This document shows positions 1-64,000 of a DNA stretch of 64,000 nucleotides, in pieces. The DNA is from Millisia brevis NBRC 105863. GTDB taxonomy: Bacteria > Actinomycetota > Actinomycetes > Mycobacteriales > Mycobacteriaceae. The stretch's first letter is position 1. The number at the start of each line of letters is the position of its first letter. A program made the translations under genes and the position numbers. The stretch is taken from positions 186,001-250,000 of the forward strand of contig NZ_BCRN01000008.1 of the NCBI RefSeq assembly GCF_001552615.1, written 5' to 3'. The notes under the pieces were generated by a model, which was not told the origin of the DNA, made no database searches, and saw only the letters and a program-made list of their open reading frames with translations.

Positions 1-1060
1 TGCGCAATGCCCGGATGGTGGCGACGGCCATGATCCACACCAGCGCGCCGGGGATGAGCACCTTCCAGCCCAGCGCCATGAACTGGTCGTACCGCAGCCG
101 CGGCAGGGTGGTGCGCAGCCAGATGAACAGGAACAGGAAGAGCCACACCTTGGCGACGAACCACAGCACCGGCCACCACCCGGAGTTCGCGCCCGACCAC
201 AGGCTGATCGGGAACGGGGCGTGCCAGCCGCCGAGGAACATCGTCGTCGCCAGGGCGGAGACGGTGACCATGTTGATGTACTCGGCGAGCATGAACATCG
301 CGAAGCGCAGCGATGAGTACTCGGTGTGGAAGCCGCCGACCAGTTCGCCCTCGGCCTCCGGCAGGTCGAAGGGGGCGCGGTTGGTTTCGCCGACCATCGA
401 GATCACATAGATCAGGAATGCGGGCAGCAGCGGGACGATGTACCAGATACGGTCCTGCGCCGCAACGATTCCCGACGTCGCCATCGTGCCCGACAGCAGG
501 AAGACCGAGGCGAACGCCAGGCCCATCGCGATCTCGTAGGACACCACCTGCGCCGACGATCGCAACCCACCGAGCAGCGGATACGTCGAGCCGGAGGCCC
601 AGCCCGCCAACACGATTCCGTAGACCCCGATCGAGGTCACCGCGAGGATGTAGAGCACCGCGACCGGCAGATCGGTCAGCTGCAACGGCGTCCAGGTACC
701 GAAGATCGATACCTGGGGGCCGAAGGGGATCACCGCGAACGCGGCGATCGCCGGGATGGTCGCGATGATCGGGGCGAGCAGGTAGATCGGCTTGTCGATG
801 CCGGTCGGGGTGATCGCTTCCTTGAGGGCGAGTTTGATGCCGTCGGCGAGGCTCTGCAGGCTGCCACCGGGCCCCAGCCGGTTCGGGCCGAGCCGCCGCT
901 GCATCCGCGCCATCACCTTGCGTTCGGCGAGGATCGCCACCAGCACGGTCAGCACGAGGAAGACGAAGATCACCACCGCCTTGCCCAGGACCAACCACCA
1001 GGGGTCGCGTCCGAAGGCGGACAGGTCGACGGTCGAGGCGAGGATGACGGGGCCGCTCAT
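1..1060 (-). CDS. nuoH: NADH-quinone oxidoreductase subunit H (3' end cut by window edge)
   Basis: Proton-pumping membrane subunit of respiratory complex I, at the junction of the quinone site and the membrane arm. Reading the minus strand from ATG at 1060 gives an open frame to the window edge (about 353 codons). Family signatures are visible: an early helix followed by [17 protein letters not shown], then [19 protein letters not shown], and a later [20 protein letters not shown] stretch facing the quinone cavity. Several hydrophobic helices separate them. The start overlaps the nuoG stop by one base (TGATG), so translation is coupled. The C-terminus and the rest of the operon (nuoI onward, expected) lie outside the window. 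Confidence 0.95.
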
Positions 1061-3609
1061 CACATCTCCTCGACGACGGGGATCTCCCCGGTGCCGGGGA
1101 AGCCGTCACCGGTGCCGGTTGCGCGGATGTCGACGTGGTCTCCGATCCGCGCGCCGAGGTCGGCGTAGACCGACCCGGAGCCGGTGCGCAGCGGCATCCA
1201 CACCACCGCGTCGACCATCTCGGTGATCTCGACCGGCAGGCTCAGATAGCCGCGCGGTCCGCGCACCGATACCGACTCACCGTCGCGCACCCCGATCCCG
1301 GCGGCGGTCCGCGCGGACAGGCGCAGCACGGCCGGTCGCGCGGTCTCGCCGAGGCGCGGGTCGCCGTCGAGCAGCCGCCCGTGGTCGAGCAGTGTGCGGC
1401 CGGCGGCGAGGATGGCGCGACCGGGGCCGGGCATCTCGGGCTGCGGGGCGGGTTCGGTCGGTGGGGCGGCTTCGGTGGGGGCCGCGGTCGCCGTCGCGGG
1501 CCTGCGCTCGGCGAGGCGATCGCGCACCGTGATCCACTCGGCGCGGGCGACCGCCGGTTCGGGCAGTCGCAGCGGGATCTCCATCTCGTCGGCGATGCGG
1601 TCGAGGACCCGCAGATCCGACAGCGCGCCCGCGCTGGGCAGCGCCGCGGTGAAGCCGCGGGGCCTGCCCTCCCAGTTCAGGAAGGTGCCGTCCTTCTCGA
1701 CCACCGCGGCGACCGGGAAGACGACGTCGGCCCGTTCGGTCACCGCGCTCGGGCGCTGTTCGAGGCTGACCACGAACGCCGCCGCCTCGATCGCCGCCAG
1801 GACCTCGGCGGTATCGGGCAGGTCGGCGGGGTCGACGCCGCCGATCACCAGGGCGCCCGAGCCGGCGCCGCCCGCGGCGAGCATGCCCGCGGACTCGTTG
1901 CCGGAGTCCGACGGCAGCAGCGGGACCTGCCAGAGTTCGGCGAGGATCGCGCGGGCCACCGGATCGGAGACCCGGGCGCCGCCCGGCAGCAGATCGGGCA
2001 GGGCGCCGGTCGCGATCGCCCCCGGTTCCCCGGCGCGCCGGGGGATCCACGCGATCCGGGCGCCGGTGGCATCGGCCAGGCGGGCGACCTCCGTCAGCGT
2101 GCCGGGTGTCGCCGCGGCGTTCTCGCCGACCAGGATCAGCGCCCCCGCGGAACGCAGCTGCGCGGCGATGCGGGCGATCGCGTCGTTGATTCCGGTGTCG
2201 GTGTCGGTGTCGGCCGGGGTGTGGGTATGGGTGGTGGCAGGTGCGCAGCCGAGGGCGCGCAGGATGGCCGGTTGCCCGCCGGGTGCGGTCGCCAGGACGG
2301 TCGCGTGCAGGCGCTGCGCACCGCGGGAGGCGAAGGGGGCGATCGTCGTGATCGGCAGACCCGCCCGCGAAGCCTTGCGCAGCCGCAGATGCACGATTGG
2401 CGACTCCTCCTCCGGCTCGAAGTCGACCAACAGGACCGCGCTCGCGCGCTCGATATCGGCGTAGTGCACCGGTCGGGCGCCCGCCACCCGCTCGGCGAGG
2501 AAGCGGCTCTCCTCGGTGCTGTGCGCCCGCGCGCGGAAGTCGATGCTGTTGGTGTCCAACACCACCCGCGCGAACTTTGCGTACGCGTAGGCGTCCTCGA
2601 GCGTCGCGCGGCCGCCGACGATCACCCCGGCATCGCCGCGCGCGGCTTCGAGCCCGCGCGCCGCGACATCGACGGCGTAGGACCACGAGACCGGCTCCAG
2701 GGTGCCCTCCGGCGAGCGGACCAGCGGGGTGCTCAGCCGGTCGGGCAGCGTCGGATAGGAGAACGCCCACCGCCCCTTGTCGCAGTTCCATTCCTCGTTG
2801 ACCTGCGGATCGTCGCCGGCGAGGCGGCGCAGGACCTTGCCGCGGCGGTGGTCGGTGCGCTGCGCGCAGCCGCTCGAGCAGTGCTCGCACACGCTCGGCG
2901 AGGACGTCAGGTCGAAGGGGCGGGCGCGGAAGCGGTACTCGGCGCCGGTCAGCGCGCCGACCGGGCAGATCTGCACGGTATTGCCGGAGAAGTAGGAGTC
3001 GAACTCGTCGCCGTAGATGCCGACCTGTTGCAGCGCTCCGCGTTCGAGCAGGGTGATGAACGGGTCGCCCGCGACCTGCTCCGAGAAGCGGGTGCACCGG
3101 GCGCAGAGCACACAGCGCTCCCGGTCGAGCAGGATCGTCGGGGACAGCGGAATCGGTTTGGGGTAGGTGCGTTTGGTGTCGGTGAACCGGGTCTGCGGGC
3201 GTCCGGTCGACATCGCCTGGTTCTGCAGCGGGCACTCGCCGCCCTTGTCGCAGACCGGGCAGTCGAGCGGATGGTTGATCAGCAGCAGCTCCATCACGCC
3301 CTCCTGGGCGCGATCGGCCTCCGCGGAGGTGTGCTGGGTGCGCACGACCATGCCGTCGGCCACCGTGACGGTGCACGAGGCCATCGGCTTGCGCTGTCCC
3401 TCGATCTCGACCAGGCATTGCCGGCAGGCGCCGACCGGATCGAGCAGCGGGTGATCACAGAACCGGGGGATCTCGACACCGATCAATTCGGCCGCGCGAA
3501 TCACCAACGTGCCCTTGGGCACGCTGATCTCGTGGTCATCGATCGTTACGGTGACCGTCTCGACCGCGTCCGCGGCGACCGTTTCGTCGCTACCACTGGT
3601 GATTGTCAT
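1060..3609 (-). CDS. nuoG: NADH-quinone oxidoreductase subunit G
   Basis: Largest peripheral-arm subunit of complex I, carrying iron-sulfur clusters that pass electrons from NuoF/NuoE towards quinone. The 849-residue protein starts with a ferredoxin-like 2Fe-2S domain ([15 protein letters not shown] near residues 50-65). It continues with the His/Cys cluster [17 protein letters not shown], then CVLCARC, then CEHCSSGC at the start of a molybdopterin-oxidoreductase-like domain. The C-terminal part is Ala/Pro-rich and variable, as is common in actinobacterial NuoG. ATG at 3609 overlaps the nuoF stop by four bases (ATGA), and the stop overlaps nuoH by one base. Confidence 0.97.
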
Positions 3610-4982
3610 CGGGCGCCCTCCGTTCCGGAGCTCTCGAGCGCGAATACCGTCGTCGCGTAGGGGTCGAAGGGGCAGCCGGCCCCGTCGAGGTGGGCGACGT
3701 ATTCGTCCCGGAAGTACTTCAGCGACGACAGGATCGGGCTGGTGGCGCCGTCTCCCAGCGCGCAGAACGATTTGCCGGCGATATTTCCGGAGATGTCGAC
3801 CAGGGTGTCGAGGTCGGCGGCGGTCGCCTCACCGCGTTCGATCCGGGCGTAGACCTGCACCAGCCAGTAGGTGCCCTCCCGGCAGGGGGTGCACTTGCCG
3901 CACGATTCGTGGGCGTAGAACTCGATCCACCGCCGGACCGCCCGCACCACGCAGACCGTGTCGTCGAAGATCTGTAATGCCTTGGTGCCGAGCATCGAAC
4001 CGGCCGAGGCGACGCCCTCGTAGTCGAGCGGGATGTCGAGGTGCTCCTCGGTGAGGATCGGTGTCGACGAGCCGCCGGGCGTCCAGAACTTGAGGGTGTG
4101 GCCGGGGCGCACACCGCAGGCGAGGTCGAGCAGCTCGCGCAGGGTGATGCCGAGCGCGGCCTCGTACTGACCGGGTCGCACGACGTGCCCGGACAGCGAG
4201 TACAGCGTGAAGCCGGGCGACTTCTCCGATCCCATCGACCGGAACCAGTCGATCCCGCCGGAGATCACCGCCGGCACCGACGCGATCGATTCGACGTTGT
4301 TGACCACCGTCGGCGAGGCGTACAGGCCGGCGACCGCCGGGAACGGCGGACGCAGCCGGGGTTGTCCGCGCCGGCCCTCGAGGGAATCGAGCAGCGCGGT
4401 CTCCTCGCCGCAGATGTAGGCGCCGGCGCCGGCGTGCACGATCAGCTCGAGGTCGAAACCGCTGCCGCGCACATTCTTTCCGAGATAGCCGGCGGCGTAG
4501 GCATCCGCGACCGCGGCGCGCAGTCGACGCAGTACCGGCACCACCTCGCCGCGCAGGTAGATGAACGCGTGCGAGGCGCGGATCGCGTACGACGCGATGA
4601 TCGCCCCCTCGACCAGCGCGTGCGGATTCGCGAACATCAGCGGCATGTCCTTGCAGGTCCCCGGCTCGGACTCGTCCGCGTTGATCACCAGGTAGTGCGG
4701 ATGTGCGGGATCGGGCAGCCGACGCTGCGGGTCCGGCTGCGGGATGAACGACCATTTGAGCCCGCAGGGAAAGCCCGCGCCGCCGCGTCCGCGCAACCCG
4801 GCGTCCTTGACCAGCGCGATCACGTCGTTGGGATGCATCGCCAGTGCGGTCTCGACCGCCCGATAGCCGCCGGCATCGCGGTAGGCGTCGAGCGTCCAAC
4901 TGAACGGCTGGTCCCACTGCGCGCTGAGGACCGGCGCCAAGCGGGGCCCGCCGGGGGTGACCGTCTGCGGCTGTTCGGACAT
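3606..4982 (-). CDS. nuoF: NADH-quinone oxidoreductase subunit F
   Basis: NADH-oxidising flavoprotein of complex I, binding FMN and one 4Fe-4S cluster. I chose ATG at 4982 ([12 protein letters not shown]), giving 458 residues as usual for NuoF; the frame is open further upstream but that stretch only overlaps nuoE. Visible signatures are [15 protein letters not shown] (FMN/NADH site), the [13 protein letters not shown] stretch, and the C-terminal cluster motif [13 protein letters not shown]. The start lies two bases beyond the nuoE stop, and the stop overlaps nuoG by four bases, so the protein is made in step with its complex partners. Confidence 0.97.
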
Positions 4983-4983
4983 G

Positions 4984-5789
4984 TCAGTTCCCTTCCGCCG
5001 GGCCGGTATCCGGTGTGGCGTCACCGGTGGGTTCGGGGAAGGCGGGGGCGCGCATGCCGTTCGCGCGGGCCACCCGCAGACCGGCGAGGGTCGGATCGCC
5101 GCCCGCGCCGCTCGCGTCGAGCGCGCCGGGCCGTTCGTCCGGGAAGCCGGCCAGGATGCGCTCGGTCTCCCGGAAGGTGCACAGCGGCGCCCCGCGGGTG
5201 GGCGACACCGTCTGCCCGGCGCGCAGGGCGTCGACCAGATCGCGTGCCGACTGCGGTGTCTGATTGTCAAAGAATTCCCAGTTGACCATCATCACCGGGG
5301 CGTAATCGCAAGCGGCGTTGCATTCGAGGTGTTCGAGCGTGATCGCCCCGTCGTCGGTGGTCTCGCCGTGGTCGACGCCGAGATGGTCGCGCAGCGTGGC
5401 GAGGATCTCGTCGCCGCCGAGGACCGCGCAGAGCGTCGTGGTGCACACCCCGACCCGGTAGGTCCCGGTCGGCTCGCGGCGGTACATCGAGTAGAAGGTG
5501 GCGACGGCCGCCGTCTCGGCCTGTGTCAGCCCGATCATGTCCGCGCAGAACGCGATTCCGGTCGGGGTGACGTAGCCGTCGACCGACTGGACCAGATGCA
5601 GCAGCGGCAACAGCGCCGACCGCTTCTGCGGATAGCGGGCGATGATCGTGCGGGCATCGCGTTCGAGCCCCATCCGCACCTCGGCCGGATACGGCTCCGC
5701 GGGTTGCTCGCTCGGCGGGCGGCCGATCCGCAGCAGTATCGGTCCGGTGCCCCCCGCCGCGCCGTGGTCTCCGTTGGTCCCGGTGGCGC

Positions 5790-5793
<4 letters not shown>
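4984..5793 (-). CDS. nuoE: NADH-quinone oxidoreductase subunit E
   Basis: Thioredoxin-fold 2Fe-2S subunit that sits beside NuoF in the complex I electron-input module. The 269-residue product ([12 protein letters not shown] start, ATG at 5793) carries the four cluster cysteines in the expected spacing: [11 protein letters not shown], then [11 protein letters not shown] about 35 residues later. The helical N-terminal part ([20 protein letters not shown]) is typical. The C-terminal tail, after the domain, is Pro/Ala-rich and longer than in E. coli. The start overlaps the nuoD stop by four bases (ATGA). Confidence 0.96.
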
Positions 5794-7132
<1,339 letters not shown>

Positions 7133-7133
<1 letters not shown>

Positions 7134-7807
7134 CAGTTGTACGACCTCCGCTGATCGGGCGGCGCGATCCGCGCCCCCTTGTACTCGACCGGGACGCCGC
7201 CGAGGGGGTAGTCCTTGCGCTGCGGGTGGCCGTCCCAGTCGTCCGGCATCGCGATGCGGGTCAGCGACGGGTGGCCGTCGAAGATGATGCCGAAGAAATC
7301 CCAGGTCTCCCGCTCGTGCCAGTCGTTGGTCGGATAGACCGGATACAGCGAGGGGATGTGCCGGTCGTCGTCGCCGACCGAGACCTCGAGCCGCAGCCGC
7401 CGATTGTGGGTGATCGACACCAGCGGGTATACGGCGTGCAGTTCCCGGCCGGTCTGCTCCGGATAGTGAACGCCGTTGACGCCCAGACACAATTCGAACC
7501 GCAGCTGCGGGTCGTTCCGCAGGGCGAGGGCGACGGTCGGCAGATGCTCGCGGGCGATGTGCAGAGTTACCTCGTCGCGGAAGATCACCACCTGCTCGAT
7601 CGCCGCCTCGGCGTCGGCGCCGTACTCGGGCAGCACCTCGGTGAGGGTGTCGACCACCTCGTCGAACCAGCCGCCGTACGGGGGTTGGGTCGCGTTCGGC
7701 AGCGGGATCGGCCGGACCAGGCGGCCGTAGCCGGAGGTATCGCCGCTGCCGAGGACGCCGAACATGCCGCGTCGCTCGGCGCCGCCGCGGTTCGGGGAGT
7801 CGCTCAT
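7133..7807 (-). CDS. nuoC: NADH-quinone oxidoreductase subunit C
   Basis: The 30-kDa-type subunit of the complex I connecting module. ATG at 7807 ([14 protein letters not shown]) gives 224 residues. The family signature is [21 protein letters not shown] followed by [15 protein letters not shown] near the C-terminus. The first 40 residues are Gly/Pro-rich and poorly conserved, as usual. The gene overlaps nuoB by four bases at its start and nuoD by one base at its end. Confidence 0.96.
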
Positions 7808-8358
7808 CGCAGCAGCCCCTTGAGTTCGAGGGTGGTCGGCGAGGCCAACGCTGCCTTCTCCGCCTCTGCGATGGCCAACTCCCGGTTGACGCCCAGTGGC
7901 ATCTCCTGGATCTTGTGGTGCAGGGTGATGATCGCGTTCATCAGCATCTCGGGGCGCGGTGGGCAGCCGGGCAGGTAGATGTCGACCGGGACGACGTGAT
8001 CGACGCCCTGGACGACGGCGTAGTTGTTGAACATGCCACCCGAGGAAGCGCAAACACCCATGGCCAGTACCCATTTCGGTTCGGCCATCTGGTCGTAGAC
8101 CTGCCGCAGGACCGGGGCCATCTTCTGGCTGACCCGGCCGGCGACGATCATCAGGTCGGCCTGCCGGGGGGAGGCGCGAAATGCTTCCATGCCGAACCGG
8201 GCGATGTCGTATCGACCGCCCGTCGTCGCCATCATCTCGATCGCGCAGCAGGCGAGGCCGAAGGTCGCCGGCCACAGCGAGCCGCGGCGGGCGAAGCCGG
8301 CGAACTTCTCGACCGTGGTCAGCAGGAAGCCGCTCGGAACCTTCTCTTCGATACCCAT
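7804..8358 (-). CDS. nuoB: NADH-quinone oxidoreductase subunit B
   Basis: The 20-kDa-type subunit that carries terminal cluster N2 and donates electrons to quinone. The protein has 184 residues. The N2 ligands are visible as the paired cysteines in [15 protein letters not shown], the cysteine after [16 protein letters not shown], and [10 protein letters not shown]. The [20 protein letters not shown] stretch is also family-typical. ATG at 8358 follows a 72-bp gap after nuoA, the only non-overlapping junction among the visible nuo genes. Confidence 0.97.
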
Positions 8359-8430
8359 CGATCCGCTCCTAGTCGCATTCCGGTCGAGGTCGGTCGCGTG
8401 CCCGCTGCCGACGGGTCGCGCGGGCGCGTT

Positions 8431-8790
8431 CTAGTCCCATCGCAGACCCTCCCGCCGCCACTCGTAGACGTAGGCCACCGAGACGTTGAACAGAAAGATG
8501 GCCATCGCGACCAGGCCGAACAGGCCGAGCGCGTCGAAGTGGACCGCCCACGGGTACATGAAGACGATCTCGATATCGAAGATGATGAAGAGCATTGCGG
8601 TCAGATAGAACTTCACCGGGAAGCGGCCACCGCCCTCGGGCTGCGGGGTGGGCTCGACACCGCATTCGTAGGGCTCGACCTTCGCGCGGTTGTACCGCTG
8701 GGGCCCGACCAACTGGGCGATCCCCATCGACACCACGGCGAAGACCGCGGCGATTCCGCCGAGCACGAGGATCGGCACGAACGGGTTCAC
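8431..8790 (-). CDS. nuoA: NADH-quinone oxidoreductase subunit A
   Basis: Small membrane subunit of complex I and first gene of the operon. The 119-residue protein has three hydrophobic helices (residues about 8-28, 62-82, 88-108). The conserved loop KVEPYECGVEP carries the signature cysteine, and FIIFDIEIVFMYPWA holds the conserved acidic residues of helix 2. ATG at 8790. The upstream 269 bp must contain the operon promoter and holds a possible iron box. Confidence 0.96.
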   Translation of the reverse strand: MNPFVPILVLGGIAAVFAVVSMGIAQLVGPQRYNRAKVEPYECGVEPTPQPEGGGRFPVKFYLTAMLFIIFDIEIVFMYPWAVHFDALGLFGLVAMAIFLFNVSVAYVYEWRREGLRWD

Positions 8791-8931
8791 CGACCCACCT
8801 CCCCATCGCCATCGCAGAAATCACACGGGCGTACCAATGTGAGCTACGACACTCAGAGTAGGCGGTGTGGGCGACAACGTCAGGTGATTGGATGGGGCCG
8901 AAGCGAGGTTTCGGAAAATTCAGATGATAAG

Positions 8932-8950
8932 TAAGGCAAGGCTATCCGAA
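8932..8950. promoter_or_regulatory. Candidate IdeR/DtxR iron box upstream of nuoA
   Basis: The 19-bp sequence TAAGGCAAGGCTATCCGAA matches 15 of 19 positions of the DtxR/IdeR consensus TWAGGTTAGSCTAACCTWA by hand comparison, including the AGGCTA core. It lies 142 bp upstream of the nuoA start, in the 269-bp gap (8791-9059) between nuoA and the lipoprotein gene. I see no gene in that gap. Complex I is rich in iron-sulfur clusters, so iron-dependent control would make sense, but binding is only inferred. Confidence 0.35.
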
Positions 8951-9059
8951 TGTTCCGAACGGCGTCGTTGGCGTGCCTGTAGCCGGCTGCGGTGCTCAGG
9001 TGGTTGTCGATGAATAAAGCCGAGAGTGCACGCCGCGATTCGGTGCGATGCCCGAGATT

Positions 9060-9617
9060 TCAGTTGTCGATAAGCGGTTCGACCGCTTCGGCGATCTCCA
9101 TGATCGAGTCGCAGCGATCCAGACTCGGGTCCGGATGTCGGCTCAGTCCGGGGGCGCTGTCCACGATGACCGCCCCGAAGTTCGTGCGCATCAGGACGGT
9201 GCACGAGTCATCGCTCAGTCCGCCGGGGACGTACCACGCTTCCCGTCCGTTGACGGAGGCCGGCTGCGGCGTGACGTCGAAGGGTATGTCCTCCCATGCT
9301 GTGTTTTGGGCGACGAAGCCCACCGCGCGGTGGTCGCCGACGACATTGCACGCCAGGATGGTCTCCCTCCCGAGCGCAAACTCGTTCCGGTCCCGATTTG
9401 CGGGATCCAAACCGAATCGAAGCAGTAGTGCATCGCCGATGTCGTCACACGGGTTGAAGGTGACCTCGGGCAACGCGGGAGCCGTTGCTGCGGACGCCGA
9501 GGATTGCGCAGATGTCGGTTGAGGGGTGTCGGTCGGTGCGGTGTCCGGGGAGCTGGAGCAGCCTACGAGGGCGGATGTCGCGATAACTGTTCCCGCGATC
9601 GTGGCTCGAACCCTCAC
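9060..9617 (-). CDS. DUF3558-family lipoprotein
   Basis: Predicted surface lipoprotein of 185 residues. The N-terminus has an Arg-containing signal, a short hydrophobic stretch and a lipobox ALVGC, followed by a Ser/Thr/Pro linker. The mature part begins with the DUF3558-type TFNPCDDIGDALL and contains paired cysteines (ACNVVGD, SCTVL, RCDSI) likely forming disulfides. The function of DUF3558 is unknown; members are common in Mycobacteriales. The start overlaps the stop of the upstream EspC-like gene by four bases (ATGA), so the two are co-translated and probably work together at the cell envelope. Confidence 0.85.
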   Translation of the reverse strand: MRVRATIAGTVIATSALVGCSSSPDTAPTDTPQPTSAQSSASAATAPALPEVTFNPCDDIGDALLLRFGLDPANRDRNEFALGRETILACNVVGDHRAVGFVAQNTAWEDIPFDVTPQPASVNGREAWYVPGGLSDDSCTVLMRTNFGAVIVDSAPGLSRHPDPSLDRCDSIMEIAEAVEPLIDN

Positions 9618-9958
9618 CGCAGGCCCGGCCCGGGGGCAACACTGTCGCCCGAGGCGTGGATCGCCGTCGAACTGGACGTGTCGGTCTCCGCGTACGCCGC
9701 GCCGGCGGCACGAAGCTGGGCGGCGCAGGTTCGGGCCGCGTCTATCTGGACCTGCAGATGAGAAATCGCCGATGTGGCCTTGTTCTTGAAGCCGTCGTCG
9801 AGTTCCACTGCGGACGGGAAGCCCGCGAAACCCGTGGAGTATCGCGCATTCCTCAGGCGGAAGGCCGCATCTGCGAGGTTGTCCGCATGCTTGTCGAAGG
9901 CTTGCGCGATGCGCTCGGCTGCGCCGGGTTCGATGCGCAGGATGTCACCCTCGGGCAT
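9614..9958 (-). CDS. WXG100/EspC-like protein, possible type VII secretion substrate
   Basis: This 114-residue, Ala-rich protein is predicted to be all-helical. It resembles the EspC/DUF2580 type of small ESX-associated proteins: residues 10-50 (GAAERIAQAFDKHADNLAD) and 60-95 (KATSAISHLQVQIDAARTCA) look like two amphipathic helices forming a hairpin. I see no signal peptide and no clear WXG turn. It is translationally coupled to a DUF3558 lipoprotein. Such pairs recur in Mycobacteriales, but no ESX machinery lies in this window, so secretion is inferred. Confidence 0.65.
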   Translation of the reverse strand: MPEGDILRIEPGAAERIAQAFDKHADNLADAAFRLRNARYSTGFAGFPSAVELDDGFKNKATSAISHLQVQIDAARTCAAQLRAAGAAYAETDTSSSTAIHASGDSVAPGPGLR

Positions 9959-10089
9959 GGTCTACCTCCGTCGTCAGCGGTCCTTTGTCTTGGACGCAAC
10001 TCCTGCGGAAGAGGTTCCCGAGTATCTCGGTCGTTGTCGGCGCGGTGACCACGGAAGCCGAGTGTGCACGCCGCGGGATGGATCGATGA

Positions 10090-10133
10090 ATATCGACTTG
10101 AATCGATATCGCTCCTGATCTATATTCGGAGGT
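10090..10133 (+). promoter_or_regulatory. Toxin-antitoxin promoter with overlapping operator dyad
   Basis: A perfect inverted repeat ATATCGA-N6-TCGATAT occupies 10090-10109. Its spacer and right arm contain a -35-like TTGAAT (10098-10103). Exactly 17 bp downstream is a -10-like TATATT (10121-10126). A start about seven bases after this box falls on or next to the GTG start codon at 10134, predicting a leaderless mRNA. The dyad over the -35 box is where an XRE antitoxin or toxin-antitoxin complex would bind to repress its own operon. Confidence 0.6.
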
Positions 10134-10487
10134 GTGCCCTGGGATGTGCGGCTCTGGGAGGACGTGGAGTCGTGGGTTTTGGGATTGGACGATGCAACCT
10201 ACAACCTGGTCGCTGCCGCGATCGCCCGCCTGGAATCGCAGGGCCCCTCATTGGGTCGACCGACGGCCGATCGGATCCGGGGTTCTCGGCATCACAACAT
10301 GAAGGAGCTGCGTCCGGGTTCGACGGGGCGCAGCAAGGTGAGGATTCTGTCTGCCTTCGACCCGGGGCGCCGAGCGATCCTGCTCGTCGCCGGCGACAAG
10401 GCGGGCGAGTGGACGCAGTGGTACGACACGAATATTCCGATAGCGGACGACCGATTCGATCGATGGCTCGACGGTGAGGTGGAGTGA
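10134..10487 (+). CDS. HigB/RelE-family toxin (Gp49-like)
   Basis: Predicted mRNA-interferase toxin of a type II toxin-antitoxin pair, 117 residues. The order of elements is typical: N-terminal W/ED-rich helix (VRLWEDVESWVLGLDD), LESQGPSLGRPTADRIRGS, then KELRPGSTGRSKVRILSAFD, the beta-hairpin that carries the basic catalytic residues in RelE-fold toxins. GTG at 10134 coincides with the predicted transcription start. A GGAGG lies only one base before it, too close to act as a normal ribosome binding site. A second in-frame GTG at 10146 is an alternative. The stop overlaps the region of the antitoxin start. Confidence 0.85.
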   Translation: MPWDVRLWEDVESWVLGLDDATYNLVAAAIARLESQGPSLGRPTADRIRGSRHHNMKELRPGSTGRSKVRILSAFDPGRRAILLVAGDKAGEWTQWYDTNIPIADDRFDRWLDGEVE

Positions 10488-10489
10488 AG

Positions 10490-10816
10490 ATGAGCAAGCC
10501 CAAGACTGTTTCCTGGAATGACGTGCGGGCGAAGCGTCCCGTGGATATCGCCACCGTGACCGAGCACGTGGTGCGCATGGAGGTGGAGGAGCGGGCCTAC
10601 CGACTTCGCGAGATTCGTGAAGAGCAGGGCGTGACCCAAAAGGAACTCGCCGAGCGTTTGGACCTCACCCAACCCACCATCTCCGCCCTGGAGGCCGGTG
10701 ATCTCGGTCGATCGGCGCTCGCCACCCTGAAGGCGTACGTCGAAGCGCTCGGAGGCACCATCGCGGTGACCGCCACCTTCGGTGATCGCACACTGGTGCT
10801 GGCTGCGGGGGAGTGA
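10490..10816 (+). CDS. XRE-family antitoxin (HigA-like)
   Basis: Antitoxin and likely autorepressor paired with the upstream RelE-fold toxin. The 108-residue protein contains a helix-turn-helix (EEQGVTQKELAERLDLTQPT, about residues 45-64, then ISALEAGD) typical of HigA-type antitoxins, and a C-terminal AYVEALGGTIAVTATFGD stretch seen in this group. I chose ATG at 10490 because a GGAG lies five bases upstream; GTG at 10484, which overlaps the toxin stop, is an alternative. The dyad upstream of the toxin gene is its probable binding site. Confidence 0.88.
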   Translation: MSKPKTVSWNDVRAKRPVDIATVTEHVVRMEVEERAYRLREIREEQGVTQKELAERLDLTQPTISALEAGDLGRSALATLKAYVEALGGTIAVTATFGDRTLVLAAGE

Positions 10817-10890
10817 CGCTTCGGCGGCCGGTGCGGAGCCCGACCGATGATGGCTCGGTCGGCCTGTCCGCGGCCGCTCGGGTGGCGTCC

Positions 10891-11733
10891 TCACGCCCGC
10901 TCGGACGTGAGGACCTCCGCGTCGGAGGGAAAGCTGCGGCGATTCGCCAGAACCGGCAACGATGCCCGAACCGCTCCCAGCTCGTCGAGATCGATGTCGA
11001 CGATCAGCAGCTCGGATGCCGCTCCCAGGGCCCCGTGGACGACGCCGTTCGGGCCGACCACCAGGCTGTGCCCGACGCCGGTCGGAGCGGATCCGCTCGC
11101 CGGCCCGCCATCGGCGGCTGGATCGGCCTGCCCGCAGGCCGCGACGAAGGTTGTCGAGTCGAGTGCGCGCGCCCGGGCGAGCAGCTGCCACTGATCGACC
11201 TTGCCGGGGCCCGCGCCCCACGAGGCCGATACGGAGATCAACTGCGCTCCGCGGTCGGCCAGGGTCTGGAAGAGGGCCGGGAAGCGAATGTCGTAACACG
11301 TTGCGACACCGAGCATCAGCCCGCCGATGTCGACGACGAGCGGCTCGGTGCCGGGCGCCACGGTGTCGGATTCGGCGAACCCGAAGGCGTCATAGAGATG
11401 AATCTTGTCGTAGTGGGCGTCGACACCGGGGCCGACAACGATCACCGTATTGCGCACGCGCCCACTGTCGGTGGGGGTGAACATGCCCGCGACCAGAGTG
11501 ACGCCGTGGCGCTCGGCGATCCTGCGCACGGCATTCGCCCACGGTCCGGTCACGGGCTGCGCCACCTCGGCCAACGGCTCACCGAATCGACGCATCATCG
11601 CCTCCGGGAACACGACGATCGACGCCCCGTCGGCAACGGCTGCGGCTGTGTGGTTCTCGATGATTCCGAGATTCTCGTCCGGGTCCGCGGTGCTGTTCAC
11701 CTGCGCGAGCGCTATCCGCCGGGTTGATGACAT
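10891..11733 (-). CDS. Carbon-nitrogen hydrolase (nitrilase superfamily)
   Basis: Cytoplasmic amidase or nitrilase-like enzyme, 280 residues. The catalytic triad is visible in the expected order: Glu in VVFPEAMM (about residue 44), Lys in HYDKIHLYD (about 112), Cys in GVATCYDIRFP (about 147). The fold length is normal for a single-domain member of the omega-amidase/carbamoylase type. The substrate cannot be read from sequence. It is divergent from a GntR regulator and shares with it an operator that recurs before the DUF2848 gene, so all these probably serve one amide-compound pathway. Confidence 0.9.
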   Translation of the reverse strand: MSSTRRIALAQVNSTADPDENLGIIENHTAAAVADGASIVVFPEAMMRRFGEPLAEVAQPVTGPWANAVRRIAERHGVTLVAGMFTPTDSGRVRNTVIVVGPGVDAHYDKIHLYDAFGFAESDTVAPGTEPLVVDIGGLMLGVATCYDIRFPALFQTLADRGAQLISVSASWGAGPGKVDQWQLLARARALDSTTFVAACGQADPAADGGPASGSAPTGVGHSLVVGPNGVVHGALGAASELLIVDIDLDELGAVRASLPVLANRRSFPSDAEVLTSERA

Positions 11734-11775
11734 ACGACATGCTCCTCGTTCGATCGAGCCGGCTCACGGCCGGGG

Positions 11776-11793
11776 TGTATACAGGCAGTATGC
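11776..11793. promoter_or_regulatory. GntR-family operator, copy 1
   Basis: TGTATACAGGCAGTATGC lies in the gap between the nitrilase and gntR genes and runs into the gntR ATG (11790). It begins with the perfect palindrome TGTATACA and ends with a second GTATGC half-site. Sixteen of 18 bases are identical to the site at 13798-13815 before the transporter and DUF2848 genes. FCD-type GntR proteins bind short palindromes of this kind, so autoregulation is likely. Confidence 0.65.
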
Positions 11794-12431
11794 AGAAGCT
11801 CTCGGGCCGGGAAAAGGCGTACACGTACGTGCGCGATCAGATCCTCACCTCGCCGACCAGCGAAGGGACGTTCCTCAACGAACAGGACCTCGCGACGCAG
11901 ATCGGGGTGTCGCGCACCCCGGTCCGAGAGGCCCTGCTGATGCTCGAGGCCGAAGGATTGATCGAACTGGTCCCGAAGCGTGGCGCCCTGGTGCCCGCGA
12001 TGTCGGGGCGACAGCTCACCGAGTTGATGGACCTGCGAGGGGCGCTCGAGCGGCACGCCGCATCGCGGGTACTTGCGACGGGGACCGCGCCGGTCGCCGA
12101 GATGCGTGAGGCGGCGAAGGCGCAGGATGCCCTGGCGGGCAGCGATTCCCGTGATGATGCGAAGGCGTTCATCGATCTGGACAGGCTCTTTCATCAGTCG
12201 TTGATCGACGCGGCGCGCAACGATCTGCTCTCGCGTACCTACGCCGGCCTGCGGGTGCGGCAGATGCGTGCGGGTCTCGCCGCGTTGTTCGCCTCGCCGA
12301 ATCGCCAACGCCGGGTCTGTGTCGAGCACGAGGCCATCGTCGCCGCTCTGGAAAGTGGCGACGAGGCTCGTACGCACGAGGCGATCGACGATCACCTCGA
12401 GGTCACCTTGCAGGTACTTCTCCGGACGTAG
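11790..12431 (+). CDS. GntR-family transcriptional regulator (FadR/FCD subfamily)
   Basis: A DNA-binding regulator of 213 residues. The N-terminal winged helix (GTFLNEQDLATQIGVSRTP, then VREALLMLEAEGLIELVPKRG) is the GntR signature; the C-terminal all-helical FCD domain carries FIDLDRLFHQSLIDAA and CVEHEAIVAALESGD with the metal/ligand histidines. I chose ATG at 11790 because it directly precedes the conserved QKLSGREKAY; an open frame upstream to 11724 would overlap the nitrilase start. Its 3' end overlaps the convergent transporter gene by 29 bases. It likely controls the surrounding amidase, transporter and DUF2848 genes through the repeated operator. Confidence 0.9.
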   Translation: MQKLSGREKAYTYVRDQILTSPTSEGTFLNEQDLATQIGVSRTPVREALLMLEAEGLIELVPKRGALVPAMSGRQLTELMDLRGALERHAASRVLATGTAPVAEMREAAKAQDALAGSDSRDDAKAFIDLDRLFHQSLIDAARNDLLSRTYAGLRVRQMRAGLAALFASPNRQRRVCVEHEAIVAALESGDEARTHEAIDDHLEVTLQVLLRT

Positions 12432-13734
12432 CGGCCGGCACCGCCGCGAACTTCTCCTCCTCGTCGAGGTCGGGATTGCGGCCGAGCGCCAACCCGGTGA
12501 TGGTGATGACGCCGACGGCTGCGATGTAGAAGAACACCGGTACCCAGGAGTCGGTCCGGCTCAGCAGGTAGGTGAAGATCAGCGGGGCAAGCGCGCCGCC
12601 GAAGACGCCGGCGATGGTGTAGGCGAGCGAGCTGCCGGTGGAGCGGAGCCGGACGGTGAACTGCTCGGTCACGAACGCGGCCTGCGGTCCGTACATGAAG
12701 GAGTGGAAGGCCAGCCCCACGCCGATTCCCAGGATCATCAGCGGCCACGAGCTGCCACCGATGATGAGGAAGAACACCGGGACCCAGAGGACTCCGCCGA
12801 CGGCGGCGATGCCGTAGACGAGGCGCCGGTTGATCCTGTCGGAGATCGCGCCGGCCAGCGGGATCAGTCCGAGCTGGAAGGCCGAGCCGATCAGGATGGC
12901 GACCAGCACCTGGCTGCGGTCGAAGCCGAGTTTGTTGACGCCGTAGGTGATCGAGAAGACGGTGAACAACGCATAGATCACATCGGGGGCGATCCGGGAC
13001 ATGATCGCGGCCACCAACGGTCGGGTCTGGGTGCGGAAGACCGCGCTGATCGGCGCCTCGGCGCGCTCGCCGGACTCCTGCAGGGCCTTGAAGACCGGGG
13101 TGTCCTCGAGCTTGAGGCGGATCCACAGGCCGAATCCGACGAGCACGGCCGACAGCAGGAATGCGATACGCCAGCCCCAGGATTCGAACTGACTGTCCGT
13201 CAGGGCCAACGTGAGCAGGGCGAGGGTGCCGTTGGCCAGCAGGTTGCCGGCGGGCGGGCCGATCTGCGCGGCAGATGACCAGAACCCGCGCTGCGACGGC
13301 TTTCCGTATTCGCTCGACAGCAGGACCGCGCCACCCCACTCGCCGCCGACGGCGACGCCCTGGGCAAAGCGCATGAGAACCAACAGGATCGGAGCCGCGA
13401 TCCCGATACTGGCGTAGGGCGGGATCAGGCCGATCAGGAACGTGGTCACGCCGATCAACAGCAGCGTGATGACCAGAAGCTGCTTGCGGCCGATGATGTC
13501 GCCGAGCCGTCCGAAGACGAAGCCGCCCAACGGGCGGGCCACATATCCGACGGCGTACGTGGAGAAGGCCAGCAGGGTTCCGGTCAGTGGATCGTCCGAC
13601 GGGAAGAAGACCGCCGGGAAAACCAAGGCCGCGGCGGCGGAGTAGATGGCGAAGTCGTACCACTCCAATGCGGTGCCGGTGAGGCTTGCCGCGAATGCCT
13701 TGACGAGGCTTTTTCTGTCGACTGGTGTCGTCAT
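12403..13734 (-). CDS. MFS transporter, metabolite:H+ symporter (MHS) family
   Basis: Inner-membrane importer of 443 residues and about 12 helices. The N-terminal GTALEWYDFAIYSAAAALVF and the helix 2-3 loop GRLGDIIGRKQLL are signatures of the MHS group (ProP, ShiA, KgtP), which bring in organic acids, shikimate, betaines or similar metabolites. A second GAISDRINRRL loop is found in the C-terminal half. The gene is divergent from the DUF2848 gene, and the shared operator at 13798-13815 lies 64 bp upstream of its start. It probably imports the substrate handled by the neighbouring hydrolases. Confidence 0.9.
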   Translation of the reverse strand: MTTPVDRKSLVKAFAASLTGTALEWYDFAIYSAAAALVFPAVFFPSDDPLTGTLLAFSTYAVGYVARPLGGFVFGRLGDIIGRKQLLVITLLLIGVTTFLIGLIPPYASIGIAAPILLVLMRFAQGVAVGGEWGGAVLLSSEYGKPSQRGFWSSAAQIGPPAGNLLANGTLALLTLALTDSQFESWGWRIAFLLSAVLVGFGLWIRLKLEDTPVFKALQESGERAEAPISAVFRTQTRPLVAAIMSRIAPDVIYALFTVFSITYGVNKLGFDRSQVLVAILIGSAFQLGLIPLAGAISDRINRRLVYGIAAVGGVLWVPVFFLIIGGSSWPLMILGIGVGLAFHSFMYGPQAAFVTEQFTVRLRSTGSSLAYTIAGVFGGALAPLIFTYLLSRTDSWVPVFFYIAAVGVITITGLALGRNPDLDEEEKFAAVPAATSGEVPAR

Positions 13735-13797
13735 CGCAATTCAGCTCCAGTTCAGTCCCGGTCGTTCCGGGTTCCGTTGTACGTCCTCCATACTTGA

Positions 13798-13815
13798 TGT
13801 ATACAAGCGGTATGC
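13798..13815. promoter_or_regulatory. GntR-family operator, copy 2
   Basis: TGTATACAAGCGGTATGC lies between the divergent transporter (start 13734) and DUF2848 (start 13866) genes. It differs from the site at 11776-11793 at two positions only. The arrangement fits one regulator controlling both divergent pairs. Confidence 0.65.
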
Positions 13816-13865
13816 GCAACTGCGCGGAAGATTCGGAAACAAGCTCGTAACGAGGAGTTGTAGCC

Positions 13866-14558
13866 ATGCTGACCTTTCACCTGCCCGATGGCCGCACGGA
13901 GTCCGTCGAACCCACCGTGCTGCTGAATGCCGGCTACGCCGGACGCAACCAAGCCGAGGTGGCGCACCACATCGCGGAATTGGCCGAACTCGGCGTTCCG
14001 GCGCCGACCACCACGCCGTCGCTGTACGCCGTTTCGCCCTACCTGGCGCAGCAGACCGACATCGTCAGCGTTCAGCACGGCCGCACGTCGGGAGAGGCCG
14101 AATGGGGCATCGTCCTGCTGGGCGATCGCGACGAGGACGTCCTGCTGGTCGCGGCCTGCGACCACACCGACCGGGAGTTGGAACGGCACGGCGTCGCCTG
14201 GAGCAAGAACGCGTCCCCGGATGTGCTGTCGCGAAAGGCGTGGCGGCTGATCGACATCGCCGGGCACCTGGACCGGATCACCATGCGGGCGTGGGTCGGT
14301 CACGGAGGGGCCGGCGCCGATACGTTGATCCAGGACGGTACGGTCGCCGACCTGCTCGATCCGTTCTACTGGCTCGACGTGCTTGCCGAGCGTGGCCTGA
14401 AAACCCGCGGCACCGTGCTCATCTCGGGAACGATCTCGATGCTGCCGGGAGTCGACCAGTTCGTCGACACCTGGCGGGTCGAGCTCGGGGATCCGACGAC
14501 CGGCGACACGCTCGAGTGTGGGTACCGGGTTGCGCCGATGCCCGCTCCGATCGGCTAG
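13866..14558 (+). CDS. DUF2848-family protein, putative hydrolase
   Basis: The protein has 230 residues and no signal peptide or membrane segment. The opening MLTFHLPDGRTESVEP, the NAGYAGRNQAEVAHHIAEL stretch and the later EAEWGIVLLGDRDEDVLL and ACDHTDRELE agree with the DUF2848 family, which I recall as related to the fumarylacetoacetase fold; the reaction is not established. It follows an operator shared with the GntR/nitrilase pair, so it is likely a step in the same pathway. ATG at 13866 starts the conserved part directly. Confidence 0.75.
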   Translation: MLTFHLPDGRTESVEPTVLLNAGYAGRNQAEVAHHIAELAELGVPAPTTTPSLYAVSPYLAQQTDIVSVQHGRTSGEAEWGIVLLGDRDEDVLLVAACDHTDRELERHGVAWSKNASPDVLSRKAWRLIDIAGHLDRITMRAWVGHGGAGADTLIQDGTVADLLDPFYWLDVLAERGLKTRGTVLISGTISMLPGVDQFVDTWRVELGDPTTGDTLECGYRVAPMPAPIG

Positions 14559-14658
14559 TACCGACCCGGTTGCGGTCGCGCCGGTCCCGATCGGTCCGGG
14601 TCGGGACCCGCGACCACCCGGGTGACGCACCCGACCGGAGGTGATCGATGCCGGCGGT

Positions 14659-14720
14659 GGTCGATATAGACCGGGGCAGATGCGGACGGGGTCGATACAG
14701 ACCGGAGTCGATGCGGATGG
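14659..14720. repeat. Two 31-bp imperfect tandem repeats
   Basis: Units 14659-14689 and 14690-14720 both start GGTCGATA and end GATGCGGA(C/T)GG, with about five differences. They sit in the 267-bp gap between the DUF2848 and YitT genes. No other function is visible in this gap. Confidence 0.6.
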
Positions 14721-14825
14721 GCGGCCCGGCGGACGGTGAGGTCGGTGGAGTGGCATCGCGGACGGGCGGGGCCGGTCGGGCGCGCTTACGATGACCGAGC
14801 CGAGTCGAGCGAAGGAGAACTCGCC

Positions 14826-15449
14826 GTGACCGTTCCGCCGATTCCGCAGCCGGCCGTCATCCGCCACACCACGACCGAGGACGTCCTCGCCGTGGTGACC
14901 GGTACGTTCCTCGCGTCGCTCGGGCTGTTCCTGCTGCGCTCGGCGGACGCGGTGACCGGCGGAACGGCGGGTGTCGCGCTGCTGGTCAGTCTGGCGACCG
15001 GGCTACCGCTGAGCGTGCTGTTGATCCTGGTCAACATCCCCTTCTTCGGCCTCGGGCTCTGGCTCAAGGGGTGGGCGTTCACGCTCAAGACGATCGTGTG
15101 CGTCTCGGCGATGTCGCTGTTCAGCGAGGTGCACCAGTGGGCGCTCGGCGACATTCACCTGCCCGCGCTCTACGCGGCGCTCGGCGGCAACCTCATGATC
15201 GGCGTCGGCATCCTGGTGCTCTTCCGGCACGGCGCGAGCCTCGGCGGCTTCAACGTCCTGGCGCTGATCCTGCAGGAGCGGTTCGGCTGGCGGGCCGGCT
15301 ACGTCCAGATGGCTCTCGACGTCGTCGTGGTGCTGGTCGCTCTCGCGGTGGTGCCGTTCACCAACGTCTTGATCTCGGCGTTGGGCGCCGTGGTGCTCAA
15401 TATCGTTCTGGCCCTGAATCATCGGCCGGGGCGCTATCTCGGCGGCTGA
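14826..15449 (+). CDS. YitT family membrane protein
   Basis: Integral membrane protein of 207 residues with about five or six helices. GGTAGVALLVSLATGLPL and the loop GASLGGFNVLALILQERFG are family signatures; the C-terminal DUF2179 domain of longer YitT proteins is absent. Function is unknown; some relatives are annotated as transporters. I chose GTG at 14826 because AAGGAG lies eight bases upstream. The gene overlaps the convergent TetR gene by 16 bases. Confidence 0.8.
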   Translation: MTVPPIPQPAVIRHTTTEDVLAVVTGTFLASLGLFLLRSADAVTGGTAGVALLVSLATGLPLSVLLILVNIPFFGLGLWLKGWAFTLKTIVCVSAMSLFSEVHQWALGDIHLPALYAALGGNLMIGVGILVLFRHGASLGGFNVLALILQERFGWRAGYVQMALDVVVVLVALAVVPFTNVLISALGAVVLNIVLALNHRPGRYLGG

Positions 15450-16114
15450 TCCGTCCGCGCCCGGACGATGCCGAACAGCAGGGCGTCGATGCCGGCGGTG
15501 AAGGTGTCGTCGTCGCCGGGTGTCGGTCCGGTCGAGCTCATCGCCCCGGCGAGGTGGGGCAGATCGCCGTCGGCGAGCATCGCCGCGATATGTGCGCCGA
15601 CCGCGGCGGTCGACTCGGTGGAGGACTGCCGGGCGGCGAACATGGCCACCCAGCCGGAGATCATCGCGGCGCCGAGCATGGGGGAATCGCCCTCCCGCAT
15701 GCCCGGCGCCAATGCGCCGACCAGGCGGTCGAGAAAGACCAGCGCGCGGGGTCCGGGCTGCGTCGTCGAAGCGGTCGCCACCAACCACGGATGACGCAGG
15801 TGGATCGCCCGCGACACCTCCGCGAGGGCATGGACATCCGTGCGGACGTCGCCGGTGGGGCGCGGATAGGTGACGTCGGACAGGACGGCGTCGGCCATCA
15901 GCGCGAGCAGGTCGTCCTTGCCGCCGACGTACCGATAGAGCGAGGGTGCCGCGGCGTTCAACTCGGCGGCGACCCGCCGCATCGACACCGCGCCGATCCC
16001 GTCCGCGTCGGCGATCCGCACGCAGGCCGCCGCGATGTCCTCGAGGGTGTGGGTCGGCTTGGGGCCCGGTCGACGATCGGCGGACCGCCGCCACAGTGAT
16101 CGCCCGTCCGACAT
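15434..16114 (-). CDS. TetR-family transcriptional regulator
   Basis: A 226-residue repressor. The N-terminal helix-turn-helix (DIAAACVRIADADGIGAVSM, then RRVAAELNAAAPSLYRYVGG, residues about 25-65) is of the TetR/TetR_C type; the C-terminal ligand domain is Ala/Gly-rich and ends in IDALLFGIVRARTDQPPR. It is divergent from the DrrAB-like ABC exporter starting at 16214, its most likely target. Only 99 bp separate the two starts. Confidence 0.88.
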   Translation of the reverse strand: MSDGRSLWRRSADRRPGPKPTHTLEDIAAACVRIADADGIGAVSMRRVAAELNAAAPSLYRYVGGKDDLLALMADAVLSDVTYPRPTGDVRTDVHALAEVSRAIHLRHPWLVATASTTQPGPRALVFLDRLVGALAPGMREGDSPMLGAAMISGWVAMFAARQSSTESTAAVGAHIAAMLADGDLPHLAGAMSSTGPTPGDDDTFTAGIDALLFGIVRARTDQPPR

Positions 16115-16153
16115 GACCTACAGCATGCCGCACGCCCGGTCACCTTCGACAAA

Positions 16154-16182
16154 TGCGAACGATGTACGCAATCTGCTATAAC
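16154..16182 (+). promoter_or_regulatory. Putative promoter of the ABC exporter operon
   Basis: A -10-like TATAAC (16177-16182) stands 17 bp from a weak -35-like TGCGAA (16154-16159). This would start transcription about 25 bases before the ATG at 16214, leaving room for the GGAGG at 16204-16208. The motif match is modest, so this is a suggestion. Confidence 0.35.
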
Positions 16183-16213
16183 TGCTTACAGTGTTTGCGG
16201 ATCGGAGGTTCTC

Positions 16214-17209
16214 ATGACGGACGCAGCCATCGAGGCGATCGATCTCACCCGACGATTCGGCGATCGAACCGCGGTCGACACCCTGAATCTGCTGGTCGAG
16301 CCCGGCACCGTGCACGCGCTGCTCGGGCCCAGCGGCTCCGGCAAGACCACGATCGTGCGGATGCTCGCCACCTTGCTGCGTCCGACCGCGGGCACCGCCC
16401 GCGTCCTCGGCGCCGATGTCGTGCGTGACGCCGACCTCGTGCGCCGGCGCATCGGGTTGATCGGGCAGGACAGTGCCGTCGACCCGAGGATGACCGGCGT
16501 CGAGAATCTGCGCATGATCGCCCGGCTGGGCGGGCTGTCCAGGACTGAGACGCGTCGGGCCATCGACGACCTACCGGCCCGATTCGGGCTGGCCGACGCC
16601 GCGCATCGACTGGTCTCGACGTGGTCCGGCGGTATGCGCAGGCGCCTCGACATCGCCTGCGCGGTGGTCGCGTCCCCGGCGGTCCTCTTCCTCGACGAAC
16701 CGACCACCGGGCTCGACCCGCGCAACCGTCGGGCGGTGCACGACCACGTACGCGGCCTGGTCGCCGGGGGTACCGCGGTGCTGTTGACCACCCAATATCT
16801 CGACGAGGCTGCGCGATTGGCGGATGCGGTGACGATCGTCGACCGCGGCGTCGTGGTCGCCACCGGCGCGCCGGACGCCGTGGTGCGCCGCGCCCACGGA
16901 TGCCTCGACGTGGAACTGGTCGATGCCGCCGAACCCGATGGGCTCGAGGAGGTGATCGCCGCACTGGGTGGACGCCGCGCGCTGCCTGCGCCCGGCGCGA
17001 CCGAGGCGGACACCGGATCCGGGGTCGGAGCGGGCGCCGCCGGCGGATCGGTTGCCGATCGGATCACCTTCGAGATCCCGGCGGACCTGTTGCTGGTGGA
17101 GGTCGTGCGGGCGCTCGATCGCGCCGGAATCGTGGTCCGGGACCTCGACCGTCGGCGGCCCACTCTCGACGACGCCTTCCTCGCCGCGACCGAAAGGACA
17201 GCTCCGTGA
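16214..17209 (+). CDS. ABC transporter ATP-binding protein (DrrA-like)
   Basis: ATPase of a drug- or lipid-type ABC exporter, 331 residues. Walker A is GPSGSGKTT (about residue 37), the signature is TWSGGMRRRLDIA, Walker B is VLFLDEPTTGLD, and the switch histidine position is replaced in LLTTQYLDEA, where Gln is usual for DrrA-type proteins. The C-terminal 100 residues form the regulatory extension seen in DrrA (AGIVVRDLDRRRPTLDDAFL). The stop overlaps the permease start (GTGA). The divergent TetR gene at 15434 is the likely regulator. Confidence 0.92.
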   Translation: MTDAAIEAIDLTRRFGDRTAVDTLNLLVEPGTVHALLGPSGSGKTTIVRMLATLLRPTAGTARVLGADVVRDADLVRRRIGLIGQDSAVDPRMTGVENLRMIARLGGLSRTETRRAIDDLPARFGLADAAHRLVSTWSGGMRRRLDIACAVVASPAVLFLDEPTTGLDPRNRRAVHDHVRGLVAGGTAVLLTTQYLDEAARLADAVTIVDRGVVVATGAPDAVVRRAHGCLDVELVDAAEPDGLEEVIAALGGRRALPAPGATEADTGSGVGAGAAGGSVADRITFEIPADLLLVEVVRALDRAGIVVRDLDRRRPTLDDAFLAATERTAP

Positions 17210-18030
17210 TCGACCGTGTCACAACGACTCCCACGACCGAACGCCGTGTCGCGCTCCTCCCTGCGGTCGGGGTGGTCGCACGGCGGTCGTTGACGGTCTA
17301 CCGGCATTCGCCGGGCCTGCTCGCCGTCACCCTGGCGGCGCCGCTCGGCATGATGCTGCTGTTCGGTTACCTCTTCGGCGGGGCCCTCGCCGGTGGAGGC
17401 ACCGCGGCCGAATATCGCGCTTTCCTGGTGCCGGGGGTACTGGTGCTGGTCGCCGCCATGGGGTTGACCTCCACCGCGGGCACCGCCAATGCCGATGCGA
17501 ACCGGGGGATGAGCGACCGGCTGCGGGCGCTGCCGATCCGATCGGTGACGGTACCGCTCGGATCCGCGGTCGCCGAGGCGATCACCGGCGTCGTCGTCAT
17601 CGGCGCGATGACCGGAGCCGGTCTGCTGATCGGCTGGCGCATCCATGCGTCGGCGGGCATGGTCGTGGCCGGATTTGCTCTGCTGCTGGCCTTTCGGGTC
17701 GCCCTGTCGATCCTCGGGGTGGCCCTGGGGACGGCGATCCGCGACCCGCTGATGCTGCAGCAGGTGGCGCCGTTGATCTTCGGCACCCTGATGCTGTCGA
17801 ACGTCTTCGTTCCGGTCGACACCATGCCGGTCGGCTTGCGGCAGGTCGCCGAGTGGAATCCGATCAGCGCCGTCGTCGCCGCGCTGCGGGAACTGTTCGG
17901 CGGGCAGGTGCCGGTCGAGTCCGGTGCGTGGCCGCTACGCGAACCCGTGGCCGCCTCGATCATGTGGACGATCGTGATCGGGGTGGTCGGGACGGCCATC
18001 GCCGCCCGGTCCTTCCGGGTCGCTGCCTGA
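17206..18030 (+). CDS. ABC-2 type permease (DrrB-like)
   Basis: Membrane partner of the preceding ATPase, 274 residues with six predicted helices. The DrrB-type pattern is clear: LAAPLGMMLLFGYLFGGALA, then MGLTSTAGTANADANRGMSD, LRALPIRSVTV, and NVFVPVDTMPVGLRQVAEWN followed by PISAVVAALREL. GTG at 17206 overlaps the ATPase stop. The last 96 bases overlap the convergent TetR gene, an unusually long convergent overlap. Substrate unknown; relatives export antibiotics or glycolipids. Confidence 0.9.
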   Translation: MIDRVTTTPTTERRVALLPAVGVVARRSLTVYRHSPGLLAVTLAAPLGMMLLFGYLFGGALAGGGTAAEYRAFLVPGVLVLVAAMGLTSTAGTANADANRGMSDRLRALPIRSVTVPLGSAVAEAITGVVVIGAMTGAGLLIGWRIHASAGMVVAGFALLLAFRVALSILGVALGTAIRDPLMLQQVAPLIFGTLMLSNVFVPVDTMPVGLRQVAEWNPISAVVAALRELFGGQVPVESGAWPLREPVAASIMWTIVIGVVGTAIAARSFRVAA

Positions 18031-18744
18031 TCGACCCGGTTCCGCCAATCGATGTGCGACCCCGTCGAGCACCAGGTCGATCTTGTCGCGCCACCAGGTG
18101 CTGGGTGCTTCCGGCGTGCCCATCGCTTCGAACATGATGTGGGCGAACCGATCCGTGGCATCGGAGGCGTCAGTGGCATCGGAGGCGCCGGAGTCGACGA
18201 TCGCCGACGCCCGCTCCCGGCCGGTCGGCGTACCCGGTATCCCGGCGACCGGAGCGTCCAGCGCGGTGATCATCAGGTGTGAATCGGTGACCATGTCGCC
18301 GATCGTGTCGACGACCAACGCGGCCAGATACTCCGAGCATCCGGTCAGATCGATCAGGGTCTGCATCATGGTCGCGGCGTGCGTGATCATGGTGGGCGGC
18401 GTGCTCATCGTCGTGCGCAGGTAGCGCGATAGGCCCGGAACACGTTCGTAGATATCCCAGATGGCCTCGGTGCACGACCGCGCGTAGCTGCGCCACCCCC
18501 CGTCGGGCTGCGGCATCTCGATGCGGCGGATCGCCTCCTCGGCGGCGGCGTCCAACATGTCCGCCCGATTGCGGACGTGACCGTAGAGCGTCGACTGGTC
18601 GACCCCGAGGCGTTCGGCGACCGTCGAGGTGGTCGCGGCGTCGAATCCGAGGTCGAGGACGGTCTCGATGATCGCGGACCGCGAGATGCGGGCCGGTCGA
18701 CCCGGCCGCGCTCCGGACCCCTCGGATATACGCCGTGGACTCAT
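17935..18744 (-). CDS. TetR-family transcriptional regulator
   Basis: A 269-residue regulator. The helix-turn-helix (TVAERLGVDQSTLYGHVRNR, residues about 42-61) is followed by a TetR_C-type ligand domain (DIYERVPGLSRYLRTTM). The final 32 residues (after HRLAEPG) are low-complexity Asp/His/Gly/Pro and are encoded antisense to the 3' end of the permease gene, so they may not be functional. It is divergent from the IrtAB-like ABC pair with an iron-box-like site between them, and next to the DrrAB-like genes. Either transporter could be its target. Confidence 0.85.
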   Translation of the reverse strand: MSPRRISEGSGARPGRPARISRSAIIETVLDLGFDAATTSTVAERLGVDQSTLYGHVRNRADMLDAAAEEAIRRIEMPQPDGGWRSYARSCTEAIWDIYERVPGLSRYLRTTMSTPPTMITHAATMMQTLIDLTGCSEYLAALVVDTIGDMVTDSHLMITALDAPVAGIPGTPTGRERASAIVDSGASDATDASDATDRFAHIMFEAMGTPEAPSTWWRDKIDLVLDGVAHRLAEPGRSGSDPEGPGGDGRPDHPDHDRPHDRGGHGFA

Positions 18745-18746
18745 GC

Positions 18747-18765
18747 TTAGGGAAGCCTTTCCTTC
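18747..18765. promoter_or_regulatory. Candidate IdeR/DtxR iron box before the IrtAB-like genes
   Basis: TTAGGGAAGCCTTTCCTTC matches 14 of 19 positions of TWAGGTTAGSCTAACCTWA by hand, including the TTAGG arm and the AGCCT centre. It lies immediately before the tetR start (18744) and about 60 bp before the ABC gene at 18827. The match is partial, but the downstream genes are of a type often iron-regulated. Confidence 0.4.
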
Positions 18766-18826
18766 TTCACGATTCGGGGATACCCTGGGCGCCAGTTTCC
18801 CATAGCGTGTGAGAAATAGGAGCGAG

Positions 18827-20659
18827 ATGGACGGCGTCGATCAGAAACCTCCGGCCGAGGCCGAGGCCGAGGCCGGGGCCGAGCCGGCCGACCCGCGAGC
18901 GGCCAAGCGGGCCGAACGGGAGGCGAGGGCCTTCATCCTGGCGCCGATCAGTGGTCGGCTGACCGTTGCGAGCCTGATCGTGCTGGTCGCCTCGGTCTGC
19001 GCGGTCGCGCCCTTCGTGCTGATCGTCGAAGCCTCCCGGTTGCTGCTCGACGGCGACCCGGACGCTGCCCGGCGCACGGCGTTGATCGCGATCGCCGTCC
19101 TGGGTGTGCGCGGACTGCTCTACTCCGGCTCCCTGCTGTGGACCCACTTCCTCGACAACCGCAACCAGCTGACATTGCGAACGATGCTCGCCGCCAAGCT
19201 GACCCGGGTGCCGCTCGGCTGGTTCACCGACCGCAGCTCGGCCGACGTCAAGAAGCTCCTGCAGGATGACGTCGATGCCCTGCACGTCATGGTCGCCCAC
19301 GCCCGCCTGGAATTTGTTGCCGCCATGGCCGTTCCGGGAATCTCCCTGATCTATCTGTTCTGGGTCGACTGGCGGCTCGCGATCGTGCTGTTGCTGCCGT
19401 TGCTCGGCTACAGCCTGGCGCTGGCCAAGATGATGGGCTCGGGATACAGCGAAAAGATGCGCGAGTACTACGCCTGGGAACGGCGCGGTGAGGCCGCGAC
19501 CGTCGAATTCGTCGACGGCATCCAGGTGGTGCGGACCTTCGGACAGATCGGGCGCGCGCACAAGCGATTTCAGGAATCCGTCGACGGATTCGCCGCCTAC
19601 TTCCGCGCCTGGACCGCGCCGATGACCCGGATCGAGGCGGGTGCCGGTGTGCTGCTCAACCCGGTCTTCCTGATGTCGGTGGTCCTGGTCGCGGGTCTGT
19701 TGTTGATCGGTGCGGGCATGCCGCCGCTGGATCTGCTGCCGTTCCTGCTGCTCGGGCCGGGCTTGGGCGCGACGGTGCTGACCGTCGGCTTCGCCACCCA
19801 GTCATTGCGGCAGGCGAACGCGGCGGCGGTCCGACTGCGCGACCTCGACACCACCGCCGAACTCGACCATCTGCCGACGGAGCAGGTGGACGGCGAACCC
19901 GGCCGGGTGCGCTTCGAGGACGTGCACTTCGCCTACCGCTCCGACCGGGACGTGCTGCGCGGCGTCACCGTCGAACTCGCACCGGGAACCATCACCGCCC
20001 TGGTCGGCCCCAGCGGCTCCGGCAAGTCGACCCTCGCGCGGCTGCTGCCCCGCTTCTTCGACGTCACGCGAGGGCGGATCACCATCGGCGGCCGCGACAT
20101 CCGATCGATCCCGGCGGCGGAGCTCTACCGTCTCGTCGGATTCGTCTTCCAGGATGTGCGGCTGCTGCGCGACACCGTCCGCGCCAACCTCACGATCGCC
20201 GACCCGGATGCCGACGACGCGGCGATCGAGCGGGCCGCCCGCGCGGCGCAGATCCACGAGCGCATCCTGGAGCTGCCCCGCGGCTACGACTCGGTGATCG
20301 GCGAGGACGCGGTGCTCTCCGGCGGTGAGGCGCAACGCCTCTCGATCGCCCGCGCCCTGCTGGCCGATACCCCGATCCTCGTCCTCGACGAGGCCACCGC
20401 CTTCGCCGACCCGGAGTCCGAGGCCGCCATCCAGGATGCGTTGGCCCATCTGGTCGCCGACCGCACCGTCCTGGTGATCGCGCATCGCCTGCACACGATC
20501 ACCGACGTCGATCGTCTGGTGGTCCTCGACGAGGGGCGGGTGGTCCAGGAAGGGACCCACCGGGAACTGGTCGACGTCGACGGTGTCTACCGCCGACTGT
20601 GGGATGCCAACGAGGCCGCGGTGCGCGACCTCGCCGATAGCGAAGAGGTCGCCCGATGA
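18827..20659 (+). CDS. ABC transporter, permease-ATPase half (IrtAB/YbtPQ-like)
   Basis: First half of a heterodimeric type IV ABC protein, 610 residues: six-helix membrane domain (about 45-330), then the nucleotide-binding domain with Walker A GPSGSGKST (about 397), signature LSGGEAQRLSIA and Walker B ILVLDEATAFAD. The EFVDGIQVVRTFGQIGRAHKR stretch and short coupling region resemble the YbtP/YbtQ and IrtB siderophore transporters more than drug exporters. There is no siderophore-interacting domain as in IrtA. I chose ATG at 18827 because AGGAG lies just upstream. The N-terminal 40 residues are Glu/Ala-rich. The stop overlaps the next gene by four bases. Confidence 0.85.
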   Translation: MDGVDQKPPAEAEAEAGAEPADPRAAKRAEREARAFILAPISGRLTVASLIVLVASVCAVAPFVLIVEASRLLLDGDPDAARRTALIAIAVLGVRGLLYSGSLLWTHFLDNRNQLTLRTMLAAKLTRVPLGWFTDRSSADVKKLLQDDVDALHVMVAHARLEFVAAMAVPGISLIYLFWVDWRLAIVLLLPLLGYSLALAKMMGSGYSEKMREYYAWERRGEAATVEFVDGIQVVRTFGQIGRAHKRFQESVDGFAAYFRAWTAPMTRIEAGAGVLLNPVFLMSVVLVAGLLLIGAGMPPLDLLPFLLLGPGLGATVLTVGFATQSLRQANAAAVRLRDLDTTAELDHLPTEQVDGEPGRVRFEDVHFAYRSDRDVLRGVTVELAPGTITALVGPSGSGKSTLARLLPRFFDVTRGRITIGGRDIRSIPAAELYRLVGFVFQDVRLLRDTVRANLTIADPDADDAAIERAARAAQIHERILELPRGYDSVIGEDAVLSGGEAQRLSIARALLADTPILVLDEATAFADPESEAAIQDALAHLVADRTVLVIAHRLHTITDVDRLVVLDEGRVVQEGTHRELVDVDGVYRRLWDANEAAVRDLADSEEVAR

Positions 20660-22395
20660 TCCGCTCCCTGATCGCACTGGTACCGCCGGCGCACCGGTCG
20701 CTGCTGCCGCGCTACGCCGCCGCCCTGGTGATTCTCGCCGTGGCCCAGGGGATCGCATACGCGATGCTCGCCCCGTTGCTCGAAGCGGTCTTCGACGACC
20801 GGCTCAACCAGGCCTGGACATGGTTGGCAGGTATCGGTGTTGCCCTGATCGTCGTCGCGGTGGCGAGCTACCAACAGGCGATGATCGGCCTCAACATCGG
20901 CATCGGCATGCTGCGCGACCTGCAGATGCGGCTCGGCGACCACCTCGCCACGCTGCCGCTCGGCTGGTTCGGACCCGCCACCGCGGGGCGGGCGTCGCGA
21001 GTGATCGTCTCCAGTACCCGCGAGGTGATGGGTGTCTTCGCTCATCTGGTCGCCCCCTTGGTCACCGCGATCATCGTCCCCACGACCGTTGCGGTGGCGA
21101 TGTTGTTCGTCGACTGGCGGGTCTCGGTGGCGATGGTGATCGCCGCGCCGGTGCTCTATCTGGTGAATCGGTGGGGCAACTCGCTCTACGGCCGCGCCGC
21201 CGTCGGGAGCCATGCCGCCGCGGCAGAGGCCAACACTCGGGTCCTCGAATTCGCTCAGGCACAACCCGTTCTGCGGGCATTCGGCGCCGTTGAGCACGGC
21301 TCCGGACAGTTGGCCGATGCGCTCGACCGGCAGCGCAAGGCAGGACGCACCTCGATCCTCGCGGCCGTTCCCTCGCTCTTCCTGTTCGCCTTCGTCGTCC
21401 AACTGGCGTTCATCCTGCTGGTCTGGCTGGTGCTGAGCCTCGCCACCGGGGGAGACCTGTCGCCGGCGGTGGCGATCGCCCTGATCGCCGTCGGCTCACG
21501 CTTCATCGAGCCGGTCGCCCAGGCCGCGGACATGAGCACCGCGATCCGGGGCGCCGCGGTGGCCGCCGACCGGATCAACGATCTGCTCAACACCCCCGCC
21601 GTCGCCGAACCGGAGCAGTCCGCACAGCCGCGCGATACCGGGCTGCGCTTCGACGGCGTGACCTTCGGCTACCGGCAGGACGATCCGACACCGGTGCTGT
21701 CCGATGTGTCGTTCACCGCGGCCCCCGGCACGACCACCGCCATCGTCGGGCCGAGTGGCAGCGGCAAGACCACGCTGCTGCGGCTGGCCGCCCGCTTCTA
21801 CGACGTCGACTCCGGCACGGTCGAATTCGGCGGCCACGATGTGCGCGACTACCACTCCGGCGTTCTGCTGTCGCGGATCTCGCCGGTCTTCCAGGACGTC
21901 TACCTCTTCGACCAGTCGGTGATCGACAACATCCGCATCGGTCGCCCCGACGCCGATGACGAGGAGGTGCTGCGGGCGGCCCGCTCCGCGCGGGTCGACG
22001 AGATCGTCGACCGGCTGCCCGACGGGTGGGATACCCGCGTCGGCGAGGGCGGCGCGGCGCTGTCCGGTGGTGAACGTCAACGCGTCTCGATCGCCCGCGC
22101 CCTGCTCAAGGCCGCCCCGGTGGTGCTGCTCGACGAGGCGACCAGCGCGCTCGATCCGGCCGGCGAGGCGGCGGTGGTGCGTGGCGTTCGCGAACTGACC
22201 GCGGGGGCAACCGTTCTGGTGGTCGCGCACCGCTTGTCGACCATCCGCCACGCCGACCGCATCCTGTTCCTCGAACGGGGGCGGATCGTCGAGGAGGGCA
22301 CCCACGACGAATTGCTCGCGCTGGCCGGTCGGTACGCGGCGTTCTGGAACGAACGCAGCCGGGCGGCGGGATGGCGGCTCGCGCCGACCGGCTGA
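20656..22395 (+). CDS. ABC transporter, permease-ATPase half (IrtAB/YbtPQ-like)
   Basis: Partner of the preceding ABC protein, 579 residues. Six helices fill residues about 15-310. The ATPase domain has Walker A GPSGSGKTT (about 367), signature LSGGERQRVSIA (about 469) and Walker B VVLLDEATSALD, all intact, so this half can hydrolyse ATP. The ATGA overlap with the first gene implies co-translation and a fixed heterodimer. Import of ferric siderophore is inferred from family resemblance and the possible iron box upstream. No siderophore biosynthesis genes are nearby. Confidence 0.85.
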   Translation: MIRSLIALVPPAHRSLLPRYAAALVILAVAQGIAYAMLAPLLEAVFDDRLNQAWTWLAGIGVALIVVAVASYQQAMIGLNIGIGMLRDLQMRLGDHLATLPLGWFGPATAGRASRVIVSSTREVMGVFAHLVAPLVTAIIVPTTVAVAMLFVDWRVSVAMVIAAPVLYLVNRWGNSLYGRAAVGSHAAAAEANTRVLEFAQAQPVLRAFGAVEHGSGQLADALDRQRKAGRTSILAAVPSLFLFAFVVQLAFILLVWLVLSLATGGDLSPAVAIALIAVGSRFIEPVAQAADMSTAIRGAAVAADRINDLLNTPAVAEPEQSAQPRDTGLRFDGVTFGYRQDDPTPVLSDVSFTAAPGTTTAIVGPSGSGKTTLLRLAARFYDVDSGTVEFGGHDVRDYHSGVLLSRISPVFQDVYLFDQSVIDNIRIGRPDADDEEVLRAARSARVDEIVDRLPDGWDTRVGEGGAALSGGERQRVSIARALLKAAPVVLLDEATSALDPAGEAAVVRGVRELTAGATVLVVAHRLSTIRHADRILFLERGRIVEEGTHDELLALAGRYAAFWNERSRAAGWRLAPTG

Positions 22396-22404
22396 ACGAC
22401 GGGG

Positions 22405-23346
22405 TTAGGCGGCGTACTGCACCTTGGTGAGCTCCTCGGAGACGTCCCAGAGTCGGGCGGCGTCCGCGGTGCTGCGCAGCGGCTTGTAGAGATTCTGCTC
22501 ACCCGGGGCGCCACCGAGATGGCCGGGGCCGCTGGGACCGTAGAACTTTCCGCCCTCGGCCCGCGGCGAGGTAGCGGCGTAGACGGCGGGAAGGCCGGCG
22601 GACTGCGCGGTGCCCAGCAGGATGCCCCGCGACGACAGCGCGCGGATCAGGCGCACGCCGAGGGTGTCGCTGTCACGGCCGATCTCGGGTCGGGCGGCCA
22701 GCAGGCTGGTCGGCGCCACACCGGGATGCGAGACATTGCTGGTGATGCCCCAACCGTTGGCTCGGCTGCGGCGATCCAGTTCGAGACCGAACAGGCCGCA
22801 GGCGATCTTGGACTGGCTATAGGACTTGTCGCCGTTGTACTCGCGTTCCCACTGCAGGTTGTCCCAGTTGATACCGCCACTGCGAGCGGAGACGCTGGCC
22901 TGGGAGGTCACCCGCGCCTGCCCGGCGCGCAGCAGCGGAAGCAGGTGGCCGGTCAACGCAAAGTGACCGAGATGGTTGGTGCCGAACTGGATTTCGAATC
23001 CGTCGCCGGTGGCCTGGCGCTCCGGCGGGGTCATCAGACCGGCGTTGTTGATCAGGATGTGGATCGGCTGCTCCTCGGCCAGCAGCGTCTCGCCCAATGC
23101 GGCGACCGACGCCAGCGACGACAGATCCAACTGTCGCAGCGAGACGTTCGCGTCCGGGGTGGCCTTCCGGATCGACGCGATCGCGGCCTCGCCTTTGGTG
23201 GGATTGCGCACCGGCATGATCACCTCGGCTCCCGCGGCGGCGAGCCGACCTGCGATCCCCAGGCCGATCCCGTCGCTCGCGCCGGTGACGACGGCTCGCT
23301 TTCCGGTCAGATCCGGTACGTCGATCTCGATGGGCCTGCGGGGCAT
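22405..23346 (-). CDS. Short-chain dehydrogenase/reductase
   Basis: NAD(P)-dependent oxidoreductase, 313 residues, longer than classical SDRs. The cofactor loop is [13 protein letters not shown] (about residue 20), the structural motif is NNAGLM, and the catalytic Tyr/Lys is YSQSK; the usual catalytic Ser is in [12 protein letters not shown]. It resembles the protochlorophyllide-reductase-like/retinol-dehydrogenase-like SDRs common in Mycobacteriales. ATG at 23346 has AAGGAG six bases upstream. It is divergent from the 2-oxoglutarate oxygenase-like gene. The substrate is unknown. Confidence 0.9.
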
Positions 23347-23522
23347 CACATTCTCCTTGTTGGTGGTGTTCCTCCAGGATGGTCGACCCGCCCGGGCCTA
23401 TCCAGGACCTGCCGATCCACCGATAGCCGGGACGTGCCCGCGGCCGCCGACCGCCCATCCGGCGAAATGCCGGCCACCGGGCGATCATGAAGGCGTCCTA
23501 CCGCCGCAGAACGGAGACGACC

Positions 23523-24494
23523 ATGAGCGAGAGCCCGATCCTGACGGTGGACCTCGCCCGATGGCGCGCCGGCGGTCACGAGGCTCGACAGGTCTGCGTC
23601 GACGTCGACACCTCCCTGCAGCAGGCGGGCTTCCTGTTGGTGACCGGACACGGGATCGACCCGAGTCTGCCCGTCGACCTGCGCGCCGCCGCCCGCGAGT
23701 TCTTCGCCCTGCCGGCGGAGACCAAGGGGCGGTACGCCGTCGGCGTCGGCGGCCGCGGCTGGATCGGGCCCGGGATGGAGGCCAACGGCTACGCCGAGGG
23801 CACCGAGACGCCGCCCGACCTGAAGGAGACCTACAACTCGGGGGCCCAAACCCCGGTCGGCATCCCCGAGGTCGACAACTTCTGGTTCGCTCCGAACGTC
23901 TGGCCCGCCGAGACTCCCGGTCTGCGAGAACTGTTCGAGGCGTGGACAACCCGGGTCAAGGCGCTTTCCGACGATCTGTTGGCCCTGATGGCCGGCGCGC
24001 TCGGGATGGTCGACGCCGACAATCCCTTCCGCGACCTTGCCGGCGCCGCCACATGGACGTCGAATATCAATCACTATCCGCCGATGACCGCGGTCGGCCG
24101 GCCCGAGCCCGGGCAGTTCCGCATCGGGCCGCATACCGATTTCGGAACCGTCACCGTGCTCGACCGGGAGCCGGGTCCCGGCGGTCTACAGGTCTTCAGC
24201 GCCGACGGTGGTTGGGCCGATGCGCCGTACGATCCGGCGGCGTTGACCATCAACATCGGTGACCTGCTCGAATACTGGTCCGGTGGGCGCTGGCCGGCCG
24301 GGCGTCATCGGGTGCTCCCGCCGCAGGACGACGCCCCCGAGGAGGACCTGGTGTCGCTGATCTTCTTCTACGAACTCGACCACGACGCCGTCGTCACCCC
24401 GTTGCGGCCGCCGATCGGGGTACGCGATGACCTACCGCCGGTGGTGGCCGGGGAGTTCATCGCCGAACGCCTGGAGGCGATCACCCTCGGGTGA
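23523..24494 (+). CDS. Isopenicillin N synthase-like 2-oxoglutarate/Fe(II) oxygenase
   Basis: Predicted non-haem iron oxygenase, 323 residues. The N-terminal DIOX_N part includes GFLLVTGHGID and AREFFALPAETKGRY. The catalytic part contains SNINHYPP, then GPHTDFGTVTVLDR with the His-X-Asp iron ligands, and a later GRWPAGRHRVLPP that supplies the distal His, followed by Arg for the co-substrate. ATG at 23523 starts MSESPILTVDL, the usual opening; a further in-frame ATG at 23487 is upstream. Members of this actinobacterial group have no assigned substrate. Confidence 0.88.
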   Translation: MSESPILTVDLARWRAGGHEARQVCVDVDTSLQQAGFLLVTGHGIDPSLPVDLRAAAREFFALPAETKGRYAVGVGGRGWIGPGMEANGYAEGTETPPDLKETYNSGAQTPVGIPEVDNFWFAPNVWPAETPGLRELFEAWTTRVKALSDDLLALMAGALGMVDADNPFRDLAGAATWTSNINHYPPMTAVGRPEPGQFRIGPHTDFGTVTVLDREPGPGGLQVFSADGGWADAPYDPAALTINIGDLLEYWSGGRWPAGRHRVLPPQDDAPEEDLVSLIFFYELDHDAVVTPLRPPIGVRDDLPPVVAGEFIAERLEAITLG

Positions 24495-24518
24495 ACGCTT
24501 GGCAGTTCCGGTCGGCGA

Positions 24519-24947
24519 TCAGGGGCGTGATGCGAGCTGTTCGAGCAACAGGGAGGTCACCGTCTCGGACAACTCCAGCGGATCGATCGGCTGCGCGACC
24601 ACCGCGTCGGCCCGCGACCAGCGCGCCAGCCACCGGTCGTCCTGTCGACCGATCAACACCAGGATCGGCGGGCACGGGTCGACCTCGTCCCGCAACTGCT
24701 TGGCCAGACCCATGCCCCCGGTCGGGCTCGCCTCGCCGTCGAGGACCGCCAAGGCGATCCCGCCCTGCTCGATCAGCCGGATGGCGGCGGGGGCGGTCGC
24801 CGACTCGATATACCGCAGCGGCGGCAGATCGCGATGCAGACGGACGCCGAGCGCCTGGCGGATCTGCTCGCGCACCAGCGCCGACGTGCTGTAGAGCAGG
24901 ATGGCCAGCCCCTGGTCCGGGGTGTTCCCGCGAGTGATCTCTGCCAC
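24519..24947 (-). CDS. Orphan response-regulator receiver protein (Rv3143-like)
   Basis: A stand-alone receiver domain of 142 residues with no output domain. The hydrophobic strand LALAVLDGEA carries the putative phospho-acceptor Asp (about residue 70), and the conserved Lys position after ILVLIG is replaced by Arg/Gln (IGRQDD). From memory it resembles M. tuberculosis Rv3143 (EQVRQALG, ...DGEATPTGG...), encoded beside the nuo operon there. Here it lies 16 kb from nuo and next to the DNA polymerase III delta' gene. The role is unknown. Confidence 0.75.
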   Translation of the reverse strand: MAEITRGNTPDQGLAILLYSTSALVREQIRQALGVRLHRDLPPLRYIESATAPAAIRLIEQGGIALAVLDGEASPTGGMGLAKQLRDEVDPCPPILVLIGRQDDRWLARWSRADAVVAQPIDPLELSETVTSLLLEQLASRP

Positions 24948-25066
24948 ACCACGAGGGTAGCGGCTGTGGCCCGATCGCGGACGGGGATGGGCGGGCCGGC
25001 CGTCTGCCCCGGGCGTGGGGGAGACGCCGCATCCGACTGTCGGTGCCGACCGATAGTGTCCGGAGG

Positions 25067-26260
25067 ATGGGGAGCGTCTTCGATCGGCTGGTCGGCCAGG
25101 ACGAGGTGGTGGCCGGCCTCACCGACGCCGCGGTCGCGGCGCGCCTCGACGACCCCGGCTCCCGCATGACGCAGTCGTGGCTGTTCACCGGCCCACCCGG
25201 CTCCGGCCGCTCCAACGCCGCGGTCGCCTTCGCCGCCGCCCTGCAATGCACCGACCCGGGCATGCCCGGCTGCGGGCACTGCCATTCCTGTTCCACCGTG
25301 CTCGCCGGCACCCACGCCGACGTCCGCCGCGTCATCCCCGAGGGGCTGAGCATCGGCGTCAAGGAGATGCGCGAGCTGGTGTCCGTCGCGTCCCGGCGGC
25401 CCGGTGTCGGGCGCTACCAGGTGGTGATCGTCGAGGACGCCGACCGCCTCACCGAGGGCGCCGGCAACGTGCTGCTCAAGATCGTCGAGGAACCGCCCGC
25501 CCGCACCGTCTTTCTCCTGTGCGCCCCGTCGGTAGACCCCGAGGACATCTCGGTGACGCTGCGCTCCCGCTGCCGGCATGTCGCGCTGACGACCCCTTCC
25601 GTCGATGCGATCGCCCGGGTGCTGATCGAGGCCGACGGCTTCGACCCGGAGCAGGCGCGGATCGCCGCCGGGATCTCCGGTGGTCACGTCGGCCGGGCCC
25701 GCCGCCTCGCCCGCGACGAGCAGGCTCGCGAACACCGCAACCGCGCCCTCGATCTGGCGTCGGCGGCATTGCAGCCGGCCCGCGCCTACGCCGCCGCCGA
25801 GGCGCTGGCCGCGGCCGCCGACCTCGAAGCCCGCCAGGTCGGCGAGCAGCGCGACGAACGCGAGCTCGAGGAATTGCGCACCGCCCTCGGCGCCGGAGGT
25901 ACCGGCAAGGGGACCGCCGGCACCCTGCGCGGCGCGATGAGCGTGATCCGCGATCTGGAGCGGCGGCAGAAGTCGCGCGCCACCCGCACCGGCCGCGACA
26001 CCCTCGACCGGGCGCTGATCGACCTCGCCGGGATGTTCCGCGACGCGTTGGCGGTCTCGATGCGCGCCTCGGTCGCCGCGACGCACCCGGACCGGGATCG
26101 TCAGGCCCGTGAGTTGGCCCAACAGCTGTCGTCCACCCAACTGTTGCGCAGCCTCGAAGCGGTGCTCGCCTGCCGCTCGGCGCTGGATATGAACGTCAAA
26201 CCGCGCTTCGCGCTCGCGGCGATGGTCGCCGAGATCACCGCCGCCGCGGCCGCGCGCTGA
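25067..26260 (+). CDS. holB: DNA polymerase III subunit delta'
   Basis: Clamp-loader subunit of the replicative polymerase, 397 residues. It opens MGSVFDRLVGQDEVV, as in mycobacterial homologues. The nucleotide site GPPGSGRS has Arg in place of the Walker A Lys, fitting the non-hydrolysing delta' role. A zinc-binding cluster is visible (CTDPGMPGCGHCHSC), followed by VVIVEDADRLTEGAGNVLLK and the SRC motif (RSRCRH). ATG at 25067 is the conserved start, but GGAGG directly abuts it, so the ribosome binding site is not at normal spacing; an in-frame ATG at 25043 is less likely. Confidence 0.95.
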   Translation: MGSVFDRLVGQDEVVAGLTDAAVAARLDDPGSRMTQSWLFTGPPGSGRSNAAVAFAAALQCTDPGMPGCGHCHSCSTVLAGTHADVRRVIPEGLSIGVKEMRELVSVASRRPGVGRYQVVIVEDADRLTEGAGNVLLKIVEEPPARTVFLLCAPSVDPEDISVTLRSRCRHVALTTPSVDAIARVLIEADGFDPEQARIAAGISGGHVGRARRLARDEQAREHRNRALDLASAALQPARAYAAAEALAAAADLEARQVGEQRDERELEELRTALGAGGTGKGTAGTLRGAMSVIRDLERRQKSRATRTGRDTLDRALIDLAGMFRDALAVSMRASVAATHPDRDRQARELAQQLSSTQLLRSLEAVLACRSALDMNVKPRFALAAMVAEITAAAAAR

Positions 26261-26317
26261 CCGATCGTCCGGCGGCGGACGGTGGCGGCGGGCGCACGAT
26301 CCACGCAGACTGGAGGC

Positions 26318-26440
26318 ATGCTGTTCGAACTGTTTTCACTCGTGATGATCATCGGCGCGCTGGTGGTCGTGTGGCCCTACGCCCGTCGCGTCTTCCGCCG
26401 GGACGACACGAACAAGCACGACTACTCCAACCGGCGCTGA
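26318..26440 (+). CDS. Small putative membrane protein
   Basis: A 40-codon open frame: a hydrophobic helix (residues 2-21, LFELFSLVMIIGALVVVWPY) followed by a basic and polar tail ending in DYSNRR. The positive-inside pattern suggests a single-pass protein with a cytoplasmic tail. GGAGG lies just before the ATG with only one spacer base. It fits the actinobacterial habit of a small membrane ORF after holB and before a tRNA-Thr, but I cannot name a family. Confidence 0.5.
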   Translation: MLFELFSLVMIIGALVVVWPYARRVFRRDDTNKHDYSNRR

Positions 26441-26509
26441 CCGTCGCACCCACTCGTTTCTCCGCGACGTGGTCCCCGGGCTACACTCGTCCGCGGCCCA
26501 CACGGCCAC

Positions 26510-26582
26510 GCCGCCTTAGCTCAGTCGGTAGAGCGCTTCACTCGTAATGAAAAGGTCGGGGGTTCGATTCCCCCAGGCGGCT
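26510..26582 (+). tRNA. tRNA-Thr (anticodon CGT)
   Basis: A complete cloverleaf: acceptor GCCGCCT pairs with AGGCGGC, D-arm GCTC...GAGC, anticodon stem TTCA/TGAA with loop CTCGTAA (anticodon CGT), and T-arm GGGGGTTCGATTCCCCC. Seventy-three bases, CCA not encoded. Its 3' half is copied in degenerate form at 29079-29120, marking it as the attachment site of an integrated element. Confidence 0.95.
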
Positions 26583-26716
26583 CAACCCCCCGGGCGCCCG
26601 ATGTCGGATCGGTTCCGGGGATCGTCTCCACCCGCGGCCAAAGCTCGGTTACCGGCACCTCCAACATTTCGGCGAGGAGCGACAGCTCCCCGATCGAGAA
26701 GACCGCGTTCTCGAAG
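26583..26716 (-). pseudogene. 3' fragment of an XRE-type repressor gene
   Basis: Read on the minus strand from 26715, an open frame gives FENAVFSIGELSLLAEMLEV followed by PVTELWPRVETIP, the C-terminal part of a phage-type helix-turn-helix repressor (helix 4-5 and the ...LLAEMLxVPVTEL signature). The N-terminal DNA-binding helices are missing; the fragment starts inside a hairpin (26700-26736). The frame reads on into the tRNA without its own stop, so it is a remnant. Confidence 0.45.
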
Positions 26717-26736
26717 CTTCTTCGAGAACGCGGTCT
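26700..26736. repeat. 17-bp perfect hairpin with 3-nt loop
   Basis: A(26700)GACCGCGTTCTCGAAG pairs exactly with CTTCGAGAACGCGGTCT (26720-26736) around a CTT loop. There is no T-run, so it is not an ordinary terminator. It sits where the repressor fragment on the minus strand meets the phage pseudogene on the plus strand, and may be a recombination scar or part of the element's old control region. Confidence 0.6.
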
Positions 26737-26737
26737 G

Positions 26738-27459
26738 TGTGACGCCCCCGACCTGGCCCCAACCCGGTTCGCCGCCGACTACATGCGGCAGGTTCGTGAC
26801 CGGTTGCGGGACTGGCCTGCAGGGTTATTCGAAGACATCCGCCCCGAACTCGTGGAAGCACTCGAGCACGCCGAAACGGTGGATCAGGTGACCGACCGGG
26901 TTGGCCGGATCCTCGGTATCGACGCGAAATCCCGGCGGCTCCGAGACCGCATCACCGCCCTGCAACACCGGCTCGCCCACCCCGATGTGGCCCGAACACC
27001 GGCGCCGCATGCGCGCCCGGTTGGCCCGCCTGTTGGATGCGAAAACGGATGCGGATTTGGAGTGGCGGTGGCGAGCCCAACGCATCGCCCGCACCGAAAC
27101 TACCGCGGCTCTGAACGCCGGGACGCTGCAGGCCGCCGTGTTGGCCTCCGAACTGGCCGGGGGGCAAAGCGTGGTTATCGGAACGAGACCACGGGGTGCG
27201 ACACCACCACCGCATAGCCGATGGGCAGATCGTCAGGTTGTGCGAACGGTTCACCGTCGGACCCGTCGCCCGACTACTCCACCTCCGGGACCCCGCAGAA
27301 CCACCGGAGTCGCTAATCAACTGCCGGTGCTCGTTGCACATCCTCATCGCCGAGCAAGTGCAAGCCGAGTTGCAGGGCCAAGAAGGCGGCCACGGTGTTG
27401 CTGGCGGGTTCGCACGATTGGGCCCCGACGACCCAGCTGCCTACACCGGCGAACCGTAA
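26738..27459 (+). pseudogene. Phage minor head (MuF-like) protein, frameshifted
   Basis: Three frames join into one recognisable protein. First frame (to about 26990): DRLRDWPAGLFEDIRPELVE, then VTDRVGRILGIDAKSRRLRD. Second (about 27000-27180): RWRAQRIARTETTAALNAGT. Third (about 27195-27420): VRHHHRIADGQIVRL and PPESLINCRCSL. The order Arg-Thr-Glu, then H-x-x-AdG, then INCRC is the signature of phage SPP1 gp7/MuF minor head proteins. At least two frameshifts break it, so it is not functional. Confidence 0.65.
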
Positions 27460-27598
27460 CCACGGCAACAGTTGCCGCACCGTCACCCGGCGACCCGAAA
27501 CCTGTCGGCCCGGCCACTTACCATCGGCGAGGAAATAGTGCCCTCGCGAGCGGATCAGGCTCCGAGGGCGTGACCGACCGGGAGGGGTCGATAACCGA

Positions 27599-28015
27599 AT
27601 GTTAATCACTGGCGCCCTGTTCGCCGACCACGTCGAAGGCAACGGCGCAAAAGCCGACATCACCGGCGGGGTGTGGGATTACGTCACCGTGCCCAGGGAA
27701 CATGTGGGGACCGGCCACACTGGTTTCCTCCAGATGGTGGTGCTTGGGCAAGCCACACCGGACGATCTCAACCGGGACCACATCATTCACGCCGTCGTCT
27801 ACGACCCTGACGGAGTGGCGGTCGGTGGCATTGACTTCGAGTACCCGGGACACGCATCGACGGCAGAGAACCGCGTGTTGTGGTTTCCGGTTGAGCATCG
27901 CATCACGAAGCTTGGCAGGTACGGGTTCCGCGTCTGGGCCAACGACCGGGACGATCAGGGGATCAGTATCGGGTTGGATCTTCGTGCGGATGACCGGCGA
28001 GAGGAAACCCGGTGA
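27599..28015 (+). CDS. Hypothetical protein (DUF6941-like)
   Basis: A 138-residue intact frame within the element remnant. The opening ITGALFADHVEGNGAKADIT, then GGVWDYVTVP and the mid-protein HIIHAVVYDPDG, resemble small beta-rich proteins of the DUF6941 type, but I am not certain of the family. No signal peptide or membrane segment. The stop overlaps the GTG start of the next gene, suggesting a two-gene unit. No function can be assigned. Confidence 0.55.
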   Translation: MLITGALFADHVEGNGAKADITGGVWDYVTVPREHVGTGHTGFLQMVVLGQATPDDLNRDHIIHAVVYDPDGVAVGGIDFEYPGHASTAENRVLWFPVEHRITKLGRYGFRVWANDRDDQGISIGLDLRADDRREETR

Positions 28016-28530
28016 AGCTCGGTTCGGAGATCGGTGTTCTGACCCACCGGGTTGGTGTGGTCACTATTCGCCAGGTCGACGGGTGGCCCGAGACGATGAG
28101 GGTGGCATATGCGGCTGTCGTCGAACAGGGAGAGGGAGTCGGGTACGACGGCCCGCCAGTGGCGATGCTGGTGACGGTGTATGACCCGACAAGTCCCGAG
28201 GCCAAGGAGCTTCGAGCCACTCACGGGCGGATCAATCCCGAACGGTGGGGCGGGGTCCACCTGCAGGTGGACAATGTTTTCGCGGCCGAGGACTTTCGGT
28301 ACAAGCCCGGAGATGAACTATCGCCCGCGGTGGCGGTCGGCAGGTTCCTGCGCGGCATACACCTGTTCACCCACCACTCCCCTCATAGGTCGCCGAAAGG
28401 TGACCGTTGGGCCCGGAATGTCGGCGGTGAGGTGCCGGATACCGAGGTGTCGCCAGATAGTGGCTGCTTGGTTGAGTGGATGCAGAAGAGGTTGTTCAAG
28501 CTCAACGAATCGCTGATCGCGGAGGATTGA
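28012..28530 (+). CDS. Hypothetical protein
   Basis: A 172-residue soluble protein of no recognised family. It has a Val/Tyr-rich middle (VAYAAVVEQGEGVGYDG, VAMLVTVYDPTSPEAKEL) and a basic C-terminal half with GIHLFTHHSPHRSPKGDRW. GTG at 28012 overlaps the upstream stop (GTGA), so the pair is co-translated. Both genes are less GC-rich and use rarer codons than the host genes around the element, in keeping with foreign origin. Confidence 0.5.
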   Translation: MKLGSEIGVLTHRVGVVTIRQVDGWPETMRVAYAAVVEQGEGVGYDGPPVAMLVTVYDPTSPEAKELRATHGRINPERWGGVHLQVDNVFAAEDFRYKPGDELSPAVAVGRFLRGIHLFTHHSPHRSPKGDRWARNVGGEVPDTEVSPDSGCLVEWMQKRLFKLNESLIAED

Positions 28531-28634
28531 TCAGGTCGGTATGGGGCCACGAGAGAAGCCGGTCCACGGTCCACGAAAGCTAGCGTGCGTACTGAGATCG
28601 CGTAGTTGCGCGCAATATGTCTATATTGGTGCGC

Positions 28635-29066
28635 ATGACCAATCTTGAGGAGTCTCGGGCAGTGGGTGAGTTGTTGCGTTCCGCCAGGGAGGCGGCCGGG
28701 TTGTCCGGTCGCGGTGCTGCCAAGGCGGCCTCGATCAGCGAAACCCGATGGAGGCAACTGGAAAGCGGTGTCAACGACGGCCGGCCAACATCGGCCCCGT
28801 TGGCAACCCTGCGGTCGGCCGCGCAAGCTGTCGGGGCCGATGTTGCCGATGTGCTGCGTGCCGCCGGGTTCGGGGAGCCGGAAGACTGGGAACCGGCGCC
28901 TCCGCCCCGTATCCGCCAGTTGGATGTATCAGACCTGACCCCGATGCAGGTTGCGCAGGTGCGCGGGTACATTGCGGGACTGAAGGACGGCGGCATCAAC
29001 AGTCCCGGGTGCCAACGCGAACCGTCCTCCGCCAAACCCACCCTAAAAACGGGGCGCCCGGTCTGA
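28635..29066 (+). CDS. XRE-family helix-turn-helix regulator
   Basis: A 143-residue DNA-binding protein. The helix-turn-helix is at about residues 10-60: LLRSAREAAGLSGRGAAKAA, SISETRWRQLESG, LATLRSAAQAVGADVADVLR. The C-terminal 40 residues (PPPRIRQLDVSDLTPMQVAQ, then VRGYIAGLKDGG) resemble short actinophage-type repressors. I chose ATG at 28635 because a -10-like TATATT (28622-28627) stands seven bases before it, predicting a leaderless message; ATG at 28617 is the alternative. It may be the last repressor of the element. Confidence 0.75.
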   Translation: MTNLEESRAVGELLRSAREAAGLSGRGAAKAASISETRWRQLESGVNDGRPTSAPLATLRSAAQAVGADVADVLRAAGFGEPEDWEPAPPPRIRQLDVSDLTPMQVAQVRGYIAGLKDGGINSPGCQREPSSAKPTLKTGRPV

Positions 29067-29078
29067 TATGGGGTATGT

Positions 29079-29120
29079 ACTCCTAATGAAAGGTCGGGTT
29101 TCGATTTCCCTGGGCGGCTC
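29079..29120 (+). repeat. Degenerate attachment-site copy of the tRNA-Thr 3' half
   Basis: The sequence from ACTCCTAATGAA to GGGCGGCT repeats the anticodon-to-acceptor half of tRNA-Thr (26510-26582) with six substitutions and two one-base gaps. The anticodon triplet CGT and the T-arm pairing are lost, so it is not a tRNA gene. It marks the far end of the integrated element. Confidence 0.75.
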
Positions 29121-29132
29121 CATGGTTCGGCG

Positions 29133-29804
29133 TCATACCCGGCCCCAGGCGCGGGTGAGTTCCTGCGCGGCGGCGCGGGGATCGTCGGCCGCGCAGATCC
29201 ACGACACGACCGCCACCCCCGCGAGACCCTCGGCGCGCAGGCCGGGAACGTCGTCGACCACGATGCCGCCGATCGCCACCGCCGGCAGGGCGGTGCCGCG
29301 CGCGAGCGCCCCCACCCCGGCCACACCGATCGCCTCCGGGGCGTCCGCCTTCGAGGATGTCGCCCGCACCACGCCGATCCCGACGTAGTCGATACGCACG
29401 TCCGCCGCCTCGGCGGCCGCGATCTCCGCCGCCGTATTGGCGGTCAACCCGATGATCGCGTCCGGTCCGACCAATTCGCGCACCACCTCGACCGGCAGGT
29501 CGCCCTGCCCGATGTGTACCCCGGCGACGCCCACCCCGCGCGCCCGGGCGGCGCAGAAGACGTCGACCCGGTCGTTCACCAGCACCGGGACGTGCCCCGG
29601 CAGCCGCTCGACCAACGTCTCCACCAGCGCCAACACATCGCGGGCGGGCGCATGCTTCTCCCGCACCTGCACCGTCGTCACCCCGCCGGCGACCGCCTCC
29701 TCGACGACGGCAGCGATGTCGTGCCCGCGCCCGGCGGCCTGCGCGCCGTCGGTCACCAGATAGATCGACAGATCGACCATCACATTGCCCGCCGCTCGGT
29801 CCAT
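29133..29804 (-). CDS. thiE: Thiamine-phosphate synthase
   Basis: Joins the thiazole and pyrimidine halves of thiamine into thiamine monophosphate. The 223-residue TIM-barrel shows family landmarks: YLVTDG near the start, GGVTTVQVREKHA, VPVLVNDRVDVFCA, GVHIGQGDLP, and the phosphate loop region AIGGI. The usual GPVFxTxTK stretch reads YVGIGVVRATSSKADAP here, keeping the T-SK. It stands alone; no other thi gene or TPP riboswitch is visible on either side. It is the first host gene after the integrated element. Confidence 0.92.
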   Translation of the reverse strand: MDRAAGNVMVDLSIYLVTDGAQAAGRGHDIAAVVEEAVAGGVTTVQVREKHAPARDVLALVETLVERLPGHVPVLVNDRVDVFCAARARGVGVAGVHIGQGDLPVEVVRELVGPDAIIGLTANTAAEIAAAEAADVRIDYVGIGVVRATSSKADAPEAIGVAGVGALARGTALPAVAIGGIVVDDVPGLRAEGLAGVAVVSWICAADDPRAAAQELTRAWGRV

Positions 29805-29828
29805 CCCCGCAGGATAGAGCGCCGCGGT

Positions 29829-31553
29829 TCAGGCGTCCGCCGCGCCGGCGAGCCGTCGCAGTTCGCGGCGCAGGATCTTCCCCGTGGTGGTCAGCGGCAG
29901 TTCGTCGAGAAAGCGGATCACCCGGGGGTACTGGTAGAAGGCCAACTTCTGCTTGACCCGCACCTGGAGCTGTCCGGCGATCAGGTCCCGGTCGGTGTCG
30001 CTCTCACCACCCGGCGACTCGGTGAGGACAACAAACGCCTGGATCGACTCGCCGCGCAGCGCGTCGGGTACGCCCACGACGCCCGCCATCGCCACCCGGG
30101 GATGCCCGAGCAGGCACTCCTCGATCTCTCCGGGACCGATCCGATACCCCGACGAGGAGATGACGTCGTCGATGCGGCCGCGGTACCAGAGGTTGCCCGC
30201 CGCGTCGCTCGAGCCGAGGTCGCCGGTGTGGATCCAGCCGTCGCGCCGCTTGTCCGCGGTCTTCTCCGGTTGCCGCCAGTACTCCAGGAACTGCCCGGGA
30301 TTGTCCGCCGCGACGCAGATCTCGCCGACCTCGCCGGCCGGCACCGGTCGAGAGTCCGGGTCGAGAATCGCCACGGTGAAGCCGGGGAAGGCGCGGCCCA
30401 TCGACTCCGGTGCGGGCGTCCACTGCGACCGGGACGTGCCGACGGTCATGTTGATCTCGGTCTGCCCGTAGAACTCGTTGATCGGCACACCGAGCGTCGC
30501 GTTCACCCAGTTCGGCAGCGCGGAACCGAGCGATTCACCGCCGGTGGCGATCATTCGCAACACCAGCTGATCGGCCGAGGGTGGCAGGTCGGCGCCGCGC
30601 ATATGCTTCAAGGCCGTCGGTGGGATGAACGCCAATGTGACCCGGTGGCGCCGCATCAGGTCGATCGCCCCCTGTGGGGTGAACGGATCCGGTGACGCGA
30701 CCACCGGGCAGCCGAGGGCAAGGGCCGGGAAGAGCACATCGAACAGTCCACCGATCCAGGCCCAGTCCGCCGGGGTCCAGAACACATCATCCGGTTGCGG
30801 CGCATCATCGAACGCGATTCGCACGCCGGGCAGATGCGCCGCCAAGGCGCGATGTCCGTGCACCGCACCCTTGGGACTACCGGTGGTGCCGGAGGTGTAG
30901 ATGATGATCGCCGGCGAATCCGGTGTCGTGTCGGCCGTCCCGTGGTACTCCGGCGCGGAGGCGAGCAGAGCATCGAATCGCAGTCGCCCGAATCCCGGTG
31001 GCTCGAATCCCGTTGGTCCGCTGCTCATGTCCGGCTCTCCGACCAGCACCGTCGCAGCGAGGTCGGGGATGTCGACCAGTTCGTCGGCGATACGGTGATG
31101 GATCGCGGCGTCGATGATCAGAACCCGCGCACCCGAGTCGCGGAGTCGATGACCGACCGCCTCGGCGCCGAACTTCACCGACAGCGGCACGGTCACCAGC
31201 CCGGCGCGGAACGCACCCAGGTGGGCGGCGAGGACTTCGACACCCTGCGGGATCATCACCGCGACACGGTCGCCGACAGCGAGTCCCAGCTCACCCAACG
31301 CCCCGGCGACTCGGCGGCTGAGCGACGCGACATCCCCGAAGGTATGGGTGGTCGACACGCCGGCAGTGTCGACGATCAGCGCGGTGTCGTGCGGGTGGGG
31401 CAGGTCGACGCACGCCCGGGCGATGTTGAACGAGTCGGGGATGTGCCGGCCGAAATCGGCGCCGGTGATCGGCCGCCACCACGGTTCTGCCGGCCGCCGT
31501 TCGCTGGTTGCCTCCTCGCCGGTTCGGTTCTCCTCGAACGGTTTCGATGTCAC
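29829..31553 (-). CDS. AMP-dependent acyl-CoA synthetase
   Basis: Activates a carboxylic acid to its CoA ester through an acyl-AMP. The 574-residue enzyme has the P-loop motif IIIYTSGTTGSPKGAVHGHR (about residue 218), the A5 motif NEFYGQTEINM, the hinge region GWIHTGDLG...YRGRIDDVISSSGYR and the catalytic Lys in TTTGKILRREL. The pattern GxSGYRIGPGEIEECLLGHP is seen in acetyl/propionyl and medium-chain acid ligases. It diverges from the alcohol dehydrogenase gene with a shared 188-bp control region, so it may activate the acid made by alcohol and aldehyde oxidation here. Confidence 0.88.
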   Translation of the reverse strand: MTSKPFEENRTGEEATSERRPAEPWWRPITGADFGRHIPDSFNIARACVDLPHPHDTALIVDTAGVSTTHTFGDVASLSRRVAGALGELGLAVGDRVAVMIPQGVEVLAAHLGAFRAGLVTVPLSVKFGAEAVGHRLRDSGARVLIIDAAIHHRIADELVDIPDLAATVLVGEPDMSSGPTGFEPPGFGRLRFDALLASAPEYHGTADTTPDSPAIIIYTSGTTGSPKGAVHGHRALAAHLPGVRIAFDDAPQPDDVFWTPADWAWIGGLFDVLFPALALGCPVVASPDPFTPQGAIDLMRRHRVTLAFIPPTALKHMRGADLPPSADQLVLRMIATGGESLGSALPNWVNATLGVPINEFYGQTEINMTVGTSRSQWTPAPESMGRAFPGFTVAILDPDSRPVPAGEVGEICVAADNPGQFLEYWRQPEKTADKRRDGWIHTGDLGSSDAAGNLWYRGRIDDVISSSGYRIGPGEIEECLLGHPRVAMAGVVGVPDALRGESIQAFVVLTESPGGESDTDRDLIAGQLQVRVKQKLAFYQYPRVIRFLDELPLTTTGKILRRELRRLAGAADA

Positions 31554-31666
31554 GTCATCCTCACAGGGTCGGGCGATGTCACGCGCTGCCGTAGTGGGGA
31601 ATCGTCACATTCGACACCGCCTGCAACTGACCGGGATTCACACATCACCGCCGGGTTGCTCGGGAC

Positions 31667-31713
31667 TGTCTCGAGAACGGACACATATCCGGGTGGCGCG
31701 CGTCACACGATGT
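31667..31713 (+). promoter_or_regulatory. Activator-type promoter of the alcohol dehydrogenase gene
   Basis: A 17-bp dyad TGTCTCGAGAACGGACA (31667-31683) is followed after 18 bases by GTCACACGATGT (31702-31713). The 12-mer contains CACGAT, a -10-like element; no -35 box is visible. The same dyad type, spacer length and identical 12-mer occur at 36230-36276. The dyad is probably bound by the AcoR/MimR-type activator encoded at 32968-34653. Confidence 0.6.
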
Positions 31714-31741
31714 GCCTGCGCTTCTACGAAAGGCAGATGAG

Positions 31742-32884
31742 ATGCAAGGTCAAACGATCGCCACCCGCGCCGCGCTGCTGCACAAGGCGGGCCCGGACGC
31801 GAAGTTCACCATCGAGGATGTGACGCTCGATCCTCCGAGGGGGCCCGAGGTTCGGGTGAAGCTGGCGGCCTCCGGGTTGTGCCACTCCGATGAGCACCTG
31901 CGTTACGGGGCCTACGATTTGGACTGGTCGCCCTGCCTGGGCGGGCACGAGGGCGCCGGGGTGATCGTGGACGTCGGCGACGAGGTGACCGACCTCGAGG
32001 TCGGCGATCACGTGGTGCTGACCTTCATTCCGTCGTGCGGCAAGTGTCCGCCGTGCGTCTCCGGGCACAGCAACCTGTGCGATATGGGGGCCGAATTGTT
32101 CTCCGGGGTCAGCGTCTACGACGGCACCCACCGCTTCCACTGGCAGGGGCAGGGCGTCGGTCAGTTCGTGCAGCTCGGCACCTTCACGCCGTACACGGTG
32201 GTGCACCAGAACTCGGCGGTGAAGATCGACAAGAGCATTCCGCTGGACAAGGCGGCGCTCGTGGGCTGCGGTGTGGCAACGGGATTCGGCACCGGATCGT
32301 GGGCGGCCGATACCCGCATCGGCGACACCGCGGTGGTGGTCGGCTGCGGCGGTATCGGGATGAACGCGGTACAGGGCTTCCGCGTCGCCGGGGCCACCAC
32401 GATCGTCGCGGTCGATCCGCTCGACTGGAAGACCGAACTGGCGGTGGAGAAGTTCGGCGCCACCCATCGTGCGTCGTCGATGGAGGAGGCGCGCGGGATC
32501 GTCTCGGACCTGACCCACAACCGGATGGCCGATCGACTCGCCTACACGGTGGGCAACGGCCTCGGCTCCGATATCGAGACCGCGTTCTCGCTGATCGGCA
32601 AGCTCGGCATCATGGTCTTCACCTCGGTCGCCGAGGCGGTCGCCCGCGACGCGAAGATCGACCTGTTCACGCTGACCCACTACCAGCAGCAGTTGCGCGG
32701 CGCGCTCTACGGCTCGGCGAATCCGCGTGCCGACATCCCCAAGCTCCTGCGGCTCTACCAGCAGGGAATCCTCAAGCTCGATGAGTTGGTCACGCAGACA
32801 TACACTCTCGACGACGTCAACCAGGGATATACCGACCTGCTCGACGGAAAGAACATCCGCGGGGTCATCCTCTACGAGGACTGA
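31742..32884 (+). CDS. NDMA-dependent alcohol dehydrogenase
   Basis: Zinc alcohol dehydrogenase of the actinobacterial group that holds NAD tightly and uses an unknown physiological acceptor (N,N-dimethyl-4-nitrosoaniline in vitro). The 380-residue protein shows catalytic zinc ligands in GLCHSDEH and GGHEGAGVI, the structural zinc loop CGKCPPCVSGHSNLC, and the nucleotide-binding VVVGCGGIGMNAVQG. ATG at 31742 follows GAAAGG; the frame is open upstream to 31712. Such enzymes oxidise alcohols from propane, methanol or longer substrates. Neighbouring aldehyde dehydrogenase and acyl-CoA synthetase genes complete a route to acyl-CoA. Confidence 0.92.
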   Translation: MQGQTIATRAALLHKAGPDAKFTIEDVTLDPPRGPEVRVKLAASGLCHSDEHLRYGAYDLDWSPCLGGHEGAGVIVDVGDEVTDLEVGDHVVLTFIPSCGKCPPCVSGHSNLCDMGAELFSGVSVYDGTHRFHWQGQGVGQFVQLGTFTPYTVVHQNSAVKIDKSIPLDKAALVGCGVATGFGTGSWAADTRIGDTAVVVGCGGIGMNAVQGFRVAGATTIVAVDPLDWKTELAVEKFGATHRASSMEEARGIVSDLTHNRMADRLAYTVGNGLGSDIETAFSLIGKLGIMVFTSVAEAVARDAKIDLFTLTHYQQQLRGALYGSANPRADIPKLLRLYQQGILKLDELVTQTYTLDDVNQGYTDLLDGKNIRGVILYED

Positions 32885-32895
32885 CCGGCTCGCCG

Positions 32896-32929
32896 GAGAA
32901 AGGGGGCGCCGCCCGGCGCCCCCTTTCTC
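32896..32929. terminator. Bidirectional hairpin terminator
   Basis: GAGAAAGGGGGCGCC pairs perfectly with GGCGCCCCCTTTCTC around a GCCC loop. It sits in the 83-bp gap between the convergent alcohol dehydrogenase and activator genes, and its AAA/TTT ends let it serve both strands. Confidence 0.8.
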
Positions 32930-32967
32930 GGTGGGTCTACGGCCCGCTCCACTCGGTGGCCGCGCGG

Positions 32968-34653
32968 TCAGCGCGCCGCCGCCTCCTGGAAGTAGCGCAT
33001 CCGCGAGTAGAGCTTGGACCTGCTGATGCCCAGATGTTTGGCGGTGTGCACCTTGTTGCCGTTGTACGCGGCCAGGGTTCGCTCGATCAGGTCGAGTTCC
33101 GCGGATTCGAACGGCGTCAACCCCGTTCGCGCCGGCGAGGGCCGTTGGTAGCGCGCCGGCAGATCCGCGACCACGATGTCGCCCACCGACCGGCGATCGA
33201 CCGCATGCCGCAGGACCATTTCGAGCTCGGCACAATTCCCGGGCCAACTGTGTGCCCGCAGCACATCGAGCACCGGGCGGCTGAGCCGAACCCGACCTCC
33301 CCGAGTGAATTCCGGCCGACCGAGCATCTCCCCGGTGATCGTCGACAGATCGGACAGTCGCTCGCGCAACGGCGGCAGCTCCACCCACTCCGGGCACAAG
33401 CTGCCCGCATAGCCGAGTGCGGCGCTGTCGGTGGCCGTCCCGGTCGCGGTCATGATCAACCGTCGGCGCTGCCGGGCCAACGCCCCGATCACCGCATCGA
33501 TCCTCGCATCCGGGCTCACATCCGGGTCCGCTCCGGGGCTGCGAACATCCTCGATCACCACCGGTCCGTCCGGCAGATCGACCGGAACGCCCCCGGCCAG
33601 CTCGGCGGCATCGAGGACGGTCGCGGCGGGCCCGGCGATCTGCCGCGCGGTGCGGCTGCGCCCCGAACCGTGCTCTCCGACGACCAGGACATTGCCGTCC
33701 TGCCCGGCGAGCGCAGCGATCCGGTCGGAGAGCCGTTCGGTCGAGGAGAGGGTTCGCCCGATCGCGCGCGGCACCGCCGGACGACCACCGCCGCCGTCCC
33801 GCACCCGCAGCAGAGATGCATCGATACTGCCGACGACGTGCGATTCGACGCCCACGACGCGGCCGGATTCCAACTCCAGGGCGACGGTGGTCGACCGTCC
33901 CCGCAGTTCACCGGCCAGCCGTTCGAGGTCGGCCAGATCCACCGCCGACAGCACGTCCGCGGTGCGGTTGTTCTGCAGAACGAAATCGCGGCCGAACAGC
34001 AGCACCACGTCGTCGGTACGGCGGGTCAGGGCGCGAAAAGCCGCCAGGGAGTGCAGCACATCGGTGTCGTAGTCGGCGAGCATCCTCGCGGTGATGTCCC
34101 GGACGGTCTGCGTGAGCACGGTGTGCATGACGCGGGTATCGATCCCGGAATCCATCATCAGATCCAGAATCCCCTCGAGCCTGCGGGTCACCGGGTTGAT
34201 GACCGGCACCCCGTAGCAGCTCAGCGTCTTCATGCACTCCAGGTAGTGCTCCGCACCGTGGATCTCGACCGGTTCGCGGGTCTCGTAACAGGTGGCGATC
34301 GCGTTGGTGCCGGTGTTCTCCTCGTCGAAGACCACCCCCGGTCGGGCGCCGATCCCCTCGGTCGCGGTCGCCAGGTCCTGATCGCCGAAGAACGCGTCGA
34401 CGACGGTCGCCGAGTTGTCGGCGAGCAGCCCGCCGGCCCGGAGCCCGCGGAATTCCTCCGCGAGAACATCCAGGACCGGGCGGGCGGTCGCCACCAGTCT
34501 GCTCGACGGGTTGTACTCGCGTTCGACCTCGCCGATCGTGTCCTGCGGGACCAGACCCGCACGCTCCGATCGCTGCCACGACTGCACGATCGCCGCCCTG
34601 GTCATCGGAGGCGGCACATACCGCAACGGCGGCACCGCAAACGCTCCGGACAT
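32968..34653 (-). CDS. AcoR/MimR-type transcriptional activator
   Basis: A 561-residue regulator of the kind that switches on alcohol, acetoin or propane oxidation genes. Order: N-terminal helical part with SWQRSERAGLVP, a GAF-type sensor (about 65-220, GVVFDEENTGTNAIATCYET), a shortened AAA-like region, and a Fis-type helix-turn-helix (AYNGNKVHTAKHLGISRSKL). The Walker A site is degenerate (GEHGSGRS, Arg for Lys) and the GAFTGA loop that contacts sigma-54 is absent. ATG at 34653 chosen; GTG at 34659 possible. It lies 22 bp after the aldehyde dehydrogenase gene on the same strand. Confidence 0.85.
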   Translation of the reverse strand: MSGAFAVPPLRYVPPPMTRAAIVQSWQRSERAGLVPQDTIGEVEREYNPSSRLVATARPVLDVLAEEFRGLRAGGLLADNSATVVDAFFGDQDLATATEGIGARPGVVFDEENTGTNAIATCYETREPVEIHGAEHYLECMKTLSCYGVPVINPVTRRLEGILDLMMDSGIDTRVMHTVLTQTVRDITARMLADYDTDVLHSLAAFRALTRRTDDVVLLFGRDFVLQNNRTADVLSAVDLADLERLAGELRGRSTTVALELESGRVVGVESHVVGSIDASLLRVRDGGGGRPAVPRAIGRTLSSTERLSDRIAALAGQDGNVLVVGEHGSGRSRTARQIAGPAATVLDAAELAGGVPVDLPDGPVVIEDVRSPGADPDVSPDARIDAVIGALARQRRRLIMTATGTATDSAALGYAGSLCPEWVELPPLRERLSDLSTITGEMLGRPEFTRGGRVRLSRPVLDVLRAHSWPGNCAELEMVLRHAVDRRSVGDIVVADLPARYQRPSPARTGLTPFESAELDLIERTLAAYNGNKVHTAKHLGISRSKLYSRMRYFQEAAAR

Positions 34654-34675
34654 GGTCACAACTGTACTTTCGAAC

Positions 34676-36124
34676 CTACTGTCGGGAGACGTGGATCACA
34701 TGAGCGTCGGTGAATTCCTCGAGCCCCTCCCGACCGAACTCGACGCCGAGCCCCGACTGCTTGCGGCCACCGAACGGCACCCCCGGTTCGAGCGCGAAGT
34801 GGGTATTCACCCACACAGTTCCGCTCTCGAGCCGATCGGCGACGGCGGTGGCAGCGGCGATATCGGTGCCCCACACCGAGTTGCCCAGGCCGTAGGGGGT
34901 GTCATTGGCGCGGGCGATCGCATCGTCGAGATCGTCGTACCGCAGCACCGACCGGATCGGCCCGAAGGTCTCCTCGCGAATCAGCGAGCTGCTGTCGTCG
35001 ATATCGCGCACCACGGTCGGCTCGACGAAGTAGCCGTCACCCTCGACCACATGGCCACCGGCGACGATCGTGCCGTCGCGGCGGGCAACCTCCAGATAGC
35101 GCTGCACCGCCTCGAACTGCCGGGCATTCTGGATCGGCCCCAACTCGGTCGCCGGATCGAGCCCGTGGCCGAGCACCGCAGCGCTTGCGAGGCGGCCGAG
35201 TTCGGTGCAGAACTCGTCGTAGATCGCGGCGGGCACAAAGATGCGCTTGATGTTGATGCAGACCTGCCCGGAGTTGACGAAGGCCCAGGTGAAGATGCCG
35301 GCCGCAGCTGCGGTGATATCCGCATCGGCCAGCACGATCGCCGCGTCGTTGCCGCCGAGCTCGAGCACCACACGCTTGAGACTTGCGGCGCTGCTTGCCA
35401 TCACCTTGCGGCCGGCCGCCGTCGAGCCGGTGAAGGACACCTTGCCGACGTCCGGGTGGTCGGTCAACTGCGGGCCGACCGCGCCGGCGTCGCCGACGAT
35501 GTTGACCACCCCGGCCGGTACCAGGTCGGCCAGGATCTCACCGAGCAGCATCGCGTTGAGCGGGGTGGTCGGCGCCGGTTTGACCACCACGGTGTTTCCC
35601 GCGAGCAGCGCGGGCGCAAGCTTGTAGACGGTCTGGAAGAACGGGAAGTTCCAGGGAATGATCGCCGCGACCACCCCGATCGGCTTGCGGCGCACCTCGA
35701 TATAGGCGTCGCTGTCGTCCCGCAGTACCTCACCGTCGAGCGACATACCGGCGACGTGGCGCGCCCATTGCACCGCCAGGTCCACATCACCGAGCGCCGC
35801 GACGATCGGCTTGCCGTTCTCGAGCACGATCACCCGCCCGATCTGCTCGCGGCGCGCCTCGATCGCGTCCGCGATCCGCTCGATGACGACGGCGCGTTCG
35901 GCGAGCGGGGTGTCGCGCCACCGCGGAAATGCCGCCTTCGCCGCGGCCACCGCCGCGTCGACCTGGGCGTCGTCGGCGACCGGCGCTTGTGCGATCACTC
36001 GGCCCGTGGCCGGATCGATCACCGGTTGGGTATCGGCTCCCGGCACCGGGCGGCCGTCGATGAGCTGGTGGAAGGCATGATCCTCGACTCCCGTGAGATC
36101 GATGGCCGGTGCGGCGAACGTCAT
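34676..36124 (-). CDS. Aldehyde dehydrogenase
   Basis: NAD(P)-dependent oxidation of an aldehyde to the acid, 482 residues. Landmarks: IPWNFPFF, KPAPTTPLNA, the glycine-rich FTGSTAAGRKV, general base Glu in VLELGGNDA, nucleophile Cys in NSGQVCINIKR, and C-terminal EETFGPIRSVLRY and PFGGRKQSGLG. It belongs to the broad class that includes benzaldehyde, betaine-aldehyde and medium-chain enzymes. Upstream lie two copies of the dyad proposed for the neighbouring activator. It is probably co-transcribed with the activator gene and completes alcohol to acid conversion. Confidence 0.93.
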   Translation of the reverse strand: MTFAAPAIDLTGVEDHAFHQLIDGRPVPGADTQPVIDPATGRVIAQAPVADDAQVDAAVAAAKAAFPRWRDTPLAERAVVIERIADAIEARREQIGRVIVLENGKPIVAALGDVDLAVQWARHVAGMSLDGEVLRDDSDAYIEVRRKPIGVVAAIIPWNFPFFQTVYKLAPALLAGNTVVVKPAPTTPLNAMLLGEILADLVPAGVVNIVGDAGAVGPQLTDHPDVGKVSFTGSTAAGRKVMASSAASLKRVVLELGGNDAAIVLADADITAAAAGIFTWAFVNSGQVCINIKRIFVPAAIYDEFCTELGRLASAAVLGHGLDPATELGPIQNARQFEAVQRYLEVARRDGTIVAGGHVVEGDGYFVEPTVVRDIDDSSSLIREETFGPIRSVLRYDDLDDAIARANDTPYGLGNSVWGTDIAAATAVADRLESGTVWVNTHFALEPGVPFGGRKQSGLGVEFGREGLEEFTDAHVIHVSRQ

Positions 36125-36190
36125 GGCTTTCTCCTGGGTCGAGCGGAAGTGTGACGTGGCTCATCTTCGGCCGATGGCCCGGGCGGCAAC

Positions 36191-36276
36191 TGTCCGCTTT
36201 CCGGACACCGTCGCCGTTCGACCGGGCACTGCCCGATTCGCGGACAGATAGCGCTGTGTGCGGGGTCACACGATGT
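36191..36276. promoter_or_regulatory. Twin activator sites and promoter between aldehyde dehydrogenase and membrane-protein genes
   Basis: Site A, TGTCCGCTTTCCGGACA (36191-36207), is a perfect 6-bp-arm dyad. Site B, TGCCCGATTCGCGGACA (36230-36246), differs at one arm position. Eighteen bases after site B is GTCACACGATGT (36265-36276), identical to the element before the alcohol dehydrogenase gene and at the same distance from its dyad. Site A could serve the divergent aldehyde dehydrogenase gene, site B the rightward gene. Confidence 0.6.
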
Positions 36277-36302
36277 TGCGGACCTCGATCCAAGGAGTCT
36301 CG

Positions 36303-37451
36303 TTGCTCACTTCATCTACCGGCGCGTGGCTGCGGCACGGCGCCGCGGCCACCGCCATCACCGTCGTTCTCGCCCTGCTCGGCTGGTGGCTGCTCGCCGA
36401 TCCCCAGTGGAGCCCCCTCGGGATCTATCCGCTGCCGTTCAACGGATATCTGTTCTGGGCGATCATCTTTGTGGTGTTCGCCGGCTTCAATCTCGAATTC
36501 CACCCCTTCGCCGCGCTCCCGCAGCCCTGGCGCGGGTTGGCGATCACCGGTGCCACAGCGGTCTTTTCGATCGTCGTCACCCTGCTGCTCGCCTACGGCC
36601 TGGGGCACTTCTTTCCGGACTTCGCCGCCGACCGGGCCGACGGCCTCGGCTACTTCAGCGGCGCGCTCTTCGTCCTGTTCGCCTTCGGCACCTACGTGTT
36701 GACGGTGGTCAATTGGCAGCACTGGCCGTGGCCGCAGCTCGGTCTGCGGCAGCCGTTGATCGGGTGGTCCGAGATCGCCTTCTGGTTCCCGGTAACCCTG
36801 GCGCTGTTTCTGATCCTCGGTCTGCCGGCGATCTCCTTGTCCACGCCGCCCGGCGCCGCGTTGATGTCGGTCGACACGGTGATCGGCTGGTTCTACTGCA
36901 GCATCGTGGTGATCGTGTTGACCGGCTCCCTGCTCGACAACCGTCCCTGGTCGCGCCTGCGCTCACCGGCCGCGGTGGCGATCGCCTCGACCGTCGGAGC
37001 CGTCGGACTGGGCACCGCGCTCTACTTCGTTCTGCTGCCCGTCGTGCGGGTACTGGTCGGCTCGCGCAACGCGGAGATCCTGGGTGACGTGATCCACCAG
37101 TACCCCGCCCAGCTGGGCGTGTGCTGGGTATTCGCGATGGTGCTGTGGGCCAACGCTTTCGGCAATATCGGCACGCCGCTGGTGCGCATCCTGGTCACCG
37201 CCGCGATCGCGGTGGGACTCTTCCTGCTCTACTTTCACGTCCTCGCCGGCAGCATCCTGCACGAACCGGCGGTGGCCGAGGGGGCCTCGATCAGCGGCAA
37301 CGGTCTGGGCTTCATCAACTGGTTGATCCTGGTGTTGCTGCTCTACGTGGTCGGCGCCGACAGTTGGGGATTGCGTACCCCCGAACCCGTCGATGGTGCG
37401 GCGCCGGCGACCGCCTCCGAGGAGAAGGAGGAGGCGGTCGCGCGTCGATAG
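36303..37451 (+). CDS. Polytopic membrane protein of unknown function
   Basis: A 382-residue protein with about ten predicted helices and a charged C-terminal tail ending in EEKEEAVARR. I do not recognise the family. Conserved-looking features are several Trp-rich loops (VVNWQHWPWPQLGLRQPLIG) and helix 8 with MVLWANAFGNIGTP. I chose TTG at 36303 because AAGGAG lies five bases upstream and the predicted transcription start is about 36281; in-frame ATG at 36273 would lie before it. Its promoter matches that of the alcohol dehydrogenase gene, so it may move the alcohol, its acid or an intermediate. Confidence 0.7.
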   Translation: MLTSSTGAWLRHGAAATAITVVLALLGWWLLADPQWSPLGIYPLPFNGYLFWAIIFVVFAGFNLEFHPFAALPQPWRGLAITGATAVFSIVVTLLLAYGLGHFFPDFAADRADGLGYFSGALFVLFAFGTYVLTVVNWQHWPWPQLGLRQPLIGWSEIAFWFPVTLALFLILGLPAISLSTPPGAALMSVDTVIGWFYCSIVVIVLTGSLLDNRPWSRLRSPAAVAIASTVGAVGLGTALYFVLLPVVRVLVGSRNAEILGDVIHQYPAQLGVCWVFAMVLWANAFGNIGTPLVRILVTAAIAVGLFLLYFHVLAGSILHEPAVAEGASISGNGLGFINWLILVLLLYVVGADSWGLRTPEPVDGAAPATASEEKEEAVARR

Positions 37452-37536
37452 GTGCGCCGGAGTCGGGTCGCCCGGGCCGGTCGGCACGGGCGACCCGGTG
37501 CCGCGCCGGCGCCGGTCGGCCCGGGCGGTACCGAAC

Positions 37537-38034
37537 TCAATCGAGCGCGAAGCCTTCCACACGGAAGACCGGATAGTCGGCGGCGATCGCCGCGAAGTCG
37601 TCCACGGGCGCCGATCGGTCCACCGGAATGTGTGGGCGCGCACCCGGTGCCACCTGGAGATATCGCCGCAGGATCGGGGGCCGCTGTGCGGCCGGTACCT
37701 CCATCAACCGCACCGGCACGGCCGCCCCGTGCCGCAGGATCGCCCGGCCGTCCGCCGCCTGCAGGTTGAGTACCCAGTTGGCGCGGGCGCCGAGCATCGA
37801 GACCGCATAAGTCGCGCCGTCGTAATCGGCGAGCACGATCGGGAAGGCCACCGGGCGTCCGGTCGAGCGGCCGGTGATCTCCAACTCGACATCACGCGAC
37901 CGGGCCAACGGGCCGCCGGACCGATACCGATTGCCCCAGAAGCGATTCAACGCCTTGGCGATGCTGTCCGGCCGGTCGCCGCGATAGATCCACCGCTTCA
38001 GTCGGTGCGCGAACCCGGAACCGGCCATAGCCAT
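37537..38034 (-). CDS. F420-dependent nitroreductase (DDN/DUF385) family protein
   Basis: Split-barrel flavin-type protein of 165 residues. The pattern LARSRDVELEITGRSTGRPVAFPIV and the later GANWVLNLQAADGRAILRHG-like stretch (here ARANWVLNLQAADGRAILRH) match the deazaflavin-dependent nitroreductase family, which uses reduced F420. The substrate is unknown. I chose ATG at 38034 because it fits family length; the open frame runs to 38100. It faces away from the secreted propeller gene. Confidence 0.78.
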   Translation of the reverse strand: MAMAGSGFAHRLKRWIYRGDRPDSIAKALNRFWGNRYRSGGPLARSRDVELEITGRSTGRPVAFPIVLADYDGATYAVSMLGARANWVLNLQAADGRAILRHGAAVPVRLMEVPAAQRPPILRRYLQVAPGARPHIPVDRSAPVDDFAAIAADYPVFRVEGFALD

Positions 38035-38172
38035 GAGGGTAGTCGCCGGCGAGCTCGCCGCGGGCTGTGAAGTGGGTGGCTTGCACAACACGGTCCGCAC
38101 AGGGGCGGCGCGGCATTATTGTCCTCGGCGACGCTCCAGGGAACGTCGTGTGCAACGGAAGCGAGGGCCGCG

Positions 38173-39111
38173 GTGGTGAACCGGGTGATCGGCGTGCTGG
38201 CGGGCGGTGTCCTGGTGGGCGCGCTCGGGGTCGGCGTGACGGCGCCGGGTGTCGCCGCGGCGCAGGGCTGTGCGCCGGTCGCGGTCACGCGGCTCGCCCC
38301 GGCGGTGCCGGTCCTCGATTGGGCCGAGAACCTCGGTATCGACGCGGACGGTCGGCTGTGGGTGTCCCGCAATCTGACCGGCCGCGTCGAGCGGTACGAC
38401 GGGGCGGGCGAGGTTACCGCCGTTGTCGAGGTTCCGTCTCCCGGCGCGGTGCGACTCGGGCCGGACGGGTGGATGTACGTCACCACCGGCAACTCGCCGA
38501 CCGGACTGCTGCCGGGGCCCGCCGCCGGTGCGGTGTTGCGGTTCGACCCGACCGCGCAGCAGCCGACGCCGACGGTGGTGATCGACGGACTCGGGATGCC
38601 CAACGGGATGGCGATCGCCGACGACGGCACGATCTTCGTCGCCGACAGCAGCCGCGGGCTGCTGCGCATCCATCCCGACGGCGGCCTCGACGAGCCGTGG
38701 ACCGCCGCCGCGCCGCACAACCTCTCCCCGCAGCCGCAGGTCAACGGGGTGTCGCTCAACGGGCTCGCGCTGTCCGGGGACGGCCGCGACCTGTACGTGA
38801 CGATCACCGGCAGCCCGACCGGGCGGATTCTTCGGGTACCCGTCGCCGACCCGGCGCATCCGGAGGTACTGACCGACCTGCTCTCGTCGGCGGGCACCGC
38901 GATACCGGACGACCTGGTGGTGGCCGCGGACGGAGCACTGCTGGTCGGTACGACCACCGGGCGGATCGTGCGCGTCGACCCGGCGACCGGCGCCGGGTGC
39001 ACCGTCTACGCCGGCGAGCCGGTCACGGCCCTGGCGGTCGACCCGAGCACCCCACAGCGGGCGCACGCGACCACATTGAGCGGGGCGTTGCTGGTCCTCG
39101 ACGGGGCCTGA
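38173..39111 (+). CDS. Secreted SMP-30/gluconolactonase-like beta-propeller
   Basis: A 312-residue exported protein. The first 30 residues form a signal peptide (VIGVLAGGVLVGALGVGV core, cleavage after GVAAA). The rest shows repeated propeller blades of the type LGIDADGRLWVSRN, VRLGPDGWMYVTTGN, MAIADDGTIFVADSSRG and LVVAADGALLVGTT. The family includes lactonases and strictosidine-synthase-like enzymes; the conserved SLNGLALSGDGRDLYVT stretch would supply the metal ligand. GTG at 38173 puts the signal peptide at the start; the frame is open to 38119. Substrate unknown. Confidence 0.75.
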   Translation: MVNRVIGVLAGGVLVGALGVGVTAPGVAAAQGCAPVAVTRLAPAVPVLDWAENLGIDADGRLWVSRNLTGRVERYDGAGEVTAVVEVPSPGAVRLGPDGWMYVTTGNSPTGLLPGPAAGAVLRFDPTAQQPTPTVVIDGLGMPNGMAIADDGTIFVADSSRGLLRIHPDGGLDEPWTAAAPHNLSPQPQVNGVSLNGLALSGDGRDLYVTITGSPTGRILRVPVADPAHPEVLTDLLSSAGTAIPDDLVVAADGALLVGTTTGRIVRVDPATGAGCTVYAGEPVTALAVDPSTPQRAHATTLSGALLVLDGA

Positions 39112-39181
39112 CCACCCCGACCGGCTCTCCCGACCGCAGGCATCGGCAGGGCTCGAAGCGTGGCCCGGGAGGCGGGCTCGA

Positions 39182-40036
39182 TCAGCCCGCGGCGGCCTCG
39201 AGATGATCCTGTCGACGCGGGCGGGTCGCCGGCTTCGGCAGCGTCTCGCCGCCGGCATACGAGGGGGCCGCGTCGTCGACCGTCGGCACGGTGCTCGCCT
39301 CGGTGAAGATCGCCGACTCCCGCGGAATCGGTGGGGTCGCGCGGGTGGCGGGCGCTGCGTGCGACCGGCGCGGCACCCAGTCCAGCGATCCGCTGCCGAG
39401 CTTGCGTGTGGTGCCGGACTCGTAGACCTCGGTGGGATGGACGACCGTGGGCGCCTCGGGTGCAGCGGCCGCAGGGGTGACACCGACGGTGGGCCGGTGA
39501 TCGACCGTCTGTGCCTGTGCCTGTGCCTGTGCCGGTGTGGCGGTGGGTGCGGGGATCGTCGGTGCCGGTGCCGGTGCCGGTGCCGGTGCCGGTGCCGGTG
39601 CGGCGTCGGTCGAGGCGGGGGTGTCCGGTGCGTCGCCGGCCGTCGCGGGGGTGGTGGGCGCGGCCGGGACGGGCGGCGCGGGGACAGCGGTGGGAGTCGC
39701 GGCGGTGGGAGCGGCGGTCGGGGTCGCGGCGGTGGTGCTCGACCGCAGTTGCTCGGGCAGGAGGTCCTCGCGGACCGCATCGAGCGGAGTCGGCTGGAAC
39801 CGCCCGTAGATGCCGACCGCGTCGTGGCCGAGCATCAGGGCGTGGTGCTCATACTCGGCGCGGGCCCGCAACTCGAGGTCGCCACGATCGTCCATGGTGG
39901 GTCGGCGGGCGAGCATGAACACCGTCAGCAACATCGCCAGCGGAAGCAGCACCATCATGTCGCCGGAGACCAGGCCCAGCAGGACGAAGAGGCCGGAGAT
40001 GATCAGCACGGCATTGGTTCGAGGATTACGCCGCAT
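39182..40036 (-). CDS. Membrane protein with Pro/Ala-repeat tail
   Basis: A 284-residue protein. The first 45 residues hold two hydrophobic helices (AVLIISGLFVLLGLVSG and MMVLLPLAMLLTVFMLA). The cytoplasmic part starts with ARRPTMDDRGDLELRARAEY and ends in a long low-complexity region rich in Ala, Pro and Thr, including a run of Pro-Ala dipeptides (encoded by GGTGCC repeats near 39561-39600) and a Gln-Ala run. No family beyond a DUF3040-like opening is recognisable. It overlaps the DUF2510 gene by 11 bases and is likely co-expressed with it. Confidence 0.65.
   Translation of the reverse strand: MRRNPRTNAVLIISGLFVLLGLVSGDMMVLLPLAMLLTVFMLARRPTMDDRGDLELRARAEYEHHALMLGHDAVGIYGRFQPTPLDAVREDLLPEQLRSSTTAATPTAAPTAATPTAVPAPPVPAAPTTPATAGDAPDTPASTDAAPAPAPAPAPAPAPTIPAPTATPAQAQAQAQTVDHRPTVGVTPAAAAPEAPTVVHPTEVYESGTTRKLGSGSLDWVPRRSHAAPATRATPPIPRESAIFTEASTVPTVDDAAPSYAGGETLPKPATRPRRQDHLEAAAG
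39561..39600. repeat. GGTGCC hexanucleotide tandem repeat
   Basis: About six to seven copies of GGTGCC in a row, encoding a Pro-Ala run on the minus strand in the membrane protein at 39182-40036. Period six keeps the reading frame whatever the copy number, so length can vary between strains. Confidence 0.85.
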
Positions 40037-40631
40037 ATGGGCTCCTTCGGAAGGGGAGGTACTCGCGTACCACTCCGCGGACCGGGTCCATCGTCAGGCG
40101 AACAACATGCGCTTGGGAAACGGTGTGCCCCAACCAGACCACCGACCACATGCCGGCGGTGATGATCGTGGCGAGCAGGTGCAGCCCGTGCGGCACCGGG
40201 CGGGGCCCGACGATCGCAGCGGTCGGCGACGAGGAGATCAGATACGACCCGCCCGCCAGTTCGCGCATCACGGCGTTGGCCAGCGCGGCGGGCATGATGG
40301 ACAACTGCTGGTCGACCCCGACGCCGGGCTGCGGCGCGTAGGGCTGCCGACCGACGGGTGTTGCGTGGGACCTACGAGGGGCACCCTCGTCCCGCATCGG
40401 CCGGCCGGCGCCGTCGGACGGATAGCCGGCCGGTCGATGTGCATATCGCTGAGGTGCCGGCCGGGACGAATATCCCTGCCGCGCAGCATATCCGGCGAAT
40501 GAACGGCGATCTATATCCGAACTGCCCGTATTGCGCACCTTGCCGGTCCATTCCGAACCGTCCCAGTACCGTTCCCGCTGATAACCGACCGGGTCGGAAT
40601 ACCAGCCGGCAGCAGGCTGCGGAATGGTCAT
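40026..40631 (-). CDS. DUF2510-domain membrane protein
   Basis: A 201-residue protein. The N-terminal DUF2510 module is clear: AAGWYSDPVGYQRERYWDG, then SEWTGKVR. A Pro/Arg/Tyr-rich linker follows, then one predicted helix (GLHLLATIITAGMWSVVWLG) and a short tail. DUF2510 proteins are common in actinobacteria, with no agreed function. The stop overlaps the next gene by 11 bases. Confidence 0.75.
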   Translation of the reverse strand: MTIPQPAAGWYSDPVGYQRERYWDGSEWTGKVRNTGSSDIDRRSFAGYAARQGYSSRPAPQRYAHRPAGYPSDGAGRPMRDEGAPRRSHATPVGRQPYAPQPGVGVDQQLSIMPAALANAVMRELAGGSYLISSSPTAAIVGPRPVPHGLHLLATIITAGMWSVVWLGHTVSQAHVVRLTMDPVRGVVREYLPFRRSPYAA

Positions 40632-40713
40632 AGATCCGGTCTACCAGATACCACAGAAACAGGCTCGTGAGCAGCGATACGGTCCGGATCGGTCGCGGGC
40701 CCCCGGACGGCTG

Positions 40714-42471
40714 TCAGGATCGCACCACCCGCTGGTCGGCAGGGGTCTCCGAAGCCCGCGGGCCGGGCGCGGAGCCTGTCGTGTCGGCTTCGGCTCCGGG
40801 ACGCTCACCGACTGCCGGCGACCCGTTCGTGACCTTCTCCGTACCGGCGGTCTCGGCCTGCGACATATCGATGGTGGTGCGCAGCGGGCGATTCGGGATC
40901 AACGACACCGCGACAATGGTGATGACCGAGACAAATGCGGCGATCAGGAAGACCCGTCCGGTCGCGTCACCGTAGGCCGCCCGCACCAATTCGCGGACGG
41001 GTTCGGGCAGGGTGTCGAGGTTGAGATCGGATGTTCCCGAAGACGAATCGCCGCCACCGGCCGAACCGAGAGCCGCGCTCATCAGCGACGCCACCCGCGT
41101 CGCGAGCACCGAACCGAGAACCGAGACGCCGATCGCGCCGCCGAAGGTGCGGAAGAACGCGACCATGCTCGACGCGGCCCCGATCTGCGCGACGCCGACG
41201 GTGTTCTGGACGGCCAGCACCAGGTTCTGCATCAACAGGCCGGTGCCGAGTCCCACCACCGTGATCATCGCGCCGACCACCCGCACGTCGGTGGTGTGAT
41301 CGATCGTCGAGAGCAGGAAGAAGCCGAGGGTCAGCAGCGTCGACCCGGCGATCAGGAAGGGCTTCCACCGGCCGAAGCGGGTGATCAGCCGACCCGACCC
41401 GACCGAGCCGATCAGCATGCCCGCGACCATCGGGATCGTCAGCATGCCCGCCGCGGTCGGCGAGTATCCGCGCGAGGTCTGGAAGTACAGCGTCAGGAAG
41501 GTGGTCGCACCGAACAGTCCGATACCGACGGAGATCGACGCGACGATCGCCAGGGCGGTGGTGCGCTGTCGGATGATCGTCAGCGGGATCACCGGATCGG
41601 AGACCCGCGACTCGACCCAGACGGTCAGGGCCAGCAGGGCGACGCCCAGGGTGACCAGACCGGCGGTCTGCGCGGAGATCCACGGGTAGCTGTCGCCGGC
41701 GAACGACACCCAGATCAACAGCACGCTGACGCCGGTGGTCATCAGCACCGCGCCGAGCCAGTCGATCGACACCTGCTCCTTGCGGCGCGTCGGGATACGC
41801 AGCTTGGCCTGCAACATGATCGAGGCGATCACGGCCAGCGGGATCGAGATCAGGAAGCACCAGCGCCACCCGAGCGGGCTGTCGACGATCAGGCCGCCGA
41901 GGATCGGTCCGCCCGACATCGCCACGGCCATGACGGCGCCGAGGTAGCCGGAATACCGCCCGCGCTGTCGCGGCGAGACAATCGTGCCGATGATCGCGAC
42001 CACCAGAGCGGTCAGGCCGCCCATGCCGACACCCTGGATCGCGCGGGCGCTCAGGATCATCGCGACATTGGTCGACAGGCCCGCGAGGACCGAGCCGGCG
42101 ACGAAGATGATGATCGCGAGCTGAACGAGCAGCTTCTTGTTGAAGATGTCGGCCAATTTGCCCCAGATCGGGGTGGAGGCCGCATTGGTCAGCAGGGCGG
42201 TGGTGATCACCCAGGCGTACGCGGTCTGCGATCCGTGCAGGTCGGCGATGATCGTCGGAAGCGCCGTCGACACGATGGTCACGCTGATCAGGGCGGTGAA
42301 GAGGGCCGCCAGCAGACCGGTCAGGGCCTCGAGGATCTCGCGGTGGGTCATCGCGGCGCTCTCGCCCGGCACGTGCGTCGGGTGCGGATGGTCGGCGGGG
42401 GCGGATACCGGGGAATGGTCGCCGGAGGGCGACGGTGTCGGCGTGCGCCGATCCGGAGATTCATACTTCAC
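40714..42471 (-). CDS. DHA2-family MFS multidrug exporter
   Basis: Proton-driven drug efflux protein of 585 residues and 14 helices, EmrB/QacA type. Motif A is WGKLADIFNKKLLVQ, motif C is GAVMAVAMSGGPILGGLIV. The N-terminal 40 residues before MTHREILEALTG are Pro-rich and unusual, so the true start may be ATG at 42351 rather than GTG at 42471. The C-terminal 60 residues are also low-complexity. A dyad overlaps the GTG start, suggesting a local repressor, but no regulator gene is adjacent. zwf is divergent. Confidence 0.9.
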   Translation of the reverse strand: MKYESPDRRTPTPSPSGDHSPVSAPADHPHPTHVPGESAAMTHREILEALTGLLAALFTALISVTIVSTALPTIIADLHGSQTAYAWVITTALLTNAASTPIWGKLADIFNKKLLVQLAIIIFVAGSVLAGLSTNVAMILSARAIQGVGMGGLTALVVAIIGTIVSPRQRGRYSGYLGAVMAVAMSGGPILGGLIVDSPLGWRWCFLISIPLAVIASIMLQAKLRIPTRRKEQVSIDWLGAVLMTTGVSVLLIWVSFAGDSYPWISAQTAGLVTLGVALLALTVWVESRVSDPVIPLTIIRQRTTALAIVASISVGIGLFGATTFLTLYFQTSRGYSPTAAGMLTIPMVAGMLIGSVGSGRLITRFGRWKPFLIAGSTLLTLGFFLLSTIDHTTDVRVVGAMITVVGLGTGLLMQNLVLAVQNTVGVAQIGAASSMVAFFRTFGGAIGVSVLGSVLATRVASLMSAALGSAGGGDSSSGTSDLNLDTLPEPVRELVRAAYGDATGRVFLIAAFVSVITIVAVSLIPNRPLRTTIDMSQAETAGTEKVTNGSPAVGERPGAEADTTGSAPGPRASETPADQRVVRS

Positions 42472-42484
42472 CTATGTAAGTATG
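42462..42484. promoter_or_regulatory. Operator-like dyad at the DHA2 exporter start
   Basis: CATACTT and AAGTATG arms flank a 9-bp spacer. The site covers the GTG start and a -10-like TACATA on the minus strand. Size and symmetry suit a TetR or MarR repressor. Confidence 0.5.
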
Positions 42485-42628
42485 CTGATCCCGTCATGGG
42501 GAGGCAAACGGGGGATATCGAAGCGGGCGACCGGCCCGGCTCGGCGACGGCTTCGACACCGGTTGTTCACCGATCGAAAAGGTGCGCGTGTCCTGCAGAA
42601 ACCCGGTACCCGATGGGATGATCCGTGC

Positions 42629-44122
42629 ATGACCGATCCGATTGAACGGACCATCGCATATCCGGGTCCGCGGACCCACAAGTTCGAGGGCGATTTGATC
42701 GCCCCCCATGTGGTGGTGCTCTTCGGTGCGACCGGCGATCTGGCTCGCCGAAAGTTGCTACCCGGGTTGATCCACCTGATGCTCTCGACGATCGCGCCGC
42801 ATATCGAGGTCGTCGGAACATCGCTCGAGGAACTCAGCGAGGACCAGTTCCGGCAGATCGTCGTCGAGTCGGTGCGCGAGTTCGGCAGCCGCGGGCTGAC
42901 CGATGCGCAGTGGGAGGCGTTGGCCGGTCGGTTCACCTACGTCCCGCAGGGGGCCGGAGCCGAGGCGCTGGCGGAGGCGGTCAAGAAGGCCAAGGAGGAC
43001 CTCGGCGCGGATACCCATCTGCTGCACTACCTCTCGGTGCCGCCGAAGGCTGCGCTGCCGGTGATCGAGATGCTCAAGGAAGCCGATCTGGTGCGCGGCG
43101 CCCGCGTGGTCATGGAAAAGCCGTTCGGTGTGGATCTGCAATCGGCCGTCGAGCTGAACCGGCAGGTGCACAAGATCTTCAAGGAAAGCCAGATCTTCCG
43201 CATCGACCACTTTCTGGGCAAGGAAGCCGCCCAGAACATCCTGGCGTTCCGCTTCGCCAACGGCCTGTTCGAGCCGATCTGGAACCGCAACTTCATCGAC
43301 CACATTCAGATCGACATTCCGGAAAAGCTCGGCCTCGATCGGCGTGCGAACTTCTACGAATCGACCGGCGCCTACAAGGACATGGTGGTCACCCATCTGT
43401 TCCAGGTGATGGCATTCGTCGCGATCGAACCGCCCACGGCATTGGAGCCGCGCGCGATCAGCGAGGAGAAGAACAAGGTCTTCCGGTCGATGTTGCCGAT
43501 TCAGCCGGCCGACGTCGTGCGCGGGCAATATGTCGGCTACCGCGAGGAGGAGGGTGTCTCGCGGGAATCGGATACCGAGACCTTCATCGCGCTGCGGGTG
43601 GGCATCGACAACTGGCGATGGGCCGGGGTGCCGTTCTACCTGCGCACCGGCAAGCGGATGGCCGAGGGACAGCGCATCATCTCGATCGCCTTCAAGGAGG
43701 CGCCGCGCTCGATGTTCCCCAACGGTTCCGGGGTCGGCTCCCAGGGGCCGGACCATCTGACCTTCGACCTGGCCGACGAGTCGAAGGTCTCGCTGTCGTT
43801 CTACGGAAAGCGGCCGGGCCCCGGTATGCGCCTGGACAAGTTGTCGATGCAGTTTTCGACCAAGGAAACCGAGCGGGCCGACGAAGTTCTCGAGGCGTAC
43901 GAACGTTTGATTCTCGACGCGATGCGCGGTGATCAGACCCTTTTCACAACGGCGGACGGTATCGAGAGTTTGTGGGAGCGGTCGATCCCACTGCTCAACG
44001 ATCCTCCCGAGGTGAAGATCTACGAGCCAGGGACCTGGGGTCCGAATGCGATTCATCAGTTGGTCGCACCCCACGCCTGGCGGCTCCCATTCGAGCGGCG
44101 GTGGCGCGAAACCCGGCACTGA
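42629..44122 (+). CDS. zwf: Glucose-6-phosphate 1-dehydrogenase
   Basis: First enzyme of the oxidative pentose phosphate pathway, making NADPH and 6-phosphogluconolactone. The 497-residue protein has the cofactor loop FGATGDLARRKLLPG (about residue 35), VVMEKPFG, and the catalytic stretch RIDHFLGKEAAQN, then EPIWNRNFIDHIQI and the C-terminal YRTGKRM-like substrate loop. ATG at 42629 begins the conserved part; the open frame extends to 42137 but overlaps the exporter promoter. It stands without tal, opcA or pgl, unlike the typical actinobacterial tkt-tal-zwf-opcA-pgl cluster. Confidence 0.96.
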   Translation: MTDPIERTIAYPGPRTHKFEGDLIAPHVVVLFGATGDLARRKLLPGLIHLMLSTIAPHIEVVGTSLEELSEDQFRQIVVESVREFGSRGLTDAQWEALAGRFTYVPQGAGAEALAEAVKKAKEDLGADTHLLHYLSVPPKAALPVIEMLKEADLVRGARVVMEKPFGVDLQSAVELNRQVHKIFKESQIFRIDHFLGKEAAQNILAFRFANGLFEPIWNRNFIDHIQIDIPEKLGLDRRANFYESTGAYKDMVVTHLFQVMAFVAIEPPTALEPRAISEEKNKVFRSMLPIQPADVVRGQYVGYREEEGVSRESDTETFIALRVGIDNWRWAGVPFYLRTGKRMAEGQRIISIAFKEAPRSMFPNGSGVGSQGPDHLTFDLADESKVSLSFYGKRPGPGMRLDKLSMQFSTKETERADEVLEAYERLILDAMRGDQTLFTTADGIESLWERSIPLLNDPPEVKIYEPGTWGPNAIHQLVAPHAWRLPFERRWRETRH

Positions 44123-44216
44123 GCCGTTTTCCGTGCCGAACAACTCACCATTGTTTCGGCGACGGGGTCGCTTCGGGGAGTAAGTTGCGTGGGACACTCT
44201 GCATCGAGGGGGAGTG

Positions 44217-45359
44217 ATGACGACAACGAACTCTGAGGATCTCGTGTCAGGTGTGAGTCGAAGGCCGGTGGCCTCGCGGCCGGTGTCGGACGCCGTGGTC
44301 CGTGCCGCCGGGGTGTGGAGCGGGCCGATCCCGTACGTCGCCAGTGCGCCGCCGCGGGTGTGGCTGCTCGGCGCGTCCGGTGGTGCCGGGGTGACCACGC
44401 TCGAACGGGTCCTGGGATTCGCGGCCGACGCCGGTCGCCGCTGGCCGGGCGCCGACGACACCGGGCAGAGCACCAATGTGGTGATCGTCGCCCGCGAAAC
44501 CGCTGGTGGGCTGCACGCGGCCCAGCGTTTGCTCGACCAATACGCCGCGGGCGATACCGGCGCCGCGGTGCTGATCGGGCTGATCACCGTCGCCCACCGG
44601 CCCGACCCGATGCCCGAGGGCATCGCCGAGCTGCGGGCCGAGGTCGTGGGGGCGGCCCCGGCGTCCTGGCGGATCGACTGGCAGGGACGCTGGCCGCAGG
44701 TCGACATCGTCGATCTTCCGGTCTGGGAGGCGACCGGCCACGAGGGAGCCGGCACGATCGGCGAGCTGCCGGCCGATGTGGTTGCGGTCGCCGGCGAGCT
44801 GGCCCGACTGGTCGGGGCCGGGACATCGAGCGGCGACACGCCGGAAGAGGACACGGCCGTCGAGCCGACATCCGACACCCCGGCGGCCGAGGAGGGCGCG
44901 TCCGTCGTCGATGTCGAGGACGACGTCGACGACGCCCTCGAGGAGACCACCGAGACCGCCGTACCGATCTACGACCCCGTCGAGGCCGACGGATATCCGC
45001 GGGGAGTCTCCGCGCTCGACGGACGTTCGGCGGTACCGCTCGCCTCCGGCGACGCCGCGACCAATCAGCGGGCGATGCCCCGGGTGATCGACGGCTCCGA
45101 CCGTCCGGCACCGCAGCGCCCGAAGCGATCGGGCACGATCATCGCCGCGATCGCGGCCGTACTGGTCGGCGCACTGCTGGGTGCGGTCATCGGGATGTGG
45201 GCCGCCGGCGTCTTCGATCGCTCGTCCGACGGCGACTCGGCGTCCGCCTCGGCGGTGTTCCGGTCGTCGGTGTTCGAGCCGGTGGTGTTCGAGGCGCCGG
45301 TATACGACGCTCCCGTCGAGCCGCCGGCCGTCTTCGGCGGGGCGACGAGCGCGCTCTAA
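44217..45359 (+). CDS. Membrane-anchored P-loop-like protein (possibly DUF6668)
   Basis: A 380-residue protein. Residues about 45-200 resemble a nucleotide-binding domain: VWLLGASGGAGVTTLERVLG looks like a ParA/MinD-like P-loop whose usual Lys is replaced (GGAGVTTL), then VVIVARETAGGLHAAQRLLD and VDIVDLPVWEA. An acidic linker follows (EDDVDDALEETTE), a transmembrane helix (IIAAIAAVLVGALLGAVIGM, about 305-325), and a short extracellular Val/Pro/Ala-rich tail. The layout suggests a cytoplasmic sensor or partner of a membrane machine. GGGGG/GGAG precedes ATG 44217. No conjugation genes are nearby. Confidence 0.6.
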   Translation: MTTTNSEDLVSGVSRRPVASRPVSDAVVRAAGVWSGPIPYVASAPPRVWLLGASGGAGVTTLERVLGFAADAGRRWPGADDTGQSTNVVIVARETAGGLHAAQRLLDQYAAGDTGAAVLIGLITVAHRPDPMPEGIAELRAEVVGAAPASWRIDWQGRWPQVDIVDLPVWEATGHEGAGTIGELPADVVAVAGELARLVGAGTSSGDTPEEDTAVEPTSDTPAAEEGASVVDVEDDVDDALEETTETAVPIYDPVEADGYPRGVSALDGRSAVPLASGDAATNQRAMPRVIDGSDRPAPQRPKRSGTIIAAIAAVLVGALLGAVIGMWAAGVFDRSSDGDSASASAVFRSSVFEPVVFEAPVYDAPVEPPAVFGGATSAL

Positions 45360-45490
45360 CCGTCGCTGTCCGCGGATCGCCTCGGCCTGCGGCGAGGTCG
45401 GGCCGGTTGACCCCGGCCATCGACGGGCGCGGTGGTCGATTCCGGCGCGCCGCGGAGGGGCCCGGCCGGCTCCGGTATTAGATTTGCGCC

Positions 45491-46681
45491 ATGTCCGCAG
45501 CCCGTCGCTACCGTGTGGTCGACCTGTTCTCGGGCGGCGGCGGGATGAGTTGTGGCTTCCACCGACACGACCTGTTCGACATCGTCGGGGCCGCCGACGG
45601 CCAGATGGGCAAGCCGAGCAGCCGTCGCGGTTCGCTCGGGTGCAACGAGACCTACACCGCGAACATGGGAATCGCCCCCGTCGCCGTCGATCTGGCCGAG
45701 GTGGCACCCGACGAACTGTTCGAGATGTGGGGGATCGACGGGATCGATGTGCTGCTGGCCTGCCCGCCGTGCACCGGTTTCAGCAGGGCCAACTCCAGCA
45801 ACCACATTCGGGACGATCATCGCAATTCGCTCGTCGGTCGGGTCGCGGACTTCGCCCGAGCCTGGCGGCCGCAGGCCATCGTCCTCGAGAACGCGCGGGA
45901 ACTGCTGCGCGGCAACTTCTCCGGACACTTCGCCACCCTGCGCGAGGACCTCGAGGAACTCGGCTACGAGGTCTCGGCGGATGTGCACATGCTCACCGAC
46001 TTCGGGCTTCCCCAGATCCGGGAGCGCGCGCTGATGATCGCGATCGCGCAGCCGCTCGACCTGCGCACCCTCGACGACCTCTGGGCCGGATATCGACCGG
46101 ATCGGGCCGCGACGACCGTACGCCGGGCGATCGACGCCCTGCCGCCGGTCGGGCGGCGCGCGAAAGATGCCGACCCGCATCACATATCGCCCACTCTGGG
46201 CGAATCGGGCCTGGCGCGGATCCACGCGATTCCGGCGGACGGCGGCTCCTGGCGGGACCTGATCGGAGTCGCCGATCAGCATCTGACCCCGGCGATGCAC
46301 CGTTCGGTGCGGGCGGGAACGCTCGGCAGCCACCCCGACGTCTACGGCCGCATGTGGTGGGATCGCCCGGCCCCGACGATCAAGCGCGAGTGCAGCCACG
46401 TCGGCAACGGCCGCTATGCGCACCCGGTACGCGATCGGCTGTGCTCGCTGCGGGAGATGGCGTTGCTCAACGGCTTTCCGATCGACTACCGCTTCGGGGG
46501 GACGTCGCTGTCCAACCGCTATCGCCATGTCGGGGATGCGGTGCCGCCGCTGATCAGCTACCAACTCGCGCACGCCGTCGCCTGGTCGCTGACCGGACGA
46601 CGGCCCGATATCGGCGATATCGTCCTTCCCGGAACGTCATTGCGTCCCGCCGACCTGGTGCCCGCGGCCGTCGCCGCCTGA
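45491..46681 (+). CDS. C5-cytosine DNA methyltransferase (solitary)
   Basis: Transfers a methyl group from S-adenosylmethionine to cytosine C5 in DNA. The 396-residue protein has motif I DLFSGGGGMSCGF, motif IV CPPCTGFS with the catalytic Cys, motif VI ENARELL (Ala where Val is common), motif VIII QIRERAL and motif X GDAVPPLIS. The target-recognition region is short, between VIII and IX. No restriction endonuclease, Vsr or partner gene is adjacent, so it appears to be an orphan enzyme with an epigenetic or protective role. Recognition sequence unknown. Confidence 0.9.
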   Translation: MSAARRYRVVDLFSGGGGMSCGFHRHDLFDIVGAADGQMGKPSSRRGSLGCNETYTANMGIAPVAVDLAEVAPDELFEMWGIDGIDVLLACPPCTGFSRANSSNHIRDDHRNSLVGRVADFARAWRPQAIVLENARELLRGNFSGHFATLREDLEELGYEVSADVHMLTDFGLPQIRERALMIAIAQPLDLRTLDDLWAGYRPDRAATTVRRAIDALPPVGRRAKDADPHHISPTLGESGLARIHAIPADGGSWRDLIGVADQHLTPAMHRSVRAGTLGSHPDVYGRMWWDRPAPTIKRECSHVGNGRYAHPVRDRLCSLREMALLNGFPIDYRFGGTSLSNRYRHVGDAVPPLISYQLAHAVAWSLTGRRPDIGDIVLPGTSLRPADLVPAAVAA

Positions 46682-46820
46682 CCGTCCGGCCCGCTCCCGC
46701 GCGCCTTTCTCTCCGTGGGCGTTCGCCGCGCTGTGGCAGAATTGCCGCCATCCCGCCCGGGACGGTGATCGACCGCGTCCGGCGGGGGATGTTGTCGGGT
46801 TGAGGTGTGAGGTGAGGGCT

Positions 46821-47246
46821 GTGGCTGTTGGCAAGATTGTGAAGTTCGACGATGCGCGTGGATACGGGTTCATCGCACCCGACGAGGGCGGCGAGGACGT
46901 CTTCGTACACGCGAACGATCTTCTGGACGAGAAGTACCTCTACTCTCCCGGGGTTCGGGTGGAGTACCGCGTCGAGCAGGGTGACCGCGGCACCAAGGCG
47001 TCCCAGGTGAAGATCATCAGCTCACCGGGCAATGAGATCGCCGTGTCGACCCACTCCGTGCCGGTGGCGATCGAGCGCACCGGCAGCGGCGACGAGACCT
47101 GTGATGTGCTCTCGCCGGTCGGGTTCCGCCACGAGGTCATCGAGGCGTTGATCCACTCCGCTCCCAGCGTCACCGGTGCGCAGATCACCCAGATCGTGAC
47201 GGCCCTCGACCAGGTGGCCCGCAGCCACGGGTGGGTCGAGGACTGA
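46821..47246 (+). CDS. Cold-shock domain protein
   Basis: A 141-residue RNA-binding protein, twice the size of classical Csp. The cold-shock domain fills residues 1-65: KIVKFDDARGYGFIAPDEGG with RNP1, DVFVHANDLL with RNP2. A C-terminal extension (CDVLSPVGFRHEVIEALIHS, then ARSHGWVED) is the actinobacterial variant. I chose GTG at 46821 because it gives the conserved MAVGKIVKF opening; starts at 46812 or 46800 are possible. A strong intrinsic terminator follows. Confidence 0.87.
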   Translation: MAVGKIVKFDDARGYGFIAPDEGGEDVFVHANDLLDEKYLYSPGVRVEYRVEQGDRGTKASQVKIISSPGNEIAVSTHSVPVAIERTGSGDETCDVLSPVGFRHEVIEALIHSAPSVTGAQITQIVTALDQVARSHGWVED

Positions 47247-47259
47247 TCCGGACGAACCG

Positions 47260-47297
47260 AAAGAAACCGGCCGAGAAACATCTCGGCCGGTTTCTTT
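47260..47297 (+). terminator. Intrinsic terminator after the cold-shock gene
   Basis: AAAGAAACCGGCCGAGA pairs exactly with TCTCGGCCGGTTTCTTT around an AACA loop, followed by more T (TTG). A 17-bp stem plus a T-run is the classic form, and its A-rich start could also stop convergent transcription. Confidence 0.92.
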
Positions 47298-47418
47298 TTG
47301 TTCGTGTTGACATCCTGCCGCCCATCGGTTCAAATAATGACTAAGAAACAAACTGGAAGTTGGAAAAAGTTCCCCGGTACGGGGAGTCGGCTAGCTTGAA
47401 GGTTGTTTCGCCTCGAAC

Positions 47419-47485
47419 GGCCGGATCGGCCGGGTGAATGCGTGCCTCGCAGGGGGGTTGCACGACTCATCCAGCCGATCCGGCC
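47419..47485. ncRNA. Candidate structured RNA, 67 nt, three nested stems
   Basis: In the 311-bp gap 47298-47608. Outer stem GGCCGGATCGGC/GCCGATCCGGCC (12 bp), a single mismatch, middle stem GGGTGA/TCATCC (6 bp, one G-U), inner stem CGTGC/GCACG (5 bp), and a 14-nt loop with six G (six C on the minus strand). On the plus strand TTTCT follows. It is preceded by an AT-rich stretch (about 47330-47380) that is unusual here. It could be a small RNA, an attenuator before the MFS gene, or part of a 6C-like RNA on the minus strand. Strand is not settled. Confidence 0.45.
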
Positions 47486-47608
47486 TTTCTATGTGCGGGG
47501 TCCGTCTCCCTCGCAAGCGGTGGATACGGGCCGCGACCAGGTGTCGGGCACCCGCAACCGGTCATCGGTGGTCTAGGTTGGGACGAACACGGGTCGACGG
47601 GTGGAGGC

Positions 47609-48805
47609 GTGAGCAACTGGTTGCGCGTGGCGATCACAATGGTCGTCGTGGCGTGGGGCGCCAATGTCTACGTGCCGTTGCTGTCGTTGTACCGCACGAC
47701 GCAGGGGCTCTCCTCGGTTGAGGTCAGTTTCATTCTCTTCGCCTATGTGATCGGCATCATTCCCGCGCTGTTGATCGGCGGACCGCTGTCCGACCGGTAC
47801 GGCCGGCGCCCGCTGGTGGTACCTGCCCCGATCATCAGCGCGGTCGGATCGTTGCTGATGATCGTCGGCGCCGATGTGACCGTGCTGCTGGTGATCGGTC
47901 GGATCTTCAGCGGCGTCGCCCTGGGCCTGGGACTGGCCGTCGCCGGCAGTTGGTTGGCGGAACTGCGCCCGCAGGGCACCGCCCGGCGCGCGGCGATGAG
48001 CTTGACCGCCGGTTTCGGGCTCGGTGCGGGGGTCTCCGGCGCCCTCGGCCAGTGGGGCCCGTGGCCGACCGGGGCGAGCTACCTGACGCACATCATCGTC
48101 GCGGCGATCGCCCTGCTGCTGGTGCTGCCGGTGCCCGAGACGATGCGCTCCGAGGAGACCGGTCGGCTGCTGGCCTACATGGTCGTACCGGAGGCCGAGG
48201 ACCCCCGCTTCGTCGGCGTGGTCGTCCCGTCGGCCATCTGGGTCTTCGGCTGCGCCGCGAGTGCCTATGCGGTGCTGCCCGAGGTGATGATCGACCACTC
48301 CGGGGGCCTGCCGATCGGCTTCGCCGCGGTGATCTGTGTGGTCGCGCTGGGCACCGGGTTCGCGGTCGAGGCGCTCGGCCGTCGGATCGACTCGCCGACC
48401 AGTTCGCGCGGCACGATCGTCGCCATGGGCGCGGTGATCCTCGCGATGATCGTCGGCGCCTGGGCGTCGAATCGGCTGACGATCCCCGCCGCTCTGATCA
48501 GCTCCGCCGCCCTCGGCGCGGCGTACGGACTGGCGATGGTCTCCGGCCTGCAGGAGGTCCAGCGTCTCGCCTCACCGCGGCATCTGGCGGCGCTGACCGC
48601 GGTGTATTACAGCATCGCCTACACCGGATATGCCGTCCCGGCGATCCTGGCGGTGCTCGGGCAGACCTGGCCGGAGGTCTTCGGCTACCCGATCCTGTTC
48701 CTCGGCGGCGCGGTGATCGCGTCGTTCTGCCTGACGATGATCATCGCCGCCGGACAGTCGCGGATGGCCGCACCCCCGGTCCTGCGGCACCGTCGCACCC
48801 TTTGA
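47609..48805 (+). CDS. MFS transporter
   Basis: A 398-residue membrane protein with about 12 helices. Motif A is GGPLSDRYGRRPLVV after helix 2, and SLTAGFGLGAGVSGALGQWG follows in helix 5. There is no close resemblance to a named drug or sugar group that I can see. I chose GTG at 47609 because it starts directly before helix 1 (SNWLRVAITMVVVAWGANVY); GGAGG is only one base away. The open frame upstream to 47438 covers the candidate RNA. It ends 44 bp before the convergent M1 peptidase stop. Confidence 0.85.
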   Translation: MSNWLRVAITMVVVAWGANVYVPLLSLYRTTQGLSSVEVSFILFAYVIGIIPALLIGGPLSDRYGRRPLVVPAPIISAVGSLLMIVGADVTVLLVIGRIFSGVALGLGLAVAGSWLAELRPQGTARRAAMSLTAGFGLGAGVSGALGQWGPWPTGASYLTHIIVAAIALLLVLPVPETMRSEETGRLLAYMVVPEAEDPRFVGVVVPSAIWVFGCAASAYAVLPEVMIDHSGGLPIGFAAVICVVALGTGFAVEALGRRIDSPTSSRGTIVAMGAVILAMIVGAWASNRLTIPAALISSAALGAAYGLAMVSGLQEVQRLASPRHLAALTAVYYSIAYTGYAVPAILAVLGQTWPEVFGYPILFLGGAVIASFCLTMIIAAGQSRMAAPPVLRHRRTL

Positions 48806-48849
48806 TCCGGCCCGCCGGTTGATCAACGCCGGAGTGTGAACACCGTGAA

Positions 48850-50184
48850 CTAGGACGGCATCGCCGGCAACTGGGTGCGGTAGAGCCAGGGCTCCCAGAA
48901 ACCCCGCGGACAGCCGTAACGGCCGGCGAGGTCGATGAAGTCCTCGGTCACCACCGTCCCGTACCGGTGCACGTCGGTCCACTCGCGCAGCATCACGAAG
49001 AACGACCGATCGCCGATCGTCCGCCGCAACGCGTCGAGGGTGCAGGCGCCGCGCTTGTAGAGCCGGTCGTCGAACATCAGCTCCGGACCCGGATCGCCGA
49101 TCACGATCGACTGCGATTCGCGCGCCAGCCCGGCGTGGGCCCGGTTCGCCTTCTCCCGGGCGGGCTGGCCACCGGAGTTCTCCGACCACAACCACTCCGC
49201 GTAACAGGCGAAGCCCTCGTGCAGCCAGATATCGCGCCACCGGCGGGCGGTGACCGAGTTGCCGAACCACTGGTGCGCCAACTCGTGCGCGATCAGCCGC
49301 TCGTAGCTGCCCCGACCGGTGCAGTGATTGGAGCCGAAGATCGACATCCCCTGCGCCTCGATCGGAATCTCCAACGTGTCGTCGGCGACCACCACGGTGT
49401 ACCGGTCGTACGGATACGGCCCGAAGAGTCGGGTGAAGACGCGCATCATGTCCGGCTGCTTGCGGAAATCCCGATCGAACAGGGTCCGCAGATGCGGTGG
49501 CGTCGCCGCCATGATCCGCACCGGCGAACGCGACAGCTGCCGCTGCTCGTAGCGACCGATCTGCACCGTCGCCAGATAGGGCGACATCGGCTCCGGCTGC
49601 TCGTAGGTCCAGGTGGTCCGCGAGGCGCGCACCCGCTTGCCGACGAAGACGCCGTTGGCGACCGCCGTATAGGACGACTCGGTGGTCACCGAGATCCGGA
49701 AGCTCGCCTTCGCCGACGGATGGTCGTCGCAGGGAAACCACGACGCCGCACCGTTCGGCTGGCTGGCGACCAGCGCGCCGTCGGTTAGCTCCTCCCACCC
49801 GACCTCGCCCCAGGGCCCGTCGATCGGGGTCGGGTTGCCGGCGTAGGAGATCGTCACCGCCAGCGCCGCACCGGTGTCGATCCGGTCGCGCAGGGTGATC
49901 ACCAATTTGCCGTCGCGATGCGCGAACTTGGCCGGACGGGTGCCGTTGACCCGGACCTTGCCCGCGTCGAGGCCCTGACCGAAATCGAAGGCGATCCGCG
50001 AGACCGGCCGCGTCGTGGTCGCGGTGATGTGCGCGGTCCCCGAGAGGCTGTTGCTCGCGACCCGGTAGTCGATATCCAGTTCGTACCGGCTCACGCGGTA
50101 GCCGCGGTTGCCGTTGGCGGGCAGATAGGGATCGATCGGAGGGTCGGCGCGTGGGTCGTCGAAGCGAGGTGCCGGCCGTTTCAC
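48850..50184 (-). CDS. M1-family zinc metallopeptidase
   Basis: Aminopeptidase-like protein of 444 residues, the short form without the C-terminal ERAP-type domain. The active site is intact: HELAHQWFGNS (about residue 300) plus Glu in LHEGFACYAEWLW nineteen residues later; the substrate loop, GAMEN in most members, reads EAQGMSIFG. No signal peptide is seen, so it is probably cytoplasmic. The start overlaps the stop of the Pls/PosA NRPS by four bases. This co-translation suggests that it trims or modifies the NRPS product or acts as a resistance/processing partner. Confidence 0.9.
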   Translation of the reverse strand: MKRPAPRFDDPRADPPIDPYLPANGNRGYRVSRYELDIDYRVASNSLSGTAHITATTTRPVSRIAFDFGQGLDAGKVRVNGTRPAKFAHRDGKLVITLRDRIDTGAALAVTISYAGNPTPIDGPWGEVGWEELTDGALVASQPNGAASWFPCDDHPSAKASFRISVTTESSYTAVANGVFVGKRVRASRTTWTYEQPEPMSPYLATVQIGRYEQRQLSRSPVRIMAATPPHLRTLFDRDFRKQPDMMRVFTRLFGPYPYDRYTVVVADDTLEIPIEAQGMSIFGSNHCTGRGSYERLIAHELAHQWFGNSVTARRWRDIWLHEGFACYAEWLWSENSGGQPAREKANRAHAGLARESQSIVIGDPGPELMFDDRLYKRGACTLDALRRTIGDRSFFVMLREWTDVHRYGTVVTEDFIDLAGRYGCPRGFWEPWLYRTQLPAMPS

Positions 50185-53100
50185 GTGGTGCTCTCCATCT
50201 GTTGCTCGGCTGCATCCCGCTCCTGTGCCCAGGGCGCGATCGGATTGCCCTGCCAGCGGGTGGAAGCCGGTACGACGTCACCCCGCATCACCAACGATGC
50301 CGGGCCGACGGTGGCGGACTCGCCGAGTCGGGACGCCGGAAGAGCCACACAATGCGGACCGAGGGTCGCTCCGCGTTCGAGTACCACGGTATCCATAGCC
50401 ATCACGCGGTCATGAAACAGATGGGTCTGTACGACGCAGCCGCGGTTGACCGTCGCCCCGTCCTCGAGGGTCACCAGGTCGGCCTCGGGCAGCCAATAGC
50501 TCTCGCACCAGACGCTGCGACCGATCGTCGCGCCCATCCAGCGCAGCCACAGATTGAGCACCGGGGTGCCCTCCGCGGCGCGGGCGAACCACGGCGCGGC
50601 GACGGTCTCGACGAAGGCATCGGACACCTCGTTGCGCCAGACGAAGGCGCTCCACAGGGGGTGCTGTTCGATCCCGATCGTGCCGACCACCAGGCGCTTG
50701 GCCAGCACCGAGAGGCCGGCCGCGACCGCCCCGGCCGCCAGGAGCACCAGACCGGACAGCAGGCAGGCGGCGAACCAGCCGATCGTGTCGACCACCCAGG
50801 TCATCGCCGCGAGGACCCCGAGCCCGATCCCGAAGGTGGCGAGCAGGGCCGTCAGCCGGCAGGTCTCCACCAGGGCGCGTTGGATCTTGAGCTTGCGCGG
50901 CGGATCGAAGGTGCGTTCGGCATCGACCTCGTCGGCGGTACGGCGCAGGCGCACCGGCGGGCTGCCCAGCCAGGAGGTGCCGGCCTTCGCCTTGCTCGGT
51001 GCCGCCGACAGCACGGCGACCAGGCCGTTCTTCGGCACACGCCGGCCCGGCGCGGTCATCCCGGAGTTGCCCAGGAAGGCGCGCTTGCCGACCTTCGCCT
51101 CCTCGAGGCGCATCCAGCCGCCGCCGAGCTCGTAGCCGGCGATCATCGTGTCGTCGGCGAGGAAGGCCCCGTCGCCGACGGTGGTGAAGCGCGGCACCAT
51201 CAGCACCGTCGACGCCTCGACGTTCTTGCCGATCTTCGCGCCGAGCAGCCGCAGCCAGATCGGCGTCAACAGGGCGGCGTAGAGCGGGAACAGGAAGGTG
51301 CGGGCGGAGTCCATCAACCGTTCGGTCGCCCATACCTGCCAGCCCATGCGGCTGCGCACCGGGTGGTAGCCGGGTCGCAGACCCAGGCCGAGCAGGCGCA
51401 CCGCGATCACCGTGATGACCGCGTAGACCAGCAGCGCGACCGCCGTCATCACCGGCAACAGCAGCAGACCGCGCAGGGCGGCCGCCGACAGCGATTCGGT
51501 ATCGCGGACCGACCAGCCGAGCAGGACCACCGCCGCCCCGATGCCGATCATCGGCAGTCCGGACAACAGCAGCGAGGTCAGCCCGAAGATCGGCACCCAG
51601 AAGAGGCCGCGCGGGGGACGCCGCTGCGGCCAGCTGTGCTTCGCGCGGCCGACCCGGCGAGCGGGCGACCCGGCCCAGCGCTGGTCGGCCTTGACCCGGC
51701 CGATCACCGCGGACCCGGCCTCGACCTCCGCGCCGCGCCGGATATGCGCGCCGGGCAGCAGCGTCGAGCGCGCCCCGACCGTCACGTCCGGCTCGATCGT
51801 GATCGCACCGACGCGCAGAATGTCGCCGTCGATCCACCACCCGGACAGGTCGACCTCCGGTTCGATCGCCGCGCCGTCGGCGATCTCGAGCAGCCCGGTG
51901 ACCGGCGGCAGGGTGTGCAGATCGACGTCGCGGCCGATCCGCGCGCCCAGCGCGCGGGCGTAGTAGACCATCCAGGGCGCCGCCGACAGATTCGAGGCGC
52001 CGCTGGCGTCGGTCAGCCGGGTCGCGGTCCACAGCCGCAGATGCAGACTGCCGCCGCGGGGGTAGTCACCCGGTTGGACACCGCGCAGCAGCAGACGCGA
52101 TCCGAGCACCGACTGCGCCATCCGCCCGGGCGGGGTGATGAAGATGATGAACAGGATCAGCACCGCCGGCCACGGCATCACCGGCAGCCACGGCGGGGCG
52201 CCGGCGACGGCGTCGAAGACCACCGAGCACAGGCCGAGCCAGGTCACCCATTGGATACCGGTCAGCGTCGTCAGCAGCACGGTCACCCCGACCTGGGCGC
52301 TGCGCCAGCCCCGCGACATCAACGCGACCTCGCGCGGCGGCGCCGCTTCGACCGGGGTCATCGCGTCGAGCATCGACGCCAGAGCCTCGAGCCGCGGGTG
52401 GTCGTAGAGGTCGGCGACCGTCACCTCGGGATGGCGCTCCCGCAGCCGGGCCACCAACTGCGCGGCCGACAGCGAGCCGCCGCCGGACGAGAAGAAATCG
52501 GTATCGGCATCGTCGACCGGGACGCCGAGGACGTCCTGCCACAGATCGGCGATCCACTGCTGGGTCGCCGTCAGGGGGGTGCCGCCCTCGCGGACGGTGC
52601 TGCGCGGCAGCGGCCACGGCAGCGCGTCGCGGTCGACCTTGCCGGAGGTCTTCGTCGGCAATTCGTCGACCAGGGCCAGCTGCGGGACCATCGTCGCGGG
52701 CAGGCGCTTGGCCAGCCGCTCGCGGGCCAGCGGCAGGTCGAACTTGATATCGGTACTCGAGATGTAGCCGACCAGCAGCGGCGTTCCGCCCGGGGTGCGG
52801 CGGACCGCGGTCGCCCCGGCGTTGACACCGGGCAGATCCTGCAGGGCGGCGTCGACCTCGCCGAGCTCGATGCGGCGGCCGCCGATCTTGACCTGGTCGT
52901 CGGCGCGACCCTGGAAGATCAATCCCTCCGGGTCGAGGCGCACCAGGTCACCGGAGCGGTAGGCACGCTCCCACCCGAGGGTCTCGAGCGGCGCGTACTT
53001 CTCCCGGTCCTTGGCCGGATCGAGGTAGCGGGCCAGGCCGACCCCGCCGATCACCAACTCGCCGGCCTCACCCTCGGCCACCGGATTGCCGTCGGTGTCG

Positions 53101-54140
53101 ACGACCGCGAGATCCCACCCGTCGAGCGGATAGCCGATCCGGATCGGGGCGTCGTGGCTCAACTCCGCGGCGCAGGCCACGACGGTCGCCTCGGTGGGAC
53201 CGTAGGTATTCCACACCTCGCGGGTGTCGTTGACCAGGCGATTTGCCAGCTCCGGGGGACAGGCTTCACCACCGAAGATCAGCAGCCGGACGTTGTCGAG
53301 GGCCTCGGCCGGCCACAGCGCCGCCAGCGTCGGGACCGTCGAGACGATCGAGATATCGCGCGCGACCAGCCAGGGGCCGAGATCCATGCCCGAGCGAACG
53401 AGCGAGCGCGGCGCCGGCACCAGGCAGGCGCCGTTGCGCCAGGCGAGCCACATCTCCTCGCAGGACGCGTCGAAGGCCACCGACAGGCCGGCGAGCACGC
53501 GGTCGCCGGGGCCGATCGGATCGTCGGCGAGGAACATCCGCGCCTCGGCGTCGACGAAGGCGGCGGCGTTGCGGTGGGTGACGGCAACACCCTTGGGCAC
53601 CCCGGTCGAACCGGAGGTGAAGATGATCCAGGCGTCGTCGCCGATATCGGGTTGCTCCGGGTACGGGGAGTCGACGCGGCGGGAGCGTTTGGCGCCGGGG
53701 CCCGGTTCGAGTCCGCTGCCGGTCAGGATCGCGGCGACCTTCGCCTCACCGAAGACGGTACGAGCCCGTTCGTCGGGGTCGTCGGCGTCGACCGGAACGT
53801 AGGCGGCTCCGGCTTCCAGGATCGACAGGATGCCGGCGTAGAGGTCGTAGGTGCCCGAGGAAATACGCACCCCGACCCGGTCGCCGCGGCGCACCCCCTT
53901 GCCATGCAACCACGTTGCGCCCGAAGCGATGTCCTCGACCAATTCGCCGTAGGTGACCACTTTGGTGCCGTCGTCGATCGCCGGCGCGTCGGGATGACGT
54001 AAGGCGGTGTCGTGCAGGATATCCAGCAGGGTGCGTGGTGGTGGAGCTTCCGAGGATCGCAGGTACCGCTCCGGTACACCGCTTGGGCGTTCGGTTGCGT
54101 CCGACTCCGATGGAGCTGTCAACGCGAGCGTCCTCCTCAT
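50181..54140 (-). CDS. Pls/PosA-family non-ribosomal peptide synthetase
   Basis: A single-module membrane synthetase, 1319 residues. An adenylation domain fills about 35-520 (IIFTSGSTGVPKGVAVTH, FDASCEEMWLAWRNG, NTYGPTEATVV, YRSGDLVRLDPEG, KTSGKVDRDAL), then a carrier domain (DFFSSGGGSLS, phosphopantetheine Ser, about 570). After that come about six helices between left-handed beta-helix segments (GARIGRDVDLHTL, GAKIGKNVEAST, GATIGRSVWCES). This is the architecture of epsilon-poly-lysine synthetase and PosA relatives, where the beta-helix domains join monomers into a polymer. I chose ATG at 54140; the upstream frame lacks family features. It is coupled to an M1 peptidase. Confidence 0.9.
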   Translation of the reverse strand: MRRTLALTAPSESDATERPSGVPERYLRSSEAPPPRTLLDILHDTALRHPDAPAIDDGTKVVTYGELVEDIASGATWLHGKGVRRGDRVGVRISSGTYDLYAGILSILEAGAAYVPVDADDPDERARTVFGEAKVAAILTGSGLEPGPGAKRSRRVDSPYPEQPDIGDDAWIIFTSGSTGVPKGVAVTHRNAAAFVDAEARMFLADDPIGPGDRVLAGLSVAFDASCEEMWLAWRNGACLVPAPRSLVRSGMDLGPWLVARDISIVSTVPTLAALWPAEALDNVRLLIFGGEACPPELANRLVNDTREVWNTYGPTEATVVACAAELSHDAPIRIGYPLDGWDLAVVDTDGNPVAEGEAGELVIGGVGLARYLDPAKDREKYAPLETLGWERAYRSGDLVRLDPEGLIFQGRADDQVKIGGRRIELGEVDAALQDLPGVNAGATAVRRTPGGTPLLVGYISSTDIKFDLPLARERLAKRLPATMVPQLALVDELPTKTSGKVDRDALPWPLPRSTVREGGTPLTATQQWIADLWQDVLGVPVDDADTDFFSSGGGSLSAAQLVARLRERHPEVTVADLYDHPRLEALASMLDAMTPVEAAPPREVALMSRGWRSAQVGVTVLLTTLTGIQWVTWLGLCSVVFDAVAGAPPWLPVMPWPAVLILFIIFITPPGRMAQSVLGSRLLLRGVQPGDYPRGGSLHLRLWTATRLTDASGASNLSAAPWMVYYARALGARIGRDVDLHTLPPVTGLLEIADGAAIEPEVDLSGWWIDGDILRVGAITIEPDVTVGARSTLLPGAHIRRGAEVEAGSAVIGRVKADQRWAGSPARRVGRAKHSWPQRRPPRGLFWVPIFGLTSLLLSGLPMIGIGAAVVLLGWSVRDTESLSAAALRGLLLLPVMTAVALLVYAVITVIAVRLLGLGLRPGYHPVRSRMGWQVWATERLMDSARTFLFPLYAALLTPIWLRLLGAKIGKNVEASTVLMVPRFTTVGDGAFLADDTMIAGYELGGGWMRLEEAKVGKRAFLGNSGMTAPGRRVPKNGLVAVLSAAPSKAKAGTSWLGSPPVRLRRTADEVDAERTFDPPRKLKIQRALVETCRLTALLATFGIGLGVLAAMTWVVDTIGWFAACLLSGLVLLAAGAVAAGLSVLAKRLVVGTIGIEQHPLWSAFVWRNEVSDAFVETVAAPWFARAAEGTPVLNLWLRWMGATIGRSVWCESYWLPEADLVTLEDGATVNRGCVVQTHLFHDRVMAMDTVVLERGATLGPHCVALPASRLGESATVGPASLVMRGDVVPASTRWQGNPIAPWAQERDAAEQQMESTT

Positions 54141-54425
54141 AGGTGTTCCTGTTTCCGACCACCATCGATCTTCCCTCGAGTCGGGCGATGCTCGCTCGTC
54201 CGCTCCGGGTCGATTCGTAGTTGTGACCGGTGAGGGTGGTCTCAGGCGGTGCCCCACCCGGCCACGGACGGCCTCGTTTCGGGTGCATACGGCCACCGCG
54301 GGTATCCTGCGCCTAGCTTGCCCGGCGTTCACCGAGCGATCGGCCACATCGGCTGCAGCCTTCGCGATGAGTCCGGGCGCGTGGGGTTTCGACTCCGCGA
54401 CGAGTTGCTGATCCGGGAGGTGTAG

Positions 54426-55028
54426 ATGCCGAAGATCGTCGACCACGATGCCAAGCGTCGCGAAATCATCCAGACGGTGTGGAGACTGATCGCCAACGAG
54501 GGTGTTGCGGCAGTCACCTCCCGCCGGATCGCCAAGGAATTCGGAAATGCCAACGGCATGCTCCTCTACTACTTCCGCAACAAGGAGGAGATGCTCACGG
54601 AAGCCTATCGGTTCGTCAACGACTCCACCGAAACCCGATTCGAACGCTGGTCACACCTGCGGGGCATCGCCGGGCTCCGGGCTTTCGTCATCGAAACGTT
54701 GCCACTCGACGAGACGCGTCTCACCGAAGCCCGCATCGTGGTCGCCTTCTGGCAGCAGGCGCAGCATCGACCTCCGCGAGCCGAGATTCACCGGGAGCTG
54801 ATGGACCGCTGGTGGAATCGACTGGCGGGCTTCCTGAACCAGGCGGTCGCCGACGGTGAAGCGCCCGGGCACCTCGACATCGAGGAATCCGCGGATCTCT
54901 TCCTGACGTTGATCACCGGGTCGCAGGCCATGGCCACACTCACACCGGAGCTTGCGACACCCGAACGGCAGGTGGCCGGGCTCGACGCCCAGATCTCGTA
55001 TATCCGCGGCGCTGCGCGCGACCGTTAG
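54426..55028 (+). CDS. TetR-family regulator (BetI-like)
   Basis: A 200-residue repressor. The helix-turn-helix IAKEFGNANGMLLYYFRNKE (about residues 35-55) and C-terminal RWWNRLAGFLNQAVADGE are close to the BetI/PksA branch. It lies divergent from the NRPS gene (285 bp between starts) and convergent with the APC permease gene, which a hairpin terminator separates. Either could be its target. Confidence 0.87.
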   Translation: MPKIVDHDAKRREIIQTVWRLIANEGVAAVTSRRIAKEFGNANGMLLYYFRNKEEMLTEAYRFVNDSTETRFERWSHLRGIAGLRAFVIETLPLDETRLTEARIVVAFWQQAQHRPPRAEIHRELMDRWWNRLAGFLNQAVADGEAPGHLDIEESADLFLTLITGSQAMATLTPELATPERQVAGLDAQISYIRGAARDR

Positions 55029-55036
55029 GGGACGCC

Positions 55037-55072
55037 GCGGGCGGGCGATCACGAAGCCGATCGCCCGCCCGC
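55037..55072. terminator. Hairpin terminator between convergent genes
   Basis: GCGGGCGGGCGATC pairs perfectly with GATCGCCCGCCCGC around an 8-nt loop, in the 85-bp gap between the TetR and APC permease genes. It has no T-run, so its strength rests on the GC-rich 14-bp stem. Confidence 0.7.
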
Positions 55073-55113
55073 CGCATGATCCGAGCCGCAGCATCCAGCC
55101 GCATGGTCCGAAG

Positions 55114-56574
55114 TCACACGATGCCTTGGAAACGATCCGGGTCTCGACGCTTCGCGACCTGAGCGGTGACCACCCCGAGGCAGAACAACGCCGGCGGTAT
55201 GAGCATCAGCACCGTGTTCAGCACCCGGGCATCCGCGGCCCCGGACAGCGACGAGAAGTTCAGCATCGCCGTCACCATGATGACCGCAAGGACGGCGAAG
55301 GACAGGATCGGCGCGATACCCGTTACCCAGAGCCGCCGATCCAGATCGGGATGTCGCCGGAAGAAGACGAAGATCGCCAGGCTGGTCAGCACAAAGACGA
55401 TCAGGACCGACAGTGTTCCGACGGCGATCTCCCATCCGATGAAGACGTACGGATCCAGGCCGGTCGACAGCCACGCCAAGGTGATCAGCACGCCACCGAC
55501 ACTGGTGACCAGTGATGCGATGTAGGGCGACTTGTGATCGGCATGAACATAGGTCAGCTGGAGCGGTAGAACCGAATGACCCATCGAATGCAGATAGCGC
55601 GCGATGATGTTGTGGTAGGCCAGAACACAGGCGAACATCGACGTGATCGCCAAGAGCTGGACCGACTGGGAGAACACCGATCCGACCCAGATGTCGGCGG
55701 TCTCGTAGAACAGCGAGAACTGGCGATCGGGTTCCTGTGCAAGAAGTTCCGAGATTCCGCGGGTACCCCATGCCTGCGCGAGGGCCCAGGTGGAGATGCT
55801 GTAGAAGACCGCGGCGCTGATCAGGGTGATGTAGATGGCCCGCGGGATGGTCCGCTCGGGATCGCGCGCTTCGTCGCGAAACAGAGCCGTCGCCTCGAAC
55901 CCGAGTCCCACACTGAAACCGATGAGCAGACTGATGGCGATCGGTGCCGAGAACAGGACATCCGGCGCCAGGTGCCCGGTCAACGAGATTCCCTCCGGGC
56001 CGCCGCCTCGAGCGACCACGGCCACGTTGATGACCATGATGACCAGGACCTCGAGAAGCAGCACGATCGCGAGGACCTTGGCGTTGACGTCGACTTCCTG
56101 ATAGCCGAGCCAGCCCACCAGCGCGATCATCAGAAATACCCAGACGTACCACGGCAACGTGACGGCATTTTCACCGAAGAAGGACACGAGAGTCTCGTTG
56201 ATGGTCAGCCCCATGAGCGTGTAGACGAAGCTCTGGAAGATGAAGTATCCACCCATTGCGGTGAACCCGGCACCGACTCCTATCGATCGGCCCAAGGCGG
56301 CGGCTACGTACGAGTAGAAGGCGCCCGCTTTCGGAACATAGCGCGACATCGCCGCGAATCCGCCGGCGAACAACAGCAGAAGCATAGGTGCGACGAAATA
56401 GGTCGCCGACATTCCGGCGCCATTGGCGTTCGCCATATTGGTGGGGGTGGAGACCATGATGGTCAGTGGTGCGGCGGCCGCGACAACGATGAAGACGATC
56501 GCGAGGGGTCCCAGGGAACCCTGGAGGCGACCGGATCCGCCTTCCTGTGTCTGTTTCAATTCTGCATCGGACAT
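55114..56574 (-). CDS. APC-family amino acid/amine permease
   Basis: An importer of 486 residues and 12 helices. The N-terminal LQGSLGPLAIVFIVVAAAAP and SRYVPKAGAFYSYVAAALG (helix 2-3) are the amino acid-polyamine-organocation signature; FSVGLGFEATALFRDEARDP is the conserved helix 6-7 stretch. It is the last gene on this strand of the amine/aromatic cluster, so it most likely brings the amine or amino acid substrate into the cell. ATG at 56574. Confidence 0.92.
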   Translation of the reverse strand: MSDAELKQTQEGGSGRLQGSLGPLAIVFIVVAAAAPLTIMVSTPTNMANANGAGMSATYFVAPMLLLLFAGGFAAMSRYVPKAGAFYSYVAAALGRSIGVGAGFTAMGGYFIFQSFVYTLMGLTINETLVSFFGENAVTLPWYVWVFLMIALVGWLGYQEVDVNAKVLAIVLLLEVLVIMVINVAVVARGGGPEGISLTGHLAPDVLFSAPIAISLLIGFSVGLGFEATALFRDEARDPERTIPRAIYITLISAAVFYSISTWALAQAWGTRGISELLAQEPDRQFSLFYETADIWVGSVFSQSVQLLAITSMFACVLAYHNIIARYLHSMGHSVLPLQLTYVHADHKSPYIASLVTSVGGVLITLAWLSTGLDPYVFIGWEIAVGTLSVLIVFVLTSLAIFVFFRRHPDLDRRLWVTGIAPILSFAVLAVIMVTAMLNFSSLSGAADARVLNTVLMLIPPALFCLGVVTAQVAKRRDPDRFQGIV

Positions 56575-56684
56575 GGTTTCTCCCAGAAGGTTTGTGCGCG
56601 TAAGGATTGTGAGCGGAATGATCGCCGGTAGTGATGGGGAGCGCAGGGTGCGTCATTGAAACCCTCCGGTGGGACAGCCGATTT

Positions 56685-57476
56685 TCAGAGCGCAGGTCGG
56701 TTCAGTTCGAGGACTTTGAATTCGCCGCCTTGCGGATCGACGACGACTCCCCAGATACCGAAACTCAGTTCGTTGTCGGCAGTGTTCACCGAGCCTGCGG
56801 CCTGCTTCGCGCCGGAGAGTGCCGCGGTCTGATCCGATACGACGAACCACGGCAGCCAATGCGGCGGAAGAAATGCACGCGCTTCCTCGGAGACCTCGTA
56901 GGCGCCGCGCAGGGCCAGGCCTGCACTGTTGCGGAAGAAGTGAATTCCGTGGTCGAGGTAGTCGATCGTATTTCCGGGGAAGAGCGCATCCTGGAAGGTG
57001 ATCTGGGCGTCGATATCGTGGTTCGTCGGATCAACCAAGACCATCCGGCCGAGTTGCGCCGATACCGGTACGGCCGCGCCGGGGGGAAGCTCGGCCAGGC
57101 CGAATCGGGCACCGAACGGATCCACCAGCTCTGCCGCCCGACCCGCGATGACGATGTCGTGCGGGAGATCGATGACCTGCGCGCCTGCGGCGACGGCGCG
57201 CTCGACCGTTGCGTCGAGGTCATCGGTGCCGAGGAATACCCGCCAACCGATCTCCTCGTCGGGATAGTCGGAGTTCACGGAGACTCCGGCAACATAGTCG
57301 GAGTTCACGGAGACTCCGGCGGCAATTGAGTTGTCCGCGTGGAGAAGTCCGCGGTTGCCGTTCATCTCCAGGGTCAATCCGAGCACGGTGGAGTAGAACT
57401 CCGGTATTCCGTCGAGCGACCGGATGCGCAGTTCCTGCCATACCGAGGCCCCGATGGGGTAGTCGATCGTCGACAT
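56685..57476 (-). CDS. VOC-family protein, two domains
   Basis: A 263-residue protein with tandem vicinal-oxygen-chelate halves, like M. tuberculosis TB27.3/CFP30B. Half 1 starts ASVWQELRIRSLDGIPEFYS and contains DDLDATVERAVAAGAQVI; half 2 ends WGVVVDPQGGEFKVLELNRP. The usual metal ligands of ring-cleaving dioxygenases (His, His, Glu) are not in place, so ring cleavage is unlikely. A 10-residue insert is present in duplicate (AGVSVNSDY twice), caused by a 30-bp tandem repeat. ATG at 57476; the frame is open to 57644 without resemblance. Role unclear. Confidence 0.75.
   Translation of the reverse strand: MSTIDYPIGASVWQELRIRSLDGIPEFYSTVLGLTLEMNGNRGLLHADNSIAAGVSVNSDYVAGVSVNSDYPDEEIGWRVFLGTDDLDATVERAVAAGAQVIDLPHDIVIAGRAAELVDPFGARFGLAELPPGAAVPVSAQLGRMVLVDPTNHDIDAQITFQDALFPGNTIDYLDHGIHFFRNSAGLALRGAYEVSEEARAFLPPHWLPWFVVSDQTAALSGAKQAAGSVNTADNELSFGIWGVVVDPQGGEFKVLELNRPAL
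57264..57323. repeat. 30-bp in-frame tandem duplication
   Basis: Two consecutive 30-bp units (57264-57293, 57294-57323) share their first 27 bases exactly. They duplicate ten residues within the VOC gene without breaking the frame. Near-identity implies a recent event. Confidence 0.9.
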
Positions 57477-57519
57477 ATTCGGTTTTGCCTTTCTCGATGG
57501 GTTCGGTTCGATGGCGGGG

Positions 57520-58848
57520 TCAGTCGATCGGCGGCGGGCCCTCGAAGTGGAACTGCATGGCCGGCGCGGCGAAGAACTGGAATTGATCGGTCCGTCCGAC
57601 CGTGGTCCAGATGTCGCGGAAGTATCGCTGCATCTTCTGGCCATCGGCCGAGAAGCCGGTACCGGCGGTGCGAATGAGTTCCTGCAACGACTCCCAGACG
57701 AGTTCCTCGACCACGAAGTAGGCGTTGTTCAGTCGCATCGAACGGGCGGCGTCGAAGGCATACTCGCGTTCCACCAGTTGTCGCGCGAATTCCTCGTATT
57801 GCCGTCCCGAGTGGACCAGCGCCGCGCCGGCGGTGTCGACTCGCGCCATCGCCATGCCCAGGACCCTGCGCCAATCATCGGCGTCGGCCCGGCGCGCACC
57901 ATTGGGATCGAAGGGAGCCTTCGTGGTGCGAATGATGCGCTCGTACTCGTCGATCGCGGCGTACCCCAGGCCGACGGAAACCGCGGCGACCTCGCCCTCT
58001 GCGAACCCGAAGAAGACACCGGAGTAGGTAGGGTTCCGGTGGACGCCGTACCCGACCGCGGGGGACGTGGCCTCCGAGGTCCAGTTCTCCTCCGAGACAT
58101 GGTGGAACGGCACGAACGCCTTGTCGATCCGGATTCCGTTCGACCCGCTGCCCCGCATGCCGATGACCCGGCCCCAGTCGTCGAGAACGGTGTAGTCGTC
58201 CCGCTCGACCACCGCCCATGCCCGAAACTCCGGGCGCTCGTCGGTTGCCGGCACGGTGATGACCGGAAAGAAGTGCGTCGAATAGGGCGCGCCCGAGCAG
58301 TATCGCCAGGTACCCGAAATGAGGTAGCCGCCCTCCACCCGTTCGACGGTGGATTCGATCGGATTACCGGACGACGGACCGATCATGTAGTCGTTGGCTC
58401 CGAAGATCTCCGATTGCGCCTCCTCGTTCCAGTACGACGCGAGCGTCAAGCTGTGCGCCACCGACAGCGACAGACACCATGCGGTCGAGGGGCACCCGCG
58501 CGCGACCTCCGCGATCACCGCGAAGAACGCCGGAATGCCCAACTCGGAGCCACCGAACTTCTGCGGCGCGAGCACGGAGTACAGACCGTGTTCGATGAAG
58601 TAGTCGTGCACGTCGGGGGCGTACTGGCCGGCCTCCTCGGTTGCTGCCTGACGCTCTCGGAGCAGTGGCCGCAAGGTGCGGACCGCCTCCAGGATCCGGG
58701 TAAGTTCGCTGCGCACCCGCGGGTCGGAGTCGGTAACCGGAGTCAGTGAATAGGGGCCGGACAGGCCGGGTTCCTCGAGCATCGGGGGAGTGGTCGCCGT
58801 GACGCCGGTGGCCATCGGCACTGCGGTTGTGACTTTTGCGCGAGACAT
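57520..58848 (-). CDS. Acyl-CoA dehydrogenase-fold flavin monooxygenase
   Basis: A 442-residue protein with the acyl-CoA dehydrogenase fold, of the group-D flavin monooxygenase type (HsaA, DszC and indole-type oxygenases). N-terminal helical domain (about 45-150: ARGCPSTAWCLSLSVAHSLT), beta domain with ISGTWRYCSGAPYSTHFF, and C-terminal helical bundle (RRVLGMAMARVDTAGAALVH). The catalytic Glu of true acyl-CoA dehydrogenases is not evident. It likely uses reduced flavin from the neighbouring reductase to hydroxylate or otherwise oxygenate a ring. It starts 10 bp after the reductase gene. Confidence 0.85.
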   Translation of the reverse strand: MSRAKVTTAVPMATGVTATTPPMLEEPGLSGPYSLTPVTDSDPRVRSELTRILEAVRTLRPLLRERQAATEEAGQYAPDVHDYFIEHGLYSVLAPQKFGGSELGIPAFFAVIAEVARGCPSTAWCLSLSVAHSLTLASYWNEEAQSEIFGANDYMIGPSSGNPIESTVERVEGGYLISGTWRYCSGAPYSTHFFPVITVPATDERPEFRAWAVVERDDYTVLDDWGRVIGMRGSGSNGIRIDKAFVPFHHVSEENWTSEATSPAVGYGVHRNPTYSGVFFGFAEGEVAAVSVGLGYAAIDEYERIIRTTKAPFDPNGARRADADDWRRVLGMAMARVDTAGAALVHSGRQYEEFARQLVEREYAFDAARSMRLNNAYFVVEELVWESLQELIRTAGTGFSADGQKMQRYFRDIWTTVGRTDQFQFFAAPAMQFHFEGPPPID

Positions 58849-58858
58849 CTTTCTCTCC

Positions 58859-60061
58859 TCAGACTTTCGGTGTGTGATCGGTGGAGGTTGTTCCGCCGAT
58901 TTGTCGAGTCAGGGCGTCGGCGGTTGCCAGGGCCCGTGCGAGGACGTCCTCGAAGGAAGGGGCGCCCGGATGCCGGGAGAACCCGCTGATCACGAGTTCG
59001 AAGGCGGCGTACCCGAGGTGGTCGAAGACCGGAACCTGAATCGAGCTGATGTCACCGTGGGCGATACTCGGGTCGATCGTTCGCCGCACATCGGTGACCA
59101 CCCCGTTCCAGACGTCGGCGAGCTCCGATCGGCTCGAGGCCGGGTCGAGCGCAATACGATCGAACCGTTCGGCCATGGTGCTTCCGACGGAGATCGCGTA
59201 GCCGCGCTGCTGTACCGAGGCGAGAAGCTCGGCGATGAACGGACGGTCGACCGCGCCGATCAGGTGACGCGAGGTCTCGGCCCAGAGCTTCTCGCGGTCC
59301 GGATCACCCCAGGCGGCCAGCGCCGGTGCCAGCGGGGCCGCGAAGGGGAACGCTCGACCCAGTAGCGATGCGGGGTTGTTCGCGTGCACATTGGCAGCCA
59401 TCAGAACGACGACCGAGTCCTGTGCCAGGGCGGAGAGCACGCATTCCGTGCCGGTGTCGTCGGCGAGCTGCTGGATGAGCGTTCGGAAGGTCTCGGCTTG
59501 GCGAAGTTGGCCTCCGAAGCCGTGCAGGTCGAAGTTCAGCGCGGGCGCGGTGAACGACCCATAGCCGCCTTTCAGGAACAGCAGCGGCAGGCCGGCGCTC
59601 CCGTCGCCGAGTCCGAGCGAGCTGACCGCACCGAGGACGATCTTGTGATCCCCGGCCGGCATCACTTCACCGACCTCGGCCTCGAACCAGACCACGGCGT
59701 CGGCGAGCCGAAGGTTGCCCTTGTCGGTCTCCACCCATTCGCATCGGTCGAATCGATCCTCGGCACTCTGCGCGAAGGCGCGGCAGATCGCTTCGTGTTC
59801 GTATCCCAAGACGCTGGCGCAGAACGTGCCATTGCGCTGAATCTGCTGTCCGTTCCACGAGTTCGAGCCCGGCATGAAGGCGATGATCGGCGGGTCCTCC
59901 GAGACGGCGCTGAACGTCCCGACCACCATTCCGACGGGATCGCCGGAGTCGGATCGCGAGGTGATCAGGGTGACGCCGGTCGGGTACTCCCCGAGGACGG
60001 TCCGCCACCACGCCGACTTCTGCCTGCGCACCATCGATCCGGCTGTGGCGTACTCGCTCAT
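58859..60061 (-). CDS. Flavin reductase fused to an IclR-type effector domain
   Basis: Supplies reduced flavin to the adjacent oxygenases, 400 residues. Residues about 15-175 are the HpaC-type reductase: WWRTVLGEYPTGVTLITSRS, GMVVGTFSAVSEDPPIIAFM, FCASVLGYEH, and the domain end GGYGSF. Residues about 190-390 match the C-terminal ligand-binding domain of IclR regulators: TLIQQLADDTGTECVLSALA, LIGAVDRPFIAELLASVQQR, GYAISVGST and IQVPVFDHLGYAAFELVISG. There is no DNA-binding part. Binding of the aromatic substrate to this domain could control the reductase. The stop of the HpaB-type gene overlaps its ATG by four bases. Confidence 0.85.
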   Translation of the reverse strand: MSEYATAGSMVRRQKSAWWRTVLGEYPTGVTLITSRSDSGDPVGMVVGTFSAVSEDPPIIAFMPGSNSWNGQQIQRNGTFCASVLGYEHEAICRAFAQSAEDRFDRCEWVETDKGNLRLADAVVWFEAEVGEVMPAGDHKIVLGAVSSLGLGDGSAGLPLLFLKGGYGSFTAPALNFDLHGFGGQLRQAETFRTLIQQLADDTGTECVLSALAQDSVVVLMAANVHANNPASLLGRAFPFAAPLAPALAAWGDPDREKLWAETSRHLIGAVDRPFIAELLASVQQRGYAISVGSTMAERFDRIALDPASSRSELADVWNGVVTDVRRTIDPSIAHGDISSIQVPVFDHLGYAAFELVISGFSRHPGAPSFEDVLARALATADALTRQIGGTTSTDHTPKV

Positions 60062-61653
60062 CGCGGATCACCCGCGGGAGCAAGGGAATTCACCGGATCG
60101 GAGCCGATGCGGCTCACGTCGGTCGGATTGGTGAGTCGGCCGGTCTTGAATCCGCTGAGGTCGTAGGAGTCCATGAACACCTCGGCTCGCTTGCGGCTGC
60201 CGGCGAGGTAGCCGTCCTGCTCCGCGAGCGACAGGATGTCCAGGTAGGTCTTCTCCGGTTGCCCCCAGTAGTTGAGCTCGTACAGCTCGTGCCGCGCCCC
60301 GAATTCGCTCCCGATGGAATCCCAGAGCGCCTTCATCACCTTGGAGCGATCCATCGCGGTGAGCCCATTGGAGCCCCGCATGAAACGGTCGAGGTCCCGC
60401 TTGATCTCCGGGACCTGGAAGTCCACCGCGTTCGAGTTCAGATAGATCAACCCGGAGGCGATAATCGTCTCGATGATCTGCCGCATCCGGCTGTAGAGAC
60501 CGGGGGCGGCCGCCGCGTAGGCCAGCGCGTACTGGGTATTGGGCACCATGCTGCCGCCGAATCCCGGTGCGGCCTCCTGGATCATCGCGTCGCGCAGGGC
60601 CGCCGCGATATTGCGGAAGGCGATGATCTCGCCGAATTGTGCTTGTACACCACGGAATCCACCGGCGCCGGTCACATCGAGTGCCTTGCTGACCAGCCCG
60701 ATGATGAAATCGAGCTTGACCTCCAGGCGGGTCGATGCCTGGAATGCGGCGCGCGGGCCCCAACTGTACGACCCTACGTTGAACTCCTCGATCTTCTTGG
60801 TGTCGTAGATCAGGACGTTCTCCCAGGGGATGAAGGCCCGATCGAAGACCAGGATGGCGTCGTTCTCGTCGAACCGGCTCGACAGGGGGTAGTCGAACGG
60901 GCTTGCCGCCGCCGAGGCCGCGAACTCGTACGAGTGACGTGAATAGAGCTTGACGCCGGAGCCGTTCATGGGGGCCATGAAGATGAGGGCGAACTCCTTC
61001 TTCCCGAGCGCAGCCCCGAAATGTGAGACGAAACAGTACTGAGTCAGGGCTGCGCCGGTGGCGACCACCTTTGCGCCACTGACGATCAGGCCGCCGTCGA
61101 CCTCCTCGTCGACGTGAACGAAGACGTCCTTGACCTGCTCGACGCCTTTGGCGCGATCGACCGGCGGGTGCACGATCGCGTGGCCGACGTGCAGAACCTC
61201 CTCCTGGACGCGGGTGTACCAGTAGCGCGCGTTGTCGGCGAACTCGCCGAAGAACTCCGGGTCGGCGCCCAGGGTGGCGATCATGCTGGCCTTGTAGTCG
61301 GGCGTACGCCCCATCCAGCCGCAGGTCTGACGCTGCCAGGCGCGGATGGCCTCGCGCCCCTCTACGAGATCCTCCTTGGTGTGCGGGACTTTGAAGAACG
61401 CGTGGGTGAATCCGCCGCTTCCGGTATCGGTCGGCACCACGATCTCGCCGTTGGTGGCACCGTCGTGCAGGCTGTCGTAGAGCCCGGAGATGGTGGCGGC
61501 CGAATTCCGGTATGCCGGATGGGAAGTCACGTCTTCGATGCGCTTGCCGTAGATGTATACCTCGCGGTCGTCACGCAGGCTCGCCAGGTATTCCTCTCCG
61601 GTCTGTGGTCGAGTGCTGCTGCCCGAAGCAATAGTCGGGTGCCGAGTAGACAT
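60058..61653 (-). CDS. HpaB-type flavin-dependent aromatic monooxygenase
   Basis: Large oxygenase of a two-component system, adding hydroxyl ortho to a phenolic group with reduced FAD. The 531-residue protein has the family landmarks EEYLASLRDDREVYIYGKRI near the N-terminus, TGAALTQYCFVSHFGAALGK, DRAFIPWENVLIYDTKK and the C-terminal GFRGVQAQFGEIIAFRNIAA helix. Known relatives hydroxylate 4-hydroxyphenylacetate, phenol or chlorophenols; I cannot tell which here. First gene of the minus-strand operon, with operators at 61790 and 61894 upstream. The reductase gene overlaps its end. Confidence 0.9.
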   Translation of the reverse strand: MSTRHPTIASGSSTRPQTGEEYLASLRDDREVYIYGKRIEDVTSHPAYRNSAATISGLYDSLHDGATNGEIVVPTDTGSGGFTHAFFKVPHTKEDLVEGREAIRAWQRQTCGWMGRTPDYKASMIATLGADPEFFGEFADNARYWYTRVQEEVLHVGHAIVHPPVDRAKGVEQVKDVFVHVDEEVDGGLIVSGAKVVATGAALTQYCFVSHFGAALGKKEFALIFMAPMNGSGVKLYSRHSYEFAASAAASPFDYPLSSRFDENDAILVFDRAFIPWENVLIYDTKKIEEFNVGSYSWGPRAAFQASTRLEVKLDFIIGLVSKALDVTGAGGFRGVQAQFGEIIAFRNIAAALRDAMIQEAAPGFGGSMVPNTQYALAYAAAAPGLYSRMRQIIETIIASGLIYLNSNAVDFQVPEIKRDLDRFMRGSNGLTAMDRSKVMKALWDSIGSEFGARHELYELNYWGQPEKTYLDILSLAEQDGYLAGSRKRAEVFMDSYDLSGFKTGRLTNPTDVSRIGSDPVNSLAPAGDPR

Positions 61654-61789
61654 AAGGGTTCTCCTGGAATCGTCGGTTGCGCAGATGGCTGGGAGGGCGC
61701 GAACTCGCCTCTTCGCGATTCGTGTCGGACGACAGTGCTGCGGTTCGCCCGCGGCCGGGCGGGTTGCCGGGCGGACGCTCCGCTTCGAT

Positions 61790-61805
61790 GCGTACGTTCG
61801 TACAT
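61790..61805. promoter_or_regulatory. TetR-type operator, copy 1
   Basis: GCGTACGTTCGTACAT: two GTAC half-sites separated by four bases, 137 bp upstream of the hpaB-type start. Same spacing and 13 of 16 identical bases as the site at 61894-61909. Confidence 0.6.
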
Positions 61806-61893
61806 ATCGATGATGACTCGGTTGCGCTGACTTTGATAGGCGACTAGCTGCTGTTTTACCTAGATGTATCGGGATTTACCGAACAGAAACGAT

Positions 61894-61909
61894 ATGTACA
61901 GTCGTACAT
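61894..61909. promoter_or_regulatory. TetR-type operator, copy 2
   Basis: ATGTACAGTCGTACAT is a perfect dyad (6-bp arms, 4-bp spacer) 55 bp upstream of the tetR start. With the copy at 61790 it brackets the intergenic region, fitting a TetR protein that controls itself and the oxygenase operon. Confidence 0.65.
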
Positions 61910-61964
61910 AACGGCGATCTCCCGATCGGCACGCTCGAGCCGGGCAGCCGCGCGAGGTAAGCTG

Positions 61965-62525
61965 TTGACCGTGGGCACGCGAGGGTCGGTACGGCGATTC
62001 GATCCCGACCGCAAGCAACGGATCACCGAAGCTGCGCTGCGAGTTGTCGGCGAGAAGGGGCTCGATTCACTCACTTTTCGAGCGGTGGCCGAAGCTTCGG
62101 ATGTCCCGCTCGGTTCGACCAGCTATCACTTCGAGGACAAGGGTGAACTGATCGGCGAGGTCGTCAAGCTCGCCCGCGAGCGGAACCGTGCGCTCAGTAC
62201 GCGTATTCTGCGGGAGCAGGTTGCCGAGGGCGGGCTTGCGGTTGGTCTCGCCCAGTTGATCGAGGAGCTGACTGTTCGCCAGCATCACGTTCTGGTGATC
62301 GACCACGACCTCTATCTGGCGTCATTGCGTAATCGAGCGTTGAAAGCCGAAAGCAGGCAGTGGTCGCTCGGCTTCGTCGAAATGCTCGAGGAGTACACCG
62401 ACCACGTGACGGCGGAAGTTCTCGGCTTCTTCTTCGATGGTGTGTGTATGCAGGCGGCGGTATTGGACATTATGTTCTTCGCGTCCGATGTCGAACCGCA
62501 TATCCGGAGAATTCTGCGGGAGTAA
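61965..62525 (+). CDS. TetR-family transcriptional regulator
   Basis: A 186-residue repressor. The helix-turn-helix (TFRAVAEASDVPLGSTSYHF, about residues 40-59) is followed by a ligand domain with QHHVLVIDHDLYLASLRN and VCMQAAVLDIMFFA. I chose TTG at 61965 because GAGG lies seven bases upstream; GTG at 61971 is an alternative. It is divergent from the oxygenase operon, separated by two matching operators, and its stop is eight bases from the end of the convergent amine oxidase gene. It probably senses the pathway substrate. Confidence 0.88.
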   Translation: MTVGTRGSVRRFDPDRKQRITEAALRVVGEKGLDSLTFRAVAEASDVPLGSTSYHFEDKGELIGEVVKLARERNRALSTRILREQVAEGGLAVGLAQLIEELTVRQHHVLVIDHDLYLASLRNRALKAESRQWSLGFVEMLEEYTDHVTAEVLGFFFDGVCMQAAVLDIMFFASDVEPHIRRILRE

Positions 62526-62532
62526 TGTCACA

Positions 62533-64000
62533 CTAGGTTCGGCCGTTGGTGCTGTGTGACGTGTGATGGCCGTGGTCGGCCGCGCCGGGGGCTGCGCAAT
62601 GATCGACCGTTGACGGCGGTACATTCAGGGTCGGATTGCGAGCGAAGAAATTGACCGGCTTCATCGTGAACTTGGCGTAGTCGACCGGCATGACCGGCCA
62701 GTCCTCGGCGCGCGGGAAATGTGTCGGCCCGAACGTATGCCACAGCACGATGTCCGCAGCCTCGAGATTGCGCTGCTTCGCCTGGTAGGCCGGAAGCCCA
62801 TCCTGCCCGTCGTTCTGGTTGACGAAGTCGCCGGACGGGTACCGTTCGTCGCGGTCATACCTGGTCACCCACAGGTGCTTTCGAGCGAACGCGGCGCGCC
62901 GCGCGATCACCGAATCGGGATCCGCCATCAACGTCGGACCCGTCTGCGGCAGCAATGCGTATCCGGTGGGTGTGCCGGTGCGGTGCACACGATCGGCGCT
63001 GTGGATATGCCATACCCGTCCGACGGACGAATCGGCGAGGCGGGCCGCATCGGCTTCGTTGGTGATCGGTGCCGCGGACAGGGTAAAGGCATTGCCGTAC
63101 GGATTGCCCTCGCCCATCGGCAGCCGGACGGCCTCGATCTCGGAAACGGTATTCAGGGCGCCATCGACGCTGACATCCAATCGGGCGCTGAACAGGTGTT
63201 GGTGGTAGGGCGCGCCGAGGTCATCCGCGAGTTTGGTGGCATATGCCGCGTTCGCCTCACTGTGGGAGGTGGTGAACAGAACGCCGGTGAGTTTTGCCTC
63301 GCACTCGATGGTGCCGTCCAGATAGAAATACCAGTAGAAGCCGTAATCGTAGTTGCCCACCGTGGTGAAGAAAGAAATCACGAGCCGCCGCTGCCGCCGT
63401 ACTTCTTCGACGCCCGTGAACTGATCCGTATGCTTCCACAACGTTCCGAAGTCCTCCTCGTGCATACAGATGGCATTCGGAATAGTCCGGGGATTGCCGA
63501 ACTCGTCTGCCAGGACCCCGTCGAGATAGTGAATCTCTCCCAGGCAGTCGCAGCCCAGCTTGAGTGAGTTCGTATAACGGCCGTAGATGTACTCGCCGGT
63601 GTCGAAGTAGTTCTGCCAGTAGCGCACCGGCGAGGGATCGCCGTAGGGCACAACCATTTCCGCGATCGAGGCCCGGTAGATGATGGGCCGCAGTTCTGCG
63701 CCGTCGCGGTAGCCGATATTGCGCAGAACCAGACCTTCCCGGGCGTCGAACTCGACATCGAGCTGCCAGTTCGCCCACGTCACCCGGCTATCTCCGACGG
63801 TGAACGACGGGCCCTGCGGCTGGGTGATCTCGATGGGTTTCAACGTCGCCAACGGCGGCCCGGCCAGCTCGGGATCATTGAAGTTGCCGTTCTCCATCGG
63901 AACCGTGAAGACCGTGTCGTCGATCAGTTCGAACATCTCGCGTCGAACCATGTCGACGTAGGCGACCATGCCGTCCACCGGGTGTGCCCAGCAGTGATCG
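62533..64000 (-). CDS. Copper amine oxidase (5' end cut by window edge)
   Basis: Oxidises a primary amine to the aldehyde, ammonia and hydrogen peroxide. The visible 488 residues are the C-terminal catalytic part; the open frame continues past 64000 ([18 protein letters not shown]). The topaquinone precursor Tyr is in [12 protein letters not shown], the copper ligands in [10 protein letters not shown] (His-X-His) and the distal His in [16 protein letters not shown], the catalytic-base Asp in [13 protein letters not shown]. It lies next to the TetR-controlled oxygenase operon, so an aromatic amine such as tyramine or phenethylamine is a reasonable substrate guess. Confidence 0.92.

Follow-up and report, generated by a model that had tools for sequence, protein, structure and literature searches.

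A putative promoter module of fixed geometry may link a candidate activator of sigma54-type ancestry to the alcohol-oxidation genes of Millisia brevis

Which protein governs the alcohol-oxidation genes of an actinobacterium whose candidate regulator resembles the activators of sigma54, and through which DNA sites does it act? The question is raised by a locus of Millisia brevis NBRC 105863 (genome of 5.65 Mb in 53 contigs, completeness 100), which was analyzed within a window, the whole stretch of 64,000 nucleotides. An NDMA-dependent alcohol dehydrogenase gene (ADH; 31742..32884, plus strand) passes the TIGR03989 model with 495.3 bits against a cut-off of 440. A mycofactocin radical-SAM gene is expected where such dehydrogenases occur, and the host genome carries one (TIGR03962, 652.1 bits, cut-off 265), this gene alone having represented the mycofactocin pathway in the search. 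On the minus strand lie the gene for the candidate activator (REG; 32968..34653) and an aldehyde dehydrogenase gene (ALDH; 34676..36124; PF00171). The two genes are codirectional, REG following ALDH after a gap of 22 bp, and ALDH is probably the first gene of an ALDH-REG operon. A membrane protein gene (MEM; 36303..37451, plus strand) encodes a product for which 10 long helices are predicted (mean pLDDT, 88.2), and an acyl-CoA/acetyl-CoA ligase-type gene (ACS; 29829..31553, minus strand) is divergent from ADH.

A previous, sequence-only reading held that the ADH and MEM promoters share one layout, namely, a dyad, 18 bases, and an identical 12-mer, and that these sites belong to a single alcohol-oxidation regulon. 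The layout is real, and the sites do look like promoter elements of such a regulon. Before ADH, the dyad TGTCTCGAGAACGGACA (31667-31683, plus strand) has two mismatches to TGTCCGN5CGGACA and is followed after 18 bases by an exact copy of the 12-mer GTCACACGATGT (31702-31713, plus strand); before MEM, the dyad TGCCCGATTCGCGGACA (36230-36246, plus strand) has one mismatch, and the 12-mer again begins 18 bases later (36265-36276, plus strand). The same reading listed a further perfect dyad at 36191-36207. This dyad, TGTCCGCTTTCCGGACA, is indeed perfect, but it is no accessory site and opens a third module (36162..36207, minus strand) that faces the ALDH-REG operon and places GATG (36162-36165) after 25 bases, with 0 mismatches; an RBS-like AGGAG and then the ATG at 36124 follow. 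Common to all three modules is the dyad TGTCCG-N5-CGGACA, then exactly 25 bases, and then (T/G)ATG, so that the 12-mer, which had been taken for the shared conserved element, gives way to the shorter tetramer. The 12-mer does, as supposed, hold the -10-like element, with GATG lying 25 bases past the dyad at both the ADH promoter (31709-31712, plus strand) and the MEM promoter (36272-36275, plus strand). By coordinate arithmetic, each of the three genes has an RBS and a predicted leader of 19 to 29 bases. ACS was considered as a fourth target and set aside because a window scan at up to three mismatches gave no module facing it.

In its TGT-N11-ACA form, the dyad resembles classical activator sites. 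Counting the first base (T or G) of the tetramer as -12 would put the dyad at approximately -54 to -38, the position of a class II activator, and class II promoter geometry fits, provided that (T/G)ATG is the -10. The tetramer is a poor match to the consensus -10. An earlier suggestion that no -35 box is visible and that an activator probably takes its place holds insofar as an activator next to -35 suits this geometry; at the ALDH promoter it may not hold fully, as a weak -35 may remain there in the form of GTT directly 3' of the dyad. This GTT is absent from the ADH and MEM promoters.

How much weight the three modules can bear depends on how often their parts occur elsewhere. The composite TGYCYSN5CGGACA-N18-GTCACACGATGT is matched twice in the window, and not one of 100 dinucleotide shuffles produces it. 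Genome-wide, the exact 12-mer occurs twice, both times in the locus (reversed control, 0), and exact TGTCCGN5CGGACA occurs once, at 36191-36207. Looser patterns are less telling. The 12-mer at up to two mismatches is at chance level in the window (6 found, 6.03 expected), and dyads at up to two mismatches are common, with 370 places in the genome versus 203 in the reversed control, so that the ADH dyad at 31667 is meaningful solely in combination with its spacing and downstream element. When dyad, N25, and KATG are required together, up to two mismatches leave eight places in the genome, of which three are the modules of the locus. At up to three mismatches, the same pattern is uninformative both in the window (3 found, 2.03 expected) and in the genome (107 found versus 44 reversed). 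These counts permit a reading in which the similarity reflects chance or a recent promoter copy, devoid of regulatory meaning: the ADH dyad deviates at two positions, the module at three mismatches is no rarer in the window than chance allows, and the 12-mer is not conserved in relatives. We consider this reading very improbable, given the empty shuffles, the little resemblance among spacers, and the return of the same geometry near REG relatives of other genera but not in control loci.

That return is evidenced by a comparison of 36 loci of REG relatives (340 kb; six are paralogs from the host genome itself) with 40 control loci (700 kb). Dyads are about four times as dense near REG relatives (5.3 versus 1.3 per 100 kb). 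(T/G)ATG lies at exactly 25 bases in 9 of the 36 oriented dyads there, with no other offset between 10 and 45 reached more than twice, and in 0 of 18 oriented dyads of the control loci. GTT directly after the dyad behaves likewise (10/36 versus 0/18). Within the host locus, the dyads of ADH and MEM deviate from the perfect form at two positions and one position, respectively, and both lack the GTT that is frequent in relatives. Elsewhere, in other genera, the module is found within or next to REG-ALDH-ADH clusters, and its spacers show little similarity.

A scan of the family for the dyad-N25-KATG module found 120 places, including two of the host's own, in 74 of 301 genomes and 18 of 31 genera, against 5 in the reversed control. 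Among 29 loci fetched, 10 have the module within 1.5 kb of ADH, ALDH, ACS, or REG relatives; the other 19 have no clear relative of these within that distance, and in six of these 19 (L197-L202, genus g6) it lies inside long open frames, which means that the reversed control understates the number of false matches in the scan. ACS-like genes occur near the module in other genera (L193-L195, L060). The dyad-18-12-mer pattern, for which a search of host and relatives had been proposed, is confined to the locus in the host genome; at up to three mismatches, it has matches in 7 of 401 family genomes, host included, the 400 others belonging to the same family and none to the same genus. The six foreign matches (five in genus g6 and one in genus g9; L138, L140-L144) all fall within long open frames and were discarded for that reason. 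The 12-mer was accordingly rejected as a family element, being found at dyads in the host genome only and at chance frequency in the window at two mismatches. One relative with the same four genes was found (G008), and its copy is broken: the N-terminal part of REG adjoins C-terminal ADH sequence in one frame, and MEM lacks approximately its first 78 to 81 residues. Scanning named genomes with REG gave no confirmed relative.

What kind of protein could read such a module? REG ends in a Fis-type HTH (PF02954, 37.6 bits, cut-off 22) and, by its HTH_8 and AAA lid, is a member of the sigma54-activator superfamily. Its AAA+ domain is degenerate: the sigma54-interaction domain PF00158 (Sigma54_activat) scores 13.1 bits, below the cut-off of 20.2, and the Walker A motif reads GEHGSGRS, with arginine in place of lysine. 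No Pfam GAF match was obtained in REG, and its putative GAF-type sensor is assigned by homology, residues 14 to 165 aligning with two PF01590 proteins (E values of 1e-12 and 1e-16, from single comparisons). A GAFTGA-like motif occurs in none of 35 proteins (REG, the broken G008 copy, and 33 relatives), and RpoN (PF04552) has no match in the 53 contigs of the host genome, although 4 of 14 control genomes matched. Because both GAFTGA and sigma54 are missing, REG, a putative descendant of sigma54 activators, most likely switches on ordinary promoters from a position immediately 5' of -35. Genuine sigma54 enhancer binding, in which the dyads would serve as enhancers and the DNA would loop, could draw on the superfamily membership of REG and on the usual TGT/ACA form of the site (PMC6615313). 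The lack of RpoN, GAFTGA, and a qualifying Sigma54_activat domain, together with the rigid distance from dyad to promoter, makes this alternative so improbable as to be nearly negligible.

The helix that reads DNA also bears on the tie between protein and module. The HTH of REG reads GNKVHTAKHLGISRSKLY and falls in the class whose DNA-reading helix contains NKxH. Regulators of this class (n = 17) have best modules with 0 to 5 mismatches (median, 2), compared with 3 to 6 (median, 4) for the 18 others and 4 to 6 in reversed sequence for both; the difference (Mann-Whitney P = 8e-5) concerns a class defined after the helices had been viewed and is uncorrected for relatedness. Four of the 17 NKxH regulators have best modules at control level (4 to 5 mismatches). 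The module thus appears to go with NKxH-type regulators, REG among them, which favors the previous choice of this AcoR-like gene as the best candidate. The dyads might instead belong to another protein, be it a paralog of REG or a repressor unrelated to it, with REG a bystander. The host genome has 12 REG-family matches, counting REG itself and split pieces, and other paralogs could bind the same dyads; for two of them, TGTCC-N7-GGACA lies no more than about 200 bp upstream of the aligned part, and binding by REG is itself a prediction. Against this stand the association with REG's own HTH class, the position of the module beside REG-ALDH-ADH clusters in other genera, and a fixed-distance dyad just upstream of -35, which suits an activator better than a repressor. 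We regard a bystander role for REG as unlikely.

Searches of Pfam, NCBIfam, and PDB sequences gave no match for MEM, and fold searches were rejected as a guide to its relatives, since the best matches (Foldseek, E of 0.09; VIA-align, Z of 7.1, to a designed barrel) are not trustworthy and too weak to argue for or against a known fold. MEM matches occur in 48 of 401 family genomes, host included and one marginal. In 33 of 41 loci read, MEM is divergent from a dehydrogenase, which links it to dehydrogenases by gene neighborhood in other genera as well and agrees with the proposed tie to alcohol metabolism. In 23 of the 41, MEM lies under another operator, placed 24 to 25 bases before CATAGT.

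We propose, as the likely explanation, that REG is a former sigma54 activator that binds the three dyads and drives the ADH, ALDH-REG, and MEM promoters as one alcohol-oxidation regulon. With a putative GAF-type sensor, a crippled AAA+ domain, and a Fis-type HTH, REG would no longer depend on sigma54; it would bind TGTCCG-N5-CGGACA, presumably as a dimer, directly upstream of -35 in three ordinary promoters. The GAF domain would sense an alcohol, its aldehyde, or a further metabolite, and REG would recruit RNA polymerase, switching on ADH, ALDH together with REG (positive autoregulation), and MEM. The sequence shows that three modules of fixed geometry are present, that such modules recur next to the same gene families and go with one HTH class, and that RpoN and GAFTGA are lacking; that REG binds and activates, where transcription starts, what the inducer is, and what MEM does are inferred.

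More tentatively, and with somewhat more doubt than confidence, a family-wide class of former sigma54 activators may now work in class II fashion through a rigid module of operator, 25 bases, and -10, with modular alcohol wiring and with MEM kept through a change of regulator. If so, other genera run MEM with a regulator that combines a homologous GAF sensor with a different DNA-binding end and that uses a different operator (GGTTGC/GCAACC repeats) at the same 24- to 25-base distance to the -10, and MEM would be a hitherto unrecognized membrane component of alcohol/aldehyde oxidation. The predicted module is a promoter code that can be searched for in the DNA of actinobacteria without sigma54, and regulons of such regulators become predictable from DNA alone. 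It also points to the MEM family of uncharacterized membrane proteins as part of alcohol oxidation and offers a case of how sigma54 activators may have turned into ordinary activators. No description of the module was recognized among the listed results of full-text literature searches, which is weak evidence of novelty.

Among known systems, MimR of mycobacteria presumably belongs with REG to one broad class of regulators in actinobacteria, in line with the previous reading. TyrR of Escherichia coli and TyrR-like proteins are sigma54-activator superfamily members that act on sigma70 promoters, and the sensor, ligand, and targets of TyrR are unlike those of REG. Clostridial sigma54 activators, such as AdhR, resemble REG in their C-terminal HTH, in a GAF-type sensor (putative in REG), and in alcohol dehydrogenase targets (predicted for REG) (PMC7017808, PMC6615313). 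Activators of this type require sigma54 together with a functional AAA+ domain, and three upstream sites are used by AdhR (PMC7017808, PMC6615313), whereas the REG locus has one dyad abutting each promoter and neither GAFTGA nor sigma54. A further comparison is with the prmABCD promoter of Rhodococcus sp. BCP1, made here by description rather than by sequence; its -10 is proposed as TTGTAT and its palindrome is likened to E. coli Fis sites (PMC4428276). This start-mapped promoter carries the palindrome over its putative -35, and a Fis-family regulator gene adjoins it (PMC4428276).

The promoters of the alcohol-oxidation locus share a real common layout. ADH (31742-32884) encodes an NDMA-dependent alcohol dehydrogenase that scores over the curated cut-off, and the genome contains a mycofactocin radical-SAM gene. 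The aldehyde dehydrogenase gene ALDH (34676-36124, minus strand) probably forms one operon with the candidate regulator gene REG (32968-34653, minus strand), because the two lie 22 bp apart. MEM (36303-37451) encodes a membrane protein that matches no Pfam or NCBIfam model.

A sequence-only reading had placed a composite of a dyad (TGYCYSN5CGGACA), 18 bases, and a 12-mer in the ADH and MEM promoters; both copies (31667-31713 and 36230-36276) are located exactly as claimed, and the third, perfect dyad that it reported is present at 36191-36207. The composite has two matches in the window and none in 100 shuffles, and the exact 12-mer occurs at only these two promoters in the 5.65-Mb genome. On the minus strand, the third dyad is followed by 25 bases, GATG, a ribosome-binding site (RBS), and the ALDH start. 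Because its distance to GATG equals that at the ADH and MEM promoters, the element common to all three is dyad-N25-GATG; the shared layout thus stood, while the key letters proved to be these. Counted against this reading, two of the three dyads are imperfect. Genome-wide, the module dyad-N25-KATG (K, T or G) occurs with up to 2 mismatches at 8 places, 3 of them in this locus. If K lies at -12, transcription would start near 31721, 36153, and 36284, giving predicted leaders of 21, 29, and 19 bases for ADH, ALDH, and MEM, respectively, each with an RBS.

The same spacing recurs beside REG relatives. In 36 such loci (340 kb; 6 from the own genome, and L032 and L033 near-duplicates), 36 oriented dyads with up to 2 mismatches were counted, of which 9 have (T/G)ATG at exactly 25 bases, while every other offset from 10 to 45 has at most 2. 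Control loci (700 kb of MEM neighborhoods, L098-L137, some of which also contain REG relatives) hold 18 oriented dyads, with (T/G)ATG at 25 bases in none. Of 13 long REG-relative loci from other genomes (L055-L067), 10 contain a relative of ALDH; 10 also have one of ADH (42-49% identity), counted separately. Six distinct perfect TGTCC-N7-GGACA sites were found in REG-family loci, both directions examined; TATG follows at 25 bases in three and at 24 in one, and is absent at either distance from two, both at own-genome paralogs. These paralog dyads (L050 5379, G000 C1:345378; L052 7466, G000 C2:70465) have TGTCCC arms, lie about 200 bp or less upstream of the aligned part, and lack KATG at 25 bases. 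From 21 distinct instances, chosen with a pattern already requiring GTT and KATG, the consensus is TGTcCgaA..t.G.ACAGTT, 22 bases, tATG, and TCAca 7 bases on. Only one relative was found to have the same four genes, and its cluster is broken. There (L054 10280-14451), the N-terminal part of REG adjoins and overlaps ADH C-terminal sequence, MEM lacks its N-terminal 78-81 residues, and only 63 bp separate ALDH from the MEM remainder.

A family-wide scan with GTT included returned 120 places, spread over 74 of 301 genomes (18 of 31 genera), compared with 5 places for the reversed pattern. ADH, ALDH, REG, or ACS (ligase-type) relatives lie within 1.5 kb in 10 of the 29 fetched loci (L176, L177, L179, L182, L183, L193-L196, and L204); in L179 and L182, the module is immediately upstream of an ADH 45-47% identical to that of the window. 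No such relative was found within 1.5 kb in the other 19, two weak ACS matches (26%) being scored as none, and 6 of these (L197-L202) sit within long open frames. The excess over the reversed control is therefore real, some matches are not promoters, and the genera count is an upper figure. In one genus, g6, a conserved coding segment imitates the module (L140-L144, L197, L198, L200, and L201; e.g., TGTCCGATTGGCGGACA...GACGATGT), a caution for pattern scans. The locus promoters are one instance of a module spread over the family; the earlier interpretation was right in kind, having stressed the wrong letters and drawn the scope too narrowly.

The module appears to follow the helix-turn-helix (HTH) class of the regulator. 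In 17 REG relatives with NKVH, NKAH, or NKSH, the best module has 0 (one relative), 1 (two), 2 (six), 3 (four), 4 (two), or 5 (two) mismatches, versus 3 to 6 in 18 relatives with other HTHs; reversed sequences give 4 to 6 in both groups. The window's REG has NKVH. The test for this class (P = 8e-5) serves as a guide only, the class having been picked after the helices were seen and kinship being ignored.

MEM has matches in 48 of 401 family genomes (own included; one marginal, E 7e-4) and 10 of 31 genera. Its divergent neighbor is a dehydrogenase in 33 of 41 foreign loci (17 MDR, 15 SDR, and 1 ALDH); none was found in that position in the remaining 8. Of these 41 loci, 23 have a MEM promoter with GCAACC repeats, then 25 or 24 bases (17 and 6 loci), and CATAGT; mirrored GTTGC repeats are also present in 21 of the 23. 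These promoters are in L101-L103, L105, L108, L112-L127, L129, and L132; near many of them lies a GAF regulator whose DNA-binding end differs from that of REG. Overall, 27 of the 41 loci have a GAF regulator no more than 6.5 kb from MEM; in the two inspected, the GAF domain is homologous to the REG N terminus and no Fis HTH match was found. MEM thus sits beside dehydrogenases in different genera, with at least two kinds of operator in its promoters, each about equally far from a -10-like element. This neighborhood independently supports the proposed tie of MEM to alcohol metabolism, without giving its substrate or role. The predicted model (mean pLDDT, 88.2) has 10 long helices, and a fold search returned no convincing PDB relative. 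Our guess is a transporter of an alcohol, aldehyde, or acid, although MEM might have a membrane redox function.

In REG, a domain search recognized a Fis-type HTH and an AAA lid but no sigma54-interaction domain above the cut-off. No GAFTGA-like motif was found, and only about 30 residues separate Walker A from the likely Walker B; RpoN has no match in the genome. Of 35 proteins compared (REG, its broken copy, and 33 relatives), 25 show a Walker A-like motif, with arginine replacing lysine every time (GxxGxGR); none was found in the remaining 10. The arginine suggests that ATPase activity, besides the GAFTGA loop, has been lost. The most plausible role for REG is that of a class II activator, since it would be an ex-sigma54 activator, apparently unable to contact sigma54, acting from the candidate dyads, which would cover about -54 to -38 in ordinary promoters. 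The GTT right behind the dyad (about -37 to -35) may be a remnant of a -35 box; the ALDH promoter has it, and at the ADH and MEM promoters, which do not, the activator would have to contribute more. Positive autoregulation is predicted for the ALDH-REG operon. As the inducer, one would naturally suspect an alcohol or aldehyde. For clostridial activators, one study describes 15 groups with sites in which TGT and ACA lie 10-12 bp apart (PMC6615313), and the window dyad has this same TGT/ACA form.
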